Source: Kineococcus sp. NBC_00420 (GTDB lineage Bacteria > Actinomycetota > Actinomycetes > Actinomycetales > Kineococcaceae). Taken from it: DNA of 64,000 nt. This document shows, piece by piece, positions 1 through 64,000 of this stretch. Location of the stretch: the NCBI RefSeq assembly GCF_036021035.1, contig NZ_CP107930.1:868001-932000 (forward strand), written 5' to 3'. Below the pieces are notes generated by a model. The model had not been told where the DNA came from, did not search any database, and saw only the letters and a program-made list of their open reading frames with translations. The stretch's first letter is position 1. The number at the start of each line of letters is the position of its first letter. Both the position numbers and the translations under genes were made by a program.

Positions 1-669
1 GAGATCTCCGCCAACATCGGCACCGTCGCCGCGGCCGGGGAGGAGATGACCGCCGCGATCCGCGAGATCGCCTCCTCCACCGCCGAGGCCTCCTCGGTCT
101 CCGCCGACGCCGTGTCCAGCGCGTCGCAGGCCTCGGAGATCCTGGACCGCCTCTCCGCCTCCTCCCGCGAGATCGGCGACGTCGTCAAGCTCATCACCTC
201 CATCGCCGAGCAGACGAACCTCCTCGCCCTGAACGCCACCATCGAAGCCGCCCGCGCGGGGGAGATGGGCAAGGGCTTCGCCGTCGTCGCCGGGGAGGTG
301 AAGGAACTGGCCCAGCAGACCGCTCGGGCCACGGAGTCCATCACCACGCGGGTGGCGGCCACCCAGGCTGACGCGACCGAGGCCGCGTTCGCCATCGGCG
401 GCATCAGTGAGGTCATCGCCCGCATCGACGGGTTGCAGGCCACCATCGCGGCGGCGGTGGAGGAGCAGTCGGCCACGACCTCGGAGATGGTCCGCAACGT
501 CACCGAGGTCTCCTCGGGGAGTCAGGAGATCGCGTTGAACATCTCCGGCATCGCCGCTGCGGCGGACCAGACCACGGCGGGGGCGACCCACACGGCCACC
601 ACCGCTGGTGAGGTCTCGCGCACCGCCAACGAACTCAGCGAGCTCGTCAGCCACTTCACCCTCGCCTGA
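1..669 (+). CDS. Methyl-accepting chemotaxis protein, C-terminal part (5' end outside window)
   Basis: The reading frame is open from base 1, so this is the last 222 residues of a longer receptor. It holds the cytoplasmic signalling domain: a long Ala/Ser/Thr/Glu-rich helical hairpin whose tip reads [18 protein letters not shown], the near-invariant site where receptors contact CheA and CheW. Sensor, membrane and HAMP parts would lie upstream of the window. The family signals ligand binding to the flagellar motor through CheA, so the organism is probably motile. A weak terminator-like hairpin follows the stop. Confidence 0.95.
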
Positions 670-688
670 TCCACCCCACCTCCGGACC

Positions 689-731
689 CACCGGCGCCGT
701 CCCACACCCCGCGGGGCGGCGTCGTCCGGTG
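689..731 (+). terminator. Possible terminator hairpin after the chemotaxis gene
   Basis: CACCGG plus CGCCGTCCC (689-703) can pair with GGGGCGGCG (713-721) and CCGGTG (726-731), with one mismatch and a 4-nt bulge. There is no T-tract, as is common in high-GC actinobacteria. It lies 20 bp after the receptor stop and before the lexA promoter. Confidence 0.4.
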
Positions 732-749
732 GCGCCCCGACACGCCGGT

Positions 750-790
750 TCGAACACGTGTTTGATCCTCGACCCCCGGATGACTACCGT
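750..790 (+). promoter_or_regulatory. lexA promoter with LexA box (SOS operator)
   Basis: TCGAACACGTGTTTGA at 750-765 matches the actinobacterial LexA box TCGAAC-N4-GTTCGA at all but one arm position. A -35-like TTGATC (762-767) overlaps its right arm, and a -10-like TACCGT (785-790) follows after exactly 17 bp. LexA binding would block the -35, the usual autorepression arrangement. Predicted transcription start is near 797, giving a leader of about 60 nt. Confidence 0.85.
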
Positions 791-856
791 GACGTGGATC
801 GGACCCCAGGACGGGGCCCGGTCGTACGACTCACGCGGAACGACAGGGAGAGTGAC

Positions 857-1588
857 GTGGCCGACGCGCTGGACGGATCCGGCGACACCGAACAGGTGGC
901 GCCGATGGCCTCGATCCACCACTTCCCCGACGGTCCCTACGGCCGCGACGGGCTCACCCACCGCCAACGTCGGGTGCTCGCCGCCATCCAGGAGTGCGTC
1001 GAGCAGCGGGGTTACCCGCCGAGCATGCGCGAGATCGGTCAGGCCGTCGGCCTCACCAGCCCCAGCAGCGTCGCGCACCAGGTGAAGACCCTCGAGAAGC
1101 TGGGTTACCTGCGCAAGGACCCACGCCGTCCGCGGACCCTCGAGGTGGTCTCGCCGGCGTCGGCCCGCGGCACCATCGACGGGTTCGAGGCCACCGCGGC
1201 CGACGGCCGCCCGCGTCCGCGCTACGTCCCGGTCGTCGGCCGGATCGCCGCCGGTGGCCCGATCCTCGCCGAGGAGCTGGTCGAGGACGTCTTCGCGCTC
1301 CCCGCGCAGCTCGTCGGCGCCGGCGAGCACTTCATGCTCAAGGTCGTCGGGGAGTCGATGATCGACGCCGCCATCTGCGACGGCGACTGGGTGGTCGTGC
1401 GCCAGCAGCCGACGGCCGAGAACGGTGACGTCGTGGCCGCCATGATCGACGGCGAGGCGACGGTGAAGGTGCTGCAGCGCAAGGACGGTCACGTCCAGCT
1501 GATGCCCCGCAACCCCCTCTTCGCCCCGATCGACGGCGACGAGGCGACGATCCTCGGCAAGGTCACGGCCGTGCTGCGAAGCCTCTGA
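857..1588 (+). CDS. lexA: LexA repressor, master regulator of the SOS response
   Basis: LexA represses DNA-damage genes and cleaves itself when activated by RecA filaments. The 243-residue protein has an N-terminal winged helix (the [19 protein letters not shown] recognition region) and a C-terminal S24 peptidase domain. The cleavage site is Ala132-Gly133, the nucleophile Ser167 (in GESM) and the general base Lys204; the 35- and 37-residue spacings equal those in E. coli LexA. GTG at 857 was chosen because AGGGAG at 845-850 lies 6 nt upstream; the frame is open further upstream but lacks family homology there. Its 3' end overlaps the convergent racemase-like gene by 26 bp. Confidence 0.95.
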
Positions 1589-2246
1589 GCGAGGTCACCA
1601 GTTCGACGGCCGCCTCGATCGCCAACCGGGGCGAGGTGAGGACCGGCACGTGCAGGTCGCGCAGCAACGGCGCGGCGTCGACCATGCTCGCCTGCGCCAG
1701 GACGACGACGTCCACGGGTGGGTCGAGCGCCCGCACCTGGGTCCGGACGGCCTCCGCGACCCCGGTCGTGTAGGTCAGGACGTCACCGGACTCGAAGGAC
1801 GACCAGGTGTCCGGGCAGCGGACCTCGATCAGCTGCACGGCCCGACCGGTGGTCTCCGCGCACTCGCGCAGCAGCGGCAGCACGGTCGCCGCGGCCTCGG
1901 CCAGCGAGCTCACGACCGCGATCCGCCGCCCGGCCAGGACGGCGGCCTCGGCCATCGGACGGTCGACCCGGACGACGCGCAGACCCATCTCGGCGCCGAC
2001 GGCCTTGGCCGTCGGGCCGACGGTCGAGCAGGTGCACACGACGACGTCCGCGCCCTCCCCCACCAGTCGGCGCAGCCGGTCGGCCAACGCCGGACGGACG
2101 CTGTCGATCCCGCGGTCCCGCGCCGTGGTGAGCAGGCCCGTGTCGACGAGGTGACGGTCGGCGACGGTGTCGTCCCGCTCGTTCAGGAGATCGCGGAAGG
2201 CGCGCACGTGGGCGTGCGCGGTGTGCAGGAAGCCGACGGTGGCCAC
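1563..2246 (-). CDS. Asp/Glu/hydantoin racemase-superfamily protein lacking the second catalytic Cys
   Basis: A 227-residue protein with the two-domain alpha/beta layout of the Asp/Glu racemase superfamily. The first active-site loop is present (VVCTCSTVG, with Cys and Thr). At the equivalent second site, where a racemase has a Cys, the sequence reads VVLAQASM, so the usual two-Cys mechanism seems unavailable. It may act like one-Cys relatives (decarboxylase- or isomerase-type) or be non-enzymatic; the substrate is unknown. GTG at 2246 begins the conserved [11 protein letters not shown] stretch; upstream sequence in frame is low-complexity. It follows the DinG-type helicase by 31 bp on the same strand and overlaps the lexA end tail-to-tail. 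Confidence 0.7.
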
Positions 2247-2277
2247 CTCACGAGCATGCCACCCCGGACGCACGGCG

Positions 2278-4329
2278 TCAGCCACCGCTACCCAGACGCC
2301 GCAACGCCTCCAGCACGGTGGGGGTCGAGGTGGTGGACCAGAAGTCGGGCAGGCTGTCGCGCAGGAACCCGCCGTAGCGGGCCGTCGCGAGCCGCGAGTC
2401 GAGCACCGCGACGACACCGCGGTCACCGGTGGCCCGGATCAACCGCCCCGCCCCCTGGGCGAGGCGCACCGCGGCGTGGGCCGCCGAGACGGACACGAAC
2501 CCGTTGCCGCCGGCCGCGTCGACGGCCCGCGCGCGGGCCGACATGAGGGGGTCGTCGGGTCGGGGGAAGGGGATGCGGTCGATGACGACGAGGGAACAGC
2601 TGGGTCCCGGCACGTCGACGCCCTGCCACAGCGACATCGTCCCGAACAGCGAGGTCGCGGGATCGTCGGTGAAGTCCCGGACGAGCTTGGGCAACCGGTC
2701 GTCGCCCTGGCAGAGGATCGGGGTCCCCAGTCGCTTGCGCAGCGCCTCGGCGGCCTCCTCGGCTCCCTTGCGGCTGGAGAACAGCCCGAGGGTCCGTCCC
2801 CCGGCCGCCTCGACCAGTGCGGCGAGCTCGTCGTAGACGGCGTCGGTGGAACCCGCCCGCCCCGGCGGCGGCAGGTGCCGGGCGACGTAGAGGATCCCCT
2901 GCTTCGGGTAGTCGAAGGGGCTGCCCACGTCGACCCCCGTCCACGGCGTCTTCGAGCCCTTCTCCCCCTTGAGGCCGAAGGCGCCCGCGACGGGGTCGAA
3001 GGAGCCACCGAGGGTCAGTGTCGCCGAGGTCGCGACGACGGTGCGTTCGGCGAACAGCTTCTCCCTCAGCAGACCCGCCACCGACAGGGGTGCGATGTGC
3101 AGGGACGGCGCACGGGAGGCCGGGCCGAAACCCGCGGTCACCCAGGCGACGTCGTAGCTGTCCTGGGCGCCCCGACCGACGTCCTCCGCGAGGCGCTCGG
3201 CGACGGAGAACACGTCCTGGACGGCGGCCCGGGCCAGGTGACGCGCCCCGCGGGACTCGGCGTCCTCCTCCTTGCCCTGCCCTTCGGAGGCGTCCTTGAG
3301 GTCGCTCAGCGCGGTCCGGGCCGCGTCCCGGACGGCGACGACGGCGTCGGCGAGCTGGTCCGGCCAGCGGTCCAGGCGCCCGGGGGGCGCATCCTCGAGG
3401 GCGGCCTCGAGGGCGATGGCCGCGTCGTCGAGGTGTTCCGAGACGATCCCGGCGGAGCGGCGCAGCCGACGCGAGGCCGCGTGCAGCACCGAGGCGGACA
3501 GCTCCGCCGTCGCGACCGCCGTCACCCGGTCGGCCAGCTCGTGGGCCTCGTCGACGACGAGGACGTCGTGCTCGGGCAGCAACTGGCCCCCGCTCTCGAG
3601 GGCGTCGATGGCCGTCATGGCGTGGTTGGTGACGACGACGTCGACGGTGCGCGCGCGGGCCCGGACCCGTTCGGAGAAGCACTCGGCCGCGACCGGGCAG
3701 CGCTGGGACCCCAGGCACTCGCGGGCGGAGACCGAGACCTGCTTCCACGCCCGGTCGCTGACCCCGGGGTCGAGCTCGTCGCGGTCGCCGCTCGTGGTCG
3801 TCTCCGCCCACTCGCGCAACCGGACGACCTCACGGCCCAGCCGGCCGTCACCCCCGGCGGAGGCGTCGCTGGTGGGCGCGGCGATGTCGAAGAGCGCGCC
3901 CTCGTCGGCGGGGAAGCCGCCGTCGATCTTGTTGCGGCAGAGGTAGTTGGACCGCCCCTTGAGGAGCTCCCAGGTGGGTTCGCGGTGCAGCTGCGGGGCG
4001 ATCGCCGCGGCCAGGCGCGGCAGGTCGCGTTCCACGACCTGGGCCTGCAGGGCGAGCGTGGCGGTCGTGATGACCACGCGACGGTCGGCGTGCACGGCGT
4101 GCGCGACGGCGGGCACGAGGTAGGCCATCGACTTGCCGGTGCCGGTACCGGCCTGGACGAGCAGGTGACGACGGGTGCGGATCGCGTCGGTGACGGCCTG
4201 GGCCATCCGTGCCTGCCCCTCGCGGCGCTGACCGCCGAGCGCGTCGACGACGACGTCGAGCAGGTGGGCGGCTTCGGGACCCTCGACCTCGCCGGGGGCT
4301 GACGCGGGGGTGTCGGTCGAAGCACTCAC
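2278..4329 (-). CDS. dinG: DinG/XPD-type ATP-dependent DNA helicase with iron-sulfur cluster
   Basis: A superfamily 2 5'-3' helicase of 683 residues. Walker A is AGTGTGKS (60-67) and the DEAH box is at 260-263. Four cysteines (131, 205, 211 and 217) between them are placed as the 4Fe-4S ligands of the XPD/DinG family. Motif VI is QGAGRLIR near the C-terminus. DinG enzymes remove R-loops and unwind replication-blocking structures. Start: GTG at 4329 is preceded by GGGGGAGGA with about 8 nt spacing; an in-frame start much further upstream would run through the hairpin at 4368-4407. No LexA box was seen in front of it. The gene symbol follows the family; a YoaA-like role is equally possible. Confidence 0.88.
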   Translation of the reverse strand: MSASTDTPASAPGEVEGPEAAHLLDVVVDALGGQRREGQARMAQAVTDAIRTRRHLLVQAGTGTGKSMAYLVPAVAHAVHADRRVVITTATLALQAQVVERDLPRLAAAIAPQLHREPTWELLKGRSNYLCRNKIDGGFPADEGALFDIAAPTSDASAGGDGRLGREVVRLREWAETTTSGDRDELDPGVSDRAWKQVSVSARECLGSQRCPVAAECFSERVRARARTVDVVVTNHAMTAIDALESGGQLLPEHDVLVVDEAHELADRVTAVATAELSASVLHAASRRLRRSAGIVSEHLDDAAIALEAALEDAPPGRLDRWPDQLADAVVAVRDAARTALSDLKDASEGQGKEEDAESRGARHLARAAVQDVFSVAERLAEDVGRGAQDSYDVAWVTAGFGPASRAPSLHIAPLSVAGLLREKLFAERTVVATSATLTLGGSFDPVAGAFGLKGEKGSKTPWTGVDVGSPFDYPKQGILYVARHLPPPGRAGSTDAVYDELAALVEAAGGRTLGLFSSRKGAEEAAEALRKRLGTPILCQGDDRLPKLVRDFTDDPATSLFGTMSLWQGVDVPGPSCSLVVIDRIPFPRPDDPLMSARARAVDAAGGNGFVSVSAAHAAVRLAQGAGRLIRATGDRGVVAVLDSRLATARYGGFLRDSLPDFWSTTSTPTVLEALRRLGSGG

Positions 4330-4367
4330 GGGGTCATCCTCCCCCGTGCCGACCTCGGTCACGGCCA

Positions 4368-4407
4368 CCGTCCACAGCGCGTCGCGGTGACGACGCGCTG
4401 TGGACGG
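4368..4407 (-). terminator. Perfect 17-bp inverted repeat between hflX and the helicase gene
   Basis: CCGTCCACAGCGCGTCG (4368-4384) is the exact reverse complement of 4391-4407, with a 6-nt loop. It starts 10 bp beyond the hflX stop on the minus strand and ends before the helicase ribosome binding site. No U-tract follows, so it would be a U-less actinobacterial terminator or an mRNA stabiliser. Confidence 0.75.
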
Positions 4408-4417
4408 GGCGATGACC

Positions 4418-5971
4418 TCACGCTGTGCGGGACAGCTTGTACTGCTCGAGCTCGGCCGCGAGTCGCGGACGCACCCGGGCCAGCATCCGGGTCCCCTCGG
4501 CGGTGTGCTCCTCGGAGAGCACCTGACCGGTGGTGTGGACCCGGTTGACCAGCTCACCGCGGTCGTAGGGCACGACCACGTCCATCTCCACGTCGGGCAC
4601 CGGCAGCATCGAGGAGACGCGGGCGAGGAGCTCCTCGATCCCCTCCCCGGTGCGCGCCGAGACCGCGATGGAGTTCTTCTCCTTGCGCAGCAGGCGCTGC
4701 AGGACCTCGGGGTCGGCCACGTCCGCCTTGTTGATGGCGACGAGCTCCGGGACGTCCTGCGCGTTCACGTCCGCGAGGACGCTCCGGACCGCCGCGAGCT
4801 GACCCTCGGGGTCCGGGTGGGACCCGTCGACGACGTGCAGCACGAGGTCGGACTCCGCCACCTCCTCCAGCGTCGAGCGGAACGCCTCGACGAGCTGGTG
4901 CGGCAGCGAGCGGACGAACCCCACGGTGTCGGCCAGCGTGTACGGCCGCCCCTCGGGCGTCTGGGCCCGCCGGACGGTGGGGTCCAGCGTCGCGAACAGG
5001 GCGTTCTCGACGAGGACACCCGCTCCCGTGAGCCGGTTCAGCAGCGAGGACTTCCCCGCGTTGGTGTAGCCGGCGATGGACACCGACGGCACCGCCCGGG
5101 CGTGGCGCAGCGAGCGCTTCTCGTCGCGCGCCGTCCCCATGCCCTTGATCTCGCGGCGCAGCTTGGCCATCCGGTTGCGGATGCGGCGACGGTCCAGCTC
5201 GATCTTCGTCTCACCAGGACCACGGGAACCGATCCCCGCACCGCCGGCGACCCGACCACCGGCCTGGCGCGACATCGACTCACCCCAACCGCGCAGGCGC
5301 GGGAGCAGGTACTCGAGCTGGGCGAGCTCGACCTGCGCCTTGCCCTCCCGGCTCTTGGCGTGCTGGGCGAAGATGTCGAGGATGACGGCCGTCCGGTCGA
5401 CGACCTTCACCTTGACGATGTCCTCGAGACCACGACGCTGCGAGGCGGACAGCTCACCGTCGCAGATGACGGTGTCGGCCCCCTCCGCGGCGACGAGGTC
5501 GGCGAGCGCCGCGGCCTTGCCGGAGCCGAGGTAGGTCGCGACGTCGGGGGTGGCCCGGCGTTGCATGACGCCCGCGAGGACGTCGGACCCGGCGGTGGCG
5601 GCGAGGGCGGAGAGCTCCTGCAGCGAGACCTCGGCCGCGGCCCGGTTGGAGTCCGCGCTGGACCAGACGCCCGCGAGGACGACCCGTTCCAGGCGCAGCT
5701 GCCGGTACTCGACCTCGGTGACGTCGGTGAGTTCGGTGGAGAGACCCGCGGCCCGGCGCAGGGCCCGGCGGTCGGCGAGGTCGAGCTGCTCGCCGTCGAA
5801 GCTGGAGTGCTCGTCCGTCTCCTCCGCCGGCGCGTCCCCGTTGTCACCGCCAGGGCCGTCGTGTCCCCGCAGGATGCGGGCGATGGCCCGGTCGAACTCG
5901 CGGTCGCGTTCGCTGGTGGTGTCTTCGGGTTCCGCGGACTCCGGTGTCGCGGAAGCGGGGCGGTGGTTCAT
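4418..5971 (-). CDS. hflX: GTPase HflX, ribosome-associated
   Basis: HflX binds the 50S subunit and splits stalled ribosomes under stress. This 517-residue protein has an acidic N-terminal extension of about 80 residues, the HflX N-terminal and helical domains with the glycine-rich GAGIGSRGPGETK linker, then the G domain from about residue 295. G1 is GYTNAGKSS, G3 is DTVGFV and G4 is NKAD. The ATG at 5971 has GAGGAGG 5 nt upstream. It is followed by a strong hairpin and then the helicase gene. In Mycobacterium hflX also lies near lexA, dapF and miaA, so the context is typical. Confidence 0.95.
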   Translation of the reverse strand: MNHRPASATPESAEPEDTTSERDREFDRAIARILRGHDGPGGDNGDAPAEETDEHSSFDGEQLDLADRRALRRAAGLSTELTDVTEVEYRQLRLERVVLAGVWSSADSNRAAAEVSLQELSALAATAGSDVLAGVMQRRATPDVATYLGSGKAAALADLVAAEGADTVICDGELSASQRRGLEDIVKVKVVDRTAVILDIFAQHAKSREGKAQVELAQLEYLLPRLRGWGESMSRQAGGRVAGGAGIGSRGPGETKIELDRRRIRNRMAKLRREIKGMGTARDEKRSLRHARAVPSVSIAGYTNAGKSSLLNRLTGAGVLVENALFATLDPTVRRAQTPEGRPYTLADTVGFVRSLPHQLVEAFRSTLEEVAESDLVLHVVDGSHPDPEGQLAAVRSVLADVNAQDVPELVAINKADVADPEVLQRLLRKEKNSIAVSARTGEGIEELLARVSSMLPVPDVEMDVVVPYDRGELVNRVHTTGQVLSEEHTAEGTRMLARVRPRLAAELEQYKLSRTA

Positions 5972-6073
5972 GGACCTCCTCGGTCGTTGCGGTGCGCCAC
6001 GTCGGGTGGCACACCCAGCGTGACACTCAACGGTGCGAGCGGCGAGGCTATTTCAGCCCGTACCCTCTCGGGC

Positions 6074-6682
6074 GTGTCCCCCGAGCACTACTTCTCCGCC
6101 CAGCCCGCCACCGCCGACGAACGGCGTGAGCTCGACGTGCGGCTGGCCGGGCGCGAGCTGAGCGTCACCACGGCGCGCGGGGTGTTCAGCGCGGACCACG
6201 TCGACCAGGGCACGTCCGTCCTGCTGCCGCTGATCCAGGACGACGACGCCCCCGGGGACGTCCTCGACCTCGGCTGCGGGTGGGGCCCGATCGCGCTGTC
6301 GCTGGCCCTGCAGCGCCCCCACCAGGTGGTGCACGCCGTGGACGTCAACGAACGGGCCCTGGACCTGGTGCGGCTGAACGCCTCGCACCTCGGGGTGACG
6401 GTGCGGGCGAGCCTGCCCGACGCCGTCGACCCGGACCTGCGGTTCACCGAGATCTGGTCGAACCCGCCGATCCGCGTCGGCAAGGAGGCGCTGCACGAGC
6501 TGCTGCTGCGCTGGCTACCGCGCCTGGCCCCCGGTGGGGTCGCACACCTGGTGGTGCAGAAGAACCTCGGCTCGGACTCGCTGCACAAGTGGCTGGAGTC
6601 CGGGGTGCTGCCCGGGACGAGCACGACCCGCACGACGACGTCGAAGGGGTTCCGCGTCCTGTCGCTCAGGTCGTCAGGCTGA
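6074..6682 (+). CDS. Class I SAM-dependent methyltransferase, RsmC/RsmD-like
   Basis: A 202-residue protein with a single small-domain methyltransferase fold. The SAM-binding motif is VLDLGCGWGP and the catalytic motif is SNPPI, typical of enzymes that methylate exocyclic amino groups of guanine or adenine, especially 16S rRNA guanine-N2 (RsmC family). It lacks the N-terminal duplicated domain of E. coli RsmC, as is usual in actinobacteria. GTG at 6074 opens the conserved region; TACCCT at 6061-6066 ends 7 nt before it, suggesting a leaderless message. It is divergent from hflX and overlaps the dapF end by 17 bp. Confidence 0.85.
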   Translation: MSPEHYFSAQPATADERRELDVRLAGRELSVTTARGVFSADHVDQGTSVLLPLIQDDDAPGDVLDLGCGWGPIALSLALQRPHQVVHAVDVNERALDLVRLNASHLGVTVRASLPDAVDPDLRFTEIWSNPPIRVGKEALHELLLRWLPRLAPGGVAHLVVQKNLGSDSLHKWLESGVLPGTSTTRTTTSKGFRVLSLRSSG

Positions 6683-7589
6683 GGGAGAGCACGCCGGTCG
6701 CGACGAGCTCGGCCGGTCCGGACAGCCAGACCGTGCCGCCGGTGAGGGTGGAGTCGGCGCCGACGGTGACGACGAGCGTTCCGCCCGGGACGTCGACGCG
6801 CCACACCGCGGGCGCTCCCTCGCCGGCCCAGGCGCGGACGGCGAGCGCCGCGGCGCAGGCGCCGGTGCCGCAGGAGCGGGTCTCCCCCGAGCCGCGTTCG
6901 TGCACGCGCATGGTGATCTCGGCGATGTCGGGCACGTCGTCGCCGGTGATGTCGAAGGCGGTGAGCGGGACGACGAGTTCGACGTTGGTGCCCTGCGCCG
7001 GGACGGGCTCCACCACGGGGGCCGAGGTGAGGTCGGCGGCGGCGAGCTCGTCCTGCTCGGCGAGCGCGACGACGGTGTGCGGGTTGCCGAGGTCGACGGA
7101 GAGCGCGGGACGGGCGACCCCGTCGAGGCCGGCGACGTGGACGAGGGCGTCGGCACCGCGGTTCAGCGCTCGTTCGCCACCGGTCAGCTTCCAGGACCCC
7201 ATGTCGGCGGTCCACTGGCCGTCGAGCTCACGGCGCAGCCGCTTCACCCCGGCCCGGGTCGCGACGTCGAACCAGCGTCCGTCGCCCGCGTCGGCCGGCA
7301 GCAGACGGTTCTGCAGGAGGAACTCCGCGAAGACGCGGATCCCGTTGCCGCACATCTCCGCGATCGAGCCGTCGCTGTTGCGGTAGTCCATGAACCACGC
7401 GGCGGCCCCGGAGGTGTCGCGGACGGCCCGGATGAGGCCGTCGGCACCGATCCCGGCGCGGCGGTCGCAGATCGCGGCGACGAGGGCGGGGCTCGGGTCC
7501 CACGAATCGTCGGGGTCGGCGACCAGGACGAAGTCGTTCTCGGTGCCGTGGCCCTTGGTGAAGGCCAGTCCCTCTCGCGGTTCGCTCAC
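6666..7589 (-). CDS. dapF: Diaminopimelate epimerase
   Basis: Converts LL- to meso-diaminopimelate for peptidoglycan and lysine. The 307-residue enzyme carries both catalytic cysteines, in MCGNGIRVF and SCGTGACAA, and the N-terminal GHGTENDFV substrate loop. The start is GTG at 7589, which forms a 4-bp GTGA overlap with the miaA stop, so the two are translationally coupled. dapA and dapB lie elsewhere in the window. The 3' end overlaps the opposing methyltransferase gene by 17 bp. Confidence 0.97.
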   Translation of the reverse strand: MSEPREGLAFTKGHGTENDFVLVADPDDSWDPSPALVAAICDRRAGIGADGLIRAVRDTSGAAAWFMDYRNSDGSIAEMCGNGIRVFAEFLLQNRLLPADAGDGRWFDVATRAGVKRLRRELDGQWTADMGSWKLTGGERALNRGADALVHVAGLDGVARPALSVDLGNPHTVVALAEQDELAAADLTSAPVVEPVPAQGTNVELVVPLTAFDITGDDVPDIAEITMRVHERGSGETRSCGTGACAAALAVRAWAGEGAPAVWRVDVPGGTLVVTVGADSTLTGGTVWLSGPAELVATGVLSLSLTT

Positions 7590-8527
7590 GCGGGAGATGC
7601 TACGGGGAGCAGTTGCAGCACCCGGCGGGCGAGGTCGCCCGGGTCGGCCCCGTCGGGGGCCTCCAGCCAGTGCACCCGGGGGTCGCGACGGAACCAGGAC
7701 TCCTGCTTGCGGGCGAAGCGGCGGGTGAGTCGTGCCGTGAGCTCGCGGGCCTCGTCCTCGGTGGTCTTCCCGTCGAAGGCGTCGAGGACCTGCGCGTAGC
7801 CCAGCGCCCGACCGGCGGTCAGCCCGTCCCGCAACCCCCGCCCCTCCAGCGCGCGGACCTCCTCGACGAGTCCGGCGGCCCACATCCGCTCGACGCGGGC
7901 GTCGATGCGGGCGTCGAGCTGCTCCCGCGGGACGGCGAGGCCGATCTGGAGGGCGGGTTCGAGGTAGGTCTGCTCGGGCAGGGACGCGGCGAAGGGCCGG
8001 CCGGTGATCTCGCCGACCTCCAGGGCCCGCACGATCCGTCGGCCGTTGCCGGGCAGGATCTTCGCCGCGGCGTCGGGATCGCGGTCGGCGAGGTGGGCGT
8101 GCAGGGTGTGCGGGCCGACGGCCTCGAGCTCGGCTTCCCAGCGGGCGCGGACGACGGGGTCGGTGCCGGGGAAGCGCAGGTCGTCCAGGGCGGCCCGGAC
8201 GTAGAGGCCGGAGCCGCCGACGAGCACGGGGACGTGACCGCGGTCGCGGACCTGCGCGAAGGTGTCCCGCGCCTGCGCCTGGTACGTCGCGACCTCGGCG
8301 GTCTGGGTGACGTCGAGGACGTCGAGCAGGTGGTGGCGGACCCCCCGCATCTCGGCCCCGGTGAGCTTCGCGGTACCGATGTCCATCCCGCGGTAGAGCT
8401 GCATGGCGTCGGCGTTGACGACCTCCCCGTCGCCCTCGAGGAGCTGGGCCAGCGCGACCCCGACGTCGGACTTGCCCGAGGCGGTGGGACCGGTGATCGC
8501 GATCAGGGGAACGTTCGACTGGCCCAC
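7586..8527 (-). CDS. miaA: tRNA dimethylallyltransferase
   Basis: Adds dimethylallyl to N6 of A37 in tRNAs reading UNN codons, the step before MiaB methylthiolation. The 313-residue protein has the P-loop GPTASGKS at residues 13-20, the NADAMQLYRGMDIGTAK substrate loop and the usual C-terminal FARKQESWFRRD region. The start is a GTG at 8527; no clear ribosome binding site precedes it. It is the promoter-proximal member of a miaA-dapF pair and is divergent from the MT0933-like gene 36 bp away. Confidence 0.96.
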   Translation of the reverse strand: MGQSNVPLIAITGPTASGKSDVGVALAQLLEGDGEVVNADAMQLYRGMDIGTAKLTGAEMRGVRHHLLDVLDVTQTAEVATYQAQARDTFAQVRDRGHVPVLVGGSGLYVRAALDDLRFPGTDPVVRARWEAELEAVGPHTLHAHLADRDPDAAAKILPGNGRRIVRALEVGEITGRPFAASLPEQTYLEPALQIGLAVPREQLDARIDARVERMWAAGLVEEVRALEGRGLRDGLTAGRALGYAQVLDAFDGKTTEDEARELTARLTRRFARKQESWFRRDPRVHWLEAPDGADPGDLARRVLQLLPVASPA

Positions 8528-8563
8528 GCGGCCATGGTGTCAGAGGGTGGGTGGATGGGAACC

Positions 8564-8884
8564 ATGGACTTCCTCAAGGGCAAGATCAACGAGGCCACCG
8601 AGCAGGCCAAGGACGTCGCCGAACAAGCGCTCCACAAGGCCGGCGGGTTCGCGGCCGAGCACTCGGGCAAGGCCGAGGGGGCCATCGGCAAGGCCGGTGA
8701 GTTCGTGAACGCCCGGACCGACGGCAAGTACGCCGACAAGGTCGTCAAGGTCAGCGACCTCGCCCGCAAGGGGGTCGACAAGGCCGCCGACCAGGCGCCG
8801 CCGTCGTCGCTGCCCGGCGGCGGCACCCCGATGAGCGGTGGGACGAGTTCGGTCGGCACCCCGATGACCGGGCCCGTGCGATGA
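8564..8884 (+). CDS. MT0933-like (Rv0909-type) putative antitoxin
   Basis: A 106-residue protein whose first 70 residues are an amphipathic, Lys/Ala/Glu-rich helical region resembling the MT0933 antitoxin family of actinobacteria, including the recurring GEFVNARTDGKYADKV-type motif. The last 30 residues are Pro/Gly/Ser/Thr-rich and disordered. Family members are named antitoxins from genome context; function is little tested. No recognisable toxin lies next to it; the coupled downstream ORF is a proline-rich microprotein. ATG 8564 was chosen at the start of the conserved MDFLKGK; an upstream ATG at 8534 would add ten residues. Confidence 0.75.
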   Translation: MDFLKGKINEATEQAKDVAEQALHKAGGFAAEHSGKAEGAIGKAGEFVNARTDGKYADKVVKVSDLARKGVDKAADQAPPSSLPGGGTPMSGGTSSVGTPMTGPVR

Positions 8885-9021
8885 CCATCCCCACCCCGCC
8901 GCTGCCCACGCCGACCCCGCCGATCCCGGTCCCGCAGCCGGGCACGCCGGGGGAACCGATCCCGGACCCGGCACCGATGCCGCTGCCCGAACCGGAACCC
9001 TCGGCCCCGCCGGCGAAGTAG
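8881..9021 (+). CDS. 46-residue proline-rich microprotein, coupled to the MT0933-like gene
   Basis: Starts with an ATG in a 4-bp ATGA overlap with the preceding stop and ends with TAG, 1 nt before the convergent miaB stop. The translation begins MTIPTPPLPTPTPPIP; close to half of the residues are proline, in PxP runs, and it ends SAPPAK. No membrane segment, cysteine or known domain is present. Tight coupling and a frame that fits the whole gap favour a real gene, but base composition alone makes Pro-rich open frames common here. Function unknown. Confidence 0.5.
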   Translation: MTIPTPPLPTPTPPIPVPQPGTPGEPIPDPAPMPLPEPEPSAPPAK

Positions 9022-9022
9022 C

Positions 9023-10525
9023 TCAGCGCACCCGCAGGCTGGGAAGTCCCAGGCTGACCGGCCGCGGACCCGTCTCCTCGGGTTCCGGCCGGGCCTGGCG
9101 GGACTCCCACGCGTCCCCCGCCCGGGTGCGGCGGACGGCGAAACCACGCAGCTCGTCGGCCTCGAGGTAGTGCGGGGCACCGCGGGTGACGGTGACCGTC
9201 GCGACGTCGCCCGGTCGTGGCGCCTGCGTTCCCTCCGGCAGCGCGAAGTGCACGAGGCGGTTGTCCGGAGCGCGACCCGAGAGCCGTTGCGTCGCAGCGT
9301 CCTTGCGACCCTCACCCTCGGCGACGAGGACCTCGAGGGTGCGTCCCGCCTGGGCCTGGTTGTCCTCGTAGGTGATCCGGTCCTGCAGGGCGGTGAGGCG
9401 TTCGTAGCGTTCCTGCACGACCTTCTTGGGGATCTGGTCACCCATCGTCGCGGCCGGGGTCCCCGGTCGCGGCGAGTACTGGAAGGTGAAGGCGCTGGAG
9501 AACCGGGCCTGCTCGACGACGTGCAGCGTCTGCTCGAAGTCCTCCTCCGTCTCCCCCGGGAACCCGACGATGATGTCGGTGGTGATCGCGGCGTCGGGGA
9601 TCTTGGCCCGGACCCCGTCGATGATCCCGAGGAAGCGGGACTGGCGGTAGGACCGGCGCATCGCCTTGAGCACGCGGTCGGAACCGGACTGCAGCGGCAT
9701 GTGCAGGCTCGGCATGACGTTCGGCGTCTCCGCCATCGCGTCGATCACGTCGTCGGTGAAGCTCGAAGGGTGCGGGCTGGTGAACCGGACCCGCTCCAGG
9801 CCCTCGATCCCACCCGTGGCCCGCAGCAGCTTGCCGAAGGCAAGCTTGTCGCCGAACTCGACGCCGTAGGTGTTCACGTTCTGGCCCAGGAGCGTGACCT
9901 CGAGGACCCCCTCACCGACGAGGGCCTCGATCTCGGCGAGGACGTCGCCGGGGCGGCGGTCCTTCTCCTTGCCGCGCAGGGCCGGGACGATGCAGAACGT
10001 GCAGGTGTTGTTGCAGCCCACCGAGATGCTGACCCAGGCGGCGTAGGGCGACTCGCGCCGGGTGGGCAGCGTGGAGGGGAAGACGTCGAGGGACTCCAGG
10101 ATCTCGACCTGGGCCTCGGCGTTGTGCCGGGCGCGCTCCAGCAGCACCGGCAGCGCGCCGACGTTGTGGGTGCCGAAGACGACGTCGACCCAGGGCGCTT
10201 TGCGGACGATCTCGCCGCGGTCCTTCTGCGCCAGGCAGCCGCCGACGGCGATCTGCATGCCGGGGCGACGTTCCTTCACCGGGGCGAGGTGACCGAGGTT
10301 CCCGTACAGCTTGTTGTCAGCGTTCTCCCGCACCGCGCACGTGTTGAAGACGACGACGTCGGGCTCCACCGGCGCAGCGCCGGCCTCGTCGAAGCGCACG
10401 TACCCGGCGTCTTCCAGCAGCCCCGACAACCGCTCCGAGTCGTGGACGTTCATCTGACAGCCGAACGTGCGCACCTGGTACGTGCGGGCGGGGCTGGGCT
10501 GGGTTTCCGTCGTCGTGCTCATCAC
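9023..10525 (-). CDS. miaB: tRNA-2-methylthio-N6-dimethylallyladenosine synthase
   Basis: A radical-SAM methylthiotransferase that completes ms2i6A37 in tRNA after MiaA. Of 500 residues, the N-terminal UPF0004 domain carries Cys23, Cys63 and Cys97 for the auxiliary cluster, the radical-SAM CNNTCTFC motif has Cys171, Cys175 and Cys178, and a C-terminal TRAM domain binds tRNA. Start is either GTG 10525, which lies 6 nt after a TAGACT -10 (10532-10537) and would be leaderless, or the adjacent ATG 10522, which has GAGG 4 nt upstream; the difference is one residue. The end abuts the proline-rich ORF with 1 nt between. Confidence 0.97.
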
Positions 10526-10651
10526 GCCTCAGTCTAGGTCTCGGTCCGGGTGGCGCGTGCGCGGCGACCGGGGTCACTTTCGGATCACGATGTCGCCCTC
10601 GCGGTGCGAGATCTGTGGGCAGACTGCGCGCCTCCTGTACGGTCCAGCCGC

Positions 10652-11437
10652 ATGAGTGACCACGTGCAGGCCCCTCAACCGTCACCACGCCCTTCCGGGC
10701 GCCGTCCCCTCGTCGTCCTCGAAGGGGTGCAGAAGCACTTCGGCGCCCTGCACGTGCTGAGGGACATCGACCTGACCGTCGCCGAGGGTGAGGTCGTCGT
10801 CGTGATCGGGCCCTCCGGCTCCGGGAAGTCGACGCTGTGCCGCACGATCAACCGGCTCGAGACCATCGACGCGGGCCGCATCACCATGGACGGCAAGGAC
10901 CTGCCCGCCGAGGGGAAGGACCTCGCCCGGCTGCGCGCGGACGTCGGGATGGTGTTCCAGTCGTTCAACCTCTTCGCCCACAAGACGGTGAAGGAGAACG
11001 TGACCCTGGGACCGGTGAAGGTGCGGGGGAAGTCCGCCGCCGAGGCGGGCAAGCGTGCCGACGAACTCCTCGACCGGGTTGGCCTGGCCAGCCAGGGCCC
11101 GAAGTACCCGGCCCAGCTCTCCGGTGGCCAGCAGCAGCGCGTGGCGATCGCCCGTGCCCTGGCCATGGACCCCAAGGTCATGCTCTTCGACGAACCCACC
11201 TCGGCGCTCGACCCCGAGATGATCAACGAGGTCCTCGACGTCATGACCGGTCTGGCCAAGGACGGCATGACCATGGTCGTCGTCACCCACGAGATGGGTT
11301 TCGCCCGTCGGGCCGCGGACCGCGTCGTGTTCATGGCCGACGGCGCGATCCTCGAGGACACCGATCCCGAGACCTTCTTCACCGCGCCGGAGCACGAACG
11401 CGCCCAGGACTTCCTCTCGAAGATCCTCACCCACTGA
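10652..11437 (+). CDS. gluA: Glutamate ABC transporter, ATP-binding subunit GluA
   Basis: The 261-residue ATPase of a polar amino acid uptake system. Walker A is GPSGSGKST, the Q-loop lies in FQSFNLF, the signature is LSGGQQQR and Walker B plus catalytic Glu are [13 protein letters not shown]. The H-loop is VVTHEMGF. Order and similarity match gluABCD of Corynebacterium and Streptomyces. ATG 10652 has no ribosome binding site; a TACGGT at 10638-10643 ends 8 nt upstream, so leaderless initiation is possible. First gene of a four-gene operon. Confidence 0.93.
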
Positions 11438-11466
11438 TGAGCACCACACACCAGGAGGCACCACCC

Positions 11467-12372
11467 ATGAGGAACTTCCGCACCGCAGCCCTCGCCGGCC
11501 TGGCGACCACCCTGCTCGCGCTCACCGCCTGCGGAGGCGGAGGCGAACTCTCCGAGGAGGGGGCCGCCGACCAGCCCACGGCCGAGGCCAGCGCCAGCTT
11601 CGAGGCCGGCACCAAGATGGCCACGATCTCCGAGGCGAAGAAGATCAAGATCGGGACGAAGTTCGACCAGCCCGGTTTCGGTGAGGCCAACCTGCAGAAC
11701 GTCCCCGAGGGTTTCGACGTCGACGTGGCCGAGTACATCGCCGCGAAGCTCGGTGTCGCGCCGGACGCCATCACCTGGGTCCCCTCCCCCAGCGCCCAGC
11801 GCGAGGACCTGATCGCCAACGGCGAGGTCGACCTCGTCGTCGCGACCTACACGATCAACGACAAGCGCAAGGAACGCATCACCTTCGCGGGGCCGTACTA
11901 CGTCGCAGGCCAGCAGATCATGGTGGCCAAGGACAACTCCACCATCACCGGTCCGGAGTCGCTCAAGGCCAACCCCGACCAGAAGATCTGCTCGGTCACC
12001 GGTTCGACGCCGGCCGAGAACATCCGCCAGTACCTGGCCGACCCGAGCCAGCTCGTCGAGTTCGCCGGTTACAGCGACTGCGCCGACCAGCTGAAGAACG
12101 GCCAGGTCGCGGCGGTCACGACGGACAACGTCATCCTCACCGGCCTGGTGGCCAAGTCCGACGACGCGTTCAAGCTCGTCGGGGAGCAGTTCACCGAGGA
12201 GCCCTACGGCATCGGCATCACCAAGGGCGACACCGCGTTCTGCGAGTTCATCAACGAGACGCTGAGCGAGATGTCCGAGTCCGGTGACTACGAGAAGGCC
12301 TGGAACGCGACGGCCGGGAAGTACGAGGGCACCGAGGTGCCGACCCTGCCCACCGCCGACGCCTGCGTCTGA
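11467..12372 (+). CDS. gluB: Glutamate ABC transporter, substrate-binding lipoprotein GluB
   Basis: A 301-residue solute-binding protein of the SBP_bac_3 family. The N-terminus is a lipoprotein signal with lipobox LTAC (Cys22), so the mature protein is tethered to the outer face of the membrane. The binding domain follows a short acidic linker and includes GFDVDVAEYIAAKLG and the two-lobe fold. Start ATG 11467 has AGGAGG at 11453-11458, 8 nt upstream. It sits 29 bp after gluA and supplies ligand to GluC and GluD. Confidence 0.93.
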   Translation: MRNFRTAALAGLATTLLALTACGGGGELSEEGAADQPTAEASASFEAGTKMATISEAKKIKIGTKFDQPGFGEANLQNVPEGFDVDVAEYIAAKLGVAPDAITWVPSPSAQREDLIANGEVDLVVATYTINDKRKERITFAGPYYVAGQQIMVAKDNSTITGPESLKANPDQKICSVTGSTPAENIRQYLADPSQLVEFAGYSDCADQLKNGQVAAVTTDNVILTGLVAKSDDAFKLVGEQFTEEPYGIGITKGDTAFCEFINETLSEMSESGDYEKAWNATAGKYEGTEVPTLPTADACV

Positions 12373-12400
12373 TCCTCGACACTCCCGGAGGGCGGTCCCC

Positions 12401-13051
12401 GTGGACCCCGTGATCGACAACCTCGATCTGTACGCCGCAGGGTTCCTCAGGTCCCTGGGCCTGGCCGCGTGGGCCGCGCTCGGCGCCCTCGTCCTGGGCA
12501 CCGTGCTGGCCGTGTTCCGGGTGAGCCCGGTCCCCGTCCTGCGTGGCGTCGGCGCCACCTACGTGACGCTGCTGCGGAACACCCCGCTGGTCATCGTGCT
12601 GTTCTTCTTCGTGTTCGGTGTCCCCGCGCTGGGCATCAACGCCTCGAACTACACGCTCGCGGTGTGCGGTCTCATCGTCTACACCGCGTCGTTCGTCTGC
12701 GAGGCCGTCCGGTCGGGGATCTCCACCGTGCCCACCGGTCAGGCCGAGGCGGCGAGGGCCATCGGCCTGCCGTTCGGCCTGAGCCTCACCCAGATCATCC
12801 TTCCGCAGGCGATGCGGGCGGTGGTCCCGCCCGTCGGCAACGTCCTCATCGCGATGATCAAGAACTCCGCCGTCGCGGGGGCCATGGGTGTCGGCGGCGA
12901 CCTGTTCAGCGTCTACGCGCGACTCGCCAGCGCGCAGGGTCTGCCGCGGCTGCCGGTCATCACCGGGATGGCCATCGGCTACCTGATCCTGACCCTGGCG
13001 GCAGCGCTGCTGCTGGCCATCGCCGAGCGACGGATGGCGGTGGCCCGGTGA
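12401..13051 (+). CDS. gluC: Glutamate ABC transporter, permease GluC
   Basis: A 216-residue HisM-type inner-membrane permease with about five transmembrane helices and the EAA loop near EAARAIGLPFGLSLTQIILP that docks on GluA. GTG 12401 has GGAGGG at 12386-12391. Its stop overlaps the next start by 4 bp (GTGA), so it is coupled to gluD. Confidence 0.92.
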   Translation: MDPVIDNLDLYAAGFLRSLGLAAWAALGALVLGTVLAVFRVSPVPVLRGVGATYVTLLRNTPLVIVLFFFVFGVPALGINASNYTLAVCGLIVYTASFVCEAVRSGISTVPTGQAEAARAIGLPFGLSLTQIILPQAMRAVVPPVGNVLIAMIKNSAVAGAMGVGGDLFSVYARLASAQGLPRLPVITGMAIGYLILTLAAALLLAIAERRMAVAR

Positions 13052-13938
13052 GCGCCCCGACCGCAGTCCTCTTCGACACCCCCGGCCCGGTCGCCCGGCG
13101 CCGGACGCGGATCGGCAGCATCGTGGCGGCGGTCCTGCTCGTCGCCACGATCGCGCTGGTCCTGGTCCGGATGCAGCAGCAGGGGCAGCTGACCCCGGGC
13201 AAGTGGGGGCCGCTGATCGACCCGAGCAACGGGGACTTCGCCCCCGTCTGGCGCCTGCTGCTCCCGGCCTGGGGAGTCACGCTGCGGGTCGCAGCGGTGG
13301 CGGTCGTCGCCTCGATCGTCCTGGGGCTCGTGATCGGGGCGCTGCGGTTGCTGCTGCCCCGGGGACCCCGCATCCCGCTGATCGCCGTGATCGAACTGCT
13401 GCGCGGGTTGCCCGTCGTGGTGACGATCCTCTACGTCGACATCCTGCTGCGGACCCTGAACGCCCACCCCGGCTCGTTCTGGGTCCTGGTCGTCGGGCTC
13501 ACGCTGTACAACTGCGTGATCATCTCCGAGATCGTCCGGGCCGGGATCCAGTCCCTCCCCCGGGGCCAGGTGGAGGCGGGACTGGCCATCGGCCTGACCC
13601 GCGGCCAGGTCATGACGCAGATCCAGCTGCCGCAGGCCGTCCGGGCCATGCTGCCGGCCCTGATCAGTCAGCTCATCGTCGTGCTCAAGGACACCGCCCT
13701 GGGCAGCGTGGTCCTCGTCTCGCTGAGCGACGTCGGCGAGATCGCGGGACGACTGCGGCAGGTCCTGGACAACTCGATCCAGACCTACTTCGTCGTCGGG
13801 CTGATGTTCGTCGTCGTCAACCTCCTGCTGGACCTGCTCGCACGCAAGGTCCAGGAGCGGATGTCGACCGGACGGCGGGCGACCACGGCGCTCACGGTGG
13901 TACGGACCGGCGAGAACAGCGGTGGTGTCCCCGGCTGA
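13048..13938 (+). CDS. gluD: Glutamate ABC transporter, permease GluD
   Basis: A 296-residue second permease. It has a long N-terminal segment with a first membrane helix (around residues 24-41), a periplasmic loop, then the core permease helices and the EAA loop EAGLAIGLTRGQVMTQIQLP. GluC and GluD form the heterodimeric channel. Start GTG 13048 lies in a 4-bp overlap with gluC. The operon ends 12 bp later at a strong terminator. Confidence 0.92.
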   Translation: MSAPTAVLFDTPGPVARRRTRIGSIVAAVLLVATIALVLVRMQQQGQLTPGKWGPLIDPSNGDFAPVWRLLLPAWGVTLRVAAVAVVASIVLGLVIGALRLLLPRGPRIPLIAVIELLRGLPVVVTILYVDILLRTLNAHPGSFWVLVVGLTLYNCVIISEIVRAGIQSLPRGQVEAGLAIGLTRGQVMTQIQLPQAVRAMLPALISQLIVVLKDTALGSVVLVSLSDVGEIAGRLRQVLDNSIQTYFVVGLMFVVVNLLLDLLARKVQERMSTGRRATTALTVVRTGENSGGVPG

Positions 13939-13950
13939 CCAGTTACCACG

Positions 13951-13992
13951 CGACGAAGGCTCGTCCCCGGGTGGGGGGACGGGCCTTCGTCG
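13951..13992 (+). terminator. Terminator of the gluABCD operon
   Basis: An 18-bp stem (13951-13968 with 13975-13992, one wobble pair) with a 6-nt loop, followed by TTGT. It lies 12 bp after gluD and just before the convergent monooxygenase-like gene, so it may stop transcription from both sides. Confidence 0.9.
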
Positions 13993-14000
13993 TTGTGCAC

Positions 14001-14294
14001 TCAGATGTCGTCGCGCACGGTGTAGAGCGTGAGCTTGCGGTCCGCGACGATCGTCCCGAGCCGTGAAGCGCCTTCGGGGGTCTGCCGGAACGCGCGGTAG
14101 GCGTTGTCGTTCTCGACGGACTCCCAGCGCTCGACGATCGACACGTGGGTCTCGTCGGCGTCGTCGATGAGGACCTCGCAACCGAGGTTGCCCTCGAAGG
14201 CGCGGGTGGCCTCGAGGGTCTCGGTGAGGATGGCGGGAGCGTCGGCGACGTTCTCGGCCTTGATGGTCAGTTCCAGGATGGCGATGGTGGTCAC
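14001..14294 (-). CDS. Antibiotic biosynthesis monooxygenase (ABM) family protein
   Basis: A 97-residue single-domain protein with the dimeric ferredoxin-like ABM fold: a beta strand TTIAILELTIK, helix, then ETHVSIVERWESVENDNAYRA. Relatives include quinol monooxygenases (YgiN) and heme-degrading enzymes; no heme or metal ligand is evident, so the substrate is open. Start GTG 14294 begins the conserved region. It lies 10 bp beyond the recX stop on the same strand and may be cotranscribed with recA-recX. Confidence 0.75.
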   Translation of the reverse strand: MTTIAILELTIKAENVADAPAILTETLEATRAFEGNLGCEVLIDDADETHVSIVERWESVENDNAYRAFRQTPEGASRLGTIVADRKLTLYTVRDDI

Positions 14295-14304
14295 GCGCCG
14301 GAGG

Positions 14305-14826
14305 CTACGCCTCGCCCTGGATCTCCTCGCGCACGACCCGCACCACGACGTCCGAGGGGAAACCCCGACGCGCCAGCATCCCGTACAGACGGCGTTCCCG
14401 GACTGCACGTTCCAGCCCGTGCATCGCGCCCGCCTTGCGCTGCACCAGAGCCCGAGCGGCCTCGACCTGCGACGCGTCGTCCACGGCCTCGAGGGCCTCG
14501 GCCGCGGTCTCCTCGCCGACGCCCTTCATCCGCAGTTCCTGGGCCAGGGCTCGACGGCCCCGTCCACTGCTGCGGTAGTGCACCCAGCCCTCGGCGAAGG
14601 TCTTGTCGTCGACGAGACCGACCTCCTCGAAGCGGTCGAGCACCTCGAGCGCGACCTCAGCCGGGACCTCCTTCGCCGCGAGCTTCTCGGCGAGCTGGGC
14701 CCGGCTGCGCGGTGCCCCCGTCAGGTGCTGCAGGGCGATGGTGCGGGCGACCTCGTGCGGGTCGGCCTCCCGGTCCGGGTTCTCGTCCGGACCGGGGGGG
14801 ACCTGTTCTCGGGACCGACGGCTCAG
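14305..14826 (-). CDS. recX: RecX, modulator of RecA, apparently initiated at a CTG codon
   Basis: RecX caps and disassembles RecA filaments. The conserved region begins around [19 protein letters not shown] and includes the hallmark [14 protein letters not shown] and LRMKGV motifs. The frame is open from 14922, yet contains no ATG, GTG or TTG until GTG 14643, which would remove the first RecX helical repeat. A CTG at 14826-14824 overlaps the recA stop as CTGA, exactly like the ATGA/GTGA couplings elsewhere here, and GAGGAGAAGG (14843-14834) lies 7 nt upstream. Starting at CTG gives 173 residues, a normal RecX length. Product identity is firm; the start is inferred. Confidence 0.85.
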
Positions 14827-15875
14827 AAGTCGACCTTCTCCTCGACGGCGGCCGCGACATCGGCGGGCGCGTCCATGCGGGCGCCGATGCCGAGCTTCTC
14901 CTTGATGCGCTTCTCGATCTCGTCACCGAGGTCGGGGTTGTCGCGCAGGAAGGCGCGGGCGTTCTCCTTGCCTTGGCCGAGCTGGTCGCCCTCGTAGGTG
15001 TACCAAGCCCCGGACTTGCGCACGAACCCGTGCTCGACGCCGAGGTCGATGAGGCCACCCTCGCGGGAGATCCCGAGGCCGTAGATGATGTCGAACTCGG
15101 CCTGCTTGAACGGCGGGCTGACCTTGTTCTTGACGACCTTGACGCGGGTGCGGTTGCCGACGGCGTTCGTCCCGTCCTTCAGCGTCTCGATGCGGCGCAC
15201 GTCGAGGCGGATCGAGGCGTAGAACTTCAGCGCCTTGCCGCCCGTGGTCGTCTCGGGCGAGCCGAACATGACGCCGATCTTCTCGCGCAGCTGGTTGATG
15301 AAGATCGCGGTGGTGCCGGAGTGGTTCAGCGCACCGGTGATCTTGCGCAGCGCCTGCGACATCAGGCGGGCCTGCAGGCCGACGTGGCTGTCACCCATCT
15401 CGCCCTCGATCTCGGCCTTCGGCACGAGGGCCGCGACGGAGTCGATGACGATGATGTCGAGGGCGCCGGAGCGGATCAGCATGTCCGCGATCTCCAGCGC
15501 CTGCTCACCGGTGTCCGGCTGGGAGACCAGCAGCGCATCGGTGTCGACGCCCAGCTTGGCCGCGTAGTCCGGGTCGAGGGCGTGCTCGGCGTCGATGAAG
15601 GCGGCGATGCCGCCGGCCTTCTGGGCGCTGGCGACGGCGTGCAGGGCGACGGTCGTCTTGCCCGACGATTCCGGGCCGTAGATCTCGACGACGCGCCCGC
15701 GGGGCAGACCGCCGATGCCGAGCGCCACGTCCAGGGCGATGGAGCCGGTCGGGATGACCTCGATCGGGGGCCGGACGTCGTCGCCCAGCCGCATGACCGA
15801 GCCCTTGCCGAAGTTCTTGTCGATCGCGGCGAGGGCGGCATCGAGGGCCTTCTCGCGGTCCGCAGGAGCGGGCAT
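14823..15875 (-). CDS. recA: Recombinase RecA
   Basis: Forms ATP-dependent filaments on single-stranded DNA, drives strand exchange and triggers LexA cleavage. The 350-residue protein has Walker A GPESSGKT (67-74), the L2 loop region [17 protein letters not shown] and the C-terminal domain ending EEKVDF. No intein is present. Start ATG 15875; AAGG and GGAG lie just upstream. A LexA box sits in the promoter about 135 bp upstream. It is coupled to recX through a 4-bp overlap. Confidence 0.98.
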
Positions 15876-16001
15876 GTCTCCACCTTGTGGTCTGGGTTCC
15901 AACTGACTCGGGGAACGCTAGGACAGACCTCCGACACGACCCCCGAACGACGAAGAGGACTGTGGACGGAGGAGCCTGACGAGCCCCCTGTGGACACGTC
16001 G

Positions 16002-16030
16002 ATGCTATCCGTACAGGTGTTCGATCCCAA
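16002..16030 (-). promoter_or_regulatory. recA promoter with LexA box in the spacer
   Basis: On the minus strand a -35 TTGGGA (16030-16025) and -10 TAGCAT (16007-16002) are separated by exactly 17 bp. The spacer carries TCGAACACCTGTACGG (16024-16009), a LexA box with a perfect left half and a degenerate right half. Predicted start near 15995 leaves a leader of about 120 nt before recA. Confidence 0.8.
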
Positions 16031-16087
16031 CTCGACGAGACCCCGGCGTGTCGGGGTGCGTCCGCCGAGAGGTCTGGAGGTGCGCGG

Positions 16088-17002
16088 GTGATCGCTGTGT
16101 CAGATGTGCTCCGCAACCACGCCTCCGCCGCCGGCGCCGGGGACTGGCTGCAGGCCCTCCCGGCGCTGCTCGCCCGGCTGGAACGTCAGTGGGGCATCGC
16201 CGTCGGCCGCGCGTTCACCGGGGCCACCGAGGCCTACGTCGCGGAAGCGACCACCGCCGACGGGCGACCGGTCGTGGTCAAGGTCCTCCTCCCCCTGAGG
16301 GAGGGCGAGGCCCGCTACGAGATCGGCGCGCTCCGCCTGGCCGGGGGCCGGGGGATGGTCGCCCTGCTGCGCGACGACCCCGACGCGGGGGCGCTGCTGC
16401 TGCCGCGACTGGGCCCACCACTGCACGCGCTGGGGCTGCCCACCGCGACCCGCCACGACGTCCTCTGCGACACCGTGGTCCGGGTCTGGCGTCCGGCGCC
16501 GGGGTCCGGGCTCCCGACCGGCGCGGAACGCGCACAACAGCTCGCCGCCCGGGTCACCACGGCGTGGGAAGCCCTCGGGCGGCCCTGCTCGGAGCAGGCG
16601 CTCGACCACGCCCTCCGCTGCGCGCGCCGGCGCGAGGCGGCCCACGACGACGAGCGGGCCGTGCTGGTCCACGGCGACGTGCACCAGCTGAATGCGCTCC
16701 AGGACGGCGGACGGTTCACCCTCGTCGACCCCGACGGCCTGCTGGCCGAACCGGAGTACGACCTCGGGACGGTGATGCGGGGCGACCCCGTCGACCTGCT
16801 GCGCGGGGATCCGCACGCACGGGCCCGGCGCCTCGCGGCCCGGACCGGCCTGGACCCCGCGGCCGTCTGGGAGTGGGGGGTGATCGAGCGGATGGCGAGC
16901 GGCCTGCACTGCACCGCGATCGAGCTGCAGCCGCTGGGACGCCAGACCCTGCTGGCCGCCGAGGCCGCCGCCCAGCACGACCGGACGACGGGCGGTCTCT
17001 GA
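16088..17002 (+). CDS. Aminoglycoside/hydroxyurea phosphotransferase family kinase (APH(6)-like)
   Basis: A 304-residue protein of the family that includes streptomycin 6-kinases and hydroxyurea kinase. The ATP-site Lys is in RPVVVKVLLPL, the Brenner motif is VHGDVHQLN with catalytic Asp197, and the metal-binding motif is LVDPDGLL. Family members inactivate antibiotics by phosphorylation, but many chromosomal copies have unknown natural substrates, so resistance is only a possibility. GTG 16088 has GGAGG at 16076-16080. It is divergent from recA and begins a run of three plus-strand genes interrupting the recA-DUF3046 neighbourhood. Confidence 0.85.
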   Translation: MIAVSDVLRNHASAAGAGDWLQALPALLARLERQWGIAVGRAFTGATEAYVAEATTADGRPVVVKVLLPLREGEARYEIGALRLAGGRGMVALLRDDPDAGALLLPRLGPPLHALGLPTATRHDVLCDTVVRVWRPAPGSGLPTGAERAQQLAARVTTAWEALGRPCSEQALDHALRCARRREAAHDDERAVLVHGDVHQLNALQDGGRFTLVDPDGLLAEPEYDLGTVMRGDPVDLLRGDPHARARRLAARTGLDPAAVWEWGVIERMASGLHCTAIELQPLGRQTLLAAEAAAQHDRTTGGL

Positions 17003-17065
17003 ATCGGGTCCGCCGGGTCCCACGCCGGTCCAGCTCGGCGAGACGGCATCACTAGGCTGCCGATC

Positions 17066-18052
17066 GTGACGCAGACGTCTCCCACGATCCTCGACCCGCG
17101 CGGCGCCGACCTCGTCCCCGCGGGCGCCACCCTCGAACGCCTCGGCACGGGCAGCACGTGGGCCGAGGGCCCCGTCTGGCTGCCGGGCGAGAACGCCCTG
17201 ATCTTCAGCGACATCCCCGGTGACCGGATCATGCGCTGGGACGAGAGCCCCGGCACCGAGACCTCGGGAGGGGGCGGCCTCAGCGTCCACCGCGAGGGCG
17301 TCGAGTTCACCAACGGTCGCACCCTCGACCGCGAGGGCCGCGTCATCGCCTGCTCGCACGGTCGCCGGGCGATGGAACGCACCGAGGCCGACGGCACCAC
17401 CACGGTGCTCGTCGACCGCTTCGGGGACAAGCGGTTCAACTCCCCCAACGACGTCGTCGTCGCCTCCGACGGGGCGATCTGGTTCACCGACCCGCCCTAC
17501 GGGATCACCGTGGCCGTCGAGGGCCACGAGGGGTTCCGGGAGTACGGCGACAACTTCGTCTTCCGCTTCGACCCGGCGACCGGGGACCTGCGGGTCGTCG
17601 TCACCGACGTCGAGGAACCCAACGGGCTCGCCTTCTCCCCCGACGAGTCACTGCTCTACGTCGCCGACACCTCCGCGGCCCCCACCCCCGGCAACGGCGA
17701 CCACCGCCTCATCCGGGTCTACGACGTGCTCACCGGGATCACGGGTGGCCGCGGCCCGCAGGCCGTCCCCGGCGGCCCCGTGGTGAAGAACGGCCGCGTG
17801 TTCGTCGAGGTCGACCGCGGTCTGGCCGACGGGTTCCGGGTCGACACCGCGGGGAACGTCTGGACCTCCAACGGGGACGCCGTCACGGTCTTCGCTCCCG
17901 ACGGCACCCGGCTGCTCGAGGTCGTCGTCGGCGAGGTCGTGGCCAACGTCTGCTTCGGCGGGGCCGACGGCACGGACCTCTTCGTCGCCGCTTCGACGAG
18001 CGCCTACCGGCTGCGGACCAGCGTCGTCGGCGCCGGCCTGTGGTGGCTGTGA
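17066..18052 (+). CDS. SMP-30/gluconolactonase family protein
   Basis: A 328-residue six-bladed beta-propeller. Blade motifs include WAEGPVWLPGENALIFSDI, the metal-site region NSPNDVVVASDGAIWFTDPP and EPNGLAFSPDESLLYVADT. Enzymes of this family hydrolyse sugar lactones or organophosphates with a divalent cation; the substrate here is not determinable. No signal peptide, so it is cytoplasmic. GTG 17066 is 7 nt after TAGGCT (17053-17058), suggesting a leaderless message. Its stop overlaps the next gene. Confidence 0.88.
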   Translation: MTQTSPTILDPRGADLVPAGATLERLGTGSTWAEGPVWLPGENALIFSDIPGDRIMRWDESPGTETSGGGGLSVHREGVEFTNGRTLDREGRVIACSHGRRAMERTEADGTTTVLVDRFGDKRFNSPNDVVVASDGAIWFTDPPYGITVAVEGHEGFREYGDNFVFRFDPATGDLRVVVTDVEEPNGLAFSPDESLLYVADTSAAPTPGNGDHRLIRVYDVLTGITGGRGPQAVPGGPVVKNGRVFVEVDRGLADGFRVDTAGNVWTSNGDAVTVFAPDGTRLLEVVVGEVVANVCFGGADGTDLFVAASTSAYRLRTSVVGAGLWWL

Positions 18053-18570
18053 CGTACACGGCGCCCCCGGCCCCCGAACGCGTCGAGCCGCCGGAGATCG
18101 GCGACGAACGCGCGACCGTCGAGGGGTTCCTGGAGTACCACCGGACGACGTTCGCCCGGAAGCTGGAGGGCCTGACCGCCGAGCAGCTGCGCCGTCGCGC
18201 CGTCGAACCGTCGTCGTTGTCGCTGCTCGGCCTCGCCCGCCACCTCGCCGAGGTCGAACGCAGCTGGTGGCGCAGCCGGGTGGCCGGTGAGGACCTGTCG
18301 CCGATGACCTACTCCGACGACAACCCCGACGGCGACTTCGACGACGTCGACAGCGCTGATCCGGAGGCCGACCTCGCCTGGCTCGTCGAGGAGCAGGACC
18401 ACGCCCGGCGGATCCTCGCCGAGCGCTCCCTCGAGGACGTCTGGGAGCACCCGGGCCGTGCCGACAAGACGGTGCGTTGGGTGCTGACCCACGTGCTCGA
18501 GGAGTACGCCCGTCACAACGGCCACGCCGACCTCCTGCGCGAGCGGATCGACGGCGCCGTCGGGGAGTGA
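18049..18570 (+). CDS. DinB-superfamily (DUF664) protein, possible mycothiol-dependent enzyme
   Basis: A 173-residue four-helix-bundle protein. Candidate metal-binding His residues lie in EYHRTT, ARHLAEVERSWW and HNGHADLLRE, the pattern of DUF664/DinB proteins, some of which are mycothiol S-transferases. That activity is inference from the family. GTG 18049 gives a 4-bp GTGA overlap with the lactonase gene; an alternative GTG at 18040 would overlap by 13 bp. It ends 1 nt before the convergent DUF3046 stop. Confidence 0.82.
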   Translation: MTYTAPPAPERVEPPEIGDERATVEGFLEYHRTTFARKLEGLTAEQLRRRAVEPSSLSLLGLARHLAEVERSWWRSRVAGEDLSPMTYSDDNPDGDFDDVDSADPEADLAWLVEEQDHARRILAERSLEDVWEHPGRADKTVRWVLTHVLEEYARHNGHADLLRERIDGAVGE

Positions 18571-18571
18571 G

Positions 18572-18799
18572 TCAGGTGCGGCGCCTGGGCCGGCGGTCCC
18601 GGCCGAGGCGTCGCTCCTGCGGCACGTCCATCGCGTCGCAGAGCGCCATCCAGATCTCCTTGGGCTCGACGCCCGCGTCCAGCGCCTCGCTCGAGGTCCG
18701 GTCGTCGAGCACCAGCAGGTGGTGGTCGGCCGCCAGCGAACGGCCGTAGGCGGCCCCGAACTCGTCCTCCACCAGGATCCAGAACTCGCTGACTCGCAT
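18572..18799 (-). CDS. DUF3046 family protein
   Basis: A 75-residue actinobacterial protein with the family pattern: MRVSEFW start, EFGAAYGRSLAADHHL helix, GVEPKEIWMALCDAMDVP and a basic Arg-rich tail. DUF3046 genes usually flank recA/recX; here the gene is about 2.7 kb from the recA start with three opposing genes between. Function unknown; a nucleic-acid role is suggested only by neighbourhood and the basic tail. Divergent from lhr. Confidence 0.85.
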   Translation of the reverse strand: MRVSEFWILVEDEFGAAYGRSLAADHHLLVLDDRTSSEALDAGVEPKEIWMALCDAMDVPQERRLGRDRRPRRRT

Positions 18800-18854
18800 G
18801 GGCGACAGGGTGCCATGAGGAGCACGTGTCGGAGGCGGGTGGTCGAATGACGGG

Positions 18855-21800
18855 ATGAGCCCGGAGCAGCACCACGACTTCACCCCCGACGAGGTGCTGG
18901 GCCGTTTCTCCGAGGCGACCCGGGCCTGGTTCACCGGTGCGTTCGCCGCGCCGACACCGGCCCAGGTCGGGGCCTGGGACGCCGTGAGCCGCGGGCAGCA
19001 CGCCCTCGTCGTCGCCCCCACCGGTTCGGGCAAGACGCTGTCCGCCTTCCTCTGGGCCCTCGACGGCCTCGCCGCCGAGGCCGTCCCGGAGGACAAGGAC
19101 CACCGCTGCCGCGTCCTCTACATCTCGCCGTTGAAGGCGCTGGCCGTCGACGTGGAACGCAACCTGCGCTCCCCGCTGACCGGCATCCGGCAGGCCGCCC
19201 AACGCCTCGGCCTGCCCGTGCCCGACGTGCGGGTCGGGGTCCGGTCCGGGGACACGCCGGCCGAGGAACGCCGCGGGTTCACCCGCACGCCCCCGGACGT
19301 CCTCATCACGACCCCGGAGTCGCTGTTCCTGCTGCTCACCTCGAAGGCGCGCGAACAGCTGCGCGGGGTCCGCACCGTCGTGCTCGACGAGGTGCACGCC
19401 ATGGCCGGCTCCAAACGCGGTGCCCACCTGGCGATCTCGCTGGAACGTCTCGACGCCCTCGTCACCGCGGCCGGTGGGAAACCCACCCAGCGGGTCGGGT
19501 TGTCCGCGACGGTCCGCCCGGTCCAGGCGGTGGCCGAGTGGGTCTCCGGCGGCCGGCCGGTGACGATCGTCCAACCCCCCTCGACGAAGGAGTTCGACCT
19601 CAAGGTCGTCGTCCCCGTCGAGGACATGAGCCAGCTCGACGCCTCCGGTCGCGGTGCGGAGGACCCGGACGACCTCAGCGGCCAGGCTGCGGGAAACCCC
19701 CGCCGGGCGAGCATCTGGCCACACGTCGAGGAACGCATCGTCGACCTCGTCGCGGGGCACCGCTCCACCCTGGTGTTCGCGAACTCGCGCCGGTTGTCCG
19801 AACGCCTCACCGCCCGCCTCAACGAGATCTGGGACGAACGCCTCAACCCCGAGGAGGACGAGGGGGCCACCCCGGTGGGCCTCCCCCCGGCCGAACTCAT
19901 GGGCCAGGCCGGGCAGAGCACCGGCGCCCCCGCGATCCTCGCCCGCGCCCACCACGGCTCGGTGTCGAAGGAACAGCGTTCCCTCATCGAGGAGGACCTC
20001 AAGGCGGGCCGCCTCCCCGCCGTGGTCGCCACCTCCAGCCTCGAGCTCGGCATCGACATGGGCGCCGTCGACCTCGTCGTGCAGGTGGAGTCCCCGCCCA
20101 GCGTGGCCAGCGGTCTGCAACGCGTGGGCCGCGCCGGTCACCAGGTCGGCGCGGTCTCGCGCGGAGTCCTGTTCCCCAAGTACCGCGGGGACCTGCTGCA
20201 GACCGCCGTGGTCGTCGAACGGATGCGCGACGGGCGGATCGAGGAACTGCACGTCCCCTCCAACCCGCTCGACGTCCTCGCCCAGCAGATCGTCGCGATG
20301 GTCGCGATGGACGAGTGGACCGTCCCCGACCTCCTCGCCCTGGCCCAACGGGCCGCACCGTTCGCGACGTTGTCCCGCGCTGTGCTGGACGCCGTCCTGG
20401 ACATGCTGTCCGGCCGCTACCCCAGCGACGAGTTCGCCGAGCTCCGACCGCGACTCGTGTGGGACCGCGTGACCGAGACCCTCACGGGACGCCCCGGGGC
20501 GCAACGGCTCGCGGTCACCAGCGGCGGGACGATCCCCGACCGCGGGTTGTTCGCGGTGTTCCTGGCCACCGGCGAGGGCCCGGGGCGACGGGTCGGGGAA
20601 CTCGACGAGGAGATGGTCTACGAGTCCCGCGTCGGCGACGTCATCACCCTCGGCTCCTCGGCCTGGCGGGTCGAGGACATCACCCACGACCGCGTCCTGG
20701 TCACCCCCGCCCCCGGACAGCCGGGCCGGCTCCCGTTCTGGCACGGCGAGGCCCTGGGTCGCCCCGCGGAACTCGGGCGGGCCCTCGGCGAGTTCGTCCG
20801 CGAACTCGGGGCGCTGGACGGCGGGTTCGCCGGCGAACCCGCGAAGGACCGGGTGAAGGCGGCCGGTCTCGACGACTGGGCCACCGGCAACCTCCTCGCC
20901 TACCTGGGCGAGCAGCTCGAGGCGACCCGCCACGTCCCCGACGACCAGACGATCGTGGTGGAACGCTTCCGCGACGAGCTCGGGGACTGGCGGATCTGCA
21001 TCCACTCCCCCTTCGGCGGTCAGGTCCACTCCCCCTGGGCGCTGGCGCTGGGCGCGCGGATGCGCGAGCGGTTCGGCGTCGACGTGCAGGCCATGCCCGC
21101 CGACGACGGGATCGTGCTGCGCCTGCCCGACCTCGACCTCCCCGACGGTCAGGCTCCCGACGTCGCCGACCTGGTGGCGCTGGAGGCGAACGAGGTCGCG
21201 GAACTCGTGACGGCCGAGATCGGTGGCTCGGCGCTCTTCGCCTCCCGGTTCCGGGAGTGCGCGGCCCGCGCGCTGCTGCTGCCCCGACGCCAACCGGGCA
21301 AACGCCAGCCGTTGTGGCAGCAGCGGCAGCGCGCCGCGTCGCTGCTGCAGGTCGCGAGCCGCTTCCCGAGCTTCCCGATCGTCCTGGAGACGGTGCGGGA
21401 GTGCCTGTCCGACGTCTTCGACGTCACGGGCCTGGAACGCCTCATGACCGACCTCGCGGCCCGCAAGGTCCGCGTCGTCGAGGTCGAGTCGAGCCAACCC
21501 TCACCCTTCGCCCGCGGCCTGATGTTCGGCTACGTCGCGCAGTTCCTCTACGAAGGTGACTCGCCGCTGGCGGAACGCCGTGCCGCGGCGCTCGCCCTCG
21601 ACCCGAGCCTGCTCGCGGAACTGCTGGGCCGGGGCGAGGGCGCCGCGTTGCGCGACCTGCTCGACCCGGAGGCCGTGCAGCGCACCGAGGACGAACTGCA
21701 ACGCCTCGTCCCCGAACGACGGTGTTCCGACGCCGAGGACGTGGCCGACCTGCTCCGCGTCCTGGGTCCGCTGACGACGGCCGAGGTGGTCGAACGCAGC

Positions 21801-23606
21801 GGGCGCGCCGAACCCGGTACCGAGGAACCCGTGGTGCTGCCCGACGGTGAGGTGGCCCGCTGGCTGGTCGCCCTCGAGGACGCCCGCCGGCTGATCCGGG
21901 TCCGGATCGCCGGCGAGGAGCACTGGGCCGTCATCGAGGACTCCGGCCGATTGCGCGACGGGCTGGGCACCCCGCTGCCGGTGGGGATCCCCGAGGCCTT
22001 CACCGAACCCGTCGCCGACCCGCTGGCGGAGTTGTTCGGGCGCTTCGCCCGCACCCGCGGGCCGTTCACCGTGCTCGACGCGGCCGCGCGGTTCGGTGTC
22101 GGCCGGGCCGTGGCGCACGACGCGCTGCGGAGGTTGCAGACGAGCGGTCGTCTCGTCGAGGGCGAACTCCGCCCCGGGGGAACCGGTCTGGAGTTCTGCG
22201 ACGCCGACGTCCTGCGCATCCTGCGCCGACGCTCGCTGGCCGCGTTGCGGGCCGACGTCGAACCCGTCCCGCCGCGCGACCTCGCCCGGTTCCTGCCCGC
22301 CTGGCAGGGCGTCAGCACCGGTCTGCGCTCCCGCCTGCGCGGGGTCGACGGTGTGCTGCGGGCCGTGGAGCAGCTCGCCGGTGCCGTGGTGCCCGCGAGC
22401 GCCGTGGAGCCGCTGGTGCTCTCGGCCCGGGTCGAGGGCTACCAGCCCGCGATGCTGGACGAGCTGACCGCGGCGGGTGAGGTGGTGTGGTCCGGTCACG
22501 GCAGCCTGCCCGGGGACGACGGCTGGGTGTCGCTGCACCCGGCCGACCTGGCGCCGTTGACGTTGCCGGACCCGGAGGACTCCGAGATCGAGGTCGACAC
22601 CGAGGTGCACCGCGCGGTGCTGGCGGCGTTGGCGGGCGGTGGCGCGTACTTCTTCCGCGCGCTCTCGGACGCGGTGGGTTCCACCGACGACCCGGGTCTG
22701 ACGAGCGCGCTGTGGGACATGGTGTGGGCGGGGCGGTTGACCAACGACACCCTGGCCCCGTTGCGGAACCGGCTCGCCGGGAAGGGGGCCCACAAACCCC
22801 GGGCGGCCGCGCCCCGCTCCCGCTACGCCCGCCCCGCGCGGGGGCTGCGCGGGACCCGGGTGGAACTCCCCTCGCGCAGCGGGCCGCCCTCGGCCGCCGG
22901 TCGGTGGTCGTTGCTCCCGGAGATCGAGGCCGACGCGACGGTCCGCGCGCACGCCAGCGCCGAGGTGCTGCTGGACCGGCACGGGGTGCTGACCCGCGGT
23001 GCCGTCGCGAGCGAGCGGGTCCCGGGGGGCTTCTCCGCGGTGTACCGGGTGCTGGCGGCGTTCGAGGAGGCCGGCCGGGCCCGGCGCGGGTACTTCGTCG
23101 AGGGTCTGGGGGCGTCGCAGTTCGCGACGACGGGTGCGGTGGACCGGTTGCGGGACAGCGCCCGTCCCGTCGGCGGGTCGAGCCCGTCCCAGCGTCGCGA
23201 CGCGCGCAAGGACGTGGGGCCGGGGGCGGTCGTGCTGGCCGCGACGGACCCGGCGAACCCCTACGGGGCGGCGCTGCCGTGGCCGGAACGTCCGGAGGTC
23301 ACCGCGGGCGCCACGGGGCACCGTCCGGGGCGGAAGGCGGGTGCGCTGGTCGTCGTCGTGGACGGTGACCTCGTCCTCTACGTCGAGCGGGGTGGTCGCT
23401 CGGTGCTGTCCTGGACCCAGGAGCTGGAGGCGTTGCAGCCTGCGGCGGACGCGCTGGCGTTGTCGGTGCGCGAGGGGGTCCTCGGACGGCTGACGGTGGA
23501 GAAGGCCGACGGCAGCGGGGTGCTGGCCGCGGACTCACCGCTGGGGGCCGCGCTGGAGTCGGCGGGGTTCCACGCGACCCCGCGCGGGTTGCGGATCAGG
23601 ACGTGA
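18855..23606 (+). CDS. lhr: Lhr-type large ATP-dependent helicase
   Basis: A 1583-residue superfamily 2 helicase of the Lhr family. Helicase core: Walker A APTGSGKT (near residues 54-61), DEVH box in VVLDEVHAMAG, motif III GLSAT, motif VI region ASGLQRVGRAGHQ. After it come the winged helix, beta-barrel and the long Lhr C-terminal domain. Mycobacterial Lhr is a damage-inducible 3'-5' translocase that prefers RNA:DNA hybrids. It is followed after 3 bp by nei2, the same order as in Mycobacterium (Rv3296-Rv3297), which suggests joint work in repair. ATG 18855 has no clear ribosome binding site. Confidence 0.96.
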   Translation: MSPEQHHDFTPDEVLGRFSEATRAWFTGAFAAPTPAQVGAWDAVSRGQHALVVAPTGSGKTLSAFLWALDGLAAEAVPEDKDHRCRVLYISPLKALAVDVERNLRSPLTGIRQAAQRLGLPVPDVRVGVRSGDTPAEERRGFTRTPPDVLITTPESLFLLLTSKAREQLRGVRTVVLDEVHAMAGSKRGAHLAISLERLDALVTAAGGKPTQRVGLSATVRPVQAVAEWVSGGRPVTIVQPPSTKEFDLKVVVPVEDMSQLDASGRGAEDPDDLSGQAAGNPRRASIWPHVEERIVDLVAGHRSTLVFANSRRLSERLTARLNEIWDERLNPEEDEGATPVGLPPAELMGQAGQSTGAPAILARAHHGSVSKEQRSLIEEDLKAGRLPAVVATSSLELGIDMGAVDLVVQVESPPSVASGLQRVGRAGHQVGAVSRGVLFPKYRGDLLQTAVVVERMRDGRIEELHVPSNPLDVLAQQIVAMVAMDEWTVPDLLALAQRAAPFATLSRAVLDAVLDMLSGRYPSDEFAELRPRLVWDRVTETLTGRPGAQRLAVTSGGTIPDRGLFAVFLATGEGPGRRVGELDEEMVYESRVGDVITLGSSAWRVEDITHDRVLVTPAPGQPGRLPFWHGEALGRPAELGRALGEFVRELGALDGGFAGEPAKDRVKAAGLDDWATGNLLAYLGEQLEATRHVPDDQTIVVERFRDELGDWRICIHSPFGGQVHSPWALALGARMRERFGVDVQAMPADDGIVLRLPDLDLPDGQAPDVADLVALEANEVAELVTAEIGGSALFASRFRECAARALLLPRRQPGKRQPLWQQRQRAASLLQVASRFPSFPIVLETVRECLSDVFDVTGLERLMTDLAARKVRVVEVESSQPSPFARGLMFGYVAQFLYEGDSPLAERRAAALALDPSLLAELLGRGEGAALRDLLDPEAVQRTEDELQRLVPERRCSDAEDVADLLRVLGPLTTAEVVERSGRAEPGTEEPVVLPDGEVARWLVALEDARRLIRVRIAGEEHWAVIEDSGRLRDGLGTPLPVGIPEAFTEPVADPLAELFGRFARTRGPFTVLDAAARFGVGRAVAHDALRRLQTSGRLVEGELRPGGTGLEFCDADVLRILRRRSLAALRADVEPVPPRDLARFLPAWQGVSTGLRSRLRGVDGVLRAVEQLAGAVVPASAVEPLVLSARVEGYQPAMLDELTAAGEVVWSGHGSLPGDDGWVSLHPADLAPLTLPDPEDSEIEVDTEVHRAVLAALAGGGAYFFRALSDAVGSTDDPGLTSALWDMVWAGRLTNDTLAPLRNRLAGKGAHKPRAAAPRSRYARPARGLRGTRVELPSRSGPPSAAGRWSLLPEIEADATVRAHASAEVLLDRHGVLTRGAVASERVPGGFSAVYRVLAAFEEAGRARRGYFVEGLGASQFATTGAVDRLRDSARPVGGSSPSQRRDARKDVGPGAVVLAATDPANPYGAALPWPERPEVTAGATGHRPGRKAGALVVVVDGDLVLYVERGGRSVLSWTQELEALQPAADALALSVREGVLGRLTVEKADGSGVLAADSPLGAALESAGFHATPRGLRIRT

Positions 23607-23609
23607 CCC

Positions 23610-24497
23610 GTGCCCGAAGGTGACGTCGTCTGGCGCACGGCCCGGCGCCTGCACCGGGCGCTGGCCGGGCGGGAACTGCTGGAGAGCGACCTGCGGTGGC
23701 CGAGCCTGGCGACGGTGGACCTGTCGGGTCGGCGGGTGCTGGAGGTCGTGAGCGCCGGCAAGCACCTCCTGACCCGGGTGGAGGCCGGCGGTGACGACCC
23801 ACCGGTGACCCTGCACAGCCACCTGCGGATGGAGGGGTCCTGGTACGTCGAGCGGACCGGGGACCCAGGCGGGCGGCGCTCGGCGTCGGGGATCCGGGCG
23901 GTGCTGACCACGGCGGAGTGGACGGCGGTCGGGCACAAGCTGGGGATGCTCGACCTGGTCCCGAGCGACCAGGAGGACGACCTCGTCGGTCACCTCGGTC
24001 CGGACCTGCTGGGGCCCGGCTGGGACCCCGCCGAGGCGGAGCGCCGCCTGCTGGAGCGCCCCGACCGGGAACTCGGCGCGGCGCTGCTCGACCAGCGCGT
24101 CCTCGCGGGGGTCGGGACGTTCTACCTGGCCGAGGCCTGCTTCCTGGCCCGGGTGACCCCGTGGTCGCCGGTGTCCGCGCTGGAGGACCCCGCGCAGTTC
24201 GTCGCGCTCGTGCACCGGCTGCTGGACCTCAACAAGGACCGCGCGGACCAGGTGACGACGGGTGACCTGCGCCGGGGCCGGCAGAACTTCGCGCACGCCC
24301 GTTCCGGGTTGCCGTGCCTGCGGTGTGCGGGAACCGTCCGGGTCGCCCCCATCGGCACCCCACCGCAGGACCGGACGGCCTTCTACTGCCCGGGCTGCCA
24401 GCGCGGGCCGGCCCCGACGGACGACGGCCGGCCGCAGCGCCCGTTGGGGAGCTCCGGCCGGCCGGGGTCGGCGCGCACGTACCGCACGCGACGCTAG
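23610..24497 (+). CDS. nei2: Endonuclease VIII-like DNA glycosylase Nei2
   Basis: A 295-residue Fpg/Nei-family bifunctional glycosylase/AP lyase that removes oxidised pyrimidines. The N-terminal MPEGD supplies the catalytic Pro and Glu, a conserved Lys lies in AGKHLL, the helix-two-turn-helix region contains LAGVGTFYLAEACF, and the C-terminal zinc finger has CLRC and CPGC. A 30-residue Arg/Pro-rich tail is extra. GTG 23610 follows the lhr stop by 3 nt, so coupling is likely. Convergent with clgR, 1 nt apart. Confidence 0.93.
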   Translation: MPEGDVVWRTARRLHRALAGRELLESDLRWPSLATVDLSGRRVLEVVSAGKHLLTRVEAGGDDPPVTLHSHLRMEGSWYVERTGDPGGRRSASGIRAVLTTAEWTAVGHKLGMLDLVPSDQEDDLVGHLGPDLLGPGWDPAEAERRLLERPDRELGAALLDQRVLAGVGTFYLAEACFLARVTPWSPVSALEDPAQFVALVHRLLDLNKDRADQVTTGDLRRGRQNFAHARSGLPCLRCAGTVRVAPIGTPPQDRTAFYCPGCQRGPAPTDDGRPQRPLGSSGRPGSARTYRTRR

Positions 24498-24498
24498 G

Positions 24499-24993
24499 TC
24501 AGGCGGCGCTGACCAGACGTCGGCGCAGGATGAGTTCGAGCTCGTCGGGGAGGCCTTCGAGCTCGACGGCGAACTCGCTGCCGGACTCCTCCGTCAGTCC
24601 GTCGAGGGCGGAGTCGAGGGCGTGGTCGACGAGGGTGTCCAGCTCGCTGTCCTCGACGGGCACGTCGGGGACGGCCTCGACGACGGGGACGGTCGGCTCG
24701 ACCGCGGGGGTGGGGACGATGCCTTCGGCGGCGTAGCGGCGGGCGACCGTGGAGACGCCCTCCTCGCGGGCGATGCGACGGGTGACCTCACCGAGCAGCT
24801 GCGAGAGCGGCACGTCGAGAGCGGTGCAGATGGAGGCCAGGAGCTCGCTGGAGGCTTCCTTCTGACCGCGTTCGACCTCGCTCAGGTAGCCCAGGGACAC
24901 CCGGGCGGTGGAGGACACCTCACGCAAGGTCCGCTGCTGACCGCGCCGTTCGTCACGCAGAACATCACCGATCGTCCGGCGGAGCACGACCAT
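24499..24993 (-). CDS. clgR: ClgR, XRE-family activator of Clp protease genes
   Basis: A 164-residue regulator with an N-terminal HTH_3 domain (residues about 8-62, helix [20 protein letters not shown]) and an acidic Val/Pro-rich C-terminal half. ClgR activates clpP1P2, clpC and stress genes in actinobacteria and is itself degraded by Clp. ATG 24993 has GGGAGG 7 nt upstream. It lies directly after pncC and pgsA, the conserved actinobacterial order. The last residues are Ser-Ala-Ala, resembling the Ala-Ala C-termini recognised by ClpXP (inference). Confidence 0.92.
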
Positions 24994-25039
24994 GCGGCGG
25001 CCTCCCTCAGGGAGTCGAACTGGCGCGAGGTGGCTGCCA

Positions 25040-25059
25040 GTAGTGGAGTCACTACCGTA
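25040..25059 (-). promoter_or_regulatory. Palindrome at the clgR promoter
   Basis: GTAGTGGAGTCACTAC (25040-25055) has perfect 6-bp arms around a 4-bp centre. On the minus strand it directly follows and touches a -10-like TACGGT (25059-25054). It lies 46 bp upstream of the clgR ATG. It does not match ClgR operators I know, so it may be the site of another regulator. Confidence 0.45.
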
Positions 25060-25111
25060 CCCCGCCCGGGGCTTGAGGGTCGTGGTGGGAGCAGAGTTGC
25101 GCACGTCAGAC

Positions 25112-25609
25112 TCAACTCCCGACGGGACGCGTGTGTTCCGCGAGGGCCGAGAGGATCTCGTCCAGCGCCGCGGCCACCACTCCGGCCCGCACCGCCGGCC
25201 GGTCCCCGGGGACCAGCAGCCGCACGTGCCGGGCACCACCCTCGATCCAGCCCGCGGCTATCCCCACGAAGGCCGTCCCGGCCGGGAACCCGTCCGCGGG
25301 ACCCGGGCCGGCGACCCCGGTCGTGGCGATCCCGACGGCGGCCCGCAGACGCGTGCGCGCCCCCCGGGCCATCTCCTCGGCCACGAAGCCGTCGACGGGC
25401 CCGGTGCGCGCGAGGGCGACCGCGTCCACCCCGAGGACCTGCGCCTTCAGCTCGGTCGCGTAGGCCACGACCCCGCCGCGCACGACCGCGGAGGCCCCGG
25501 GGACGTCCACGAGCGTCGCGCAGAGCGACCCCCCGGTGAGCGACTCGGCGGTGGCGATCGTCGTACCGGCCGCGATCAGCGCGGCGACCACCTCGGGCGC
25601 GGAGGTCAC
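25112..25609 (-). CDS. pncC: Nicotinamide-nucleotide amidohydrolase (CinA C-terminal domain protein)
   Basis: A 165-residue stand-alone CinA C-terminal domain that deamidates nicotinamide mononucleotide to recycle NAD breakdown products. Motifs: [17 protein letters not shown] with the catalytic Ser region, [15 protein letters not shown] and [11 protein letters not shown]. The N-terminal MoCF-like domain of full CinA is absent, as in many actinobacteria. GTG 25609 overlaps the pgsA stop by 4 bp (GTGA). Confidence 0.9.
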
Positions 25610-26193
25610 CGGCGCAGCAGCTTCGCCCCGGCCACGAAGTAGGCCCAGGCGCTCCAGAGGGTCAGCACGACCGCGACCCCCATGACCGCGAGGCACAACG
25701 GGTCCCACGCGGCGGGCAGGGGCAGCACGAAGAGGCCCACCGCGATGATCTGGACCACCGTCTTGATCTTGCCGCCCCGGGCGGCGGGGATGACCCCACG
25801 CCGGATGACGATGAAGCGCAGCAGGGTGACCAGCAGTTCGCGGGCCAGGATGACCACGGTCATCCACCACCACAGCCGGCCCTGCAGCGACAGGACGATC
25901 AGCCCGGCGCCGATGAGCGCCTTGTCGGCGATGGGGTCGGCGATCTTGCCGAAGTCGCTCACCACCTCCCAGCGGCGGGCCAGGTGCCCGTCGTAGCGGT
26001 CGGTGATGCTGGCGGCGACGAAGACGGCCAGCGCCGCGGTGCGCCAGCGCCAGTCGGTACCCCCGTCGATCGCCAGGAACCAGACGAAGACGGGGACGAA
26101 GACGATGCGCAGGACGGTCAAGGCGTTCGGCAGGTGCATCTTGTGCCACCCGTGGGAAGAACCGACCTGCCCCTCGACGCTCGTCTTGCTCAT
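25606..26193 (-). CDS. pgsA: CDP-diacylglycerol--glycerol-3-phosphate 3-phosphatidyltransferase
   Basis: Makes phosphatidylglycerol phosphate from CDP-diacylglycerol. The 195-residue membrane protein has the complete CDP-alcohol phosphotransferase signature: Asp65, Asp68-Gly69, Ala72-Arg73, Gly82, Asp86 and Asp90. About five or six transmembrane helices are visible. The start is ATG 26193, 2 nt after the rimO stop, and the end overlaps pncC by 4 bp. Confidence 0.93.
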   Translation of the reverse strand: MSKTSVEGQVGSSHGWHKMHLPNALTVLRIVFVPVFVWFLAIDGGTDWRWRTAALAVFVAASITDRYDGHLARRWEVVSDFGKIADPIADKALIGAGLIVLSLQGRLWWWMTVVILARELLVTLLRFIVIRRGVIPAARGGKIKTVVQIIAVGLFVLPLPAAWDPLCLAVMGVAVVLTLWSAWAYFVAGAKLLRR

Positions 26194-26195
26194 GG

Positions 26196-27656
26196 TCAGA
26201 CCGTAGTCCTCACCAGCGGTTCCGCCAGCAGGTCCGCCCCGGCGACGCCGGTCACCCGGGCGGTCACCAGGTCCCCCACGTGGACGACGAACCCCGGCGG
26301 CAGCTCCAGCTCGGTCTCGCCGTCGACGTCCGGTCCCTGGTGGGCCGCGCGACCGACGACGTGCGGGTCGCCGTCCTCGTCCACGACGCTCTCGACGAGG
26401 ACCTCGACGACCTCACCGAGGCGTTCCTCGGCGCGCTGGGCGATGAGTTCCTCGACGAGGCGGCTGACCCGCTCGTAGCGGGCGGCGACGACCTCGTCGG
26501 GCAGGTGCCCGTCGAGGGTCTCGGCCTCGGTGCCGTCCTCGTCGGAGTAGGCGAAGACCCCCACGACGTCGAGGCGGGCCCGCTCCAGGAACGAGCAGAG
26601 CTCGTCGACGTCCGCCTCGGTCTCACCGGGGAAGCCGACGATGACGTTGGAGCGGATCCCGGCGAGCGGGTTGCGTTCGCGGACCTGCTCGAGCAGCGCG
26701 AGGAAGGGTTCGGTCCCGCCGAAGCGGCGCATGCGACGCAGCACGGCCGGCGAGGAGTGCTGGAAGGAGAGGTCGAAGTACGGCACGACCCCGGGGACCT
26801 TCGTCAGCGCGTCGAGCAGGCCGGGACGCACCTCGGCGGGCTGGAGGTAGGACACCCGGACCCGCTGGATCCCCTCGACGGCCGCGACCCGGGGCAGCAT
26901 CGCCTCGAGCGCCCGCAGGTCGCCGAGGTCCTTGCCGTAGGAGGTGGTGTTCTCGCTGACGAGGAAGACCTCCTTGACGCCCTGCTCGGCCAGCCACTGC
27001 GTCTCGGCGATCACCTCGTCGGCGGGACGGGACACGAACGACCCGCGGAAGGCGGGGATGGCGCAGAAGGTGCAGCGGCGGTCGCAGCCGGCGGCGATCT
27101 TCACCGGCGCCCACGGGCCGGAGCCCAGGCGACGACGGATGACCCGGGGGCCGCTGGCCGGGGCCACGCCCTCGGGCAGGTCCGGCTCCACGATCTTCGC
27201 CTTCGCGGCCTGTCGCTCGGCCGGGGCCAGGGGCAGCAACGTGCGGCGGTCGCGCGGCACGTGGGACTCGCGCTTCTCGCCGTTCAGGATCGCCTCGAGG
27301 TGGCTCGAGAGGTCGTTGTAGGAGTCGAAGCCGAGGATCGCGTCGGCCTCGGGCAGCGACTCGGCGAGGTCCTTGCCGTAGCGCTCGGCCATGCAGCCGA
27401 CGGCCACGACGGCCTGGGTGCGCCCGGCCTCCTTGAGGTCCGCGGCGGCCAGCACGGTGTCGATGGAGTCCTTCTTGGCCTGCTCCACGAACCCGCAGGT
27501 GTTCACGACGGCGACGTCGGCACCGTCCGGGTCGTCCACGAGCGTCCAGCCGGCGTCGGCGAGGCGACCGGCCAGTTCCTCGGAGTCGACGTCGTTGCGG
27601 GCGCAGCCGAGGGTGACGAGCGCGACGGAACGCGACGGAACAGAGGTGGGGGGCAC
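26196..27656 (-). CDS. rimO: Ribosomal protein S12 methylthiotransferase
   Basis: A 486-residue radical-SAM enzyme that methylthiolates an aspartate of ribosomal protein S12. N-terminal cluster cysteines are Cys18, Cys54 and Cys88; the radical-SAM CDRRCTFC motif has Cys191, Cys195 and Cys198; the TRAM domain is C-terminal. It is separate from miaB in this window and has the RimO-type VTLGCARN start. GTG 27656 lies 6 nt after a TACCCT -10 (27668-27663), implying a leaderless message. First of the rimO-pgsA-pncC group. Confidence 0.94.
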
Positions 27657-27682
27657 CGCACCAGGGTACGTGCCCCGGAACC

Positions 27683-28453
27683 TCAGGCGCTGCGCACCCG
27701 CTGGGCCTGCGGCACGGGGACCCGGCCCACCTCGCCGACCTCCGGGGGCTGCGGGTGCGGGCTGTCGTCCGCCTCCGCGGGGTGGGGGTGCTCCAGGGCG
27801 ACGGCGTCCTCGAGCAGGGCCCGCATCGGCCGGGTCGGACGGAACCACCCGCCGTCGGGCGGCAACGCCGTGAGCCGGGTGCGGCCGAGGGAGACCTGGA
27901 ACGCGCCGGGCACGTCCTCGAGGTCGACGAACTCGATGAGCGGGGACTCCTGGGCGTACCCGGCGACCTCCGCGAAGGACAGCACCACGCAACGGACCCC
28001 GGCGCGGTGCAACTCCTCCAGCGGCTGCAGGAAGTTGCGCCCGTCCCCGCTGGCGACGACGACCCGGCGCAGCCGGTGCGTCGCCTGGCGGGAGGCGATG
28101 TGCTGGAGCATCGCGTCGTCGACGTCGTCCTCGGGGTGGACCTTGGGACGGGCGAAGACGGAGTAGCCGAAGCTGCGCAGGGCCTCGATCCACCCGCGCA
28201 GCGAGACCGCGCTCGTGGGGTGCACGTTGGTGAAGACGGACCCCTCGACCTCGTGGTCGGCCGCCTCGGAGAGGAACCACCGCGCGATCGCGTCGAAGCG
28301 CGGTCGGTCCGAGGACGCCGGGCGCGACCCCAGGATCGAGGACAGCGTCATGTCGATGTTGGGCGCGTCCCAGATCAGCAGGTCGAGGTCGCGACGCTCC
28401 GTCGGAGTCGGCTGGTCCCGCCGGACCGGCTCGTGGGGGCGCGGCGAGTCCAT
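27683..28453 (-). CDS. NYN (PIN-like) domain protein, putative RNase
   Basis: A 256-residue protein whose core (about residues 20-180) fits the NYN/LabA PIN-like nuclease fold: [10 protein letters not shown] with the conserved Asp and Asn, the acidic [13 protein letters not shown] region and [15 protein letters not shown]. These acidic residues would bind metal and cut RNA. The C-terminal 60 residues are Pro/Glu/His-rich. ATG 28453 follows an extended -10 TGTAACTT by 7 nt, so leaderless initiation is likely; a GTG two codons earlier is an alternative. The RNA target is unknown. Confidence 0.8.
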
Positions 28454-28531
28454 GTGCACAAAGTTACACGGAGAGTCACCATTGTGCGACGTTGTGCTTG
28501 CTCTCCGTGACGTGTCGTGCGCCGCAAGGAT

Positions 28532-31330
28532 TCAGCGCCGGTCGAGCAGCTCCCAGGCGTCCTCGCCGCCCTCGTCCGCGTCCACGACCTCGAGCTCCGC
28601 CCCGACCTTCGGCTCCGGCGCCGTCGGCGGTTCGTCGCCGCGCATGAGGGCCAACGTCCCCGCCAGGTCGTCCGGACGCACCAGGACGTCGCGCGCCTTC
28701 GACCCCTCGCTCGGGCCGACCACCCCCCGGGACTCGAGGAGGTCCATGAGGCGACCCGCCTTCGCGAAGCCGACGCGCAGCTTGCGCTGGAGCATCGACG
28801 TCGACCCGAACTGCGTCGTGACGACGAGTTCCGTCGCCTGCAGCAGCACGTCGAGGTCGTCGCCGATCTCCTCGTCCACCTGCTTCTTCTGCGCCGTGAC
28901 CACGACGTCGTCGCGGTAGGTCGGCTGCAGCTGCGACTTCACGTGCGAGACGATCGCCTCGATCTCGCTCTCGGTGACCCACGCCCCCTGCACGCGCATG
29001 GGCTTGGACGCGCCCATCGGCAGGAACAGCGCGTCGCCCTGCCCGACGAGCTTCTCGGCCCCCGGCTGGTCCAGCACGACCCGGGAGTCCGCGAGCGAAC
29101 TCGTCGCGAACGCCAGCCGCGACGGCACGTTGGCCTTGATGAGGCCCGTCACGACGTCGACGGAGGGACGCTGGGTCGCGAGCACCAGGTGGATGCCGGC
29201 GGCCCGGGCGAGCTGGGTGATGCGCTGGATGGAGGCCTCGACGTCGCGCGGGGCGACCATCATCAGGTCGGCGAGCTCGTCGACGACCACCAGCAGGTAC
29301 GGGTAGGGCTGGATGATCCGCTTCGAGCCCTCCGGCGGGTGGACCTTGCCCGCCTTCACGGCCTTGTTGAAGTCGTCGAGGTGCTTGAACCCGTACTGGG
29401 CGAGGTCGTCGTAGCGCAGGTCCATCTCGCGCACGACCCACTCCAGCGCCTCGGCGGCCTTCTTCGGGTTCGTGATGATCGGGGTGATGAGGTGCGGGAT
29501 GCCCTCGTAGATCGTGAGCTCGACGCGCTTGGGGTCGACGAGCACCATGCGGACCTCGTCGGGGGTCGCGCGCATGAGGATCGAGGTGATCATCGAGTTG
29601 ACGAAGCTCGACTTGCCGGCGCCGGTCGCCCCGGCGACCAGGAGGTGCGGCATCTTCGCGAGGTTCGCGATGACGAAACCACCCTCGACGTCCTTGCCGA
29701 CCCCCATGACCATCGGGTGCTCGGTGCGGGTCGCGACGTTGCTGCGCAGCACGTCACCCAGCGAGACCGTCTCGCGGTCGGAGTTCGGGATCTCGATGCC
29801 GATCGCGGACTTCCCCGGGATGGGCGACAGGATGCGGACGTCGGCGCTCGCGACGGCGTAGGCGATGTTCTTGCTGAGCGCCGTGACGCGTTCGACCTTC
29901 GTCCCGCGGCCCAGTTCGACCTCGTAGCGGGTGACCGTCGGGCCGCGGGAGAACCCGGTGACGGCGGCGTCGATGTCGAACTGGTTGAGGACCTCGCTCA
30001 GCGCCTCGACCACGCGGTCGTTGGCGGCGCTGCGTTCCTTGGGGACCGTGCCCGGGACCAGCGCGGCCGGCTCGGGGAGCGTGTAGGTGACGTCGCCGGC
30101 GAGCGCGAGCTGCTCGATCCGCGGCGGCATCGGCGTGTGCGGCGGGGCGGGCAGGTCCTTCGGCGTGCTCGCCGGGACGGAGGCTCCGTTGACGATCGGC
30201 GTGTCCCGGGCCTCCAGCGACTCGCGCACGGACGGCGGGTCGGAGGGGACGACGCGCCGCTGCCCCGGTCGGGGTCGGGAGGCGGCCTCCTCCTCGGCGG
30301 CCGCCAGCTCCGCCTCGGTGATCGCAGCACGGTCGAAGGCCTCGTCGCCGACGCGCGCCTCGTCCTTCTTCGGACGCCGGCGCTTCGGCTTGTCCTCGGC
30401 GGTGTCCCCGGTGGTGTCCCCGGACTCCGGGCCCTCGAGGGCCCGGGCCGCCCGCTGGCGGGCCAGCGCCGTGGCGGGCAGGTCCCGACGGGCGGCCGCC
30501 CGCTCCGCGTCGCGCGCGGCGCGCTCGGGGTGGTGGGTGAGACGTTCGTAGGCCTCGTGCACGCGGGTCGGGATGGCGTGCACCGGCGTCGCGGTGAGGA
30601 CGAGGACCCCGAAGAACCCGAGCAGGACCAGGATGGGAACCATCACGTACGGCGTCAGCGCGGTCGTCAGGGGCCCTGCGACGAGGAAGCCGAGCATCCC
30701 GCCCGCGTCGGTGACGACCCCCGCGCCCTCCGGACCGGTCGGCGAGGGCGCCCCGGTCGCGAGGTGGACCAGACCGGCCGCGGACAGCGTCAGCGCGATC
30801 GACCCGACGACGGCCCGCGAGGTGGCCTGGGTCTGGTCGGGGTGGCGCAGCAGGTGCACGGCCAGCCCGACGAGCACGACGGGCAGCGCCAGCGCGACCT
30901 CACCGAAGGTGCCGGCGACGACGGTGTGGATGACCCGACCGGCCGTTCCGGGCAGTCCCCACCACTCCCGGGCGGCGACGACGATGGCCAGGGCGAGCAG
31001 GAAGAACCCGGCACCGTCCCGGCGCAGCTCGGGGTCGAGGTCACGCGCGCCGTCACCCACGCGACGAGCCGTGCCGCCCACGAGGTGCGCGCACCCCATC
31101 CAGACGGCGGAGACGGCCCGGACCGGCCACGACGGACCGGAACGCACCGGGGCGGCAGCGGGTCGCTTGGCGACCGCCCTGGCCGGGGCGCGGTTGGCCG
31201 CCGGCCGGCTCGTGCTGCTGCGTGCGGGTGCCTTGGCGCCCGCCTTCGTGCCACCCCGTGTTCCGCCGGTCGCCACCTTGGTGGAACCTCCCCTACCGCT
31301 GGTCGTGCGCGCGTTCGTCGGGGAGGCCAT
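28532..31330 (-). CDS. ftsK: DNA translocase FtsK/SpoIIIE
   Basis: Pumps DNA at the division septum and assists dimer resolution. The 932-residue protein has a basic Ala/Arg/Thr-rich N-terminal tail (about 65 residues), four membrane helices (roughly 110-270), a charged linker, the RecA-like motor with Walker A GATGAGKSS (near residue 570) and Walker B LLVVVDELADLM, and a C-terminal winged-helix gamma domain (LRVGFAKAGRLMDLLESRG). ATG 31330 lies 6 nt after TACCGT (31342-31337), suggesting a leaderless message. Divergent from the acyltransferase-like gene. Confidence 0.95.
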   Translation of the reverse strand: MASPTNARTTSGRGGSTKVATGGTRGGTKAGAKAPARSSTSRPAANRAPARAVAKRPAAAPVRSGPSWPVRAVSAVWMGCAHLVGGTARRVGDGARDLDPELRRDGAGFFLLALAIVVAAREWWGLPGTAGRVIHTVVAGTFGEVALALPVVLVGLAVHLLRHPDQTQATSRAVVGSIALTLSAAGLVHLATGAPSPTGPEGAGVVTDAGGMLGFLVAGPLTTALTPYVMVPILVLLGFFGVLVLTATPVHAIPTRVHEAYERLTHHPERAARDAERAAARRDLPATALARQRAARALEGPESGDTTGDTAEDKPKRRRPKKDEARVGDEAFDRAAITEAELAAAEEEAASRPRPGQRRVVPSDPPSVRESLEARDTPIVNGASVPASTPKDLPAPPHTPMPPRIEQLALAGDVTYTLPEPAALVPGTVPKERSAANDRVVEALSEVLNQFDIDAAVTGFSRGPTVTRYEVELGRGTKVERVTALSKNIAYAVASADVRILSPIPGKSAIGIEIPNSDRETVSLGDVLRSNVATRTEHPMVMGVGKDVEGGFVIANLAKMPHLLVAGATGAGKSSFVNSMITSILMRATPDEVRMVLVDPKRVELTIYEGIPHLITPIITNPKKAAEALEWVVREMDLRYDDLAQYGFKHLDDFNKAVKAGKVHPPEGSKRIIQPYPYLLVVVDELADLMMVAPRDVEASIQRITQLARAAGIHLVLATQRPSVDVVTGLIKANVPSRLAFATSSLADSRVVLDQPGAEKLVGQGDALFLPMGASKPMRVQGAWVTESEIEAIVSHVKSQLQPTYRDDVVVTAQKKQVDEEIGDDLDVLLQATELVVTTQFGSTSMLQRKLRVGFAKAGRLMDLLESRGVVGPSEGSKARDVLVRPDDLAGTLALMRGDEPPTAPEPKVGAELEVVDADEGGEDAWELLDRR

Positions 31331-31476
31331 GCGATCACGGTACCGATGACACGCTGGTCCAGCCCGCGGCGGGCGCGACTGCTCCGACCGAGCGGACGCC
31401 CAGCCGGTCCTCAGCGTCCCCCGACCCGCGGGCGGACCGACGCCGACACGCCGCGCGCACCCGACACACTGGGGCG

Positions 31477-32577
31477 GTGGGCAGCGCGCGGATCGTCGGA
31501 GTGGACCTCGCCCGGGCGATCGCCATCGTCGGGATGATGGCGATCCACGTCTTCCCCGGCGAGGAGACCCCGGGAGCCGGTGGGGTCCTCTACGCCGTGG
31601 CCCACGGCCGGGCCTCGGCCCTGTTCGGCGTCCTGGCCGGGCTCTCCCTCGGCCTCTCGACGCGAGCACGCGGCGACCAGCGCACCGCGGCACGAACGTC
31701 GGTGGTGGTCCGCGGCCTGCTCGTCGCGCTGCTCGGGTTGCTGCTCGTGGACGCGGGGAGCCGCATCGCGATCATCCTCCCGTACTACGGCGTGGCCTTC
31801 GTGGTCGTGCTGCCCTTCCTCTGGTGGCCGGCCCGGCGCCTCGCCGTCCTGGCCGGTGGGTGGCTCGTCCTCGCACCGGTGGCCTCCTTCGCGCTGCGGT
31901 CCGTCTACGAGCTCCCGGCCCGCTACGAGCAACCGACCCTGGGCTGGCTGTCCCGGCCGGGGGACCTGCTGCAGACCCTCACCCTCACCGGCTACTACCC
32001 CGTCATCGGCTGGGCGGGGTACCTGCTGCTCGGCCTGGCCGTCTCGAAGCTCGACCTGCGAAGCACCGTGGTGGGCACGCGGCTCCTCGGAGCGGGCGCC
32101 CTGACCGCCGGCGGGTCCTGGATCGCGAGCGCTCTGCTGCTCGGTCCGCTCGGCGGCCGCACCGCGCTGAGCCAGGTCCAGGACTTCTACGGCACCGTCC
32201 CCACCGACACCCGGTGGTGGCTCGCGATCGCGGCCCCGCACTCCGGAACCCCGTTCGACCTGCTGCACACGGCGGGGACGGCGCTGGCCGTCGTGGGCGC
32301 CCTGTGCCTCCTCCCGGCGGCGGTCACCCGCTTCCTGCAGCCGGTCGCGGCGTTCGGCGCCATGCCGCTGACGATCTACACCGCCCACGTGGTCGCCCTG
32401 GCCGCCTGGCCGGCGGAGACGACGACCGTGCTCGTCGTCCACGTGTTCGTCGGTGTCGTGTTCGCGACCGGCTGGCGGTTGGCCGTGGGGCGGGGGCCGC
32501 TGGAGATCGTCGTCGGCCGGGTGGCGTCCGGGGCCGCGGCGCTGGTGCGGGCGCCGCGCCTACCCTGGGCTGCGTGA
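31477..32577 (+). CDS. DUF418/DUF1624-like multi-pass membrane protein (acyltransferase-like)
   Basis: A 366-residue membrane protein with about nine or ten helices. The N-terminal VGVDLARAIAIVGMMAIHVF matches the first helix of the heparan-alpha-glucosaminide acetyltransferase-like and DUF418 families, with an Asp-Arg pair and a membrane His thought to handle acyl transfer. The substrate is unknown. GTG 31477 was chosen as the start of the family-like region; only a weak CACACT lies 6 nt upstream. Its stop overlaps the AAA+ gene start by 4 bp, linking the two. Confidence 0.7.
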   Translation: MGSARIVGVDLARAIAIVGMMAIHVFPGEETPGAGGVLYAVAHGRASALFGVLAGLSLGLSTRARGDQRTAARTSVVVRGLLVALLGLLLVDAGSRIAIILPYYGVAFVVVLPFLWWPARRLAVLAGGWLVLAPVASFALRSVYELPARYEQPTLGWLSRPGDLLQTLTLTGYYPVIGWAGYLLLGLAVSKLDLRSTVVGTRLLGAGALTAGGSWIASALLLGPLGGRTALSQVQDFYGTVPTDTRWWLAIAAPHSGTPFDLLHTAGTALAVVGALCLLPAAVTRFLQPVAAFGAMPLTIYTAHVVALAAWPAETTTVLVVHVFVGVVFATGWRLAVGRGPLEIVVGRVASGAAALVRAPRLPWAA

Positions 32578-33794
32578 GCACCCCCGGCGATCCCGGCCCG
32601 TTGTTGCGCAGCCTCCTCGCCGCGCTGGAGGCCGCCCCCGACGACGCTCCCCTGCGCCTGCACGTCGCCGAACTCCTGCTGAGCGTCGGTGACGCGGACG
32701 CCGCCCTGGCCCACGCGTCGCGCGTCCTCGCCCAGGACCCCACGTCGGGGCCCGCCCGCGACCTCGTGCAGCGCTCGCTGCACCTCCCCGCCCCTCCCCC
32801 GGCACCCCCGGCCCCCGTGGCCAAGCACGCCTTCGACTGGGCCAGCGCCGAGGCCGACCTCGGCCCCCTCGACACCAGCGGACTCACGGCCCACGACGAC
32901 GAGGTCGACCCCGGGACGACGGCCGAGGTCCAACGCCCCCGCGTCACCCTCGCCGACGTCGCCGGGATGGCCGAGGTCAAGGAACGCCTCGACCTCGCGT
33001 TCCTCGGCCCCCTGCGCAACCCGGAGCTGCGGGCCCTCTACGGCAAGAGCCTGCGCGGCGGTCTGCTGCTCTACGGCCCGCCCGGGTGCGGCAAGACGTT
33101 CATCGCCCGGGCCGTGGCCGGCGAGATGGGCGCGCACTTCCTCTCCGTGGGGTTGTCCGACGTCCTGGACATGTGGATCGGGAACAGCGAGAAGAACCTG
33201 CACGCCCTCTTCGAGGAGGCCCGTCGTCACGCCCCGTGCGTGCTGTTCTTCGACGAGGTCGACGGACTCGGCATGTCCCGCACCGGCAACCGGTCCTCGG
33301 GGATGCGGACGACCGTGCAGCAGTTCCTCGGGGAACTCGACGGCATGGACGGCGACAACGAGGGCGTGTTCGTGCTGGCGGCCACCAACGCCCCGTGGGA
33401 CGTGGACCCGGCGTTGCGCCGGCCGGGACGCTTAGACCGGATGCTGCTCGTCCTGCCCCCGGACGAGGCCGCCCGGATCGCGGTGCTGGAACACCACCTC
33501 CGCGACCGCCCCACGCAGGACCTGGACCTCGCCGGGGTCGCCGCCCGCACGGACGGTTTCTCCGGGGCCGACCTCGCCCACGTCGCCGAGACCGCGGCGG
33601 AACACGCCCTGCGCGACTCGATGCGTTCCGGCACGGTCCGGCCCATCACCACCGCGGACCTCCGGCAGGCCCTCACCCAGGTCCGGCCCTCGACCGGTCC
33701 GTGGTTCGACTCCGCCCGCAACGTCGCGACCTACGCCAACGCCGACGGCAGCTGGGACGAACTCCAGGCCTACCTGCGGCGCCGTCGGCGCTGA
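32574..33794 (+). CDS. TPR-AAA+ ATPase (Cdc48/SpoVK-like)
   Basis: A 406-residue protein. Residues 1-65 form TPR-like helices (APLRLHVAELLLSVGDADAAL), followed by a Pro-rich linker and one AAA+ module: Walker A GPPGCGKT (168-175), Walker B FFDEVD (Asp227, Glu228), sensor 1 AATNAPWD and the Arg-finger segment RRPGRLDR. Leu287 there is encoded by TTA (33432-33434), a very rare codon in such DNA. GTG 32574 overlaps the previous stop (GTGA) and also lies 7 nt after TACCCT (32561-32566), so it may have its own leaderless promoter. It probably remodels a protein; the partner is unknown. Confidence 0.85.
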   Translation: MSTPGDPGPLLRSLLAALEAAPDDAPLRLHVAELLLSVGDADAALAHASRVLAQDPTSGPARDLVQRSLHLPAPPPAPPAPVAKHAFDWASAEADLGPLDTSGLTAHDDEVDPGTTAEVQRPRVTLADVAGMAEVKERLDLAFLGPLRNPELRALYGKSLRGGLLLYGPPGCGKTFIARAVAGEMGAHFLSVGLSDVLDMWIGNSEKNLHALFEEARRHAPCVLFFDEVDGLGMSRTGNRSSGMRTTVQQFLGELDGMDGDNEGVFVLAATNAPWDVDPALRRPGRLDRMLLVLPPDEAARIAVLEHHLRDRPTQDLDLAGVAARTDGFSGADLAHVAETAAEHALRDSMRSGTVRPITTADLRQALTQVRPSTGPWFDSARNVATYANADGSWDELQAYLRRRRR

Positions 33795-33796
33795 AC

Positions 33797-34486
33797 TCAG
33801 CCGGCGCTGGGCCGGTCGCCGCGTTCGACGGTGATCTCGACCTCCGCCTGGTCCGGCGCCGGGGCCCCGACCTCAGCGGTGACCGTCACCGGGTCGGGCA
33901 GGGGGATCCGTACGCTCGTCGAGCCCGTCGGCACGTCCCACCCCGGGGGCAGGTCCGGCAGCGGAACGGTCCCGCGCAGCAGCACGCGCCCCGGCCCGGC
34001 TTCCGGCGCCGTGCGCGCCGCCGGCGGCGGGGTCCGGCTCGTCGCCGGCGCGGGGTCGGGGTCGGGAGTGGGGGCGACGACGGGCGCCGGACCCGGCGCC
34101 GACGTGGTCGTCGACGAGACGGCAGGTGCGGGAGCCGACGGGGCCGAGGTCGTCCGGGTCGGGACCGGTTGCGTCGTAGAGCTTCCCGACGGGACCACCG
34201 TGGCGAGAACACGCGGCGCCACGGAGGCGGTCACCGTCCCGGTCCCCGTCACGGGCGGGCTGGCTGTCGCGACGACGGCCGCGGTCGGCGCGCTGCTCAC
34301 CGCGGACGGCAGCACCTGGACCTGTCCGGGGCGGTCGCGCCCCCCGGGCCACACCACCCCGACGACACCGGCGGCCACCACCGCTCCGGCGGCGACGACC
34401 CGCACGGCACGGCTGCCGAAGATCCCGCCCGTGGAATGACGCGGGGAGTAGGGAGCGTCGCCGCGCGAGGGGCGGCGGATCGGCAC
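33797..34486 (-). CDS. Membrane-anchored Pro/Thr/Ser-rich protein of unknown function
   Basis: A 229-residue protein with a 27-residue basic cytoplasmic N-terminus, one transmembrane helix (about 28-46, AVRVVAAGAVVAAGVVGVVW), a long Ser/Thr/Pro/Ala linker to about residue 155 and a compact C-terminal beta-rich segment of about 65 residues. This looks like an extracellular domain on a wall-spanning stalk. Start GTG 34486 lies 7 nt after TAGGTT (34499-34494). It ends 2 nt from the convergent AAA+ gene and is divergent from the TPR gene. Confidence 0.65.
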   Translation of the reverse strand: MPIRRPSRGDAPYSPRHSTGGIFGSRAVRVVAAGAVVAAGVVGVVWPGGRDRPGQVQVLPSAVSSAPTAAVVATASPPVTGTGTVTASVAPRVLATVVPSGSSTTQPVPTRTTSAPSAPAPAVSSTTTSAPGPAPVVAPTPDPDPAPATSRTPPPAARTAPEAGPGRVLLRGTVPLPDLPPGWDVPTGSTSVRIPLPDPVTVTAEVGAPAPDQAEVEITVERGDRPSAG

Positions 34487-34493
34487 AGCAGGA

Positions 34494-34522
34494 AACCTAG
34501 CACCGCGCCCACGACGTACCCT
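34494..34522. promoter_or_regulatory. Back-to-back leaderless promoters between the anchored protein and the TPR gene
   Basis: Minus-strand -10 TAGGTT (34499-34494) ends 7 nt before GTG 34486; plus-strand -10 TACCCT (34517-34522) ends 6 nt before GTG 34529. Only 42 bp separate the two start codons, so both messages would begin at their start codons. Confidence 0.55.
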
Positions 34523-34528
34523 GCTCGA

Positions 34529-35587
34529 GTGACCGACTGGACCCCCGACGTCCGGTTGCGTCGGGCCGAGGCCCTCGCCGACGCGGGACGCTGGGAGCAG
34601 TCGTTGCGGGCCGTGCACGACGTCCTCGCGAGCGACCCGCACCACGGGGAGGCCCTGCGGTTGGCGGCCATGGCGGAACTCCAGCTCGACCGCCCGGAAG
34701 CCGCCGCGCAGGCCGCCACCGCGGCGATCGCCGCGGAACCCCAGCACGAGCACGGCCACCGGCTGCTCAGCGTGGCGCTGCAACGTCTCGGCCACCACGA
34801 CGCCGCGCTGCAGGCGGCGCGCGACGGAGTGCGCGCCAACCCGCACCACCCCTACGCCCTGGCCCAGCTCGCCACCGCCCTCAGCGACCGCCGCAGCACC
34901 CGCCGCGAGGCCGTCACCACGGCCGAGCGGGCCGTGGCCGCGGGGCCGGGGATGGCGCACCCGTTGTTCGTCCTGGGTCTCGCCCTGCAGCAGCGCGGCC
35001 GCCGGGGTCGCGCCCGCAGGGCCTACGCCGCAGCGCTGGAACTGGACCCGCAGCACCCCGAGGCGCTGAACAACCTGGGCGTCATCGCGCTGAACTCCCA
35101 CCGCCTCGGCGGCGCGGCCAGGTTCCTCGGGGACTCGCTGCTGGCCGACCCGCACAGCGCGACGGCGCGGTTCAACGTCGACGTGCTCGCGCTCGCCTTC
35201 GCGCGCCGGATCTGGATCGGGAGCGCGCTCGCCGTCCTCGCGCTGCTGGTCGGCGGAGCGGTCGAGAGCGGGACGGGCACGGGCTTCCCGGTGCGCCTCG
35301 TGGTGCTGCTCGTCGCCGTCGCCGGTCTCGGCGCCTGGACGGCCAGCGCCTGGCGGAGCACCCCGACGGCGGTGCGGGCCGCGGTGCTCCAGCGTTCCCG
35401 GCAGCGTCCGTTGCTGGTGAGCGCCTGGGTCATCGCCGCGCTGCTGCTGCTCGCCTGCGTCGGGATCGCCGTCGCCCCGCTGGAGACCGTCGCCGGTCCC
35501 GGCGCGTTCGAGGTCTTCCGGGTGCTGTTCCTGGTGAACGTCGTGTTCGGGTTCGTGGTGCGACGCAGCCGCCCGCGCCGGGACTGA
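34529..35587 (+). CDS. TPR-repeat membrane protein
   Basis: A 352-residue protein. Residues 1-220 form about five TPR repeats (for example AEALADAGRWEQSLRAVHDV and HPEALNNLGVIALNSHRLGG). Four hydrophobic helices follow (about 230-340), and the tail is basic. Predicted as a cytoplasmic scaffold held in the membrane. It is next to a TPR-AAA+ ATPase and an anchored surface protein, suggesting a common assembly, but there is no direct evidence. GTG 34529, leaderless. Confidence 0.78.
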   Translation: MTDWTPDVRLRRAEALADAGRWEQSLRAVHDVLASDPHHGEALRLAAMAELQLDRPEAAAQAATAAIAAEPQHEHGHRLLSVALQRLGHHDAALQAARDGVRANPHHPYALAQLATALSDRRSTRREAVTTAERAVAAGPGMAHPLFVLGLALQQRGRRGRARRAYAAALELDPQHPEALNNLGVIALNSHRLGGAARFLGDSLLADPHSATARFNVDVLALAFARRIWIGSALAVLALLVGGAVESGTGTGFPVRLVVLLVAVAGLGAWTASAWRSTPTAVRAAVLQRSRQRPLLVSAWVIAALLLLACVGIAVAPLETVAGPGAFEVFRVLFLVNVVFGFVVRRSRPRRD

Positions 35588-35621
35588 ACCCGGCGGGACG
35601 GCTGCGAGGGACGTACCGGAC

Positions 35622-37307
35622 TCAGGCGGTGACGACGACCGGCACGATCATCGGCCGGCGACGGTGCGCCTGCGACACCCAGGTGCCGACCGTGCGGCGC
35701 ACGATCTGCTGGAGCTGGTGGACGTCCACCGGTCCGGTCGAGGCGTCGTTGAGGGCCTTCTCGACGCGGGTCTTGATGGCCGCGAAGCGGTTGGGGTCCT
35801 CGCCCATGAAGCCGCGGGCGTTGAACTCCGGCCCGGACACGACCTTGCCGGTGACGGAGTCGACGGCGACGAAGATGGAGATGAAACCCTCTTCGCCGAG
35901 GATCCGGCGGTCCTTCAGGTCGGCCTCGGTGATCTCGCCGACGGTGGAGCCGTCGACGTAGACGTAGCCGACGGGCACGTTGCCGACGATGCTCGCCTTG
36001 CCGTCCACGAGGTCGACGACGACGCCGTCCTCGGCGATGACGACGCGTTCGCGCGGAACCCCCGTCTTGACGGCGAGTTCGGCGTTGGCGAGCAGGTGCC
36101 GGATCTCGCCGTGCACCGGCATCACGTTGCGCGGCTTGAGGATGTTGTAGCAGTAGAGCAGTTCCCCGGCGCTGGCGTGCCCGGAGACGTGGATCTTCGC
36201 GCTCTGCTGGTGCACGACCGTCGCCCCGAGGCGGGCGAGACCGTTGACGACGCGGTAGACGGCGTTCTCGTTGCCCGGGATGAGCGAGCTGGCGAGGATG
36301 ACGGTGTCCCCGGCGTCGACGGAGATGCGGTGGTCGCGGTTGGCCATCCGCGACAGCGCGGCCATCGGTTCACCCTGCGACCCGGTGCACATGAGCACGA
36401 CGCGGTCGTCGGGCAGGTCGTCGACCTGCTTGAGGTCGATGAGGATGTTCTTCGGCACCTGCAGGTACCCGAGCTCGGCGGCGATGCCCATGTTGCGGAC
36501 CATCGAGCGGCCGACGAGGGCGACCTTGCGGCCGTGGGCGTCCGCGGCGTTCAGGACCTGCTGGACGCGGTGCACGTGCGAGGCGAAGGACGCCACGATG
36601 ATGCGGTGCTCGGCGCGGCCGAACAACTGCTCCAGCACCGGGCCGATGTCGCGTTCCGGGGCGGTGAAACCCGGGACCTCGGCGTTGGTGGAGTCGACGC
36701 AGAACAGGTCGACACCCTCGTCACCGAGACGCGCGAACGCGTTGAGGTCGGTGATGCGGTTGTCCAGCGGCAACTGGTCCATCTTGAAGTCACCGGTGTG
36801 CAGGACGAGTCCCGCGTCGGTGCGGATCGCGACGGCCAGCGCGTCGGGGATCGAGTGGTTCACCGCGATGAACTCGCAGCTGAACGGCCCGAGCTGTTCG
36901 ACCTGACCCTCTCGCACCCCCAGCGTGTAGGGCTTGATGCGGTGTTCCTTCAGCTTCGCCTCGACGAGGGCGAGGGTCAGCTGCGAACCCAGCAACGGGA
37001 TGTCCCCGCGCAGCCTGAGCAGGTACGGGACCGCCCCGATGTGGTCCTCGTGCCCGTGGGTCAGCACGACCGCGACGATGTCGTCGAGGCGGTCGGCGAT
37101 CGAGGAGAAGTCCGGCAGGATCAGGTCCACGCCGGGCTGGTGGTCCTCGGGGAACAGCACGCCGCAGTCGACGACGAGCAGCTTCCCCTGGAACTCGAAG
37201 ACGGTCATGTTGCGCCCGACCTCGCCGAGCCCACCGAGACCGACGACGCGCAGGGCGCCGTCGGCCAACGGTGGGGGGCTGGTGAGTTCGGGGTGGGGGT
37301 GGCTCAT
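35622..37307 (-). CDS. rnj: Ribonuclease J
   Basis: A 561-residue metallo-beta-lactamase/beta-CASP RNase with 5'-3' exo- and endonuclease activity in mRNA decay and rRNA maturation. The zinc-binding motif is HGHEDHIG (His84, His86, Asp88, His89), with later GDFKMDQLP and GHASAGEL beta-CASP motifs and a C-terminal domain. ATG 37307 has AGGAGGAG 5 nt upstream and overlaps the dapA stop by 4 bp (ATGA). The dapA-rnj order is conserved in actinobacteria. Confidence 0.96.
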   Translation of the reverse strand: MSHPHPELTSPPPLADGALRVVGLGGLGEVGRNMTVFEFQGKLLVVDCGVLFPEDHQPGVDLILPDFSSIADRLDDIVAVVLTHGHEDHIGAVPYLLRLRGDIPLLGSQLTLALVEAKLKEHRIKPYTLGVREGQVEQLGPFSCEFIAVNHSIPDALAVAIRTDAGLVLHTGDFKMDQLPLDNRITDLNAFARLGDEGVDLFCVDSTNAEVPGFTAPERDIGPVLEQLFGRAEHRIIVASFASHVHRVQQVLNAADAHGRKVALVGRSMVRNMGIAAELGYLQVPKNILIDLKQVDDLPDDRVVLMCTGSQGEPMAALSRMANRDHRISVDAGDTVILASSLIPGNENAVYRVVNGLARLGATVVHQQSAKIHVSGHASAGELLYCYNILKPRNVMPVHGEIRHLLANAELAVKTGVPRERVVIAEDGVVVDLVDGKASIVGNVPVGYVYVDGSTVGEITEADLKDRRILGEEGFISIFVAVDSVTGKVVSGPEFNARGFMGEDPNRFAAIKTRVEKALNDASTGPVDVHQLQQIVRRTVGTWVSQAHRRRPMIVPVVVTA

Positions 37308-38278
37308 GCGGCTCCTCCTGCGGCCTGGGCGGCCGCTGCCGTGGGGTTGGGTCGAGCTGAGTTCTCGGGGGTGTCGAGCCCGGCGAGGGAGAGGTCGGCG
37401 GCGATGGCGTCGACCTCCTCGGGGGTGGCCGCCAGCAACGGCTGGCGGACGGCACGTCCGGTGAGGACACCGGTCAGTTCCAGGGCGGCCTTGACGGCCA
37501 CCGCACCCTGGGTGCGGGTCATGATCCCGCGCACGGCGGGCAGCAGGTCGGTGTGGATCGTCCGGGCCGTCACGAGGTCCCCCGCGTCCAGCGCCGCGAT
37601 CATCGCGGCGTACTCACGGCCCGCGACGTGGCTGACGACGGAGACGATCCCGCAGGCTCCCTGCGCCAGCAGCGGCAGGTTCACGGCGTCGTCACCGGAG
37701 TAGTACGCGAGGTCGGTGCGGGCCAGGACCCACGAGGTCGCCATCGAGTCGCCCTTGGCGTCCTTCACGGCGACGATCCGCTCGTGCGCGGCGACCGCCA
37801 CCAGGGTCTCGGTGTCGATGGGGACACCCGAGCGGCCGGGGATGTCGTAGAGCATCACCGGCAGGCCGCTCGCGTCGGCCACCGTGGTGAAGTGCTGGGC
37901 GAGGGCGGCCTGCGGCGGCTTGTTGTAGTACGGGGTGACGACGAGCAGCCCGTGGGCGCCGGCCTTCTCGGCCGAGCGGGCCAGCTCCACCGTGTGCGCG
38001 GTGTCGTTGGTGCCGACCCCCGCGACGACGCGGGCGCGGTCACCGACGGCGTCGAGGACGGCACGCAGCAGGCGGTCCTTCTCGTCGTCGCTGGTCGTGG
38101 GCGACTCCCCCGTCGTCCCGCTGACGACCAGACCGTCGTGACCGTGCTCCACGAGGTGCACGGCGAGCGCGGCGGCCGCGTCGAGGTCCAGGGCACCCGT
38201 CGCGGTGAACGGGGTCACCATCGCCGACAGCACCGTCCCGAAGGGACGGTGGGGCGCTGCTGCGGTGGCGGTCGACAT
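37304..38278 (-). CDS. dapA: 4-hydroxy-tetrahydrodipicolinate synthase
   Basis: Condenses pyruvate with aspartate semialdehyde, the first step of the DAP/lysine branch. The 324-residue TIM barrel has the Schiff-base Lys in IVAVKDAKGD, the Tyr in VMLYDIPGRSG and the GTTGES phosphate-like loop. A 25-residue Ala/Pro-rich tail is extra. ATG 38278 is 7 nt after a TAACCT -10 (38291-38286), so the message is likely leaderless. Coupled to rnj. Confidence 0.95.
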   Translation of the reverse strand: MSTATAAAPHRPFGTVLSAMVTPFTATGALDLDAAAALAVHLVEHGHDGLVVSGTTGESPTTSDDEKDRLLRAVLDAVGDRARVVAGVGTNDTAHTVELARSAEKAGAHGLLVVTPYYNKPPQAALAQHFTTVADASGLPVMLYDIPGRSGVPIDTETLVAVAAHERIVAVKDAKGDSMATSWVLARTDLAYYSGDDAVNLPLLAQGACGIVSVVSHVAGREYAAMIAALDAGDLVTARTIHTDLLPAVRGIMTRTQGAVAVKAALELTGVLTGRAVRQPLLAATPEEVDAIAADLSLAGLDTPENSARPNPTAAAAQAAGGAA

Positions 38279-38302
38279 GCTCCTGAGGTTACCGCCACGG
38301 GA

Positions 38303-38350
38303 AGGACCCGGTCGCTGCCCGCTCGGGGGTCCGGGCAGCGACCGGGTCCT
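38303..38350 (-). terminator. Perfect 18-bp inverted repeat between the HAD gene and dapA
   Basis: AGGACCCGGTCGCTGCCC (38303-38320) pairs exactly with 38333-38350 around a 12-nt loop. It lies 30 bp after the HAD gene stop on the minus strand and 12 bp before the dapA -10, so it would insulate dapA from upstream transcription. No T-tract. Confidence 0.8.
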
Positions 38351-38380
38351 GAGGTGTCATCGGGGCGGCGCGGGCGAGCG

Positions 38381-39052
38381 TTACACCCGCTCGAGGGTCA
38401 GCCTCAGACCACCGTCACCGGGGGTGATCCGCACCGAGCTGAGCAGCGGGACGACGAGGTCGGCGTCCAACGGTCCCTCCGGGTGGGTCGTGCGCACGGC
38501 GAGGGTCGCGCAGCCCGCGGCCCGGGCCGCGGCGAGACCCGCGGGGGCGTCCTCGACGACCAGGCAGTCGGCCGGGTCGACCCCGAGACGGACGGCGCCG
38601 AGCAGGAAGCAGTCCGGCGCGGGCTTGCCGTGCTCGACGTCGTCGAAGGTGACCAGCACCCGCGGGTCGGGCAGCCCCGCGGCCCCCCGGCGCGCGTCGG
38701 CCAACGGCGACGAGCACGACGTGACGATCGCCCACGCCTGCGGGGGCAACCCGGCCAGCAGGTCCGCCACCCCGGGCAGCTGCACGACCCCGTCGACGTC
38801 GAGGATCTCGAGCTCGGTGATGCGCGCCGAGGCGGCGGCGAAGCGGTCGGGCCCGACGAGGTCGGCCACGATCTCCGGGGCGGGACGCCCGTGCGTCCCC
38901 GCGAGCTGCTCGGCGGTGATCCCGTGTTCGACCGCCCACGTCGTCCAGCTCCGGTTGATGGCGGCCGTGGAGTCGACGAGCGTGCCGTCCATGTCGAAGA
39001 GGACTGCTGCGAACGGGCGGTCCAGGACGGGATCGAGCACGGGGACGGTCAC
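38381..39052 (-). CDS. HAD-superfamily sugar-phosphatase-like hydrolase
   Basis: A 223-residue HAD-IA phosphatase with a helical cap. Motif I is FDMDGTLVDST, motif II is IVTSCSS, motif III Lys lies in HGKPAPD and motif IV is VVEDAPAG. Closest in pattern to small sugar- or polyol-phosphatases (glycerol-3-phosphatase, 2-deoxyglucose-6-phosphatase); substrate not determinable. GTG 39052 lies 6 nt after TAGGGT (39064-39059). Divergent from the QuiC-like gene. Confidence 0.85.
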   Translation of the reverse strand: MTVPVLDPVLDRPFAAVLFDMDGTLVDSTAAINRSWTTWAVEHGITAEQLAGTHGRPAPEIVADLVGPDRFAAASARITELEILDVDGVVQLPGVADLLAGLPPQAWAIVTSCSSPLADARRGAAGLPDPRVLVTFDDVEHGKPAPDCFLLGAVRLGVDPADCLVVEDAPAGLAAARAAGCATLAVRTTHPEGPLDADLVVPLLSSVRITPGDGGLRLTLERV

Positions 39053-39096
39053 GAGCGCACCCTACGAGCCGGGGTGGGCGTGCGACCGTGGGGGTT

Positions 39097-40905
39097 GTGC
39101 AGACGTCGATCGCCACCGTGAGCCTGGCCGGGTCGCTGCCGGAGAAGCTGCGGGCCGCGGCGGTCGCCGGGTTCGACGCCGTCGAGGTGTTCGAACCCGA
39201 CCTCGTCGCCTCCCCGCTGGCCCCGAAGGACGTCCGGGCGCTCGCCGCCGACCTCGGGGTCCGCATCGCGCTGTTCCAGCCGTTCCGCGACCCCGACCAC
39301 GTCGACGCGACGGTGCAGGCCCGCACCGCGCAGCGGCTGCACCGCAAGTGCGAGGTGGTGCGCGAGCTCGGCTGCGACCTGCTGCTCGTGTGCTCCTCGG
39401 TCCACCCCGGCGCCGTCCGGGACGACGGGGAGCTCGCCGACCAGCTGCGGACCCTCGCCGAGGTCGCCGCCGGCCACGGTGTCCGGCTGGCCTACGAGGC
39501 GCTCGCCTGGGGCACCCACGTGTCCGACTACCGGCACGGCGCGCGGATCGTCGCGGCCGCCGACCACCCCTCGCTGGGGACCTGCGTCGACTCCTTCCAC
39601 GTCCTCTCCCGCGGGGACGACCCGGCGGCGATCGCGGGACTGGAGAAACTGTTCTTCTACCAGGTGGCGGACGCCCCGCCGCTGGGCATGGACCTCCTTC
39701 CGTTGAGCCGGCACCACCGCCTGTTCCCCGGTCAGGGGGGTTTCGACCTGACGGGTTTCCACCGCGCCGTCCTCGCCAACCCCTACGACGGGCCGGTGTC
39801 GCTGGAGGTGTTCAACGACGTGTACCGCCAGGCCGACCCGGGTCGCACGGCGGTCGACGCGCTCCGTTCGCTGCGCCACCTGGCCGACCTCGCCACGCCC
39901 GGGACCCTGCCGCAGGCCCCGACCCCGACCGGCTGGGCGTTCGTCGAGGTCGCAGCCTCCGACGTCGCCTCCGAAGGCGCCTCCGACGTCGCGGACCTGC
40001 TGCACGCACTGGGTTTCCGGCGCACCGGGACCCACCGCCGCGGCGAGGTCGACCTCTGGGGCAACGCCGGGGTCCGGGTCGTCGTGAACCGCCGGCCGAC
40101 CAGCGAACGGGCCCGGTTGTCCGCCCTGGGTCTGCAGGCCGCCGCACCGCACGCGTTGGCCGAGCGGTCCCGGGAACTCCTCGCGGCCGTCGTGCACCGT
40201 CCCGTCGGCACCGGCGAGGCGGAGATCCCGTCCCTGGTCGCACCGGACGGGACCTGGGTGCAGTTCTGCGGCGAGGACCCCGACTGGCTCGACGACTTCG
40301 TGCCGGTCGAGCCGCTGCCCGCGGGGGAACCCGTGGGAGGGTCCGGCCTGGTCGAGATCGACCACGTCGCCCTGCCCCAGCCGTTCGCGGGTTTCGACTC
40401 CACGGGACTGTTCCTCACCGCCGTCCTCGGGTTGCGCGGCGGGGAACTCAGCGAGGTCGCCGCACCCGACGGGCTGGTGCGCTCCCGGGCGCACTCCTCC
40501 GCCGACGCGGCGATCCGGATCGCCCTCAACGTGGGTCCCACCTCCGCGCACCTCAAGGGACGACCGTTCGCCTCGGGTCACGTCGCGTTCCGGACCACCG
40601 ACGTCCTCAGCGCCGCGGCCGCGTTCGTCGCCGCCGGAGGTCAGCCGCTGGACGTCCCGCAGAACTACTACGACGACCTCGACGCCCGGTTCGGCCTGGC
40701 CCCGGAGTTCCTGGACCGGTTGCGCGCCCACGGGGTGCTCTACGACCGCGACGAGGACGGCGGGGAACTGTTGCAGTTCTTCACCCGCGCCCTCAGCCGG
40801 GAGTTCTTCGTCGAGGTGCTGGAACGCCGCGGCGGGTACCACGGGTTCGGGGCGGTCAACACGCCCGTGCGCCTCGCGGCGCAACGGCGCCACCCGGAGG
40901 CTTAG
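39097..40905 (+). CDS. Fused TIM-barrel isomerase/dehydratase and HPPD-like dioxygenase (QuiC-type 3-dehydroshikimate dehydratase)
   Basis: A 602-residue two-domain protein. Residues 1-270 form an AP-endonuclease-2-type TIM barrel starting QTSIATVSLAGSLPEKL. Residues 290-600 form a vicinal-oxygen-chelate domain like 4-hydroxyphenylpyruvate dioxygenase, with metal-ligand candidates in EIDHVALPQP, GHVAFRT and the Glu of LLQFFTRAL-type end strand. The same fusion is known for QuiC-type 3-dehydroshikimate dehydratase, which makes protocatechuate. GTG 39097 starts the conserved region; GTG 39088 would add three residues. The stop overlaps the convergent reductase stop by 4 bp. Confidence 0.82.
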   Translation: MQTSIATVSLAGSLPEKLRAAAVAGFDAVEVFEPDLVASPLAPKDVRALAADLGVRIALFQPFRDPDHVDATVQARTAQRLHRKCEVVRELGCDLLLVCSSVHPGAVRDDGELADQLRTLAEVAAGHGVRLAYEALAWGTHVSDYRHGARIVAAADHPSLGTCVDSFHVLSRGDDPAAIAGLEKLFFYQVADAPPLGMDLLPLSRHHRLFPGQGGFDLTGFHRAVLANPYDGPVSLEVFNDVYRQADPGRTAVDALRSLRHLADLATPGTLPQAPTPTGWAFVEVAASDVASEGASDVADLLHALGFRRTGTHRRGEVDLWGNAGVRVVVNRRPTSERARLSALGLQAAAPHALAERSRELLAAVVHRPVGTGEAEIPSLVAPDGTWVQFCGEDPDWLDDFVPVEPLPAGEPVGGSGLVEIDHVALPQPFAGFDSTGLFLTAVLGLRGGELSEVAAPDGLVRSRAHSSADAAIRIALNVGPTSAHLKGRPFASGHVAFRTTDVLSAAAAFVAAGGQPLDVPQNYYDDLDARFGLAPEFLDRLRAHGVLYDRDEDGGELLQFFTRALSREFFVEVLERRGGYHGFGAVNTPVRLAAQRRHPEA

Positions 40906-41813
40906 GGCAGCAGGACGATCCGGCCCTGCGGGTGCGGACGTTCCGCCATCGCGAACGCGTCCTGCACCTGCGCCAACGGGAACGAACCGGCGATGGGGAC
41001 GTGCAGGCGGTCCGCGGCGACGAGCTCGGCGAGTTCGGTGAGGACCTCCGGTCGACGCGCCTGGTCCACGCCGAACTCCAGGTCGGCATCGAGCGGCAGC
41101 GCCGCGGCGCACCGCGCGACGTCCACCCCGAAGGCCCGGGCGAGAGCGTCCACCTCGAAACCCGTGGTGTCGACGATCACGTCCACGGCCACCCCGCGCC
41201 GGCGCAGCGTCCGGGCCAGACCGTCGCCGTCCTCGGCGGGGACGACGGCGTCCGCGCCGTGGGCGTGCAACCACTCGTGGTGGACGAGGTCGGCGACGCC
41301 CACGACGGTCGCACCGCAGAGCCGGGCCAGCTGGACGGTCAGCGTGCCGACGTCGCTCGTCGCCCCCAGGACGAGGACGACGTCGCCGTCACGCACCCCC
41401 GTGCTCTCGACGCAGGAGTACGCGGTGACCCCGGCGACGTAGAGGGCTCCGGCGACCTCCCAGGAGACGCCCGCCGGTTTGGGAACCACGGCCTCGGCCG
41501 GGACCACGACGACGTCGGCGTGCCCGCCCCGGTCCGGGCTCCAGCCCAAGACCTCCTCGCCGACGGTGACGCCGCTGACGCCGGGACCGGTGTCGGTGAC
41601 CACGCCCGCGAACTCGGCGCCGGTGCCGGCGGGGAACGCCGTCGGGTAGAGCTGGGCCAGCGCGCCCTCGCGGGCCGCGGACTCCCCCGCGGTGATGCCG
41701 GCGGCGCGCACGGTGACCCGCACCTCCCCGGCTCCGGGGGCCGCGGTCGGCACCTCGACGACGTGCAGGACGTCGGGTCCACCCCATCGCTCGAACCGCA
41801 CCGCTCTGCTCAT
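40902..41813 (-). CDS. Zinc-free medium-chain reductase, quinone-oxidoreductase-like
   Basis: A 303-residue MDR-family protein. It has the N-terminal GroES-like fold with [16 protein letters not shown] and [12 protein letters not shown], and a Rossmann domain with [11 protein letters not shown] for NADPH. The cysteines that bind zinc in alcohol dehydrogenases are absent, as in quinone oxidoreductases. Ends with TAA, which is rare here, overlapping the QuiC-like stop TAG. Substrate unknown. Confidence 0.87.
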
Positions 41814-41893
41814 CCCGTGAGAGTGTCCTGAACGCAGGCCGAGAGCAAGCCTGTCCGGGTGCAGTCGGGCGGTGCAGCCCGGAGGATGACCAC

Positions 41894-42604
41894 GTGCTCG
41901 GCCTACCGGACCACGTGACCGCCCTCCTCTTCGACCTCGACGGGGTCCTCACCGACACCGCCTCCGTCCACGACCAGGCGTGGAAGGCGACCTTCGACGC
42001 CTTCCTGCGCGATCGGGACGGACAGGACTACCGCCCCTTCGACCCGGTCCGGGACTACGGCGAGTTCGTCGACGGCAAGCCGCGCGAGGCCGGCGTGCGG
42101 GACTTCCTCGCCAGCCGCGGGATCACCGTCTCCGACGAGACGGTGCAGGAGCTCGGGGACCGCAAGAACCGCGACCTGCTGCGCCGGATCGACCAGGACG
42201 GCGTCCGGGTCTACGAGGGGTCGCGCCGCTACCTGCAGGCCGCGCAGGCCGCCGGTCTGCGCCGCGCGGTCGTCTCCTCCAGCGCGAACACCCGCCAGGT
42301 GCTCGAGGTCACCGGGTTGGCCCAGTTCGTCGAGGAGCGCGTCGACGGGGTCACGTTGCGCGAGCAGCACCTCGCGGGCAAACCCTCGCCCGACAGCTTC
42401 CTCGCCGGGGCGAAGGCACTGGGCGTGGACCCGAGCCGGGCCGCCGTCTTCGAGGACGCCCTGTCCGGGGTCGAAGCCGGTCGCGCCGGCGGATTCGGGG
42501 CGGTCGTCGGGGTCGACCGCGTCGGTCACGCCGAGGCGTTGCGCGAGCACGGCGCGACCGTCGTCGTGCAGGACCTCGCCGAACTGCTGGGAGGCCGCAG
42601 GTGA
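41894..42604 (+). CDS. pgmB: Beta-phosphoglucomutase
   Basis: Converts beta-glucose 1-phosphate to glucose 6-phosphate. The 236-residue HAD protein has motif [12 protein letters not shown] (two catalytic Asp), the cap-domain [13 protein letters not shown] substrate loop, [17 protein letters not shown], and GKPSPD and [13 protein letters not shown] 41894 has GGAGG at 41881-41885, 8 nt upstream. The stop overlaps the GH65 start by 4 bp, so mutase and phosphorylase form one pathway unit. Confidence 0.93.
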
Positions 42605-44949
42605 TCGCCCAGGACGCCTTCCCGGTCGAGCCCTGGCACGTGCGCGAGACGCGCCTCGACCTGGACATCCTCGGCAACGCCGAGTCGGTCTTCGCCCTGT
42701 CCAACGGCCACATCGGTTTCCGCGGGAACCTGGACGAGGGGGAACCCCACGGTCTCCCCGGCACCTACCTGAACTCCTTCTACGAGGAACGCCCGTTGCC
42801 CTACGCGGAGGCGGGCTACGGCTACCCCGAGGTGGGGCAGACCGTCGTCAACGTCACCGACGGGAAGATCGTGCGGTTGTTCGTCGACGACGAACCCTTC
42901 GACGTCCGCTACGGAGAACTCACCGCCCACGAACGGGTGCTCGACCTGCAGGCCGGCACCCTGGTGCGGTCGGTGGACTGGACCTCCCCCGCCGGGAAGC
43001 GCGTCCGGATCCGCAGCACCCGCCTGGTGTCGTTCGTCCAGCGCGCCGTGGCGGCGATCGAGTACGTCGTCGAGGCCGTGGACCGCGAGGTCCGGGTCAC
43101 CCTGCAGTCCGAACTCGTCGCGAACGAGGCGTTGCCGGCGCAGTCCGGGGACCCGCGGGTCTCCGCCGTGCTGACCTCGCCGCTGGTGTCGGTGGAGCAC
43201 GACTCCGGTCGGGCCGGGGCGACCCTGGTGCACCGCACGCGGACCAGCGGGCTGCAGATGGCCGCGGGCATGGAGAACCACGTCGAGGCCCCCGGACGGA
43301 TCGAGGTCGAGACCCACGACGCCGAGGACTGGGCGCGCACGACGGTCGTCTGCTCCGTCCCGGCCGGGGAGCGCGTCAGGTTGACGAAGTTCGTGGCCTA
43401 CGGCTGGTCCAGCCTGCGGTCCCAGCCCGCGTTGCGCGACCAGGTGGCGGGTGCCCTCAGCGGTGCGCGCTTCACGGGGTTCGAGGGGCTGCTGCAGGAG
43501 CAGCGGGAGTACCTGGCCGAGTTCTGGGACTCCGCCGACGTCCAGGTCGAGGGTGACGCCGAGGTGCAGCAGGCGGTCCGGTTCGCCCTCTTCCACGTCC
43601 TGCAGGCCGCCGCGCGCGCCGAGGGACGCGGGATCCCCGGCAAGGGGCTGACCGGTCCCGGGTACGACGGGCACACGTTCTGGGACACGGAGGCCTACGT
43701 CCTGCCGGTCCTGACCTACACCGCCCCGGACACGGTCGCCGACGCGTTGCGCTGGCGCGCCTCGGCGATCGAGCCGGCCCGCCAGCGCGCCGGGGAACTC
43801 GGACTGCGCGGGGCGGCGTTCCCGTGGCGGACGATCCGCGGAGCGGAGTCCTCCGGCTACTGGCCGGCGGGGACTGCGGCGTTCCACGTGAACGCCGACA
43901 TCGCGGCCGCGGTCGAGCGCTACCGCGTCGCCACCGGCAGCACGGGCCTGGAGACCGACGGCGGGCTCGTGGTCCTGGTGGAGACGGCCCGGTTGTGGAT
44001 GTCGCTGGGACACCACGACTCCGCTGGGTCCTGGCACGTCGCGGGCGTGACCGGACCGGACGAGTACACCGCGGTCGTGGCCGACAACACGTTCACGAAC
44101 CTGGCCGCAGCGCACAACCTGTCCGTCGCCGCGGCCGCGTGCCAACGCCACCCGGACCTGGCCCGGTCCCTCGACGTCGACCTCGAGGAACAGGCGACGT
44201 GGCGCGACGCGGCCGAGGCCGTGCACGTCCCCTACTCCGAGGAACTGCGCGTCCACGAGCAGTGCGAGGGTTTCACCCGGCGACCCGAGTGGGACTTCGC
44301 CGCGCACCAGGACTACCCGTTGTTGCTGCACTCGCCGTACTTCGACCTGTACCGCAGGCAGGTCATCAAGCAGGCCGACCTGCAGATGGCGCTGTTCTGG
44401 TTCCCCGAGCGGTTCAGCGCCGAGGACAAGGCCCGGGCCGTGGACTACTACGAACGCCGCACCGTCCGCGACTCCTCGCTGTCCGCGGCGATCCAGGCGA
44501 TCACGGCCGCCGAGGTCGGCCACCTCGAACTCGCCCACGACTACGTCTACGAAGCCGCGACGGTCGACCTGCGCGACCTGCACCACAACTCCGCCGACGG
44601 GTTGCACATGGCCTCCCTGGCCGGGACGTGGCTCGCCCTCGTCCACGGTTTCGGGGGGATGCGTGACAGCGGCGGCCGGTTGACCTTCGACCCCCGCCTC
44701 CCGCACGGCATCTCCCGGCTGCGGTTCTCGATCCGCTGGCGGGACGCGAAGGTGTGCGTCGACATCACGGGTGACGAGGTCACCTACACGATGCGCGACC
44801 ACGACTCCACCGTGGAACTCGTCCACGCCGGGGAGCCTGTGACGGTGACGACGGGTTCCCCCGTGACCCGACCCATCACCCACCTCGAACCCCTGCTCCC
44901 CCGGCCGCAGCAGCCGCCCGGTCGGGCTCCGGTGCACCGCACCCACTGA
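42601..44949 (+). CDS. Glycoside hydrolase family 65 phosphorylase (maltose/trehalose/kojibiose type)
   Basis: A 782-residue inverting disaccharide phosphorylase. Order: beta-sandwich N-terminal domain, linker, (alpha/alpha)6 barrel, C-terminal beta sheet. The general acid is Glu488 in [10 protein letters not shown]. Phosphate-binding phosphorylase loops are seen near [13 protein letters not shown] and [17 protein letters not shown]. It would release beta-glucose 1-phosphate for the coupled pgmB. Which alpha-glucoside is used cannot be told from sequence. GTG 42601, GTGA overlap. Confidence 0.93.
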
Positions 44950-45695
44950 TGCCGGCCCCGCGACCCAGGCACTTCGACGCGCACGCGGACGTCTACGACC
45001 GGGGGCGCCCGCCCTACCCCGACGTCGTGTGGGCCCGGCTGCGAGAACTCGAGGTCCTCGTGCCGGGGGCGCGGGTCCTGGAACTGGGGGCGGGGACCGG
45101 GCAGGCCACCCGGTCGTTGACGGCGGCCGGGACCTCGGTGACCGCCGTCGAACCCGGTCCGCACCTGGCCCGGTCGCTGCGCCGGAACCTCCCGGACGTC
45201 GAGGTGCGGGTGGGCACTGCGGAGACCGCCTGGTTCCCGACGGCCTCCTTCGACGTGGCCGTGGCGGCGACGTCCGTGCACTGGTTCGACCTCGACGTCG
45301 TCCTGCCCGCGCTGCACCGGTGGCTCGTCCCGAACGGTTCGTTCGTCGTCGTCCGCAACGCCTTCGGAGACCCGACAGCGGCCCTCACCCCGTTCCGCGC
45401 CCGCATCGCCGAGGTCACCTCACGCCGCTCGACGCCGACTCCCTCCGGCCCCGGCGAACTCGACACCGCGGACTGGGTGACCCGACTGACGTCCGGCGGG
45501 TTGTTCGCGCCTCGCCACGTCGAGGAGTTCCGCTGGTCGATCGACCTCACGACCACCCAGGTGCACGACCTGTTCTCCACCTTCAGCAACTGGAACGAGG
45601 CCGAGGTGGACGAGGCTGCGGGGGCGGTCGAGGAACTCGGCGGTTCGGTCCTGGAGGACTACGTGACGCCTCTGATCGTCCTCCGCCGACGGTGA
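44949..45695 (+). CDS. Class I SAM-dependent methyltransferase, substrate unknown
   Basis: A 248-residue Methyltransf_11-type enzyme: N-terminal FDAHADVYDRGRPPYP, SAM motif VLELGAGTGQAT, VTAVEPGPH and VAATSVHWFD. This pattern is typical of small-molecule methyltransferases related to UbiE. The ATG overlaps the GH65 stop by 1 nt (TGATG), so it is probably cotranscribed, although a link to disaccharide phosphorolysis is not obvious. Confidence 0.85.
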   Translation: MPAPRPRHFDAHADVYDRGRPPYPDVVWARLRELEVLVPGARVLELGAGTGQATRSLTAAGTSVTAVEPGPHLARSLRRNLPDVEVRVGTAETAWFPTASFDVAVAATSVHWFDLDVVLPALHRWLVPNGSFVVVRNAFGDPTAALTPFRARIAEVTSRRSTPTPSGPGELDTADWVTRLTSGGLFAPRHVEEFRWSIDLTTTQVHDLFSTFSNWNEAEVDEAAGAVEELGGSVLEDYVTPLIVLRRR

Positions 45696-45708
45696 CACCA
45701 CGTTTTCC

Positions 45709-45740
45709 GCACCCATCGCTGCACCCATCGCTGCACCCAC
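45709..45740 (+). repeat. 12-bp tandem repeat upstream of the DUF222 gene
   Basis: GCACCCATCGCT occurs twice in tandem (45709-45720, 45721-45732), followed by a partial third copy GCACCCA. It fills the start of the 107-bp gap before the DUF222/HNH promoter. Confidence 0.85.
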
Positions 45741-45767
45741 AATCGTTGCACCGCAGCCGACAAGAGC

Positions 45768-45803
45768 TTGTTCGAATCATTCGAACGCGATAGACTCACG
45801 ACA
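45768..45803 (+). promoter_or_regulatory. Leaderless promoter with 17-bp palindromic operator for the DUF222/HNH gene
   Basis: -35 TTGTTC (45768-45773) and -10 TAGACT (45791-45796) are 17 bp apart; the -10 ends 6 nt before the ATG at 45803, so transcription should begin at the start codon. GTTCGAATCATTCGAAC (45770-45786) is a perfect palindrome with 8-bp arms around one base, lying between the two promoter boxes. It is not a LexA box, since the half-sites are oriented and spaced differently. Confidence 0.75.
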
Positions 45804-47236
45804 TGACAGCGGCACTCGCGGACGTAGCAGGAGAGGCCCCCACCGGGGTCGCCTTCGGCCTCCCCGGCAAGTACCGCCGCTTCGCCGACGCCGCCCACGC
45901 CATGTTCTACTTCGGCGTCGCCGACGCCGTCCAGATGGTCCACGACTCCCCCCACCCCGACCTCGACCAGCTCGACGACCGCGGCGTCACCATCACGGGA
46001 TCCGGGTTCGACCGCTGGGAGGCCGCCGTCGACCTCGTCGCCGAGGAGTACTCCCGCGACGAAGGCATGGACTTCGACCGAGCCCGCGCCACCATCCACA
46101 ACGCCTGGCGCAGAGGCCACGACCACCAAGTTCTCTGGCAAGCCGTCGCCGACGGCAGTGTCACCCGCTACCAGGCCCGCACCATCGAAGACCACGCCGA
46201 GCGCCTCGGCGCCCGAGTCGCCACCCTCACCGAAGAGGTCGACCCCGACGGACGCGTCACCTCCATCCACGCTGAGGAAGGCGAGAAGCTGCTGGCCGGC
46301 GAGGCCTACGTCACCGCCCTGCAGGACTACCTCTCCGACGCCGTCCACCACGCCCAAGCAGGACTGACCGGGCGGAAACTCGGCATCAAGTGCTCCCGGA
46401 AGGTCAGGGAGCTGACGCCCGGCTACGAGTCCGTCGTCCTGGAGAAGAACGACGACCCTCGCGGACTGGGACACACCCCGTGCGAAGACGGCCTCCACAG
46501 CCACCTCGGATTCATCGCACCCACCGCCTTCGCCCTGCGCCTGGTCGCCCACACCAACGCCGCCGCCGATCAGGCCGCCGACACGGCGAAGAAGGCCGGC
46601 ATCACTGACACCCGCTCCCACGGGCAACGCGTCCGCGACGTCATCGTCGACATGCTCACCGACGCCATGGACCGCGCCGTCCCCGCCCTCTCGGATCCCA
46701 CCACACTTGCCACCGCTGATTCACCCGCCGTGATCGGGCGCACCCACCGCCCCGCGACGTCGGTCCAGGTCCACGTCCGCGTCGACGCCACCACCCTCCT
46801 CGGCCTCGACGACGACGAAGCCACCGTCGACGGCGTCGGACCCGTCCCCGCCCACGTCGCCCGCGAACTCGCCACCAGCGTCGGCGCGATGTGGCAGAAG
46901 GTCGTCGCCTCGAAGGGAACCCGCGAGGTCCTCGACGTCGGAGCCAAGGCCTACGCCATCACCGACGCCATGCGCCGCTTCATCACCGCCCGCGACGAGT
47001 ACTGCCAAGCACCCGGCTGCCACGTCCCCGCCGTGAACTGCGACCTCGACCACACGATCCCCTGGCCCCAAGGCCAGACCACCGCAGGAAACCTCCGGGC
47101 CTACTGCCGGGGTCATCACCGCTTCAAGACCCAGTACGTCTTCGAAGCCACGAAAGCCCACCACGCCAGGCTCACCGCCCGAACCGGAAAGCCCACGGAA
47201 CTGTGGTCCGGACTCCCCGACGAACCACCGTTCTAG
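45803..47236 (+). CDS. DUF222/HNH endonuclease domain protein (13E12 repeat family)
   Basis: A 477-residue protein: DUF222 helical region through about residue 330, then an HNH domain with zinc-type CQAPGCHV, catalytic CDLDHTIPW and YCRGHHRFKT. Such genes are multi-copy and patchily distributed in actinobacteria; their targets are unknown, with links to DNA damage or mobile elements proposed for mycobacterial members. It stands alone between a tandem repeat, a palindromic promoter and a terminator, and its codon use looks slightly less GC-extreme than neighbours. Possibly acquired. Confidence 0.9.
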   Translation: MTAALADVAGEAPTGVAFGLPGKYRRFADAAHAMFYFGVADAVQMVHDSPHPDLDQLDDRGVTITGSGFDRWEAAVDLVAEEYSRDEGMDFDRARATIHNAWRRGHDHQVLWQAVADGSVTRYQARTIEDHAERLGARVATLTEEVDPDGRVTSIHAEEGEKLLAGEAYVTALQDYLSDAVHHAQAGLTGRKLGIKCSRKVRELTPGYESVVLEKNDDPRGLGHTPCEDGLHSHLGFIAPTAFALRLVAHTNAAADQAADTAKKAGITDTRSHGQRVRDVIVDMLTDAMDRAVPALSDPTTLATADSPAVIGRTHRPATSVQVHVRVDATTLLGLDDDEATVDGVGPVPAHVARELATSVGAMWQKVVASKGTREVLDVGAKAYAITDAMRRFITARDEYCQAPGCHVPAVNCDLDHTIPWPQGQTTAGNLRAYCRGHHRFKTQYVFEATKAHHARLTARTGKPTELWSGLPDEPPF

Positions 47237-47254
47237 ACGCTCACACACGAAACA

Positions 47255-47280
47255 CCCCCGCAGCCGGCAGGCTGCGGGGG
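47255..47280 (+). terminator. Terminator between the DUF222 gene and the SRPBCC gene
   Basis: CCCCCGCAGCC (47255-47265) pairs with GGCTGCGGGGG (47270-47280) around a GGCA tetraloop. It lies 18 bp after the DUF222 stop and 13 bp from the convergent SRPBCC stop, so it can serve both strands. Confidence 0.85.
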
Positions 47281-47293
47281 CGGACGTTCTGGT

Positions 47294-47692
47294 TCAGCGC
47301 CCTTGGATGACGTCGCGCAGCAGTTCGAGGTCTGCCGACACCGCACCGAGGTCTCGCTCGAACTCGTCATCGCTCATGCCCGGCACCCGACGCACGGTGA
47401 AGACGACCTCACACCCGTCGCCGTCGGCCAGCACACGCACCGGCATGTAGACCGTGACCCCGGCCGGCGTCACGACGTGGTGGTCGAGCACACCGAACTC
47501 GTTGGTGGGGGCGAAGGTCACTCGTGCCCGGCCCTCTGCCTGTTCCACGTACCACTGACCGTCTTCCTCGACGACCGAGCTGCCCAACCCCGGTGCCCAG
47601 TTCGGGATGTTGGTGGGGTCCGCTATGAAGGCGTAGACCTGTTCGACCGGGCGGTCGACGTGCACGCTCAGGTGACGGGACTCGGTGGCCAT
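47294..47692 (-). CDS. SRPBCC-fold (polyketide cyclase/START-like) protein
   Basis: A 132-residue helix-grip protein: HLSVHVDRPVEQVYAFIADPTNIPNWAPG is the typical first strand, helix and ligand-pocket segment, and the long C-terminal helix DDEFERDLGAVSADLELLRDVI closes it. Ligand unknown. ATG 47692 has GGAG just upstream; a GTG one codon earlier is possible. It is the last gene of the minus-strand run after the decayed thioesterase-like gene. Confidence 0.78.
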   Translation of the reverse strand: MATESRHLSVHVDRPVEQVYAFIADPTNIPNWAPGLGSSVVEEDGQWYVEQAEGRARVTFAPTNEFGVLDHHVVTPAGVTVYMPVRVLADGDGCEVVFTVRRVPGMSDDEFERDLGAVSADLELLRDVIQGR

Positions 47693-47704
47693 CACTCCAT
47701 GCTG

Positions 47705-48294
47705 TCACTGGGCGAGCCCGAGCACGAGACCCAGTTCCGCCCACACCCGCTCCCCGAGTTCAGCGTCCGCGATGGCGGAACCCCCGCGCGCCATTGCCAT
47801 CCCGCCCGACGGGGCCGGCTCTCCGGGAAGCACCACTCGGTGGCCGGCGAACCTGTCCGAGGGCCAGACCTGGTCGTCGGCACCGGCGCTCAACAGTACC
47901 CGACCCCGGATCCGCTCCACCGGAATCGATGCCGCCGCAACGCGTTCCGGGAACGCGGCGAGGCTCCGTTCGTAGAGGGAACGGAACGCCGGGGGTTCGG
48001 CTCGACCGGGGACCGTCCGTGCCCTCGACGCTCTCCCACACCACCGACGTCGGGGACAGGGCGACCACCGTCCGGATCCGGGGATCACGAACGGCCAGCA
48101 GCAACGCGGCCTCGGCGCCCTTGGACGTGCCTAGGACGACCAAGTTGGTCGCTCAACCCGGCGAGGTGGTCGAGGGCGGGGGTGAATGTCTCGAGCGGCA
48201 CCTCGCAGATGCCCGGTGGCGGTCAGCAGCCGGACGCGCTCGTGCTCCACCCGACCGCTGAACCTGACAGCACGAGGACCGCCGCCGGGGTCAC
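47705..48294 (-). pseudogene. Decayed acyl-CoA thioesterase/BAAT-family alpha/beta hydrolase
   Basis: Pieces of one hydrolase are spread over several frames. From GTG 48294, which overlaps the upstream stop as GTGA, the frame reads VTPAAVLVLSGS then shifts; GRVEHERVRLL is in a second frame, GICEVPLETFTPALDHLAGL in a third, LVVLGTSKGAEAALLLAV (the nucleophile motif) in a fourth, and EPPAFRSLYERSL to the stop at 47705 in another. Acid and base motifs DDQVWPSD and GHRVVLPGEP survive, but about 20 residues normally between them seem deleted. At least four frame changes plus deletions make it non-functional. Confidence 0.8.
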
Positions 48295-48716
48295 ACGGGG
48301 TGGACGCGCAGGTCCATCGCTGCGTAGGGCGGGGTCTCGTCGTCGAGGGCGACGTTCTCCATCCGGACGAGCAACTCCTCCGCGTCCGAGGTGTCGACGA
48401 CGATGCGCCAGCGCCACTGGCCGGGGACGTAGTCGTAGCCCACGCTCCACACGCCGGCCTCGACGGAACCCGTGAGCACCTGCGCGGCGGGGGTCTGGTG
48501 CCAGGAGTCACCCCACAACGCGACGGCGGAGTCCTCGTGGGCGGGGCCGAGGACCAGCAGACCGTCCTGGGCGCCGTCGTCGGGGTGCAACCAGGTGTAG
48601 GCGAGGGAGACCAGGTTCCCGCCGGCGCCCTCCGTCACCTCCGCGGTGGCCACGGCGTCGTGGGCCGCGTCGGTGGGCATCAACCGGAAGGCGTTCGATC
48701 CCGTCCACGTCGTCAT
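48291..48716 (-). CDS. Conserved hypothetical protein
   Basis: A 141-residue protein without recognised domain. It begins MTTWTGSNAFRLMPTD and has many Trp, Tyr and Gly residues in beta-strand-like stretches (ALWGDSWHQTP, GVWSVGYDYVPGQWRWRI), suggesting a small beta-barrel or lipocalin-like fold, as in DUF1579-type proteins. No signal peptide. ATG 48716 follows TACGAT (48730-48725) by 8 nt. Its stop overlaps the decayed hydrolase start by 4 bp, so the two were once coupled. Confidence 0.7.
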   Translation of the reverse strand: MTTWTGSNAFRLMPTDAAHDAVATAEVTEGAGGNLVSLAYTWLHPDDGAQDGLLVLGPAHEDSAVALWGDSWHQTPAAQVLTGSVEAGVWSVGYDYVPGQWRWRIVVDTSDAEELLVRMENVALDDETPPYAAMDLRVHPV

Positions 48717-48733
48717 GGCGCAGGATCGTAGTG

Positions 48734-49174
48734 TCAGCGGCCCCGGTGCAGCTTGACCGCGTGCCGTGCGGCAGCCCGGCCGCGCTTGCGGTCACCGGCC
48801 GCGTCGTAGCCGATCGCCAGCCGGTACCAGGCGCCCGCGTCGTCGGGGCTGGCCTCGACCTCGTCCTTCGCGGCCTGCCACAGGACGGAACCGGCCTCGC
48901 GGTCGATGCGCCCGGCCGCGGTGCGGGTCAGGTCGTCCTCGGGCAGTTCCCCGCGCGAGGCGAGTTCGCGACCGAGGCGTTCCGTCGCGAGCCCGAACAT
49001 GAGCTCCCGCACGACGGCCCACAACCCGACGACCGGCAGCAGGAACAGCGCGATGCCGAGCAGGACGCCGGCCCACTCACCGGTCGCGGCCAGCTGGTAA
49101 CCCAGCCGGCCGAGGAACACGAAGTAGAACAGCAGGGCCGCGACGCTGACGGCGATGATGATCTTGACGCGCAC
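48734..49174 (-). CDS. Small membrane protein with TPR-like C-terminus
   Basis: A 146-residue protein with two N-terminal transmembrane helices (about 4-22 and 35-57) and a soluble C-terminal half with a TPR-like helix pair (DDAGAWYRLAIGYDAAGDRKRG) and a basic tail. Function unknown. GTG 49174 lies 2 nt after the dapB stop, so it is probably cotranscribed with dapB. Confidence 0.72.
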   Translation of the reverse strand: MRVKIIIAVSVAALLFYFVFLGRLGYQLAATGEWAGVLLGIALFLLPVVGLWAVVRELMFGLATERLGRELASRGELPEDDLTRTAAGRIDREAGSVLWQAAKDEVEASPDDAGAWYRLAIGYDAAGDRKRGRAAARHAVKLHRGR

Positions 49175-49176
49175 GA

Positions 49177-49917
49177 TCAGTCCAGGTCCAGGTAGTGCTC
49201 GAGGCCGACGGTGACCCCGGGACGGTCGGCGACCTGACGCACACCCACCAGCAGACCCGGCATGTACGCGGCGCGCTCGTAGGTGTCGTCGCGGATCGTC
49301 AGGGTCTCCCCCGGTCCACCCAGGATGACCTCCTGGTGGGCGGTCAGCCCGCGCATCCGGACGGCGTGCACGTGGATCCCGTCGACGACGGCGCCGCGGG
49401 CTCCGGGGATTTCCGTGGTCGTCGCGTCGGGCGAGGGGCCCAGGCCCGCCTCCGCCCGCGCGGCTGCGATGAGGCGGGCCGTGCGGATCGCGGACCCGCT
49501 CGGCGCGTCGACCTTCGCGGGGTGGTGGAGTTCGACGACCTCGACGGACTCGAAGAACTTCGCGGCCTTGGCCGCGAGCTGCATGACCAGCACCGCGCCG
49601 ATGCCGAAGTTCGTCGCGACGAGGACGTTGCGACCGGCGGCCGAGGCCCACGCCTCGACCTGGGCGATCCGCTCGGCAGTGAAGCCGGTGGTGCCCGTCA
49701 CGACGTGCATCCCGTGCGCCAGGGCCCACTCGACGTTGGCCATCACCTGGTCGGGGACGGTCAGGTCGACCACGACGTCGGCCCCGGCGGCCGCGTCGAG
49801 GGAGTCACCGCGGCCGAGGGCCGCGACGAGTTCCAGGTCGGCGGCGGCCTCGAGAGCCGCCACCGCCTGCGAACCCATGCGGCCCCCGGCCCCGAGGACC
49901 GCGACGCGGATCGTCAC
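49177..49917 (-). CDS. dapB: 4-hydroxy-tetrahydrodipicolinate reductase
   Basis: Second enzyme of the DAP branch after DapA. The 246-residue protein has the NAD(P)H loop GAGGRMG, the DLTVPD region and the catalytic signature ELHHPAKVDAPSG. GTG 49917 overlaps the M16 protease stop by 4 bp (GTGA). The pnp-M16-dapB order matches that of Mycobacterium in outline. Confidence 0.95.
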   Translation of the reverse strand: MTIRVAVLGAGGRMGSQAVAALEAAADLELVAALGRGDSLDAAAGADVVVDLTVPDQVMANVEWALAHGMHVVTGTTGFTAERIAQVEAWASAAGRNVLVATNFGIGAVLVMQLAAKAAKFFESVEVVELHHPAKVDAPSGSAIRTARLIAAARAEAGLGPSPDATTTEIPGARGAVVDGIHVHAVRMRGLTAHQEVILGGPGETLTIRDDTYERAAYMPGLLVGVRQVADRPGVTVGLEHYLDLD

Positions 49918-51299
49918 TGGACGACGCCGGTGAATCCGCTGTCGTCGCTGAACGGTCCGACGACGGTCACCGAACGCGGCCGGGAGAGCAGGTCCGCCGC
50001 CAGGACGCGGACGTCCTCGGCGGTGACGGACCGCACGTTGGCCAGCACACCGTCGACGTCGAGGAACTGCCCGTGGGTGAGTTCGGACTTGCCGAGCCGG
50101 TTCATCCGCGACCCGGAGTCCTCGAGCCCCAGCACGAGACCACCGGTCAGCTGACCGACGCCGCGCGCGAGCTCCTCGGACTCCATCGGGGTGGAGGCGA
50201 GCTTCGCCAGCTCCGCCAGCATCAGGTCGGCGACCTGGGCGGCCTTGGCCGGCGAGCAGCCCGCGTACAGCCCGACGTAGCCGGAGTCGGCGTAGTTGGC
50301 GTTGAACGAGTACACCGAGTACGCCAGGCCCCGCTTCTCGCGGACCTCCTGGAACAACCGGCTGCTCATCCCGCCCCCGAGGACGGCGTTGAGCACCGAC
50401 ATCGTGAACCGCCGGTCGTCCGTGGCGGTGATCCCGGTCATCCCGAGCAGCACGTGGGCCTGCTCGGTCTGGCGGTCCACCACGAGCGAGCGCCCCTTCT
50501 CCAGCCCGCCGCCGACCTCACCGCTGATGCGGCGCGGACGGGGAGCGGCCTGACCGAGGTCGCCCGCGGCACGGTCCAGCTCACGCTGGACGCAGGCGAC
50601 GACCTCGTCGTGGTCGAGACCACCGGCAGCGGTGAAGACCAGCGAGGACGGCTGGTAGTGCTCGCGGTAGTGCGCCCAGACGTCGTCGCGCCCGACGGCG
50701 CGGATCGTGTCGGGGGTGCCGCCGATGGGCCGGGCCAGCGGGTGCCGGCCCAGGACGAGCTCGGCGAACTTCTCGTGCGCGACGTCGCCCGGGTCGTCGT
50801 CGTTCATCGCCAGCTCCTCGAGGATGACCTCGCGTTCGCTGGTGAAGTCGTCGTCGTCCAAGACGGCCGAGGTGACCATGTCGGTGACGACGTCGATCGC
50901 CATCGGCAGGTCGGCGTCGAGGACGCGCGCGTAGTAGGTCGTGTGCTCCTTGCCGGTGGCGGCGTTCGCCTCACCCCCGACGGCGTCGAACGCGGAGGCG
51001 ATGTCCATCGCGTCCCGACGTTCGGTGCCCTTGAAGAGCAGGTGCTCGAGGAAGTGCGTCGAGCCGAAGTGACCCTTCGTCTCGTCGCGCGAGCCGACGC
51101 CCACCCAGCACCCGATGCTCGCGGAGCGCTGACCGGGCATGGCCTCGGTCAGGACGCGGGCACCGCAGGGCAGGACGGTCCGCTTGACGATCGACCCCTG
51201 CTCCACCTGGGCGGGGGTGGACAGGACGGTGGTAGCGGGAACCCCGCCGGCTGCCACGACGGGCAGCTCGACGGGGTTCCCGGGAAGGGTGGACGACAC
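49914..51299 (-). CDS. M16-family zinc metallopeptidase (pitrilysin-like)
   Basis: A 461-residue processing peptidase. The inverted zinc motif HFLEH is at His82, Glu85 and His86, with the downstream Glu in VILEELAMN (161-162). The C-terminal M16 domain carries the usual REKRGLAYSVYSF segment. It resembles mitochondrial-type processing peptidases encoded next to pnp in many bacteria; substrates are unknown. GTG 51299 lies 1 nt after the pnp stop. Confidence 0.92.
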   Translation of the reverse strand: MSSTLPGNPVELPVVAAGGVPATTVLSTPAQVEQGSIVKRTVLPCGARVLTEAMPGQRSASIGCWVGVGSRDETKGHFGSTHFLEHLLFKGTERRDAMDIASAFDAVGGEANAATGKEHTTYYARVLDADLPMAIDVVTDMVTSAVLDDDDFTSEREVILEELAMNDDDPGDVAHEKFAELVLGRHPLARPIGGTPDTIRAVGRDDVWAHYREHYQPSSLVFTAAGGLDHDEVVACVQRELDRAAGDLGQAAPRPRRISGEVGGGLEKGRSLVVDRQTEQAHVLLGMTGITATDDRRFTMSVLNAVLGGGMSSRLFQEVREKRGLAYSVYSFNANYADSGYVGLYAGCSPAKAAQVADLMLAELAKLASTPMESEELARGVGQLTGGLVLGLEDSGSRMNRLGKSELTHGQFLDVDGVLANVRSVTAEDVRVLAADLLSRPRSVTVVGPFSDDSGFTGVVQ

Positions 51300-51300
51300 G

Positions 51301-53541
51301 TCAGGCGTCGGCCGGCTCGCTGGCGGGAGCCTCGTCCGAGGCTTCCTCCGCGACGACGGGGACGAGGGACAGCTTGCCGCGCGGGTCGATCTCAGCGATC
51401 TCGACCTGCACCTTCTGGCCCACCGAGACGACGTCCTCGACGTTGTCGACGCGCTTGCCGCCGGAGAGCTTGCGCAGCTGCGAGATGTGCAGCAGGCCGT
51501 CCTTGCCCGGCATGAGCGAGACGAACGCACCGAAGGTGGTCGTCTTCACGACGGTGCCGAGGTAGCGCTCGCCGACCTCGGGCATCGTCGGGTTGGCGAT
51601 GGCGTTGACCGCTGCGCGGGCCGCCTCCGCCGAGGGACCGTCGACGGCCCCGATGAACACCGTGCCGTCGTCCTCGATGGAGATGTCGGCGCCGGTGTCC
51701 TCCTGGATCTGGTTGATCATCTTGCCCTTGGGCCCGATGACCTCGCCGATCTTGTCCACGGGGACCTTCACGGTGATGATCCGCGGCGCGGTCGGCGACA
51801 TCTCGTCCGGGGCGTCGATGGCCTCGGCCATGACGTCGAGGATGTAGAGACGCGCGTCGCGGGCCTGGGTCAGCGCCCCGGCGAGCACCGAGGCGGGGAT
51901 CCCGTCGAGCTTGGTGTCGAGCTGGATCGCGGTGACGAACTCCTTGGTCCCGGCGACCTTGAAGTCCATGTCACCGAAGGCGTCCTCGGCCCCGAGGATG
52001 TCGGTCAGCGCCGCGTAGCGGGTCTCACCGTCGACCGTGTCGGAGATGAGGCCCATCGCGATGCCGGCGACGGCCGCGCGCAGCGGGACACCCGCGTTGA
52101 GCAGGGACAGCGTCGAGGCGCAGACCGAACCCATCGAGGTGGAACCGTTGGAGCCCAGCGCCTCGGAGACCTGGCGGATCGCGTAGGGGAAGTCCTCGCG
52201 GGCCGGCAGCACCGGCACGAGCGCGCGCTCGGCGAGGGCGCCGTGCCCGATCTCGCGACGCTTCGGCGAACCCACGCGGCCGGTCTCACCGGTCGAGTAG
52301 GGCGGGAAGTTGTAGTTGTGCATGTAGCGCTTGCGCGTCACCGGCGACAACGTGTCGAGCTGCTGCTCCATGCGGAGCATGTTCAGCGTGGTGACCCCCA
52401 GGATCTGGGTCTCACCGCGCTCGAAGAGCGCCGAACCGTGCACGCGGGGCAGGACCTCGACCTCGGCGGACAGCGTCCGGATGTCGGCCAGACCACGGCC
52501 GTCGATGCGGACCCCGTCCTTGAGGACGCGCTGGCGGATGAGGGTCTTCTGCACCGAGCGGTACGCGGCGGAGACCTCCTTCTCGCGCCCGGCGAAGCCC
52601 GCGGCGAGCTCGCCCTTGACGCGGTCCTTGATCTCGTCGATCCGGGACTCGCGCTCCTGCTTGCCGGCGATCTGCAACGCGACGACCAGCTCGGTCGCGG
52701 CGGAGTCGAAGACGGCCTGGTAGACGTCGTCCTGGTAGTCCGGGAACGTCGGGAAGGCGGCGGTCGGCTTGGCGGCGGTGGCGGCCACCTCGGCCTGCGC
52801 GCGCACCAGCTCCGCGATGAACGGCTTGGCCGCCTCGAGGCCCTGGGCCACGATCTCCTCGGTCGGGGCGGTGGCGCCCTGTTCCTTGATGAGGTTCCAG
52901 GAACCCTCGGTCGCCTCGGCCTCGACCATCATGATCGCGACGTCCTGCGAACCGTCGGCCGCGGTGACGACACGGCCGGCGACGACCATGTCGAAGACGG
53001 CGCGCTCGAGCTCGGAGTAGCGCGGGAAGGCGACCCACTGGCCGTCGATGAGCGCGACGCGCACGCCACCGACCGGGCCGGAGAACGGCAGACCCGAGAG
53101 CTGGGTGGACAGCGACGCGGCGTTGATGGCCACGACGTCGTAGGCGTCGTCGGGGTGCAGCGCCATGATCGAGACGACGACCTGGACCTCGTTGCGCAGG
53201 CCCTTGACGAAGCTCGGGCGCAACGGACGGTCGATGAGACGGCAGGCCAGGATCGCCTCGGTGGAGGGGCGACCCTCACGACGGAAGAACGAACCGGGGA
53301 TCTTGCCGGCGGCGTAGCTGCGCTCTTCGACGTCGATCGTCAACGGGAAGAAGTCGAACTGGTCCTTCGGGGTCTTGCCGGCGGTGGTGGCGCTCAGCAG
53401 GAAGGACTCGCCGTCGAGGTAGACCGCGGCGGAACCGGCGGCCTGCTTGGCGAGGCGACCCGTTTCGAAGCGGACGGTGCGGGTGCCGAACGAACCGTTG
53501 TCGATGACGGCTTCGGCGGCAGTGATTTCGGGACCCTCCAA
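51301..53541 (-). CDS. pnp: Polyribonucleotide nucleotidyltransferase (PNPase)
   Basis: A phosphorolytic 3'-5' exoribonuclease and polymerase of 746 residues: two RNase PH-like domains, an alpha-helical domain between, then KH ([19 protein letters not shown]) and S1 ([20 protein letters not shown]) domains. The frame has no ATG or GTG at the homologous start; TTG 53541 has a near-ideal GGAGGAGG 5 nt upstream and gives the expected LEGPEIT start. It is preceded by a hairpin-rich 227-bp leader after rpsO. Confidence 0.95.
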
Positions 53542-53590
53542 GGGTTCCTCCTCCAGGTTGCGGTGCGGATGTGCGACACCCGCGCGCCCC

Positions 53591-53626
53591 GGCCTTCGAT
53601 CGAGGCCCACGGAAGCCGGAGCTTCC
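53591..53626 (-). other. Structured leader of pnp (two short hairpins)
   Basis: GGCCT (53591-53595) pairs with AGGCC (53603-53607) around 7 nt, and GGAAGC (53611-53616) pairs with GCTTCC (53621-53626) around CGGA. They lie 50-85 nt upstream of the TTG start on the pnp strand. PNPase of E. coli controls its own leader via RNase III cleavage; whether this does is unknown. Confidence 0.45.
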
Positions 53627-53701
53627 GGAGGCCACTACCGAGGACCGGTGCGACGCTGCGCGGTGTCACGGTGAGTCTGCCGCGAGTGCGGCGGGAACGT
53701 G

Positions 53702-53740
53702 CGACAGGGGTGGCCCCGAGAGTCGGGACCACCCCTGTCG
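53702..53740 (-). terminator. Hairpin between rpsO and pnp
   Basis: An 18-bp stem (53702-53719 with 53723-53740) closed by a 3-nt loop. The single imperfect position is a G-U pair in the minus-strand RNA but a mismatch in plus-strand RNA, so it fits rpsO transcription. It lies 28 bp past the rpsO stop and may terminate or process the rpsO-pnp transcript. Confidence 0.8.
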
Positions 53741-53768
53741 TCAGGCCCCTGACCCTGTCAGTGCTGGG

Positions 53769-54038
53769 TCAGCGGCGGATGCCGAGACGCTCGATGATCG
53801 AGCGGTAACGGTTGATGTCCTTCTTGGCCATGTACTTCAGCAGGTTGCGGCGCTGGCCCACGAGGAGCAGCAGGCCACGACGGCTGTGGTGGTCGTGCTG
53901 GTGCATCTTGAGGTGTTCGGTCAGGTCACGGATGCGCTGCGTCAGCATCGCGACCTGGACCTCCGGCGAGCCGGTGTCACCCTCGGTGAGGGCGTACTCG
54001 GTCATGATCTTCTTCTTGACGTCTGCGTCGAGGGGCAC
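53769..54038 (-). CDS. rpsO: 30S ribosomal protein S15
   Basis: The normal 89 residues, with the family signatures [30 protein letters not shown] and the C-terminal [15 protein letters not shown] 54038 has CAGGAG 6 nt upstream; an upstream in-frame ATG would add eleven residues without homology. S15 often regulates its own mRNA; the 90-bp leader to ribF is GC-rich and could fold, but no specific motif was recognised. Confidence 0.97.
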
Positions 54039-54128
54039 TCGTGTCTCCTGAACCTCGTTGCGCGGTGCCACGGGGCTTGTCCACCCGGGCTCTCTGGATC
54101 CGCGGCCGATCGAACGGCAACGCTCAGA

Positions 54129-55067
54129 CTACAGCAGGATCTCGCGGCACCTCGCGACGTCGCGCTCCATCTGCTGCACGAGGGGCTCGATGCCCTCGAA
54201 GCGCTGGGTGGGCCGCAGGTGGGCCACGAAGTCGAGGTCGACGCGCTCCCCGTAGAGGTCCAGGCCCTGCTGGTCGATGCAGAACGCCTCGAGCTGACGA
54301 CGCACCCCGTCGAAGGTCGGGTTGGTGCCGATCGAGACGGCCGCGGGCAGCCGGTCGCCGTCGCGGCGGGTCAACCAGCCCGCGTACACGCCGTCGGCCG
54401 GGACCAGCCCGTCGGCGTGCACGGTGTCCAGGTTGGCCGTCGGGTAGCCGAGCTCGCGGCCGCGGTGGTCACCGTGCACGACGGTGGAGCTGACCCGGTG
54501 CCGGTGGCCGAGGATCGCCGCCGCCCGCTCGACGTCACCGGCGGCCAGGGCCTCGCGCACGGCCGTGGAGGACCACCGGGAGGAGTCGCCCTGGCCGCCG
54601 AGGTCGGCGAGCACGACGACCTCGAACCCGAACCGGGCGCCGAGCTCCTGCATGGTGGCGAGGTCGCCGGCGTTGGCCTCGCCGAAGCGCACGTCGTGGC
54701 CGACGACGACGACGACGGCGTGCAGCGCGTCGACGAAGACCTCCTCCACGAAGCGCTGCGGGCTCCAGCGCGCGAGCTCGTGGGTGAAGGGCATCACCAG
54801 CACCGCGTCCAGGCCGGTCTCCTGCAGCAGGTCGAGGCGGCGGGTGAGGCCGGTGAGCAGCCCGGGGGCGCGCTCGGGGTGCAGGACCTGCAGCGGGTGC
54901 GGGTCGAAGGTCACCGCGGCGGAGACCAGGCCAAGGGCGCGGGCCAGGCCGACGACCTCGCCGAGCACGGCCGCGTGCCCGCGGTGCACGCCGTCGAAGT
55001 TGCCGATGGTGACCACCGACGGGCCGAACCCGGGTTCGACGTCTGACAGGTCATCCCACCGCTGCAC
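54129..55067 (-). CDS. ribF: Bifunctional riboflavin kinase/FMN adenylyltransferase
   Basis: Makes FMN and FAD. The 312-residue protein has an N-terminal nucleotidyltransferase domain with [10 protein letters not shown] and VTFDPHP, and a C-terminal flavokinase domain with GYPTANL and [14 protein letters not shown] 55067 starts the typical VQRWDDL; a CACAGT lies 6 nt upstream. ribF-rpsO-pnp order is conserved in actinobacteria. Divergent from pgi. Confidence 0.95.
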
Positions 55068-55128
55068 GCGAACACTGTGCCAGCAGCCGGTCGCGCGCTC
55101 CGCACACGGGCTGACTAGCGTCACCCTC

Positions 55129-56814
55129 ATGAGCACTGGACCTGTGGACCCGACCACCACCGCGGCGTGGTCGTCGCTGACCGAGCACCGGTCGGGCAGC
55201 ACCCCCGACCTGCGGGGCTGGTTCGCCGCCGACCCCGAGCGCGCGCGGTCGCTGACCTTCGACGTCGCCGACCTGCACGTGGACCTCTCCAAGAACCTCG
55301 TCACCTCCGACACGCTCGCCCTGCTCCTGCAGCTGGCCGAGGAGACCGGGGTCCTCGCCCGCCGCGACGCGATGTTCGCCGGCGAGCACATCAACGTCAC
55401 CGAGGACCGCGCCGTCCTGCACACCGCGCTGCGCCGACCGGCCGGGGCCACGCCGGCCCTGAGCGTGGACGGGCAGGACGTCGACGCCGACGTGCAGGGT
55501 GAGCTCGAGAAGGTCTTCGCCTTCGCCGAGGCCGTCCGCTCGGGTGAGTGGAAGGGCGTCACCGGGAAGCCGATCGCGACCGTCGTGAACATCGGCATCG
55601 GCGGTTCCGACCTCGGCCCGGTGATGGCCTACGAGGCCCTCAAGCCGTTCGTGCAGGCCGGGCTGGAGTGCCGCTTCGTCTCCAACATCGACCCCACCGA
55701 CGTGGCCGAGACGACGAAGGACCTCGACCCCGAGACGACCCTGTTCATCGTCGCGTCCAAGACGTTCGGGACCCTCGAGACCCTCACGAACGCGCGGCTG
55801 TCGCGGAAGTGGTTGTGGGAGGGGCTGTCCGCAGCCGGAGTCCTCGCCGACGACGACACCGCCCGCGCGGACGCCGTCGCCAAGCACTTCGTCGCGGTGT
55901 CGACCGCGCTGGACAAGGTCGCCGCCTTCGGCATCGACCCGGCCAACGCGTTCGGGTTCTGGGACTGGGTGGGCGGTCGCTACTCCGTCGACTCCGCGAT
56001 CGGCACCTCGCTGGCCGTCGCCATCGGGCCGGACCACTTCCGCAGCTTCCTGTCCGGCTTCCACACCGTCGACGAGCACTTCCGCACCACCGCGCCCGAG
56101 CAGAACGTCCCGCTCCTCATGGGTCTGCTCAACGTCTGGTACGTGAACTTCCTGGACGCCCACACCCACGCGGTGCTGCCGTACTCGCAGTACCTGCACC
56201 GCTTCGCGGCGTACCTGCAGCAGCTCACGATGGAGTCCAACGGGAAGTCCGTCCGCTACGACGGCGAGGCCGTCACGACGCACACGGGCGAGGTGTTCTG
56301 GGGTGAACCCGGCACCAACGGCCAGCACGCGTTCTACCAGCTGATCCACCAGGGCACGCGGATCATCCCCGCTGACTTCGTCGCCTTCGCGACCCCGACG
56401 CACCCGCTGGTCGACGGCGACGCCGACGTGCACGCGCTGTTCATGGCGAACTTCTTCGCCCAGACCAAGGCGCTCGCGTTCGGCAAGACGGCGGAGGAGG
56501 TGCGGGCCGAGGGCACCGCCGAGGAGGTCGTCGCGGCCCGGGTGTTCTCCGGCAACCGGCCGACCACCTCGATCATGGCGCCCTCGCTGACCCCGGCGGT
56601 GCTCGGTCAGCTCATCGCGCTCTACGAGCACATCACCTTCGTCGAAGGGGCCGTCTGGGGCATCGACAGCTTCGACCAGTGGGGTGTGGAGCTCGGCAAG
56701 AAGCTGGCGCTGGAGATCGCGCCGGCGCTCACGGGTGACACCGACGCGCTGCTGGCGCAGGACGCCTCCACGGGTGACCTGATCCGGTACTACCTGTCCC
56801 ACCGCACGAACTGA
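55129..56814 (+). CDS. pgi: Glucose-6-phosphate isomerase
   Basis: Interconverts glucose 6-phosphate and fructose 6-phosphate. The 561-residue enzyme has the E. coli-type layout with [46 protein letters not shown] and the C-terminal signature [17 protein letters not shown] 55129 is 7 nt after TAGCGT (55116-55121), so it is likely leaderless. A strong terminator follows after 9 bp. It can use glucose 6-phosphate from the GH65-pgmB pathway. Confidence 0.97.
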
Positions 56815-56823
56815 CGCCGCGGC

Positions 56824-56858
56824 CACCGCCGGGATGAGGGCAACCTCACCCGGCGGTG
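56824..56858 (+). terminator. pgi terminator with GNRA tetraloop
   Basis: CACCGCCGGG (56824-56833) pairs with CCCGGCGGTG (56849-56858); inside it TGAGG (56835-56839) pairs with CCTCA (56844-56848) around a GCAA loop, leaving one bulged A. TT follows. The -10 of the next gene begins 1 nt after the stem. Confidence 0.88.
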
Positions 56859-56871
56859 TTACGTTGCGCGC

Positions 56872-57018
56872 GTGAGCAAGAAGCGGGACCTGCCGAAGTC
56901 CAAGTGCTGCGAGTCCAAGGACAGGTGCCGCCGCTGCCCGATCCGCATGCTCAAGGAGGGCACCCTGCCCGCCGGCTACACCGTGAAGAAGCGCCGGCTC
57001 GTCAAGACCGGCGACTGA
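56872..57018 (+). CDS. 48-residue Cys-rich basic protein
   Basis: Begins with GTG 56872, which lies 6 nt after a TACGTT -10 (56860-56865), and ends with TGA at 57016. The translation starts MSKKRDLPKSKCC and contains CC, then CRRC seven residues later (four Cys in all), plus 16 or so Lys/Arg, ending RRLVKTGD. The Cys pattern could bind one zinc ion; similar tiny Cys-rich proteins occur in actinobacteria but I cannot name a family or function. Its terminator hairpin includes its own stop codon in the loop. Confidence 0.75.
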   Translation: MSKKRDLPKSKCCESKDRCRRCPIRMLKEGTLPAGYTVKKRRLVKTGD

Positions 57019-57031
57019 GCGGTCGCCGGTC
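57006..57031 (+). terminator. Terminator hairpin containing the stop codon of the Cys-rich gene
   Basis: GACCGGCGAC (57006-57015) pairs perfectly with GTCGCCGGTC (57022-57031); the 6-nt loop TGAGCG starts with the TGA stop. The stem's left arm encodes the last codons of the protein. Confidence 0.7.
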
Positions 57032-57104
57032 AGTCGCCGGGGGCCGGCGGGGGGAGGACATCGCTGTTCACCCGACCCACCGAGAACTCTGAACGGAGAC
57101 CACC

Positions 57105-57872
57105 GTGTCGAAGACCGAACCGACCGACGCCGACGTCGACCTGTCCTTCCGGCTGGAGGGGCGCACCGCCCTCATCACCGGGGCCGCCTCGGGGATCGGG
57201 AGCGCCATCGCCGGGGCGTTCGCCGCGGCCGGGGCACGCGTCGTGCTCGTGGACCTGAACGAGGAGGCGGCGCTCGCCCGGGCTGCGGAACTCGGCGAGG
57301 ACCACGTGGGGTTGCACGGGAACGTCGCCGACCCGGACTCCGTCGCGGCGTTCGCCGCCGCCGCCGGGCCCGTCGACGTCCTCGTCACCTGTGCCGGGAT
57401 CGTCGACCTCGCCCCGGCCGAGGAACTCGACCCGGCGGTGTTCGTCCGGACGGTGTCCATCAACCTGACGGGGACGTTCCTCACCGCTCAGGCCGTGGGC
57501 CGCGGCATGCTGGAACGCGGCCGGGGCAAGGTCATCACCATGGCCTCGCAGGCTGCCTCGGTGGCCCTCGACGGGCACGCCGCGTACTGCGCCTCCAAGG
57601 CCGGGGTCGTCGGTCTGACCCGGGTCCTGGCCTCGGAGTGGGCCGGTCGCGGGGTCACCGCGAACTCGATCTCCCCGACCGTCGTGCTCACCGAACTCGG
57701 CCGGAAGGCCTGGGACGGACCGAAGGGTGACGCCGCGAAGGCTGCGATCCCGACGGGACGCTTCGCCCTCCCCCGCGAGATCGCCGGCGCCGCGCTGTTC
57801 CTGGCCTCCGGCGCCTCGGACATGGTCAACGGCACCGACCTCGTGGTCGACGGCGGGTACACCATCCGTTGA
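57105..57872 (+). CDS. Short-chain dehydrogenase/reductase, probable polyol or sugar dehydrogenase
   Basis: A 255-residue classical SDR. Cofactor loop TGAASGIGSA, acidic residue in VLVDLN favouring NAD, TCAG in place of NNAG, catalytic Ser region TMASQAAS and AYCASK with Tyr and Lys, and C-terminal DLVVDGGYTIR. It resembles galactitol/threitol-type dehydrogenases; substrate not determinable. GTG 57105 has GGAG upstream. First of three same-strand dehydrogenase genes. Confidence 0.88.
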   Translation: MSKTEPTDADVDLSFRLEGRTALITGAASGIGSAIAGAFAAAGARVVLVDLNEEAALARAAELGEDHVGLHGNVADPDSVAAFAAAAGPVDVLVTCAGIVDLAPAEELDPAVFVRTVSINLTGTFLTAQAVGRGMLERGRGKVITMASQAASVALDGHAAYCASKAGVVGLTRVLASEWAGRGVTANSISPTVVLTELGRKAWDGPKGDAAKAAIPTGRFALPREIAGAALFLASGASDMVNGTDLVVDGGYTIR

Positions 57873-57916
57873 GGCGCACCAACCCAACCGCCCCCGGGCA
57901 CTGAGGAGAGTCGACG

Positions 57917-58957
57917 ATGACCAGCGTTCCCACCACCATGCGGGCCAGCGTCCTGCTGAAGCAGGGCGTCATCGAGATGCAGGAACGACCCGTGCCCACC
58001 CCCGCCGACGGCGAGGTGCTGGTGAAGGTCGGTTCCGTCGGCGTCTGCGGGTCCGACGTCCACTACTACAAGCACGGCCGCATCGGCGACATGGTCGTCA
58101 CCGCGCCGATCGTCCTGGGCCACGAGGTCTCCGGGACCGTCGTCGGCGTCGGGCGCGGAGTTTCCGAGGAACGCCTCGGTGACCGGGTCGCGATCGACCC
58201 GCAGGTCCCGTGCCGGACGTGCCGGCAGTGCAAGACCGGTCGCTCGAACCTGTGCCCCTTCATGGAGTTCTACGCCACGCCCCCCTTCGACGGGACGTTC
58301 TGCGACTACGTGACCGCACCCGTGGACCAGGCCTACACCGTGCCGGACAGCCTGTCCGACGAGTCCGCGGCGCTGCTGGAACCCTTGAGCGTCGGGCTCT
58401 GGGCCGCGCACAAGGCCGACGTCGGCCCGGGCGACCAGGTGCTGATCGCCGGGGCCGGCCCGATCGGGGCGATGGCTGCGCAGGCCGTCCGCGCCCGGGG
58501 CGCCACCGACGTCGTCGTCACCGACTTCGTCGACTCCCGCCGGGAGCGGATCACCGGGTTCGGGGCGACCCGGGCGCTGCACCCCGTCCAGGACGCGGCC
58601 GAGATCGCGCAGATCCGCGCCGACGCGTTCATCGACTGCTCGGGGGCGACGCCCGCTGTCCTGTCGGGCATCAACTCCACCCGCGGTGGTGGGACCGTCG
58701 TCCTCGTCGGTCTCGGCGCGGAGGAGATGCCGATCCCGGTGCAGCTCATCGCGACCCGCGAGATCAACCTCACCGGCGTCTTCCGCTACATCGACACCTG
58801 GCCCCGGGGCATCGAACTCACCACCTCCGGTGCCGTCCACCTCGACGACATGGTGACGGCCCGCTACCCGCTGGAGCAGGTCGAGGACGCGTTGAACGCC
58901 GACTCCGACCCGCTGAGCATGAAGGCCGTCGTCGTCGTCAACCCCGCCGAGAAGTAG
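57917..58957 (+). CDS. Zinc-dependent sorbitol/xylitol-dehydrogenase-like protein
   Basis: A 346-residue MDR polyol dehydrogenase. The catalytic zinc site includes Cys in VGVCGSDVHYYKHG and HE in LGHEVSG; the structural zinc cysteines are in CRTCRQCKTGRSNLC. The Rossmann loop is GAGPIG, and the Asp in VVTDFVD suggests NAD. ATG 57917 has AGGAGAG 7 nt upstream. With the flanking SDRs it would oxidise polyols to ketoses. Confidence 0.92.
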   Translation: MTSVPTTMRASVLLKQGVIEMQERPVPTPADGEVLVKVGSVGVCGSDVHYYKHGRIGDMVVTAPIVLGHEVSGTVVGVGRGVSEERLGDRVAIDPQVPCRTCRQCKTGRSNLCPFMEFYATPPFDGTFCDYVTAPVDQAYTVPDSLSDESAALLEPLSVGLWAAHKADVGPGDQVLIAGAGPIGAMAAQAVRARGATDVVVTDFVDSRRERITGFGATRALHPVQDAAEIAQIRADAFIDCSGATPAVLSGINSTRGGGTVVLVGLGAEEMPIPVQLIATREINLTGVFRYIDTWPRGIELTTSGAVHLDDMVTARYPLEQVEDALNADSDPLSMKAVVVVNPAEK

Positions 58958-58966
58958 GAGCCCCCG

Positions 58967-59737
58967 TTGTCCGTCCTGCAGAAGTTCTCCCTCGAGGGCA
59001 AGGTCGCCCTCGTCACCGGTGGCTACAAGGGCCTCGGCCGTGGTTTCGCCCAGGCGCTGGCCGAGGCCGGTGCCGACGTCGTCGTGGCGGCCCGCAACGA
59101 GGCCGCGTCCGTCGCCGCGGCGGAGGAGATCGCCGCCTCGAGCGGGCGCAGGACCCTCGGCCTGCGCCTCGACGTCACCTCCCGGCCGGAGGTCGAGGCG
59201 GCCGTCGCCCGCGTCACCGAGCAGTTCGGCCGCTTCGACGTGCTGGTCAACAACGCCGGCACCTGCGTGCACCGCCCCGCGCTGGAGGTGACCGACGACG
59301 AGTACGACGACGTCATCACCACCAACGTCAAGGGCGTCTGGCTGCCCAGCGTCGTCACCGCGAAGTGGATGGCGCAGAACGGCGGTGGGGCCATCGTCAA
59401 CGTCGGCTCGATCAGCGCGAACATCGTGAACCGTCCGCAGCTGCAGCCGGTCTACAACGCCTCCAAGGCTGCGGTGCACCAGCTCACGAAGTCGCTCGCG
59501 GCGGAGTGGGCGCCGCTGGGCATCCGCGTCAACGCGATCGCCCCCGGGTACGTCAAGACCGAGATGGCCCCCGTCGACAAACCCGAGTTCCGCCGCATGT
59601 GGATCGAGGACGCGCCGATGCAGCGCTACTCCACCCCCGAGGAGATCGCCGCGACGGTCGTCTACCTGGCCTCCGACGCGTCGAGCTTCTCCACCGGGGC
59701 CGTCGTCGTCACCGACGGCGGGTACACGCTGTTCTGA
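58967..59737 (+). CDS. Short-chain dehydrogenase, gluconate-5-dehydrogenase-like
   Basis: A 256-residue classical SDR with TGGYKGLGRG, AARNEA, VNNAGTC, catalytic YNASK and IAPGYVKTEM. Resembles gluconate 5-dehydrogenase/KduD enzymes. Start is TTG 58967 with AGGAG at 58956-58960; no better start exists near the homologous N-terminus. It follows the zinc enzyme by 9 bp. A hairpin follows its stop. Confidence 0.88.
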   Translation: MSVLQKFSLEGKVALVTGGYKGLGRGFAQALAEAGADVVVAARNEAASVAAAEEIAASSGRRTLGLRLDVTSRPEVEAAVARVTEQFGRFDVLVNNAGTCVHRPALEVTDDEYDDVITTNVKGVWLPSVVTAKWMAQNGGGAIVNVGSISANIVNRPQLQPVYNASKAAVHQLTKSLAAEWAPLGIRVNAIAPGYVKTEMAPVDKPEFRRMWIEDAPMQRYSTPEEIAATVVYLASDASSFSTGAVVVTDGGYTLF

Positions 59738-59747
59738 TGCGTCACGG

Positions 59748-59781
59748 GGACACCCGGGTGCGACAGACTGCCCGGGTGTCC
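59748..59781 (+). terminator. Hairpin after the polyol genes, overlapping the start of the TPM gene
   Basis: GGACACCCGGG (59748-59758) pairs perfectly with CCCGGGTGTCC (59771-59781) around a 12-nt loop. The right arm contains the preferred GTG start of the next gene (59776) and the loop contains its -10-like CAGACT, so it may act both as a terminator and as a start-site block on read-through RNA. Confidence 0.65.
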
Positions 59782-61734
59782 TCTCGTCGTCCCGCCGCGA
59801 TCGCCGCTCTGCTGCTGAGCGGCGGACTCCTGCTCGCCCCCGCGGCACCCGCCTCGGCCGTGCCTCCGTTCCGGCTGGCCGGGCAGGTGACCGACCAGGT
59901 CGGGGCGCTGGACGGTCGCGACGGGGAGGTGCGGGGGGCGCTCTCGTCGCTGCGCTCCGACACCGGCGTGCAGCTCTGGGTCGTCTACGTGGACTCCTTC
60001 GACGGGGCGGACGGACAGACCTGGGCCGATGAGACGGCGACGACGTCGGGGCTGGGCCAGGACGACGTCCTGCTGGCCGTCGCCACCGGCGACCGCTCCT
60101 ACGCCTACTTCGTCGACAGCGCGTCCCGCCTGGACGACGCGGACCTCCAGGCGGTGGCCCGCGACACCGAGACCGAGCTCGCCGACGGCGACTGGGCGGG
60201 GGCCGCCGTCGCGGGCGCTGACTCCCTCGACACCCACCTCAGCCCCTCGCACACCGTCTGGTGGGTGCTGGGGTTCCTCGCCCTCGCCGGGGTCGTCGTC
60301 ATCGCCGTCGTGGCCCTGGTGCGGCGGCACCGGTCGCGGCCGGCGGTCTCCACGGCGGACCTGCAGACCCAGGCCGACACGCTGCTGGTGCAGGCCGACG
60401 ACGCCGTCCGCGCCGCCGCGGAAGAACTCCAGTTCGCGGCGGCGGAGTTCGGGACGGCGTCGACCGCGGAGTTCTCGAGCGTCCTGGAACGTTCCCGGGC
60501 CGCGCTGCGGCAGGCGTTCACGGCCCGGCAGTCGCTCGACGACTCCGTCCCCGAGACCGACGCGGAACGGCGCCGGATCCTCACCGAGGTGATCGAGTCC
60601 TGCCGCACCACGGGGAAGACCCTCGACGAGGCCTCCGACGCCGTCGACGCGCTGCGCGACCTCGTGCAGCGCGCCCCCGCGGTCCTCGCCGAGGTCGAGG
60701 CGAAGCTGCCCGGGTTGCGGGCGGGCGTCGAACCGGCCCGGGCGCTGCTCTCGACCCTGGCCGCGGAGTTCGGGGAGACCGCCCTGACCTCCGTCGCCGA
60801 CACCGTCGCCCAGGCCCGGGACCGGATCGGCCTGGCGGAACGGTCGTGCGCAGCGGGCCGCGCGGCGCTGGCCGACGTGACCCGCTCGGGTGAGGTCGTC
60901 GACGCCGTCCGGACCGCGGAAGCGGCGGCCGCCCAGGCCGAGAAGCTCCTGAGCGGGGTGTCGAGGACCGAGCAGGACCTGCGTCAGGCGGTGCAGGAGG
61001 TCCCGGTGGCGATCGCCCGGCTGGGGGCCGACGCCCGGACGCCCGTCGAGGCGGCCACCGGAGTGCCCACCGCGGACTTCGCGGCGGCCTCGGCCGCGGC
61101 GCTCGCTGTCGTGGAGGCGAGCGCCCGTCAGGCCTCGAACGATCCGCTGGGCGCGCTGCACCGGCTCGTCGAGGCGGAGCGGACGCTGGACGCGGCCCGG
61201 GACGCCGTCGAGGAGGCCACGTCTGCGCGCCGGTCCACCGAGGCCGCCCTGGAGCAGGCCCTGGTCGCGGCCCGCTCCGAGATCGCGGCCGCCGACGACT
61301 TCGTCTCCGCCCGACGGGGTGCCGTCGGGTCGGTGGCCCGCACCCACCTCGGCGAGGCGCAGCGACACCTCGACCAGGCGCTCGCGCTCGCGTCCCAGGA
61401 CCCGGCCGCGGCGCTGGAGCACGCCCGCCAGGCGGACTCCCTCGCGGAACGCGCCAGTTCCCGCGCCCGCAGCGACGTGGACTCCTGGCCGGGCGGTCGG
61501 GGCGGCGCCTCCGACGACCTCGGGGCGGTGCTGGGCGGGATCCTCATCGGCGGCGGGTCGTCGCGCCGACGGGGCGGAGGATTCGGGGGCGGCTTCGGCG
61601 GTGGGGGCTTCGGCGGTGGGGGCTTCGGCGGTGGGGGCTTCGGCGGTGGGGGCTTCGGCGGTGGGGGCTTCGGCGGGGGTTCCGGTGGCGGCGGCTCCTC
61701 CGGCGGTGGGCGCAGTGCGGGTGGCCGGTTCTGA
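59776..61734 (+). CDS. Secreted/membrane TPM-domain protein with coiled coils and Gly-Phe repeat tail
   Basis: A 652-residue protein. A signal peptide (SRRPAAIAALLLSGG to an Ala-rich cleavage region near residue 30) is followed by a TPM domain (about 35-150), a transmembrane helix (about 160-182), a long Ala/Glu/Arg-rich coiled-coil region (190-560) and a C-terminal Gly tail with six GFGGG-type repeats. TPM-domain proteins occur in membrane and photosystem repair factors; function here is unknown. GTG 59776 follows CAGACT by 6 nt; ATG 59737 or GTG 59758 would lengthen the leader. Confidence 0.82.
   Translation: MSSRRPAAIAALLLSGGLLLAPAAPASAVPPFRLAGQVTDQVGALDGRDGEVRGALSSLRSDTGVQLWVVYVDSFDGADGQTWADETATTSGLGQDDVLLAVATGDRSYAYFVDSASRLDDADLQAVARDTETELADGDWAGAAVAGADSLDTHLSPSHTVWWVLGFLALAGVVVIAVVALVRRHRSRPAVSTADLQTQADTLLVQADDAVRAAAEELQFAAAEFGTASTAEFSSVLERSRAALRQAFTARQSLDDSVPETDAERRRILTEVIESCRTTGKTLDEASDAVDALRDLVQRAPAVLAEVEAKLPGLRAGVEPARALLSTLAAEFGETALTSVADTVAQARDRIGLAERSCAAGRAALADVTRSGEVVDAVRTAEAAAAQAEKLLSGVSRTEQDLRQAVQEVPVAIARLGADARTPVEAATGVPTADFAAASAAALAVVEASARQASNDPLGALHRLVEAERTLDAARDAVEEATSARRSTEAALEQALVAARSEIAAADDFVSARRGAVGSVARTHLGEAQRHLDQALALASQDPAAALEHARQADSLAERASSRARSDVDSWPGGRGGASDDLGAVLGGILIGGGSSRRRGGGFGGGFGGGGFGGGGFGGGGFGGGGFGGGGFGGGSGGGGSSGGGRSAGGRF
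61591..61680 (+). repeat. 15-bp tandem repeat in the TPM gene
   Basis: GGCTTCGGCGGTGGG is repeated five times without change (61591-61665), followed by a sixth variant copy (61666-61680). Each copy encodes Gly-Phe-Gly-Gly-Gly in frame, so changes in copy number alter tail length without frameshift. Confidence 0.95.
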
Positions 61735-61800
61735 GGTCGGACCTGCGCTTCCGGGCCACAGGCCTAAGCTGACCTGGCCCTGGCCCGAGAGGAAGTGTTC

Positions 61801-63729
61801 GTGACCCTGCTCGATTCGATCCGGTCCCCCCAGGACCTCAAGCGCCTCTCGCACGCCCAGACGGTGCAGCTCGCCGCCGAGATCCGTCGCTTCCTCGTCG
61901 CCGAGGTCGCGAAGACCGGCGGGCACCTCGGCCCCAACCTCGGGGTCGTGGAGCTGACGCTGGCGATGCACCGGGTCTTCGACTCGCCGAAGGACCCCTT
62001 CGTCTTCGACACCGGCCACCAGTCCTACGTGCACAAGCTCGTCACCGGCCGCCAGGACTTCTCGCACCTGCGCGAACGGGGCGGCCTCGCCGGCTACCCG
62101 CAACGGAGCGAGTCCGAGCACGACATCGTCGAGTCCTCGCACGCCTCCTCCTCGCTGTCCTGGGCGGACGGCATCTCGCGCGGCTTCCAGCTCAACGGGC
62201 AGTCCCACCGGACCGTGGTCGCCGTCGTCGGCGACGGCGCCCTCACCGGGGGCATGACGTGGGAGGCGCTGAACAACATCTCCCACGACAACGACCGCCG
62301 ACTGATCATCATCGTCAACGACAACGGCCGGTCCTACGGGGCCACGATCGGCGGGATGGCGCGCTTCCTCAGCACCGTCCGCACCCGTCGCGAGTACCGC
62401 CGGCTGCACGAGAAGAGCCAGGCCGCGGCCGACCGCTTCGGCACCCCCGGGCGGGCCGTGTACCGGGGGCTGCGTGGCGGCATGCGCGGGTTCCTGGCCC
62501 GGCTCACCGACAACGAGGCGCTGTACTCCAACCTCGACATCAAGTACGTCGGTCCCGTCGACGGGCACGACCAGCAGGCGATGGAGGAGGCGCTGCGCCA
62601 GGCCCGTGACTACGGGACCCCGGTCCTCGTGCACGCCATCACCGAGAAGGGACACGGCTTCGAGCCCGCCCTGCGCGACCAGGCCGACCAGTTCCACGCC
62701 GTCGGCAAGATCGACCCGACGACCGGTGAGCCCCTGGAGACCTCCAGCGCCCAGGGCTGGACGTCGGTGTTCGCCGACGAGCTCGCCGACCTCGGCGACC
62801 GGCACCCCCGGCTCGTCGCCATCACCGCGGCCATGTTGCGTCCCACCGGGTTGCACCGCTTCCAGGAACGCCACCCGGACCGCGTCTTCGACGTCGGCAT
62901 CGCCGAGCAGCACGCCGTCACCAGCGCCGCGGGCCTCGCCTACGCGGGGTTGCACCCGGTGGTGGCGCTCTACGCGACCTTCGTGAACCGCGCCTTCGAC
63001 CAGGTCCTGATGGACGTCGCGCTGCACAAGGCGGGGGTCACGTTCGTCCTCGACCGAGCCGGGGTGACGGGACCCGACGGTCCCAGCCACCACGGCATGT
63101 GGGACCTCGCGCTGCTGCAGGTCGTCCCCGGCATCCGCATCGCCGCCCCCCGCGACGCGGGGACCCTGCGGGAGGAACTGGGTGAGGCCGTCCTCGTCGA
63201 CGACGGGCCCACCGTGCTGCGCTTCCCCCGGGGTTCGGTGGCCGCGGACGTGCCGGCGCTGGAACGGCTGGCAGACGGGGTGGACGTCCTGCACCGGCCC
63301 GGCGAAGGCTCCCGCGACGTGCTGCTCGTCGCCGTGGGGTCGATGGCCGGCATGGCGCTGGAGGCCGCGGCCCTGCTGGAGGCCCAGGGCATCGGCGCCA
63401 CCGTCGTCGACCCGCGCTGGGTCGTGCCGATCGCGACGTCGCTCGTCGAGCTCTCCCGCGAGCACCGCCTCGTCGTCACCATCGAGGACGGGGTGCGGGT
63501 CGGCGGGATCGGCACCCGGCTGCGTCAGGACCTGCGCGCGGCGGGCGTCGACACCGGCGTCAACGAACTCGGCCTGCCCGACGAGTTCCTCGACCACGCG
63601 TCCCGGGGCGAGATCCTCCAGGACGCCGGACTCACCGCCCAGACCGTCGCGCGCGACATCATCGACCAGGTCATCGGGACCAAGCTCCCGCAGGCCCGTC
63701 CGGTGCGGGAGGATCAGCGGCATGGCTGA
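61801..63729 (+). CDS. dxs: 1-deoxy-D-xylulose-5-phosphate synthase
   Basis: The first enzyme of the MEP isoprenoid pathway, thiamine-diphosphate dependent. The 642-residue protein has the TPP motif GDGALTGGMTWEALNN...NDN, the catalytic His region FDTGHQSYVHKLVTGR, the transketolase pyrimidine domain with DVGIAEQHAVT and a C-terminal transketolase domain. GTG 61801 has GAGAGGAAG ending 5 nt upstream; a GTG at 61795 is less well placed. Its product feeds IPP/DMAPP, the donor used by MiaA. Confidence 0.97.
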   Translation: MTLLDSIRSPQDLKRLSHAQTVQLAAEIRRFLVAEVAKTGGHLGPNLGVVELTLAMHRVFDSPKDPFVFDTGHQSYVHKLVTGRQDFSHLRERGGLAGYPQRSESEHDIVESSHASSSLSWADGISRGFQLNGQSHRTVVAVVGDGALTGGMTWEALNNISHDNDRRLIIIVNDNGRSYGATIGGMARFLSTVRTRREYRRLHEKSQAAADRFGTPGRAVYRGLRGGMRGFLARLTDNEALYSNLDIKYVGPVDGHDQQAMEEALRQARDYGTPVLVHAITEKGHGFEPALRDQADQFHAVGKIDPTTGEPLETSSAQGWTSVFADELADLGDRHPRLVAITAAMLRPTGLHRFQERHPDRVFDVGIAEQHAVTSAAGLAYAGLHPVVALYATFVNRAFDQVLMDVALHKAGVTFVLDRAGVTGPDGPSHHGMWDLALLQVVPGIRIAAPRDAGTLREELGEAVLVDDGPTVLRFPRGSVAADVPALERLADGVDVLHRPGEGSRDVLLVAVGSMAGMALEAAALLEAQGIGATVVDPRWVVPIATSLVELSREHRLVVTIEDGVRVGGIGTRLRQDLRAAGVDTGVNELGLPDEFLDHASRGEILQDAGLTAQTVARDIIDQVIGTKLPQARPVREDQRHG

Positions 63730-64000
63730 GAAGCAGACGATCCTGGGACGCATCGCGCAGTTGGCGCGCGCGAACGTCAACGCGTTGATCGACTCCGCGG
63801 AGGACCCCGCGAAGATGCTGGACCAGATGGTCCGCGACTACACCAGCAACATCTCCGAGGCGGAGGCGGCGATCGCGCAGACGATCGGCAACCTGCGCCT
63901 GGCCGAGGCCGACCGCGACGACGACGTCGCCGCCGTGAGCGAGTGGGGCCGCAAGGCCGCCGCCGCGTCCGCGAAGGCCGACAGCCTGCGCGCCGCGGGT
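63722..64000 (+). CDS. PspA/IM30-family membrane-stress protein, N-terminal part
   Basis: The first 93 residues; the gene continues past the window. The sequence is an all-helical start (ILGRIAQLARANVNALIDSAEDPAKMLDQMVRDY) characteristic of PspA/VIPP1, including the conserved EDP. These proteins coat and stabilise damaged membranes. ATG 63722 has GGGAGGA 8 nt upstream and overlaps the dxs stop by 8 bp. In mycobacteria a pspA gene follows clgR; here it is 39 kb away. Confidence 0.92.
   Translation, partial: MAEKQTILGRIAQLARANVNALIDSAEDPAKMLDQMVRDYTSNISEAEAAIAQTIGNLRLAEADRDDDVAAVSEWGRKAAAASAKADSLRAAG

Follow-up and report, generated by a model that had tools for sequence, protein, structure and literature searches.

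Initiation at CUG is rare in bacteria: the codon is reported to account for 0.024% of bacterial starts and to work with 0.86% of the efficiency of AUG, and an initiator tRNA variant with a changed anticodon stem is described as discriminating less against it (PMC11497404). At leadered mycobacterial starts CTG is not enriched (0.03%; PMC4633059), and in work on M. tuberculosis it has served as a 'non-start' change (PMC11260477). The Streptomyces regulator gene sigR is described as starting at a conserved GTC, repressed by IF3, and has been used as an argument that start prediction relies too heavily on ATG, GTG and TTG (PMC5472188). Termination-reinitiation has been reported for ATGA overlaps, in which the stop and start codons of neighbouring genes on the same strand share 4 nt and the second gene lies in the -1 frame (PMC6728339). 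At recA-recX itself, mycobacterial recX is reported to begin inside recA, with an overlap of 32-35 bp and co-transcription of the two genes; in M. tuberculosis recX has an ATG start inside recA and a promoter within recA (PMC3062782, PMC6662834). In E. coli, a terminator between recA and recX with approximately 10% readthrough is said to limit recX transcription (PMC3542578, citing an earlier paper). Non-canonical starts, ATGA overlaps and the overlaps of mycobacterial recA and recX are already known. The open-licence papers in PMC contained no report of a recX with a CTG start codon, nor of several actinomycete genes with conserved CTG starts of the CTGA-overlap type.

We analysed a window of 64 kb, the whole stretch of DNA considered here, which covers positions 868001-932000 of a one-contig, 5.43-Mb Kineococcus genome. 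The genus includes a radiation-resistant species, and the recX of K. radiotolerans is listed as Krad_1493 (PMC2587704). In the window, recX follows recA, and a CTG in the RecX frame overlaps the upstream TGA by 4 nt on the same strand (Table 1); the junction reads ...GAGGAGAAGG-TCGACTT-CTGA-GC... on the minus strand. This arrangement resembles the ATGA overlaps in the length of the shared stretch, the strand and the -1 frame, but its first base is C, and the main text of that report mentions neither CTG nor GTGA (PMC6728339). An NTGA overlap with translational coupling is expected to have ATG, GTG or TTG as its start, whereas recX has CTG and no canonical codon nearby in frame. Like sigR, recX would be an actinomycete regulator with a conserved non-canonical start; the GTC of sigR, however, is reported to have an extensive RBS and has been experimentally shown (PMC5472188), whereas the recX CTG is known from sequence alone. 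As in mycobacteria, recX would begin inside recA; in M. tuberculosis, by contrast, the start is an ATG and a recX promoter also lies within recA (PMC3062782, PMC6662834). As in E. coli, a structure lies between the two genes, but the Kineococcus hairpin is inside recX codons and lacks a T-tract, and termination at it is a proposal (PMC3542578).

Based on the comparisons below, we consider it likely that recX is translated from CTG 14826 by re-initiation after the recA UGA, and that the weak CTG and the hairpin hold RecX below RecA. The published weakness of CUG counts against such a start.

Table 1. Coordinates of features at the recA-recX junction and of related genes. Positions are those of the window unless a genome position or another locus is given.
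Feature	Position	Strand	Comment
recA	14823..15875	-	ATG 15875 chosen by eye; 3' end GTC-GAC-TTC-TGA
Proposed recX start codon CTG	14824..14826	-	CTGA overlap with recA stop TGA 14825-14823
recX	14305..14826	-	173 codons from CTG plus stop
GAGGAGAAGG, Shine-Dalgarno-like	14834..14843	-	Within recA; AAGG ends 7 nt before CTG
GC-rich hairpin	14766..14799	-	Stem CCCCCCGGTCCGG / CCGGACCGGGAGG, mismatched at one position and closing a loop of 8; lacks a T-tract; proposed attenuator between recA and recX
First canonical in-frame start GTG	14641..14643	-	Rejected as main recX start
RecX_HTH1 domain, residues 27-65	14632..14748	-	Pfam; lost with a start at GTG 14643
RecX_HTH2 domain	14491..14610	-	Pfam match
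RecX_HTH3 domain	14332..14469	-	Pfam match
Three tandem tRNA-Met genes, initiator-type	L236:11518-11951		Ordinary anticodon arms; on the minus strand of L236
Kinase-like gene	genome 1309294 (L252)		After mycoredoxin-like gene; weak NCBIfam kinase matches, no Pfam
RlmA-like methyltransferase gene	genome 2251510 (L327)		Pfam Zn_ribbon_RlmA
Sucrase/ferredoxin-like gene	genome 1065118 (L338)		Pfam Suc_Fer-like

The RecX frame lies at -1 to that of recA. It is bounded by a TGA at 14925-14923 and runs from 14922, upstream of where recA stops, to its own stop at 14305. Its earliest ATG, GTG or TTG is GTG 14643-14641, at the end of HTH1. The preliminary description had reported this open frame, the lack of canonical codons before GTG 14643, the overlap of CTG 14826 with the recA TGA and GAGGAGAAGG 7 nt upstream, and each of these observations was borne out. 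It had also counted 'seven or more' GTGA/ATGA couplings; a simple gene caller returned eight in the window, seven GTGA and one ATGA. The listed recA ORF begins at TTG 15902. A 648-codon open frame lies antisense to recA and recX (14145-16091, plus strand); such frames are usual in GC-rich DNA, and this one shows no gene evidence.

When started at CTG, the 173-residue product contained RecX_HTH1 (PF21982), HTH2 (PF02631) and HTH3 (PF21981), all above the Pfam cut-offs, with HTH1 reaching 64 bits only with the upstream start. When started at GTG 14643, it lost the first RecX repeat, as had been claimed: the leftover match of 23.9 bits fell under the cut-off of 26 and lay on the HTH2 stretch. The product also matched 18 NCBIfam RecX models, every one below its curated cut-off; the best, NF001061, scored 166.6 bits against an equivalog cut-off of 264. 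These models describe narrow subgroups, and the RecX assignment is carried by the Pfam domains and the position after recA.

Comparison of the junction in relatives, which the preliminary description had put forward as a check, revealed CTG at the same place in all eleven Kineococcus genomes. In each, the order recA-recX, the frame of recX and the position of the CTGA are unchanged, and a sequencing error is very unlikely because the CTGA is present in 11 assemblies. Relatives with an intact canonical start elsewhere had been named as grounds for abandoning the CTG; the genus offered no consistent canonical alternative. Specifically, ten of the eleven genomes contained no ATG, GTG or TTG from -200 to HTH1, and in the exception, L004, a GTG lies at +20 and encodes a Val within the peptide. 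CTG is the sole near-cognate start codon upstream of HTH1 common to all 11. An in-frame stop occurs at -31 in L010, at -19 in L012 (a second genus of the family) and at -7 in L123, and in these three loci CTG remains the sole ATG, GTG, TTG, CTG or ATH codon before HTH1. At the recX position no swap of CTG for a canonical start was seen in relatives, where TTG alone is possible as long as RecA ends in Phe-TGA.

Substitution rates in HTH1 of the eleven Kineococcus genomes were 0.122/0.115/0.335 by codon position, and HTH1 is therefore translated; purifying selection on it is at least as strong as on HTH2/3. The stretch between CTG and HTH1 carried no clear coding signature: the rates were 0.16/0.277/0.309, codon differences were 118 synonymous vs 357 non-synonymous, and GC content by codon position was 0.88/0.65/0.81. 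The missing pattern may be explained by a short linker that also forms the hairpin. RecX is kept in the CTGA frame in 11/11 genomes although the length of this stretch varies. After CTG, GC3 was 0.70-0.85 over codons 2-14, compared with 0.94 for codons 40-59 and 0.96-0.97 at the end of recA. Low values of 0.86 for codons 20-29 and 0.90 for codons 30-39 blur the edge of this dip.

Beyond the genus, 183 loci were fetched and 174 analysed, eight having no recA and one no nearby RecX domain; removal of nine duplicates left 165 distinct junctions. In 136 of these, recA ends in TTC-TGA. CTGA at the end of recA is unremarkable alone because the conserved last Phe-TGA of RecA forces it. The tests therefore rest on the absence of other starts: conservation of the recX CTG is by itself weak, and recX alone cannot prove initiation. 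Canonical starts were missing from -60 to HTH1 in 25 of the 68 junctions with RecX in the CTGA frame, as compared to 3 of the 97 others (Fisher 1e-8, a value that ignores the relatedness of the loci). These 25 CTG-only loci comprise 10 from Kineococcus, L012, five from the Georgenia/Oceanitalea group (L028, L029, L077, L122 and L123), eight from family f8 and L143 of family f9. ATT, ATC and ATA were also missing between -60 and HTH1 in 24 of them. A tree of 102 rows out of the 165, which included all 25 CTG-only loci and left out most named rows, requires eight changes of the CTG-only label, at least six of them by well-supported branches; the state thus arose or was lost repeatedly. NAGG stood exactly 7 nt before CTG in 24/25 CTG-only junctions (L008 being without it) vs 3/43 and 3/97, a pattern that may in part reflect shared phylogeny, AGG being part of the RecA C-terminal K/E-V codons.

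The survey for other genes of this kind covered 2.4 Mb (44%) of the genome, in which a home-made, codon-usage-based gene caller, not an annotation, returned 2168 genes of at least 80 codons. Fifty-seven rows were flagged for missing starts and 16 were inspected closely, the rest being judged probable shadow frames or mobile or broken genes by composition or context. Besides recX, three genes in this part of the genome lack a plausible canonical start in the vicinity of a CTG that forms part of a CTGA overlap (Table 1), and the upstream gene of each ends exactly at the CTGA. The four genes amount to 0.18% of those called vs the published 0.024% of bacterial starts, figures obtained by different methods. 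Overlap counts in the same 44% were 260 for GTGA, 145 for CTGA, 68 for ATGA and three for TTGA, incidental overlaps being included, above all among CTGA; the base before TGA was C in 910 of the 1494 called genes that end in TGA (61%). On the minus strand at ~1911084 of the genome, outside the window, a frame that by sight is hydrolase-like has neither ATG, GTG or TTG nor a CTGA at its beginning; it may be a broken gene or a further unusual start.

The three sister genes were followed through the eleven Kineococcus genomes. The sucrase/ferredoxin-like gene was found in seven (E 1e-40); CTG stood alone at the CTGA in 7/7, the 75 nt upstream of the anchor being free of canonical codons, and the last residues of the preceding gene were A, R, V, A, A, S and S. 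The kinase-like gene was found in ten, with CTG alone in seven, TTG in one (L253) and GTG in two (L255 and L261). Of the seven, five overlap the preceding stop; L257 and L259 have their CTG past it. In L253, TTG replaces CTG at the same place, beyond the upstream stop; L255 and L261 also retain CTGA, 3 and 2 codons before the GTG, respectively. For the RlmA-like gene, alignable in ten genomes (L337 has no N-terminus), the counts were five with CTG alone, three with CTGA and a downstream GTG (L330, L332 and L335), one with TTG (L334, with a GTG further in) and one with GTG (L336), an exchange less clean than that of the kinase-like gene. In two sister genes, TTG and GTG thus alternate with CTG at roughly one position, the behaviour expected of a start codon. 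The canonical codons that the sister genes do have are found ~40-160 nt downstream of the CTG or a long way upstream of it, within the preceding gene; the internal ones would, if used, cut conserved sequence, and in some RlmA-like genes the candidate is a Val codon in the zinc-ribbon Cys motif. The upstream genes end in the codons TCC, CCC; CGC, AAC; GCC, CGC, GTC, AGC and TCC. To judge by sequence, at least three genes other than recX appear to use a CTGA-type start and look the same. An altered initiator tRNA as the cause of CUG use was considered and rejected: the three tandem tRNA-Met genes carry the ordinary GGGCTCATAACCC arm.

Relative to the recA stop, counting from its first base, the hairpin in the N-terminal codons of recX spans 26 to 59 nt downstream, and its 55-nt fold has a free energy of -31.1 kcal/mol (z -4.42). 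Defining a stem as at least 11 Watson-Crick pairs, with one mismatch allowed and a loop of 3-10, within 120 nt after recA, we found one in 75/165 junctions, as compared to 1/161, 0/165 and 6/165 windows in the recA and recX bodies and 4/165 shuffles. HTH1 is not reached by 73 of the 75 stems, and 68 are preceded by an in-frame start (the CTG itself being counted at CTG-only loci); the stem thus usually lies within recX codons. It was present in 20/25 CTG-only loci vs 55/140 others, and by sight its sequence differs among lineages of the order. Among amino-acid-invariant columns of nine Kineococcus species, 8/9 were codon-invariant in the stem vs 23/77 elsewhere (p 0.001). Pairwise covariation was weak, the stem being nearly invariant in the nine species and two relatives folding otherwise. 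Synonymous-codon shuffles gave a mean z of -2.0 over 25 loci, with -0.74 for the window genome and several values near 0 or positive; the stem count and the codon-invariance test are clearer. The recurrence of a hairpin in the N-terminal codons of recX across the order, in differing sequences, is new.

The structure has the GC-rich hairpin of an intrinsic terminator and no T-tract after the stem, and 0-2 T were present in the following 8 nt in 72/75 junctions. A scan of 14200-16200 for terminators and sigma-70-like promoters found none on the minus strand and did not call the hairpin. At gathering cut-offs, Rfam matched only Actino-pnp in the whole window and no known RNA element at recA-recX; the match is a cis-regulatory RNA (RF01688, 53588-53649, minus strand, 69.4 bits). 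The recX hairpin, with no T-tract, is proposed as a probable attenuator between recA and recX.

Several readings dispense with a start at the CTG. A -1 ribosomal frameshift at UUC-UGA would yield a RecA-RecX fusion and would suit both the frame of recX, which is -1 to recA and opens upstream of its stop, and the strong hairpin downstream. By sight, however, GAC-UUC-UGA contains no slippery heptamer. Known frameshift stimulators stand at a short, fixed spacer, whereas the start of the hairpin is 26 nt away from the stop's first base in the window and ranges from ~+3 to +80 in the other CTG-only loci. The sister genes follow other last codons, and in some relatives TTG or GTG substitutes for their CTG, the TTG of L253 lying beyond the stop. 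Frameshifting is accordingly very improbable. Initiation at an internal codon, either GTG 14643 or the ATG at +98 to +119 in relatives, would leave the upstream part untranslated. These are the sole canonical starts available, and the stretch before HTH1, lacking a clear coding signature and bearing a hairpin conserved at the nucleotide level, could be read in this way. Yet HTH1 is under purifying selection at least equal to that on HTH2/3 and needs the upstream start to score 64 bits, the ATG of the relatives sits inside HTH1 and is missing from the window genome, and RecX stays in the CTGA frame in every Kineococcus genome despite length changes before HTH1. We regard an internal start as highly improbable. 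Finally, recX could begin between CTG and HTH1 at a different non-canonical codon, codons two bases from ATG, such as GTC, being the candidates that remain; sigR is an actinomycete precedent beyond CTG (PMC5472188). But no further near-cognate column upstream of HTH1 is common to even 4/11 Kineococcus genomes, and ATT, ATC and ATA are missing from -60 to HTH1 in all but one of the CTG-only loci, which makes such a start highly improbable.

Another explanation accepts the start at CTG and denies it a regulatory meaning: the codon would be tolerated as the remainder of the RecA Phe codon, with the amount of RecX set elsewhere. The frequency of TTC-TGA at the recA end and of C before TGA in the called genes, both given above, speaks for this explanation. 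Against it, the codons upstream of the sister genes could often become GTGA by synonymous change, yet C persists (7/7 in the sucrase/ferredoxin-like gene), an argument that is weak given C at 61% and the relatedness of the strains. We consider mere tolerance a serious possibility, somewhat short of an even chance. Indeed, the simplest reason for the CTG is the fixed last Phe codon of RecA together with the commonness of C before TGA, and selection for a weak start is not needed. A low level of RecX is compatible with the published CUG efficiency and with the hairpin; the fixed Phe codon is also enough to explain the CTG.

Re-initiation at the CTG would proceed as follows. Ribosomes finishing recA at UGA 14825-14823 would step back one base, and initiator tRNA would re-initiate on the overlapping CUG, perhaps assisted by the purine-rich AAGG 7 nt upstream. 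The conserved last Phe codon of RecA, UUC in a GC-rich genome, leaves room only for CTGA, or for TTGA after a synonymous change, and so locks the overlap to CTG. Most re-initiation would fail at the weak CUG, the hairpin would form, and few transcripts or ribosomes would enter recX; the hairpin would probably limit transcription or mRNA continuity into recX unless a re-initiated ribosome follows. What the sequences show is the frame, the absent canonical starts, the conservation, the interchange of codons in sister genes and the recurrence of the hairpin. Beyond these, we infer re-initiation, its efficiency, the function and purpose of the hairpin and a low level of RecX. The preliminary description had proposed coupled re-initiation on CTG, perhaps as a means of keeping RecX low relative to RecA. 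The start itself is now backed by comparison, in eleven Kineococcus genomes, in other families and at three more CTGA genes, and coupled re-initiation would be the natural reading of a 4-nt overlap.

More tentatively, and with somewhat less than even confidence, CTGA may join the working stop-start overlaps as a fourth kind, in Kineococcus as well as in several other actinomycete lineages. Post-termination ribosomes would then evade discrimination against CUG at several conserved genes unseen by annotation rules, and at recA-recX, where the hairpin lies within the recX codons, re-initiation on CUG would determine if transcript and protein extend into recX. Of the NUG codons, CUG is the one on which bacteria are thought hardly ever to start, and mycobacterial work has treated it as a null start. 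Should the overlapping CTGA starts function, re-initiating ribosomes must discriminate among start codons differently, and the natural gene set described here allows a direct test. Gene prediction that admits only ATG, GTG and TTG as starts would shorten or overlook such genes in GC-rich genomes. In Kineococcus, the recX CTG would provide a simple genetic means of altering the RecA:RecX ratio.
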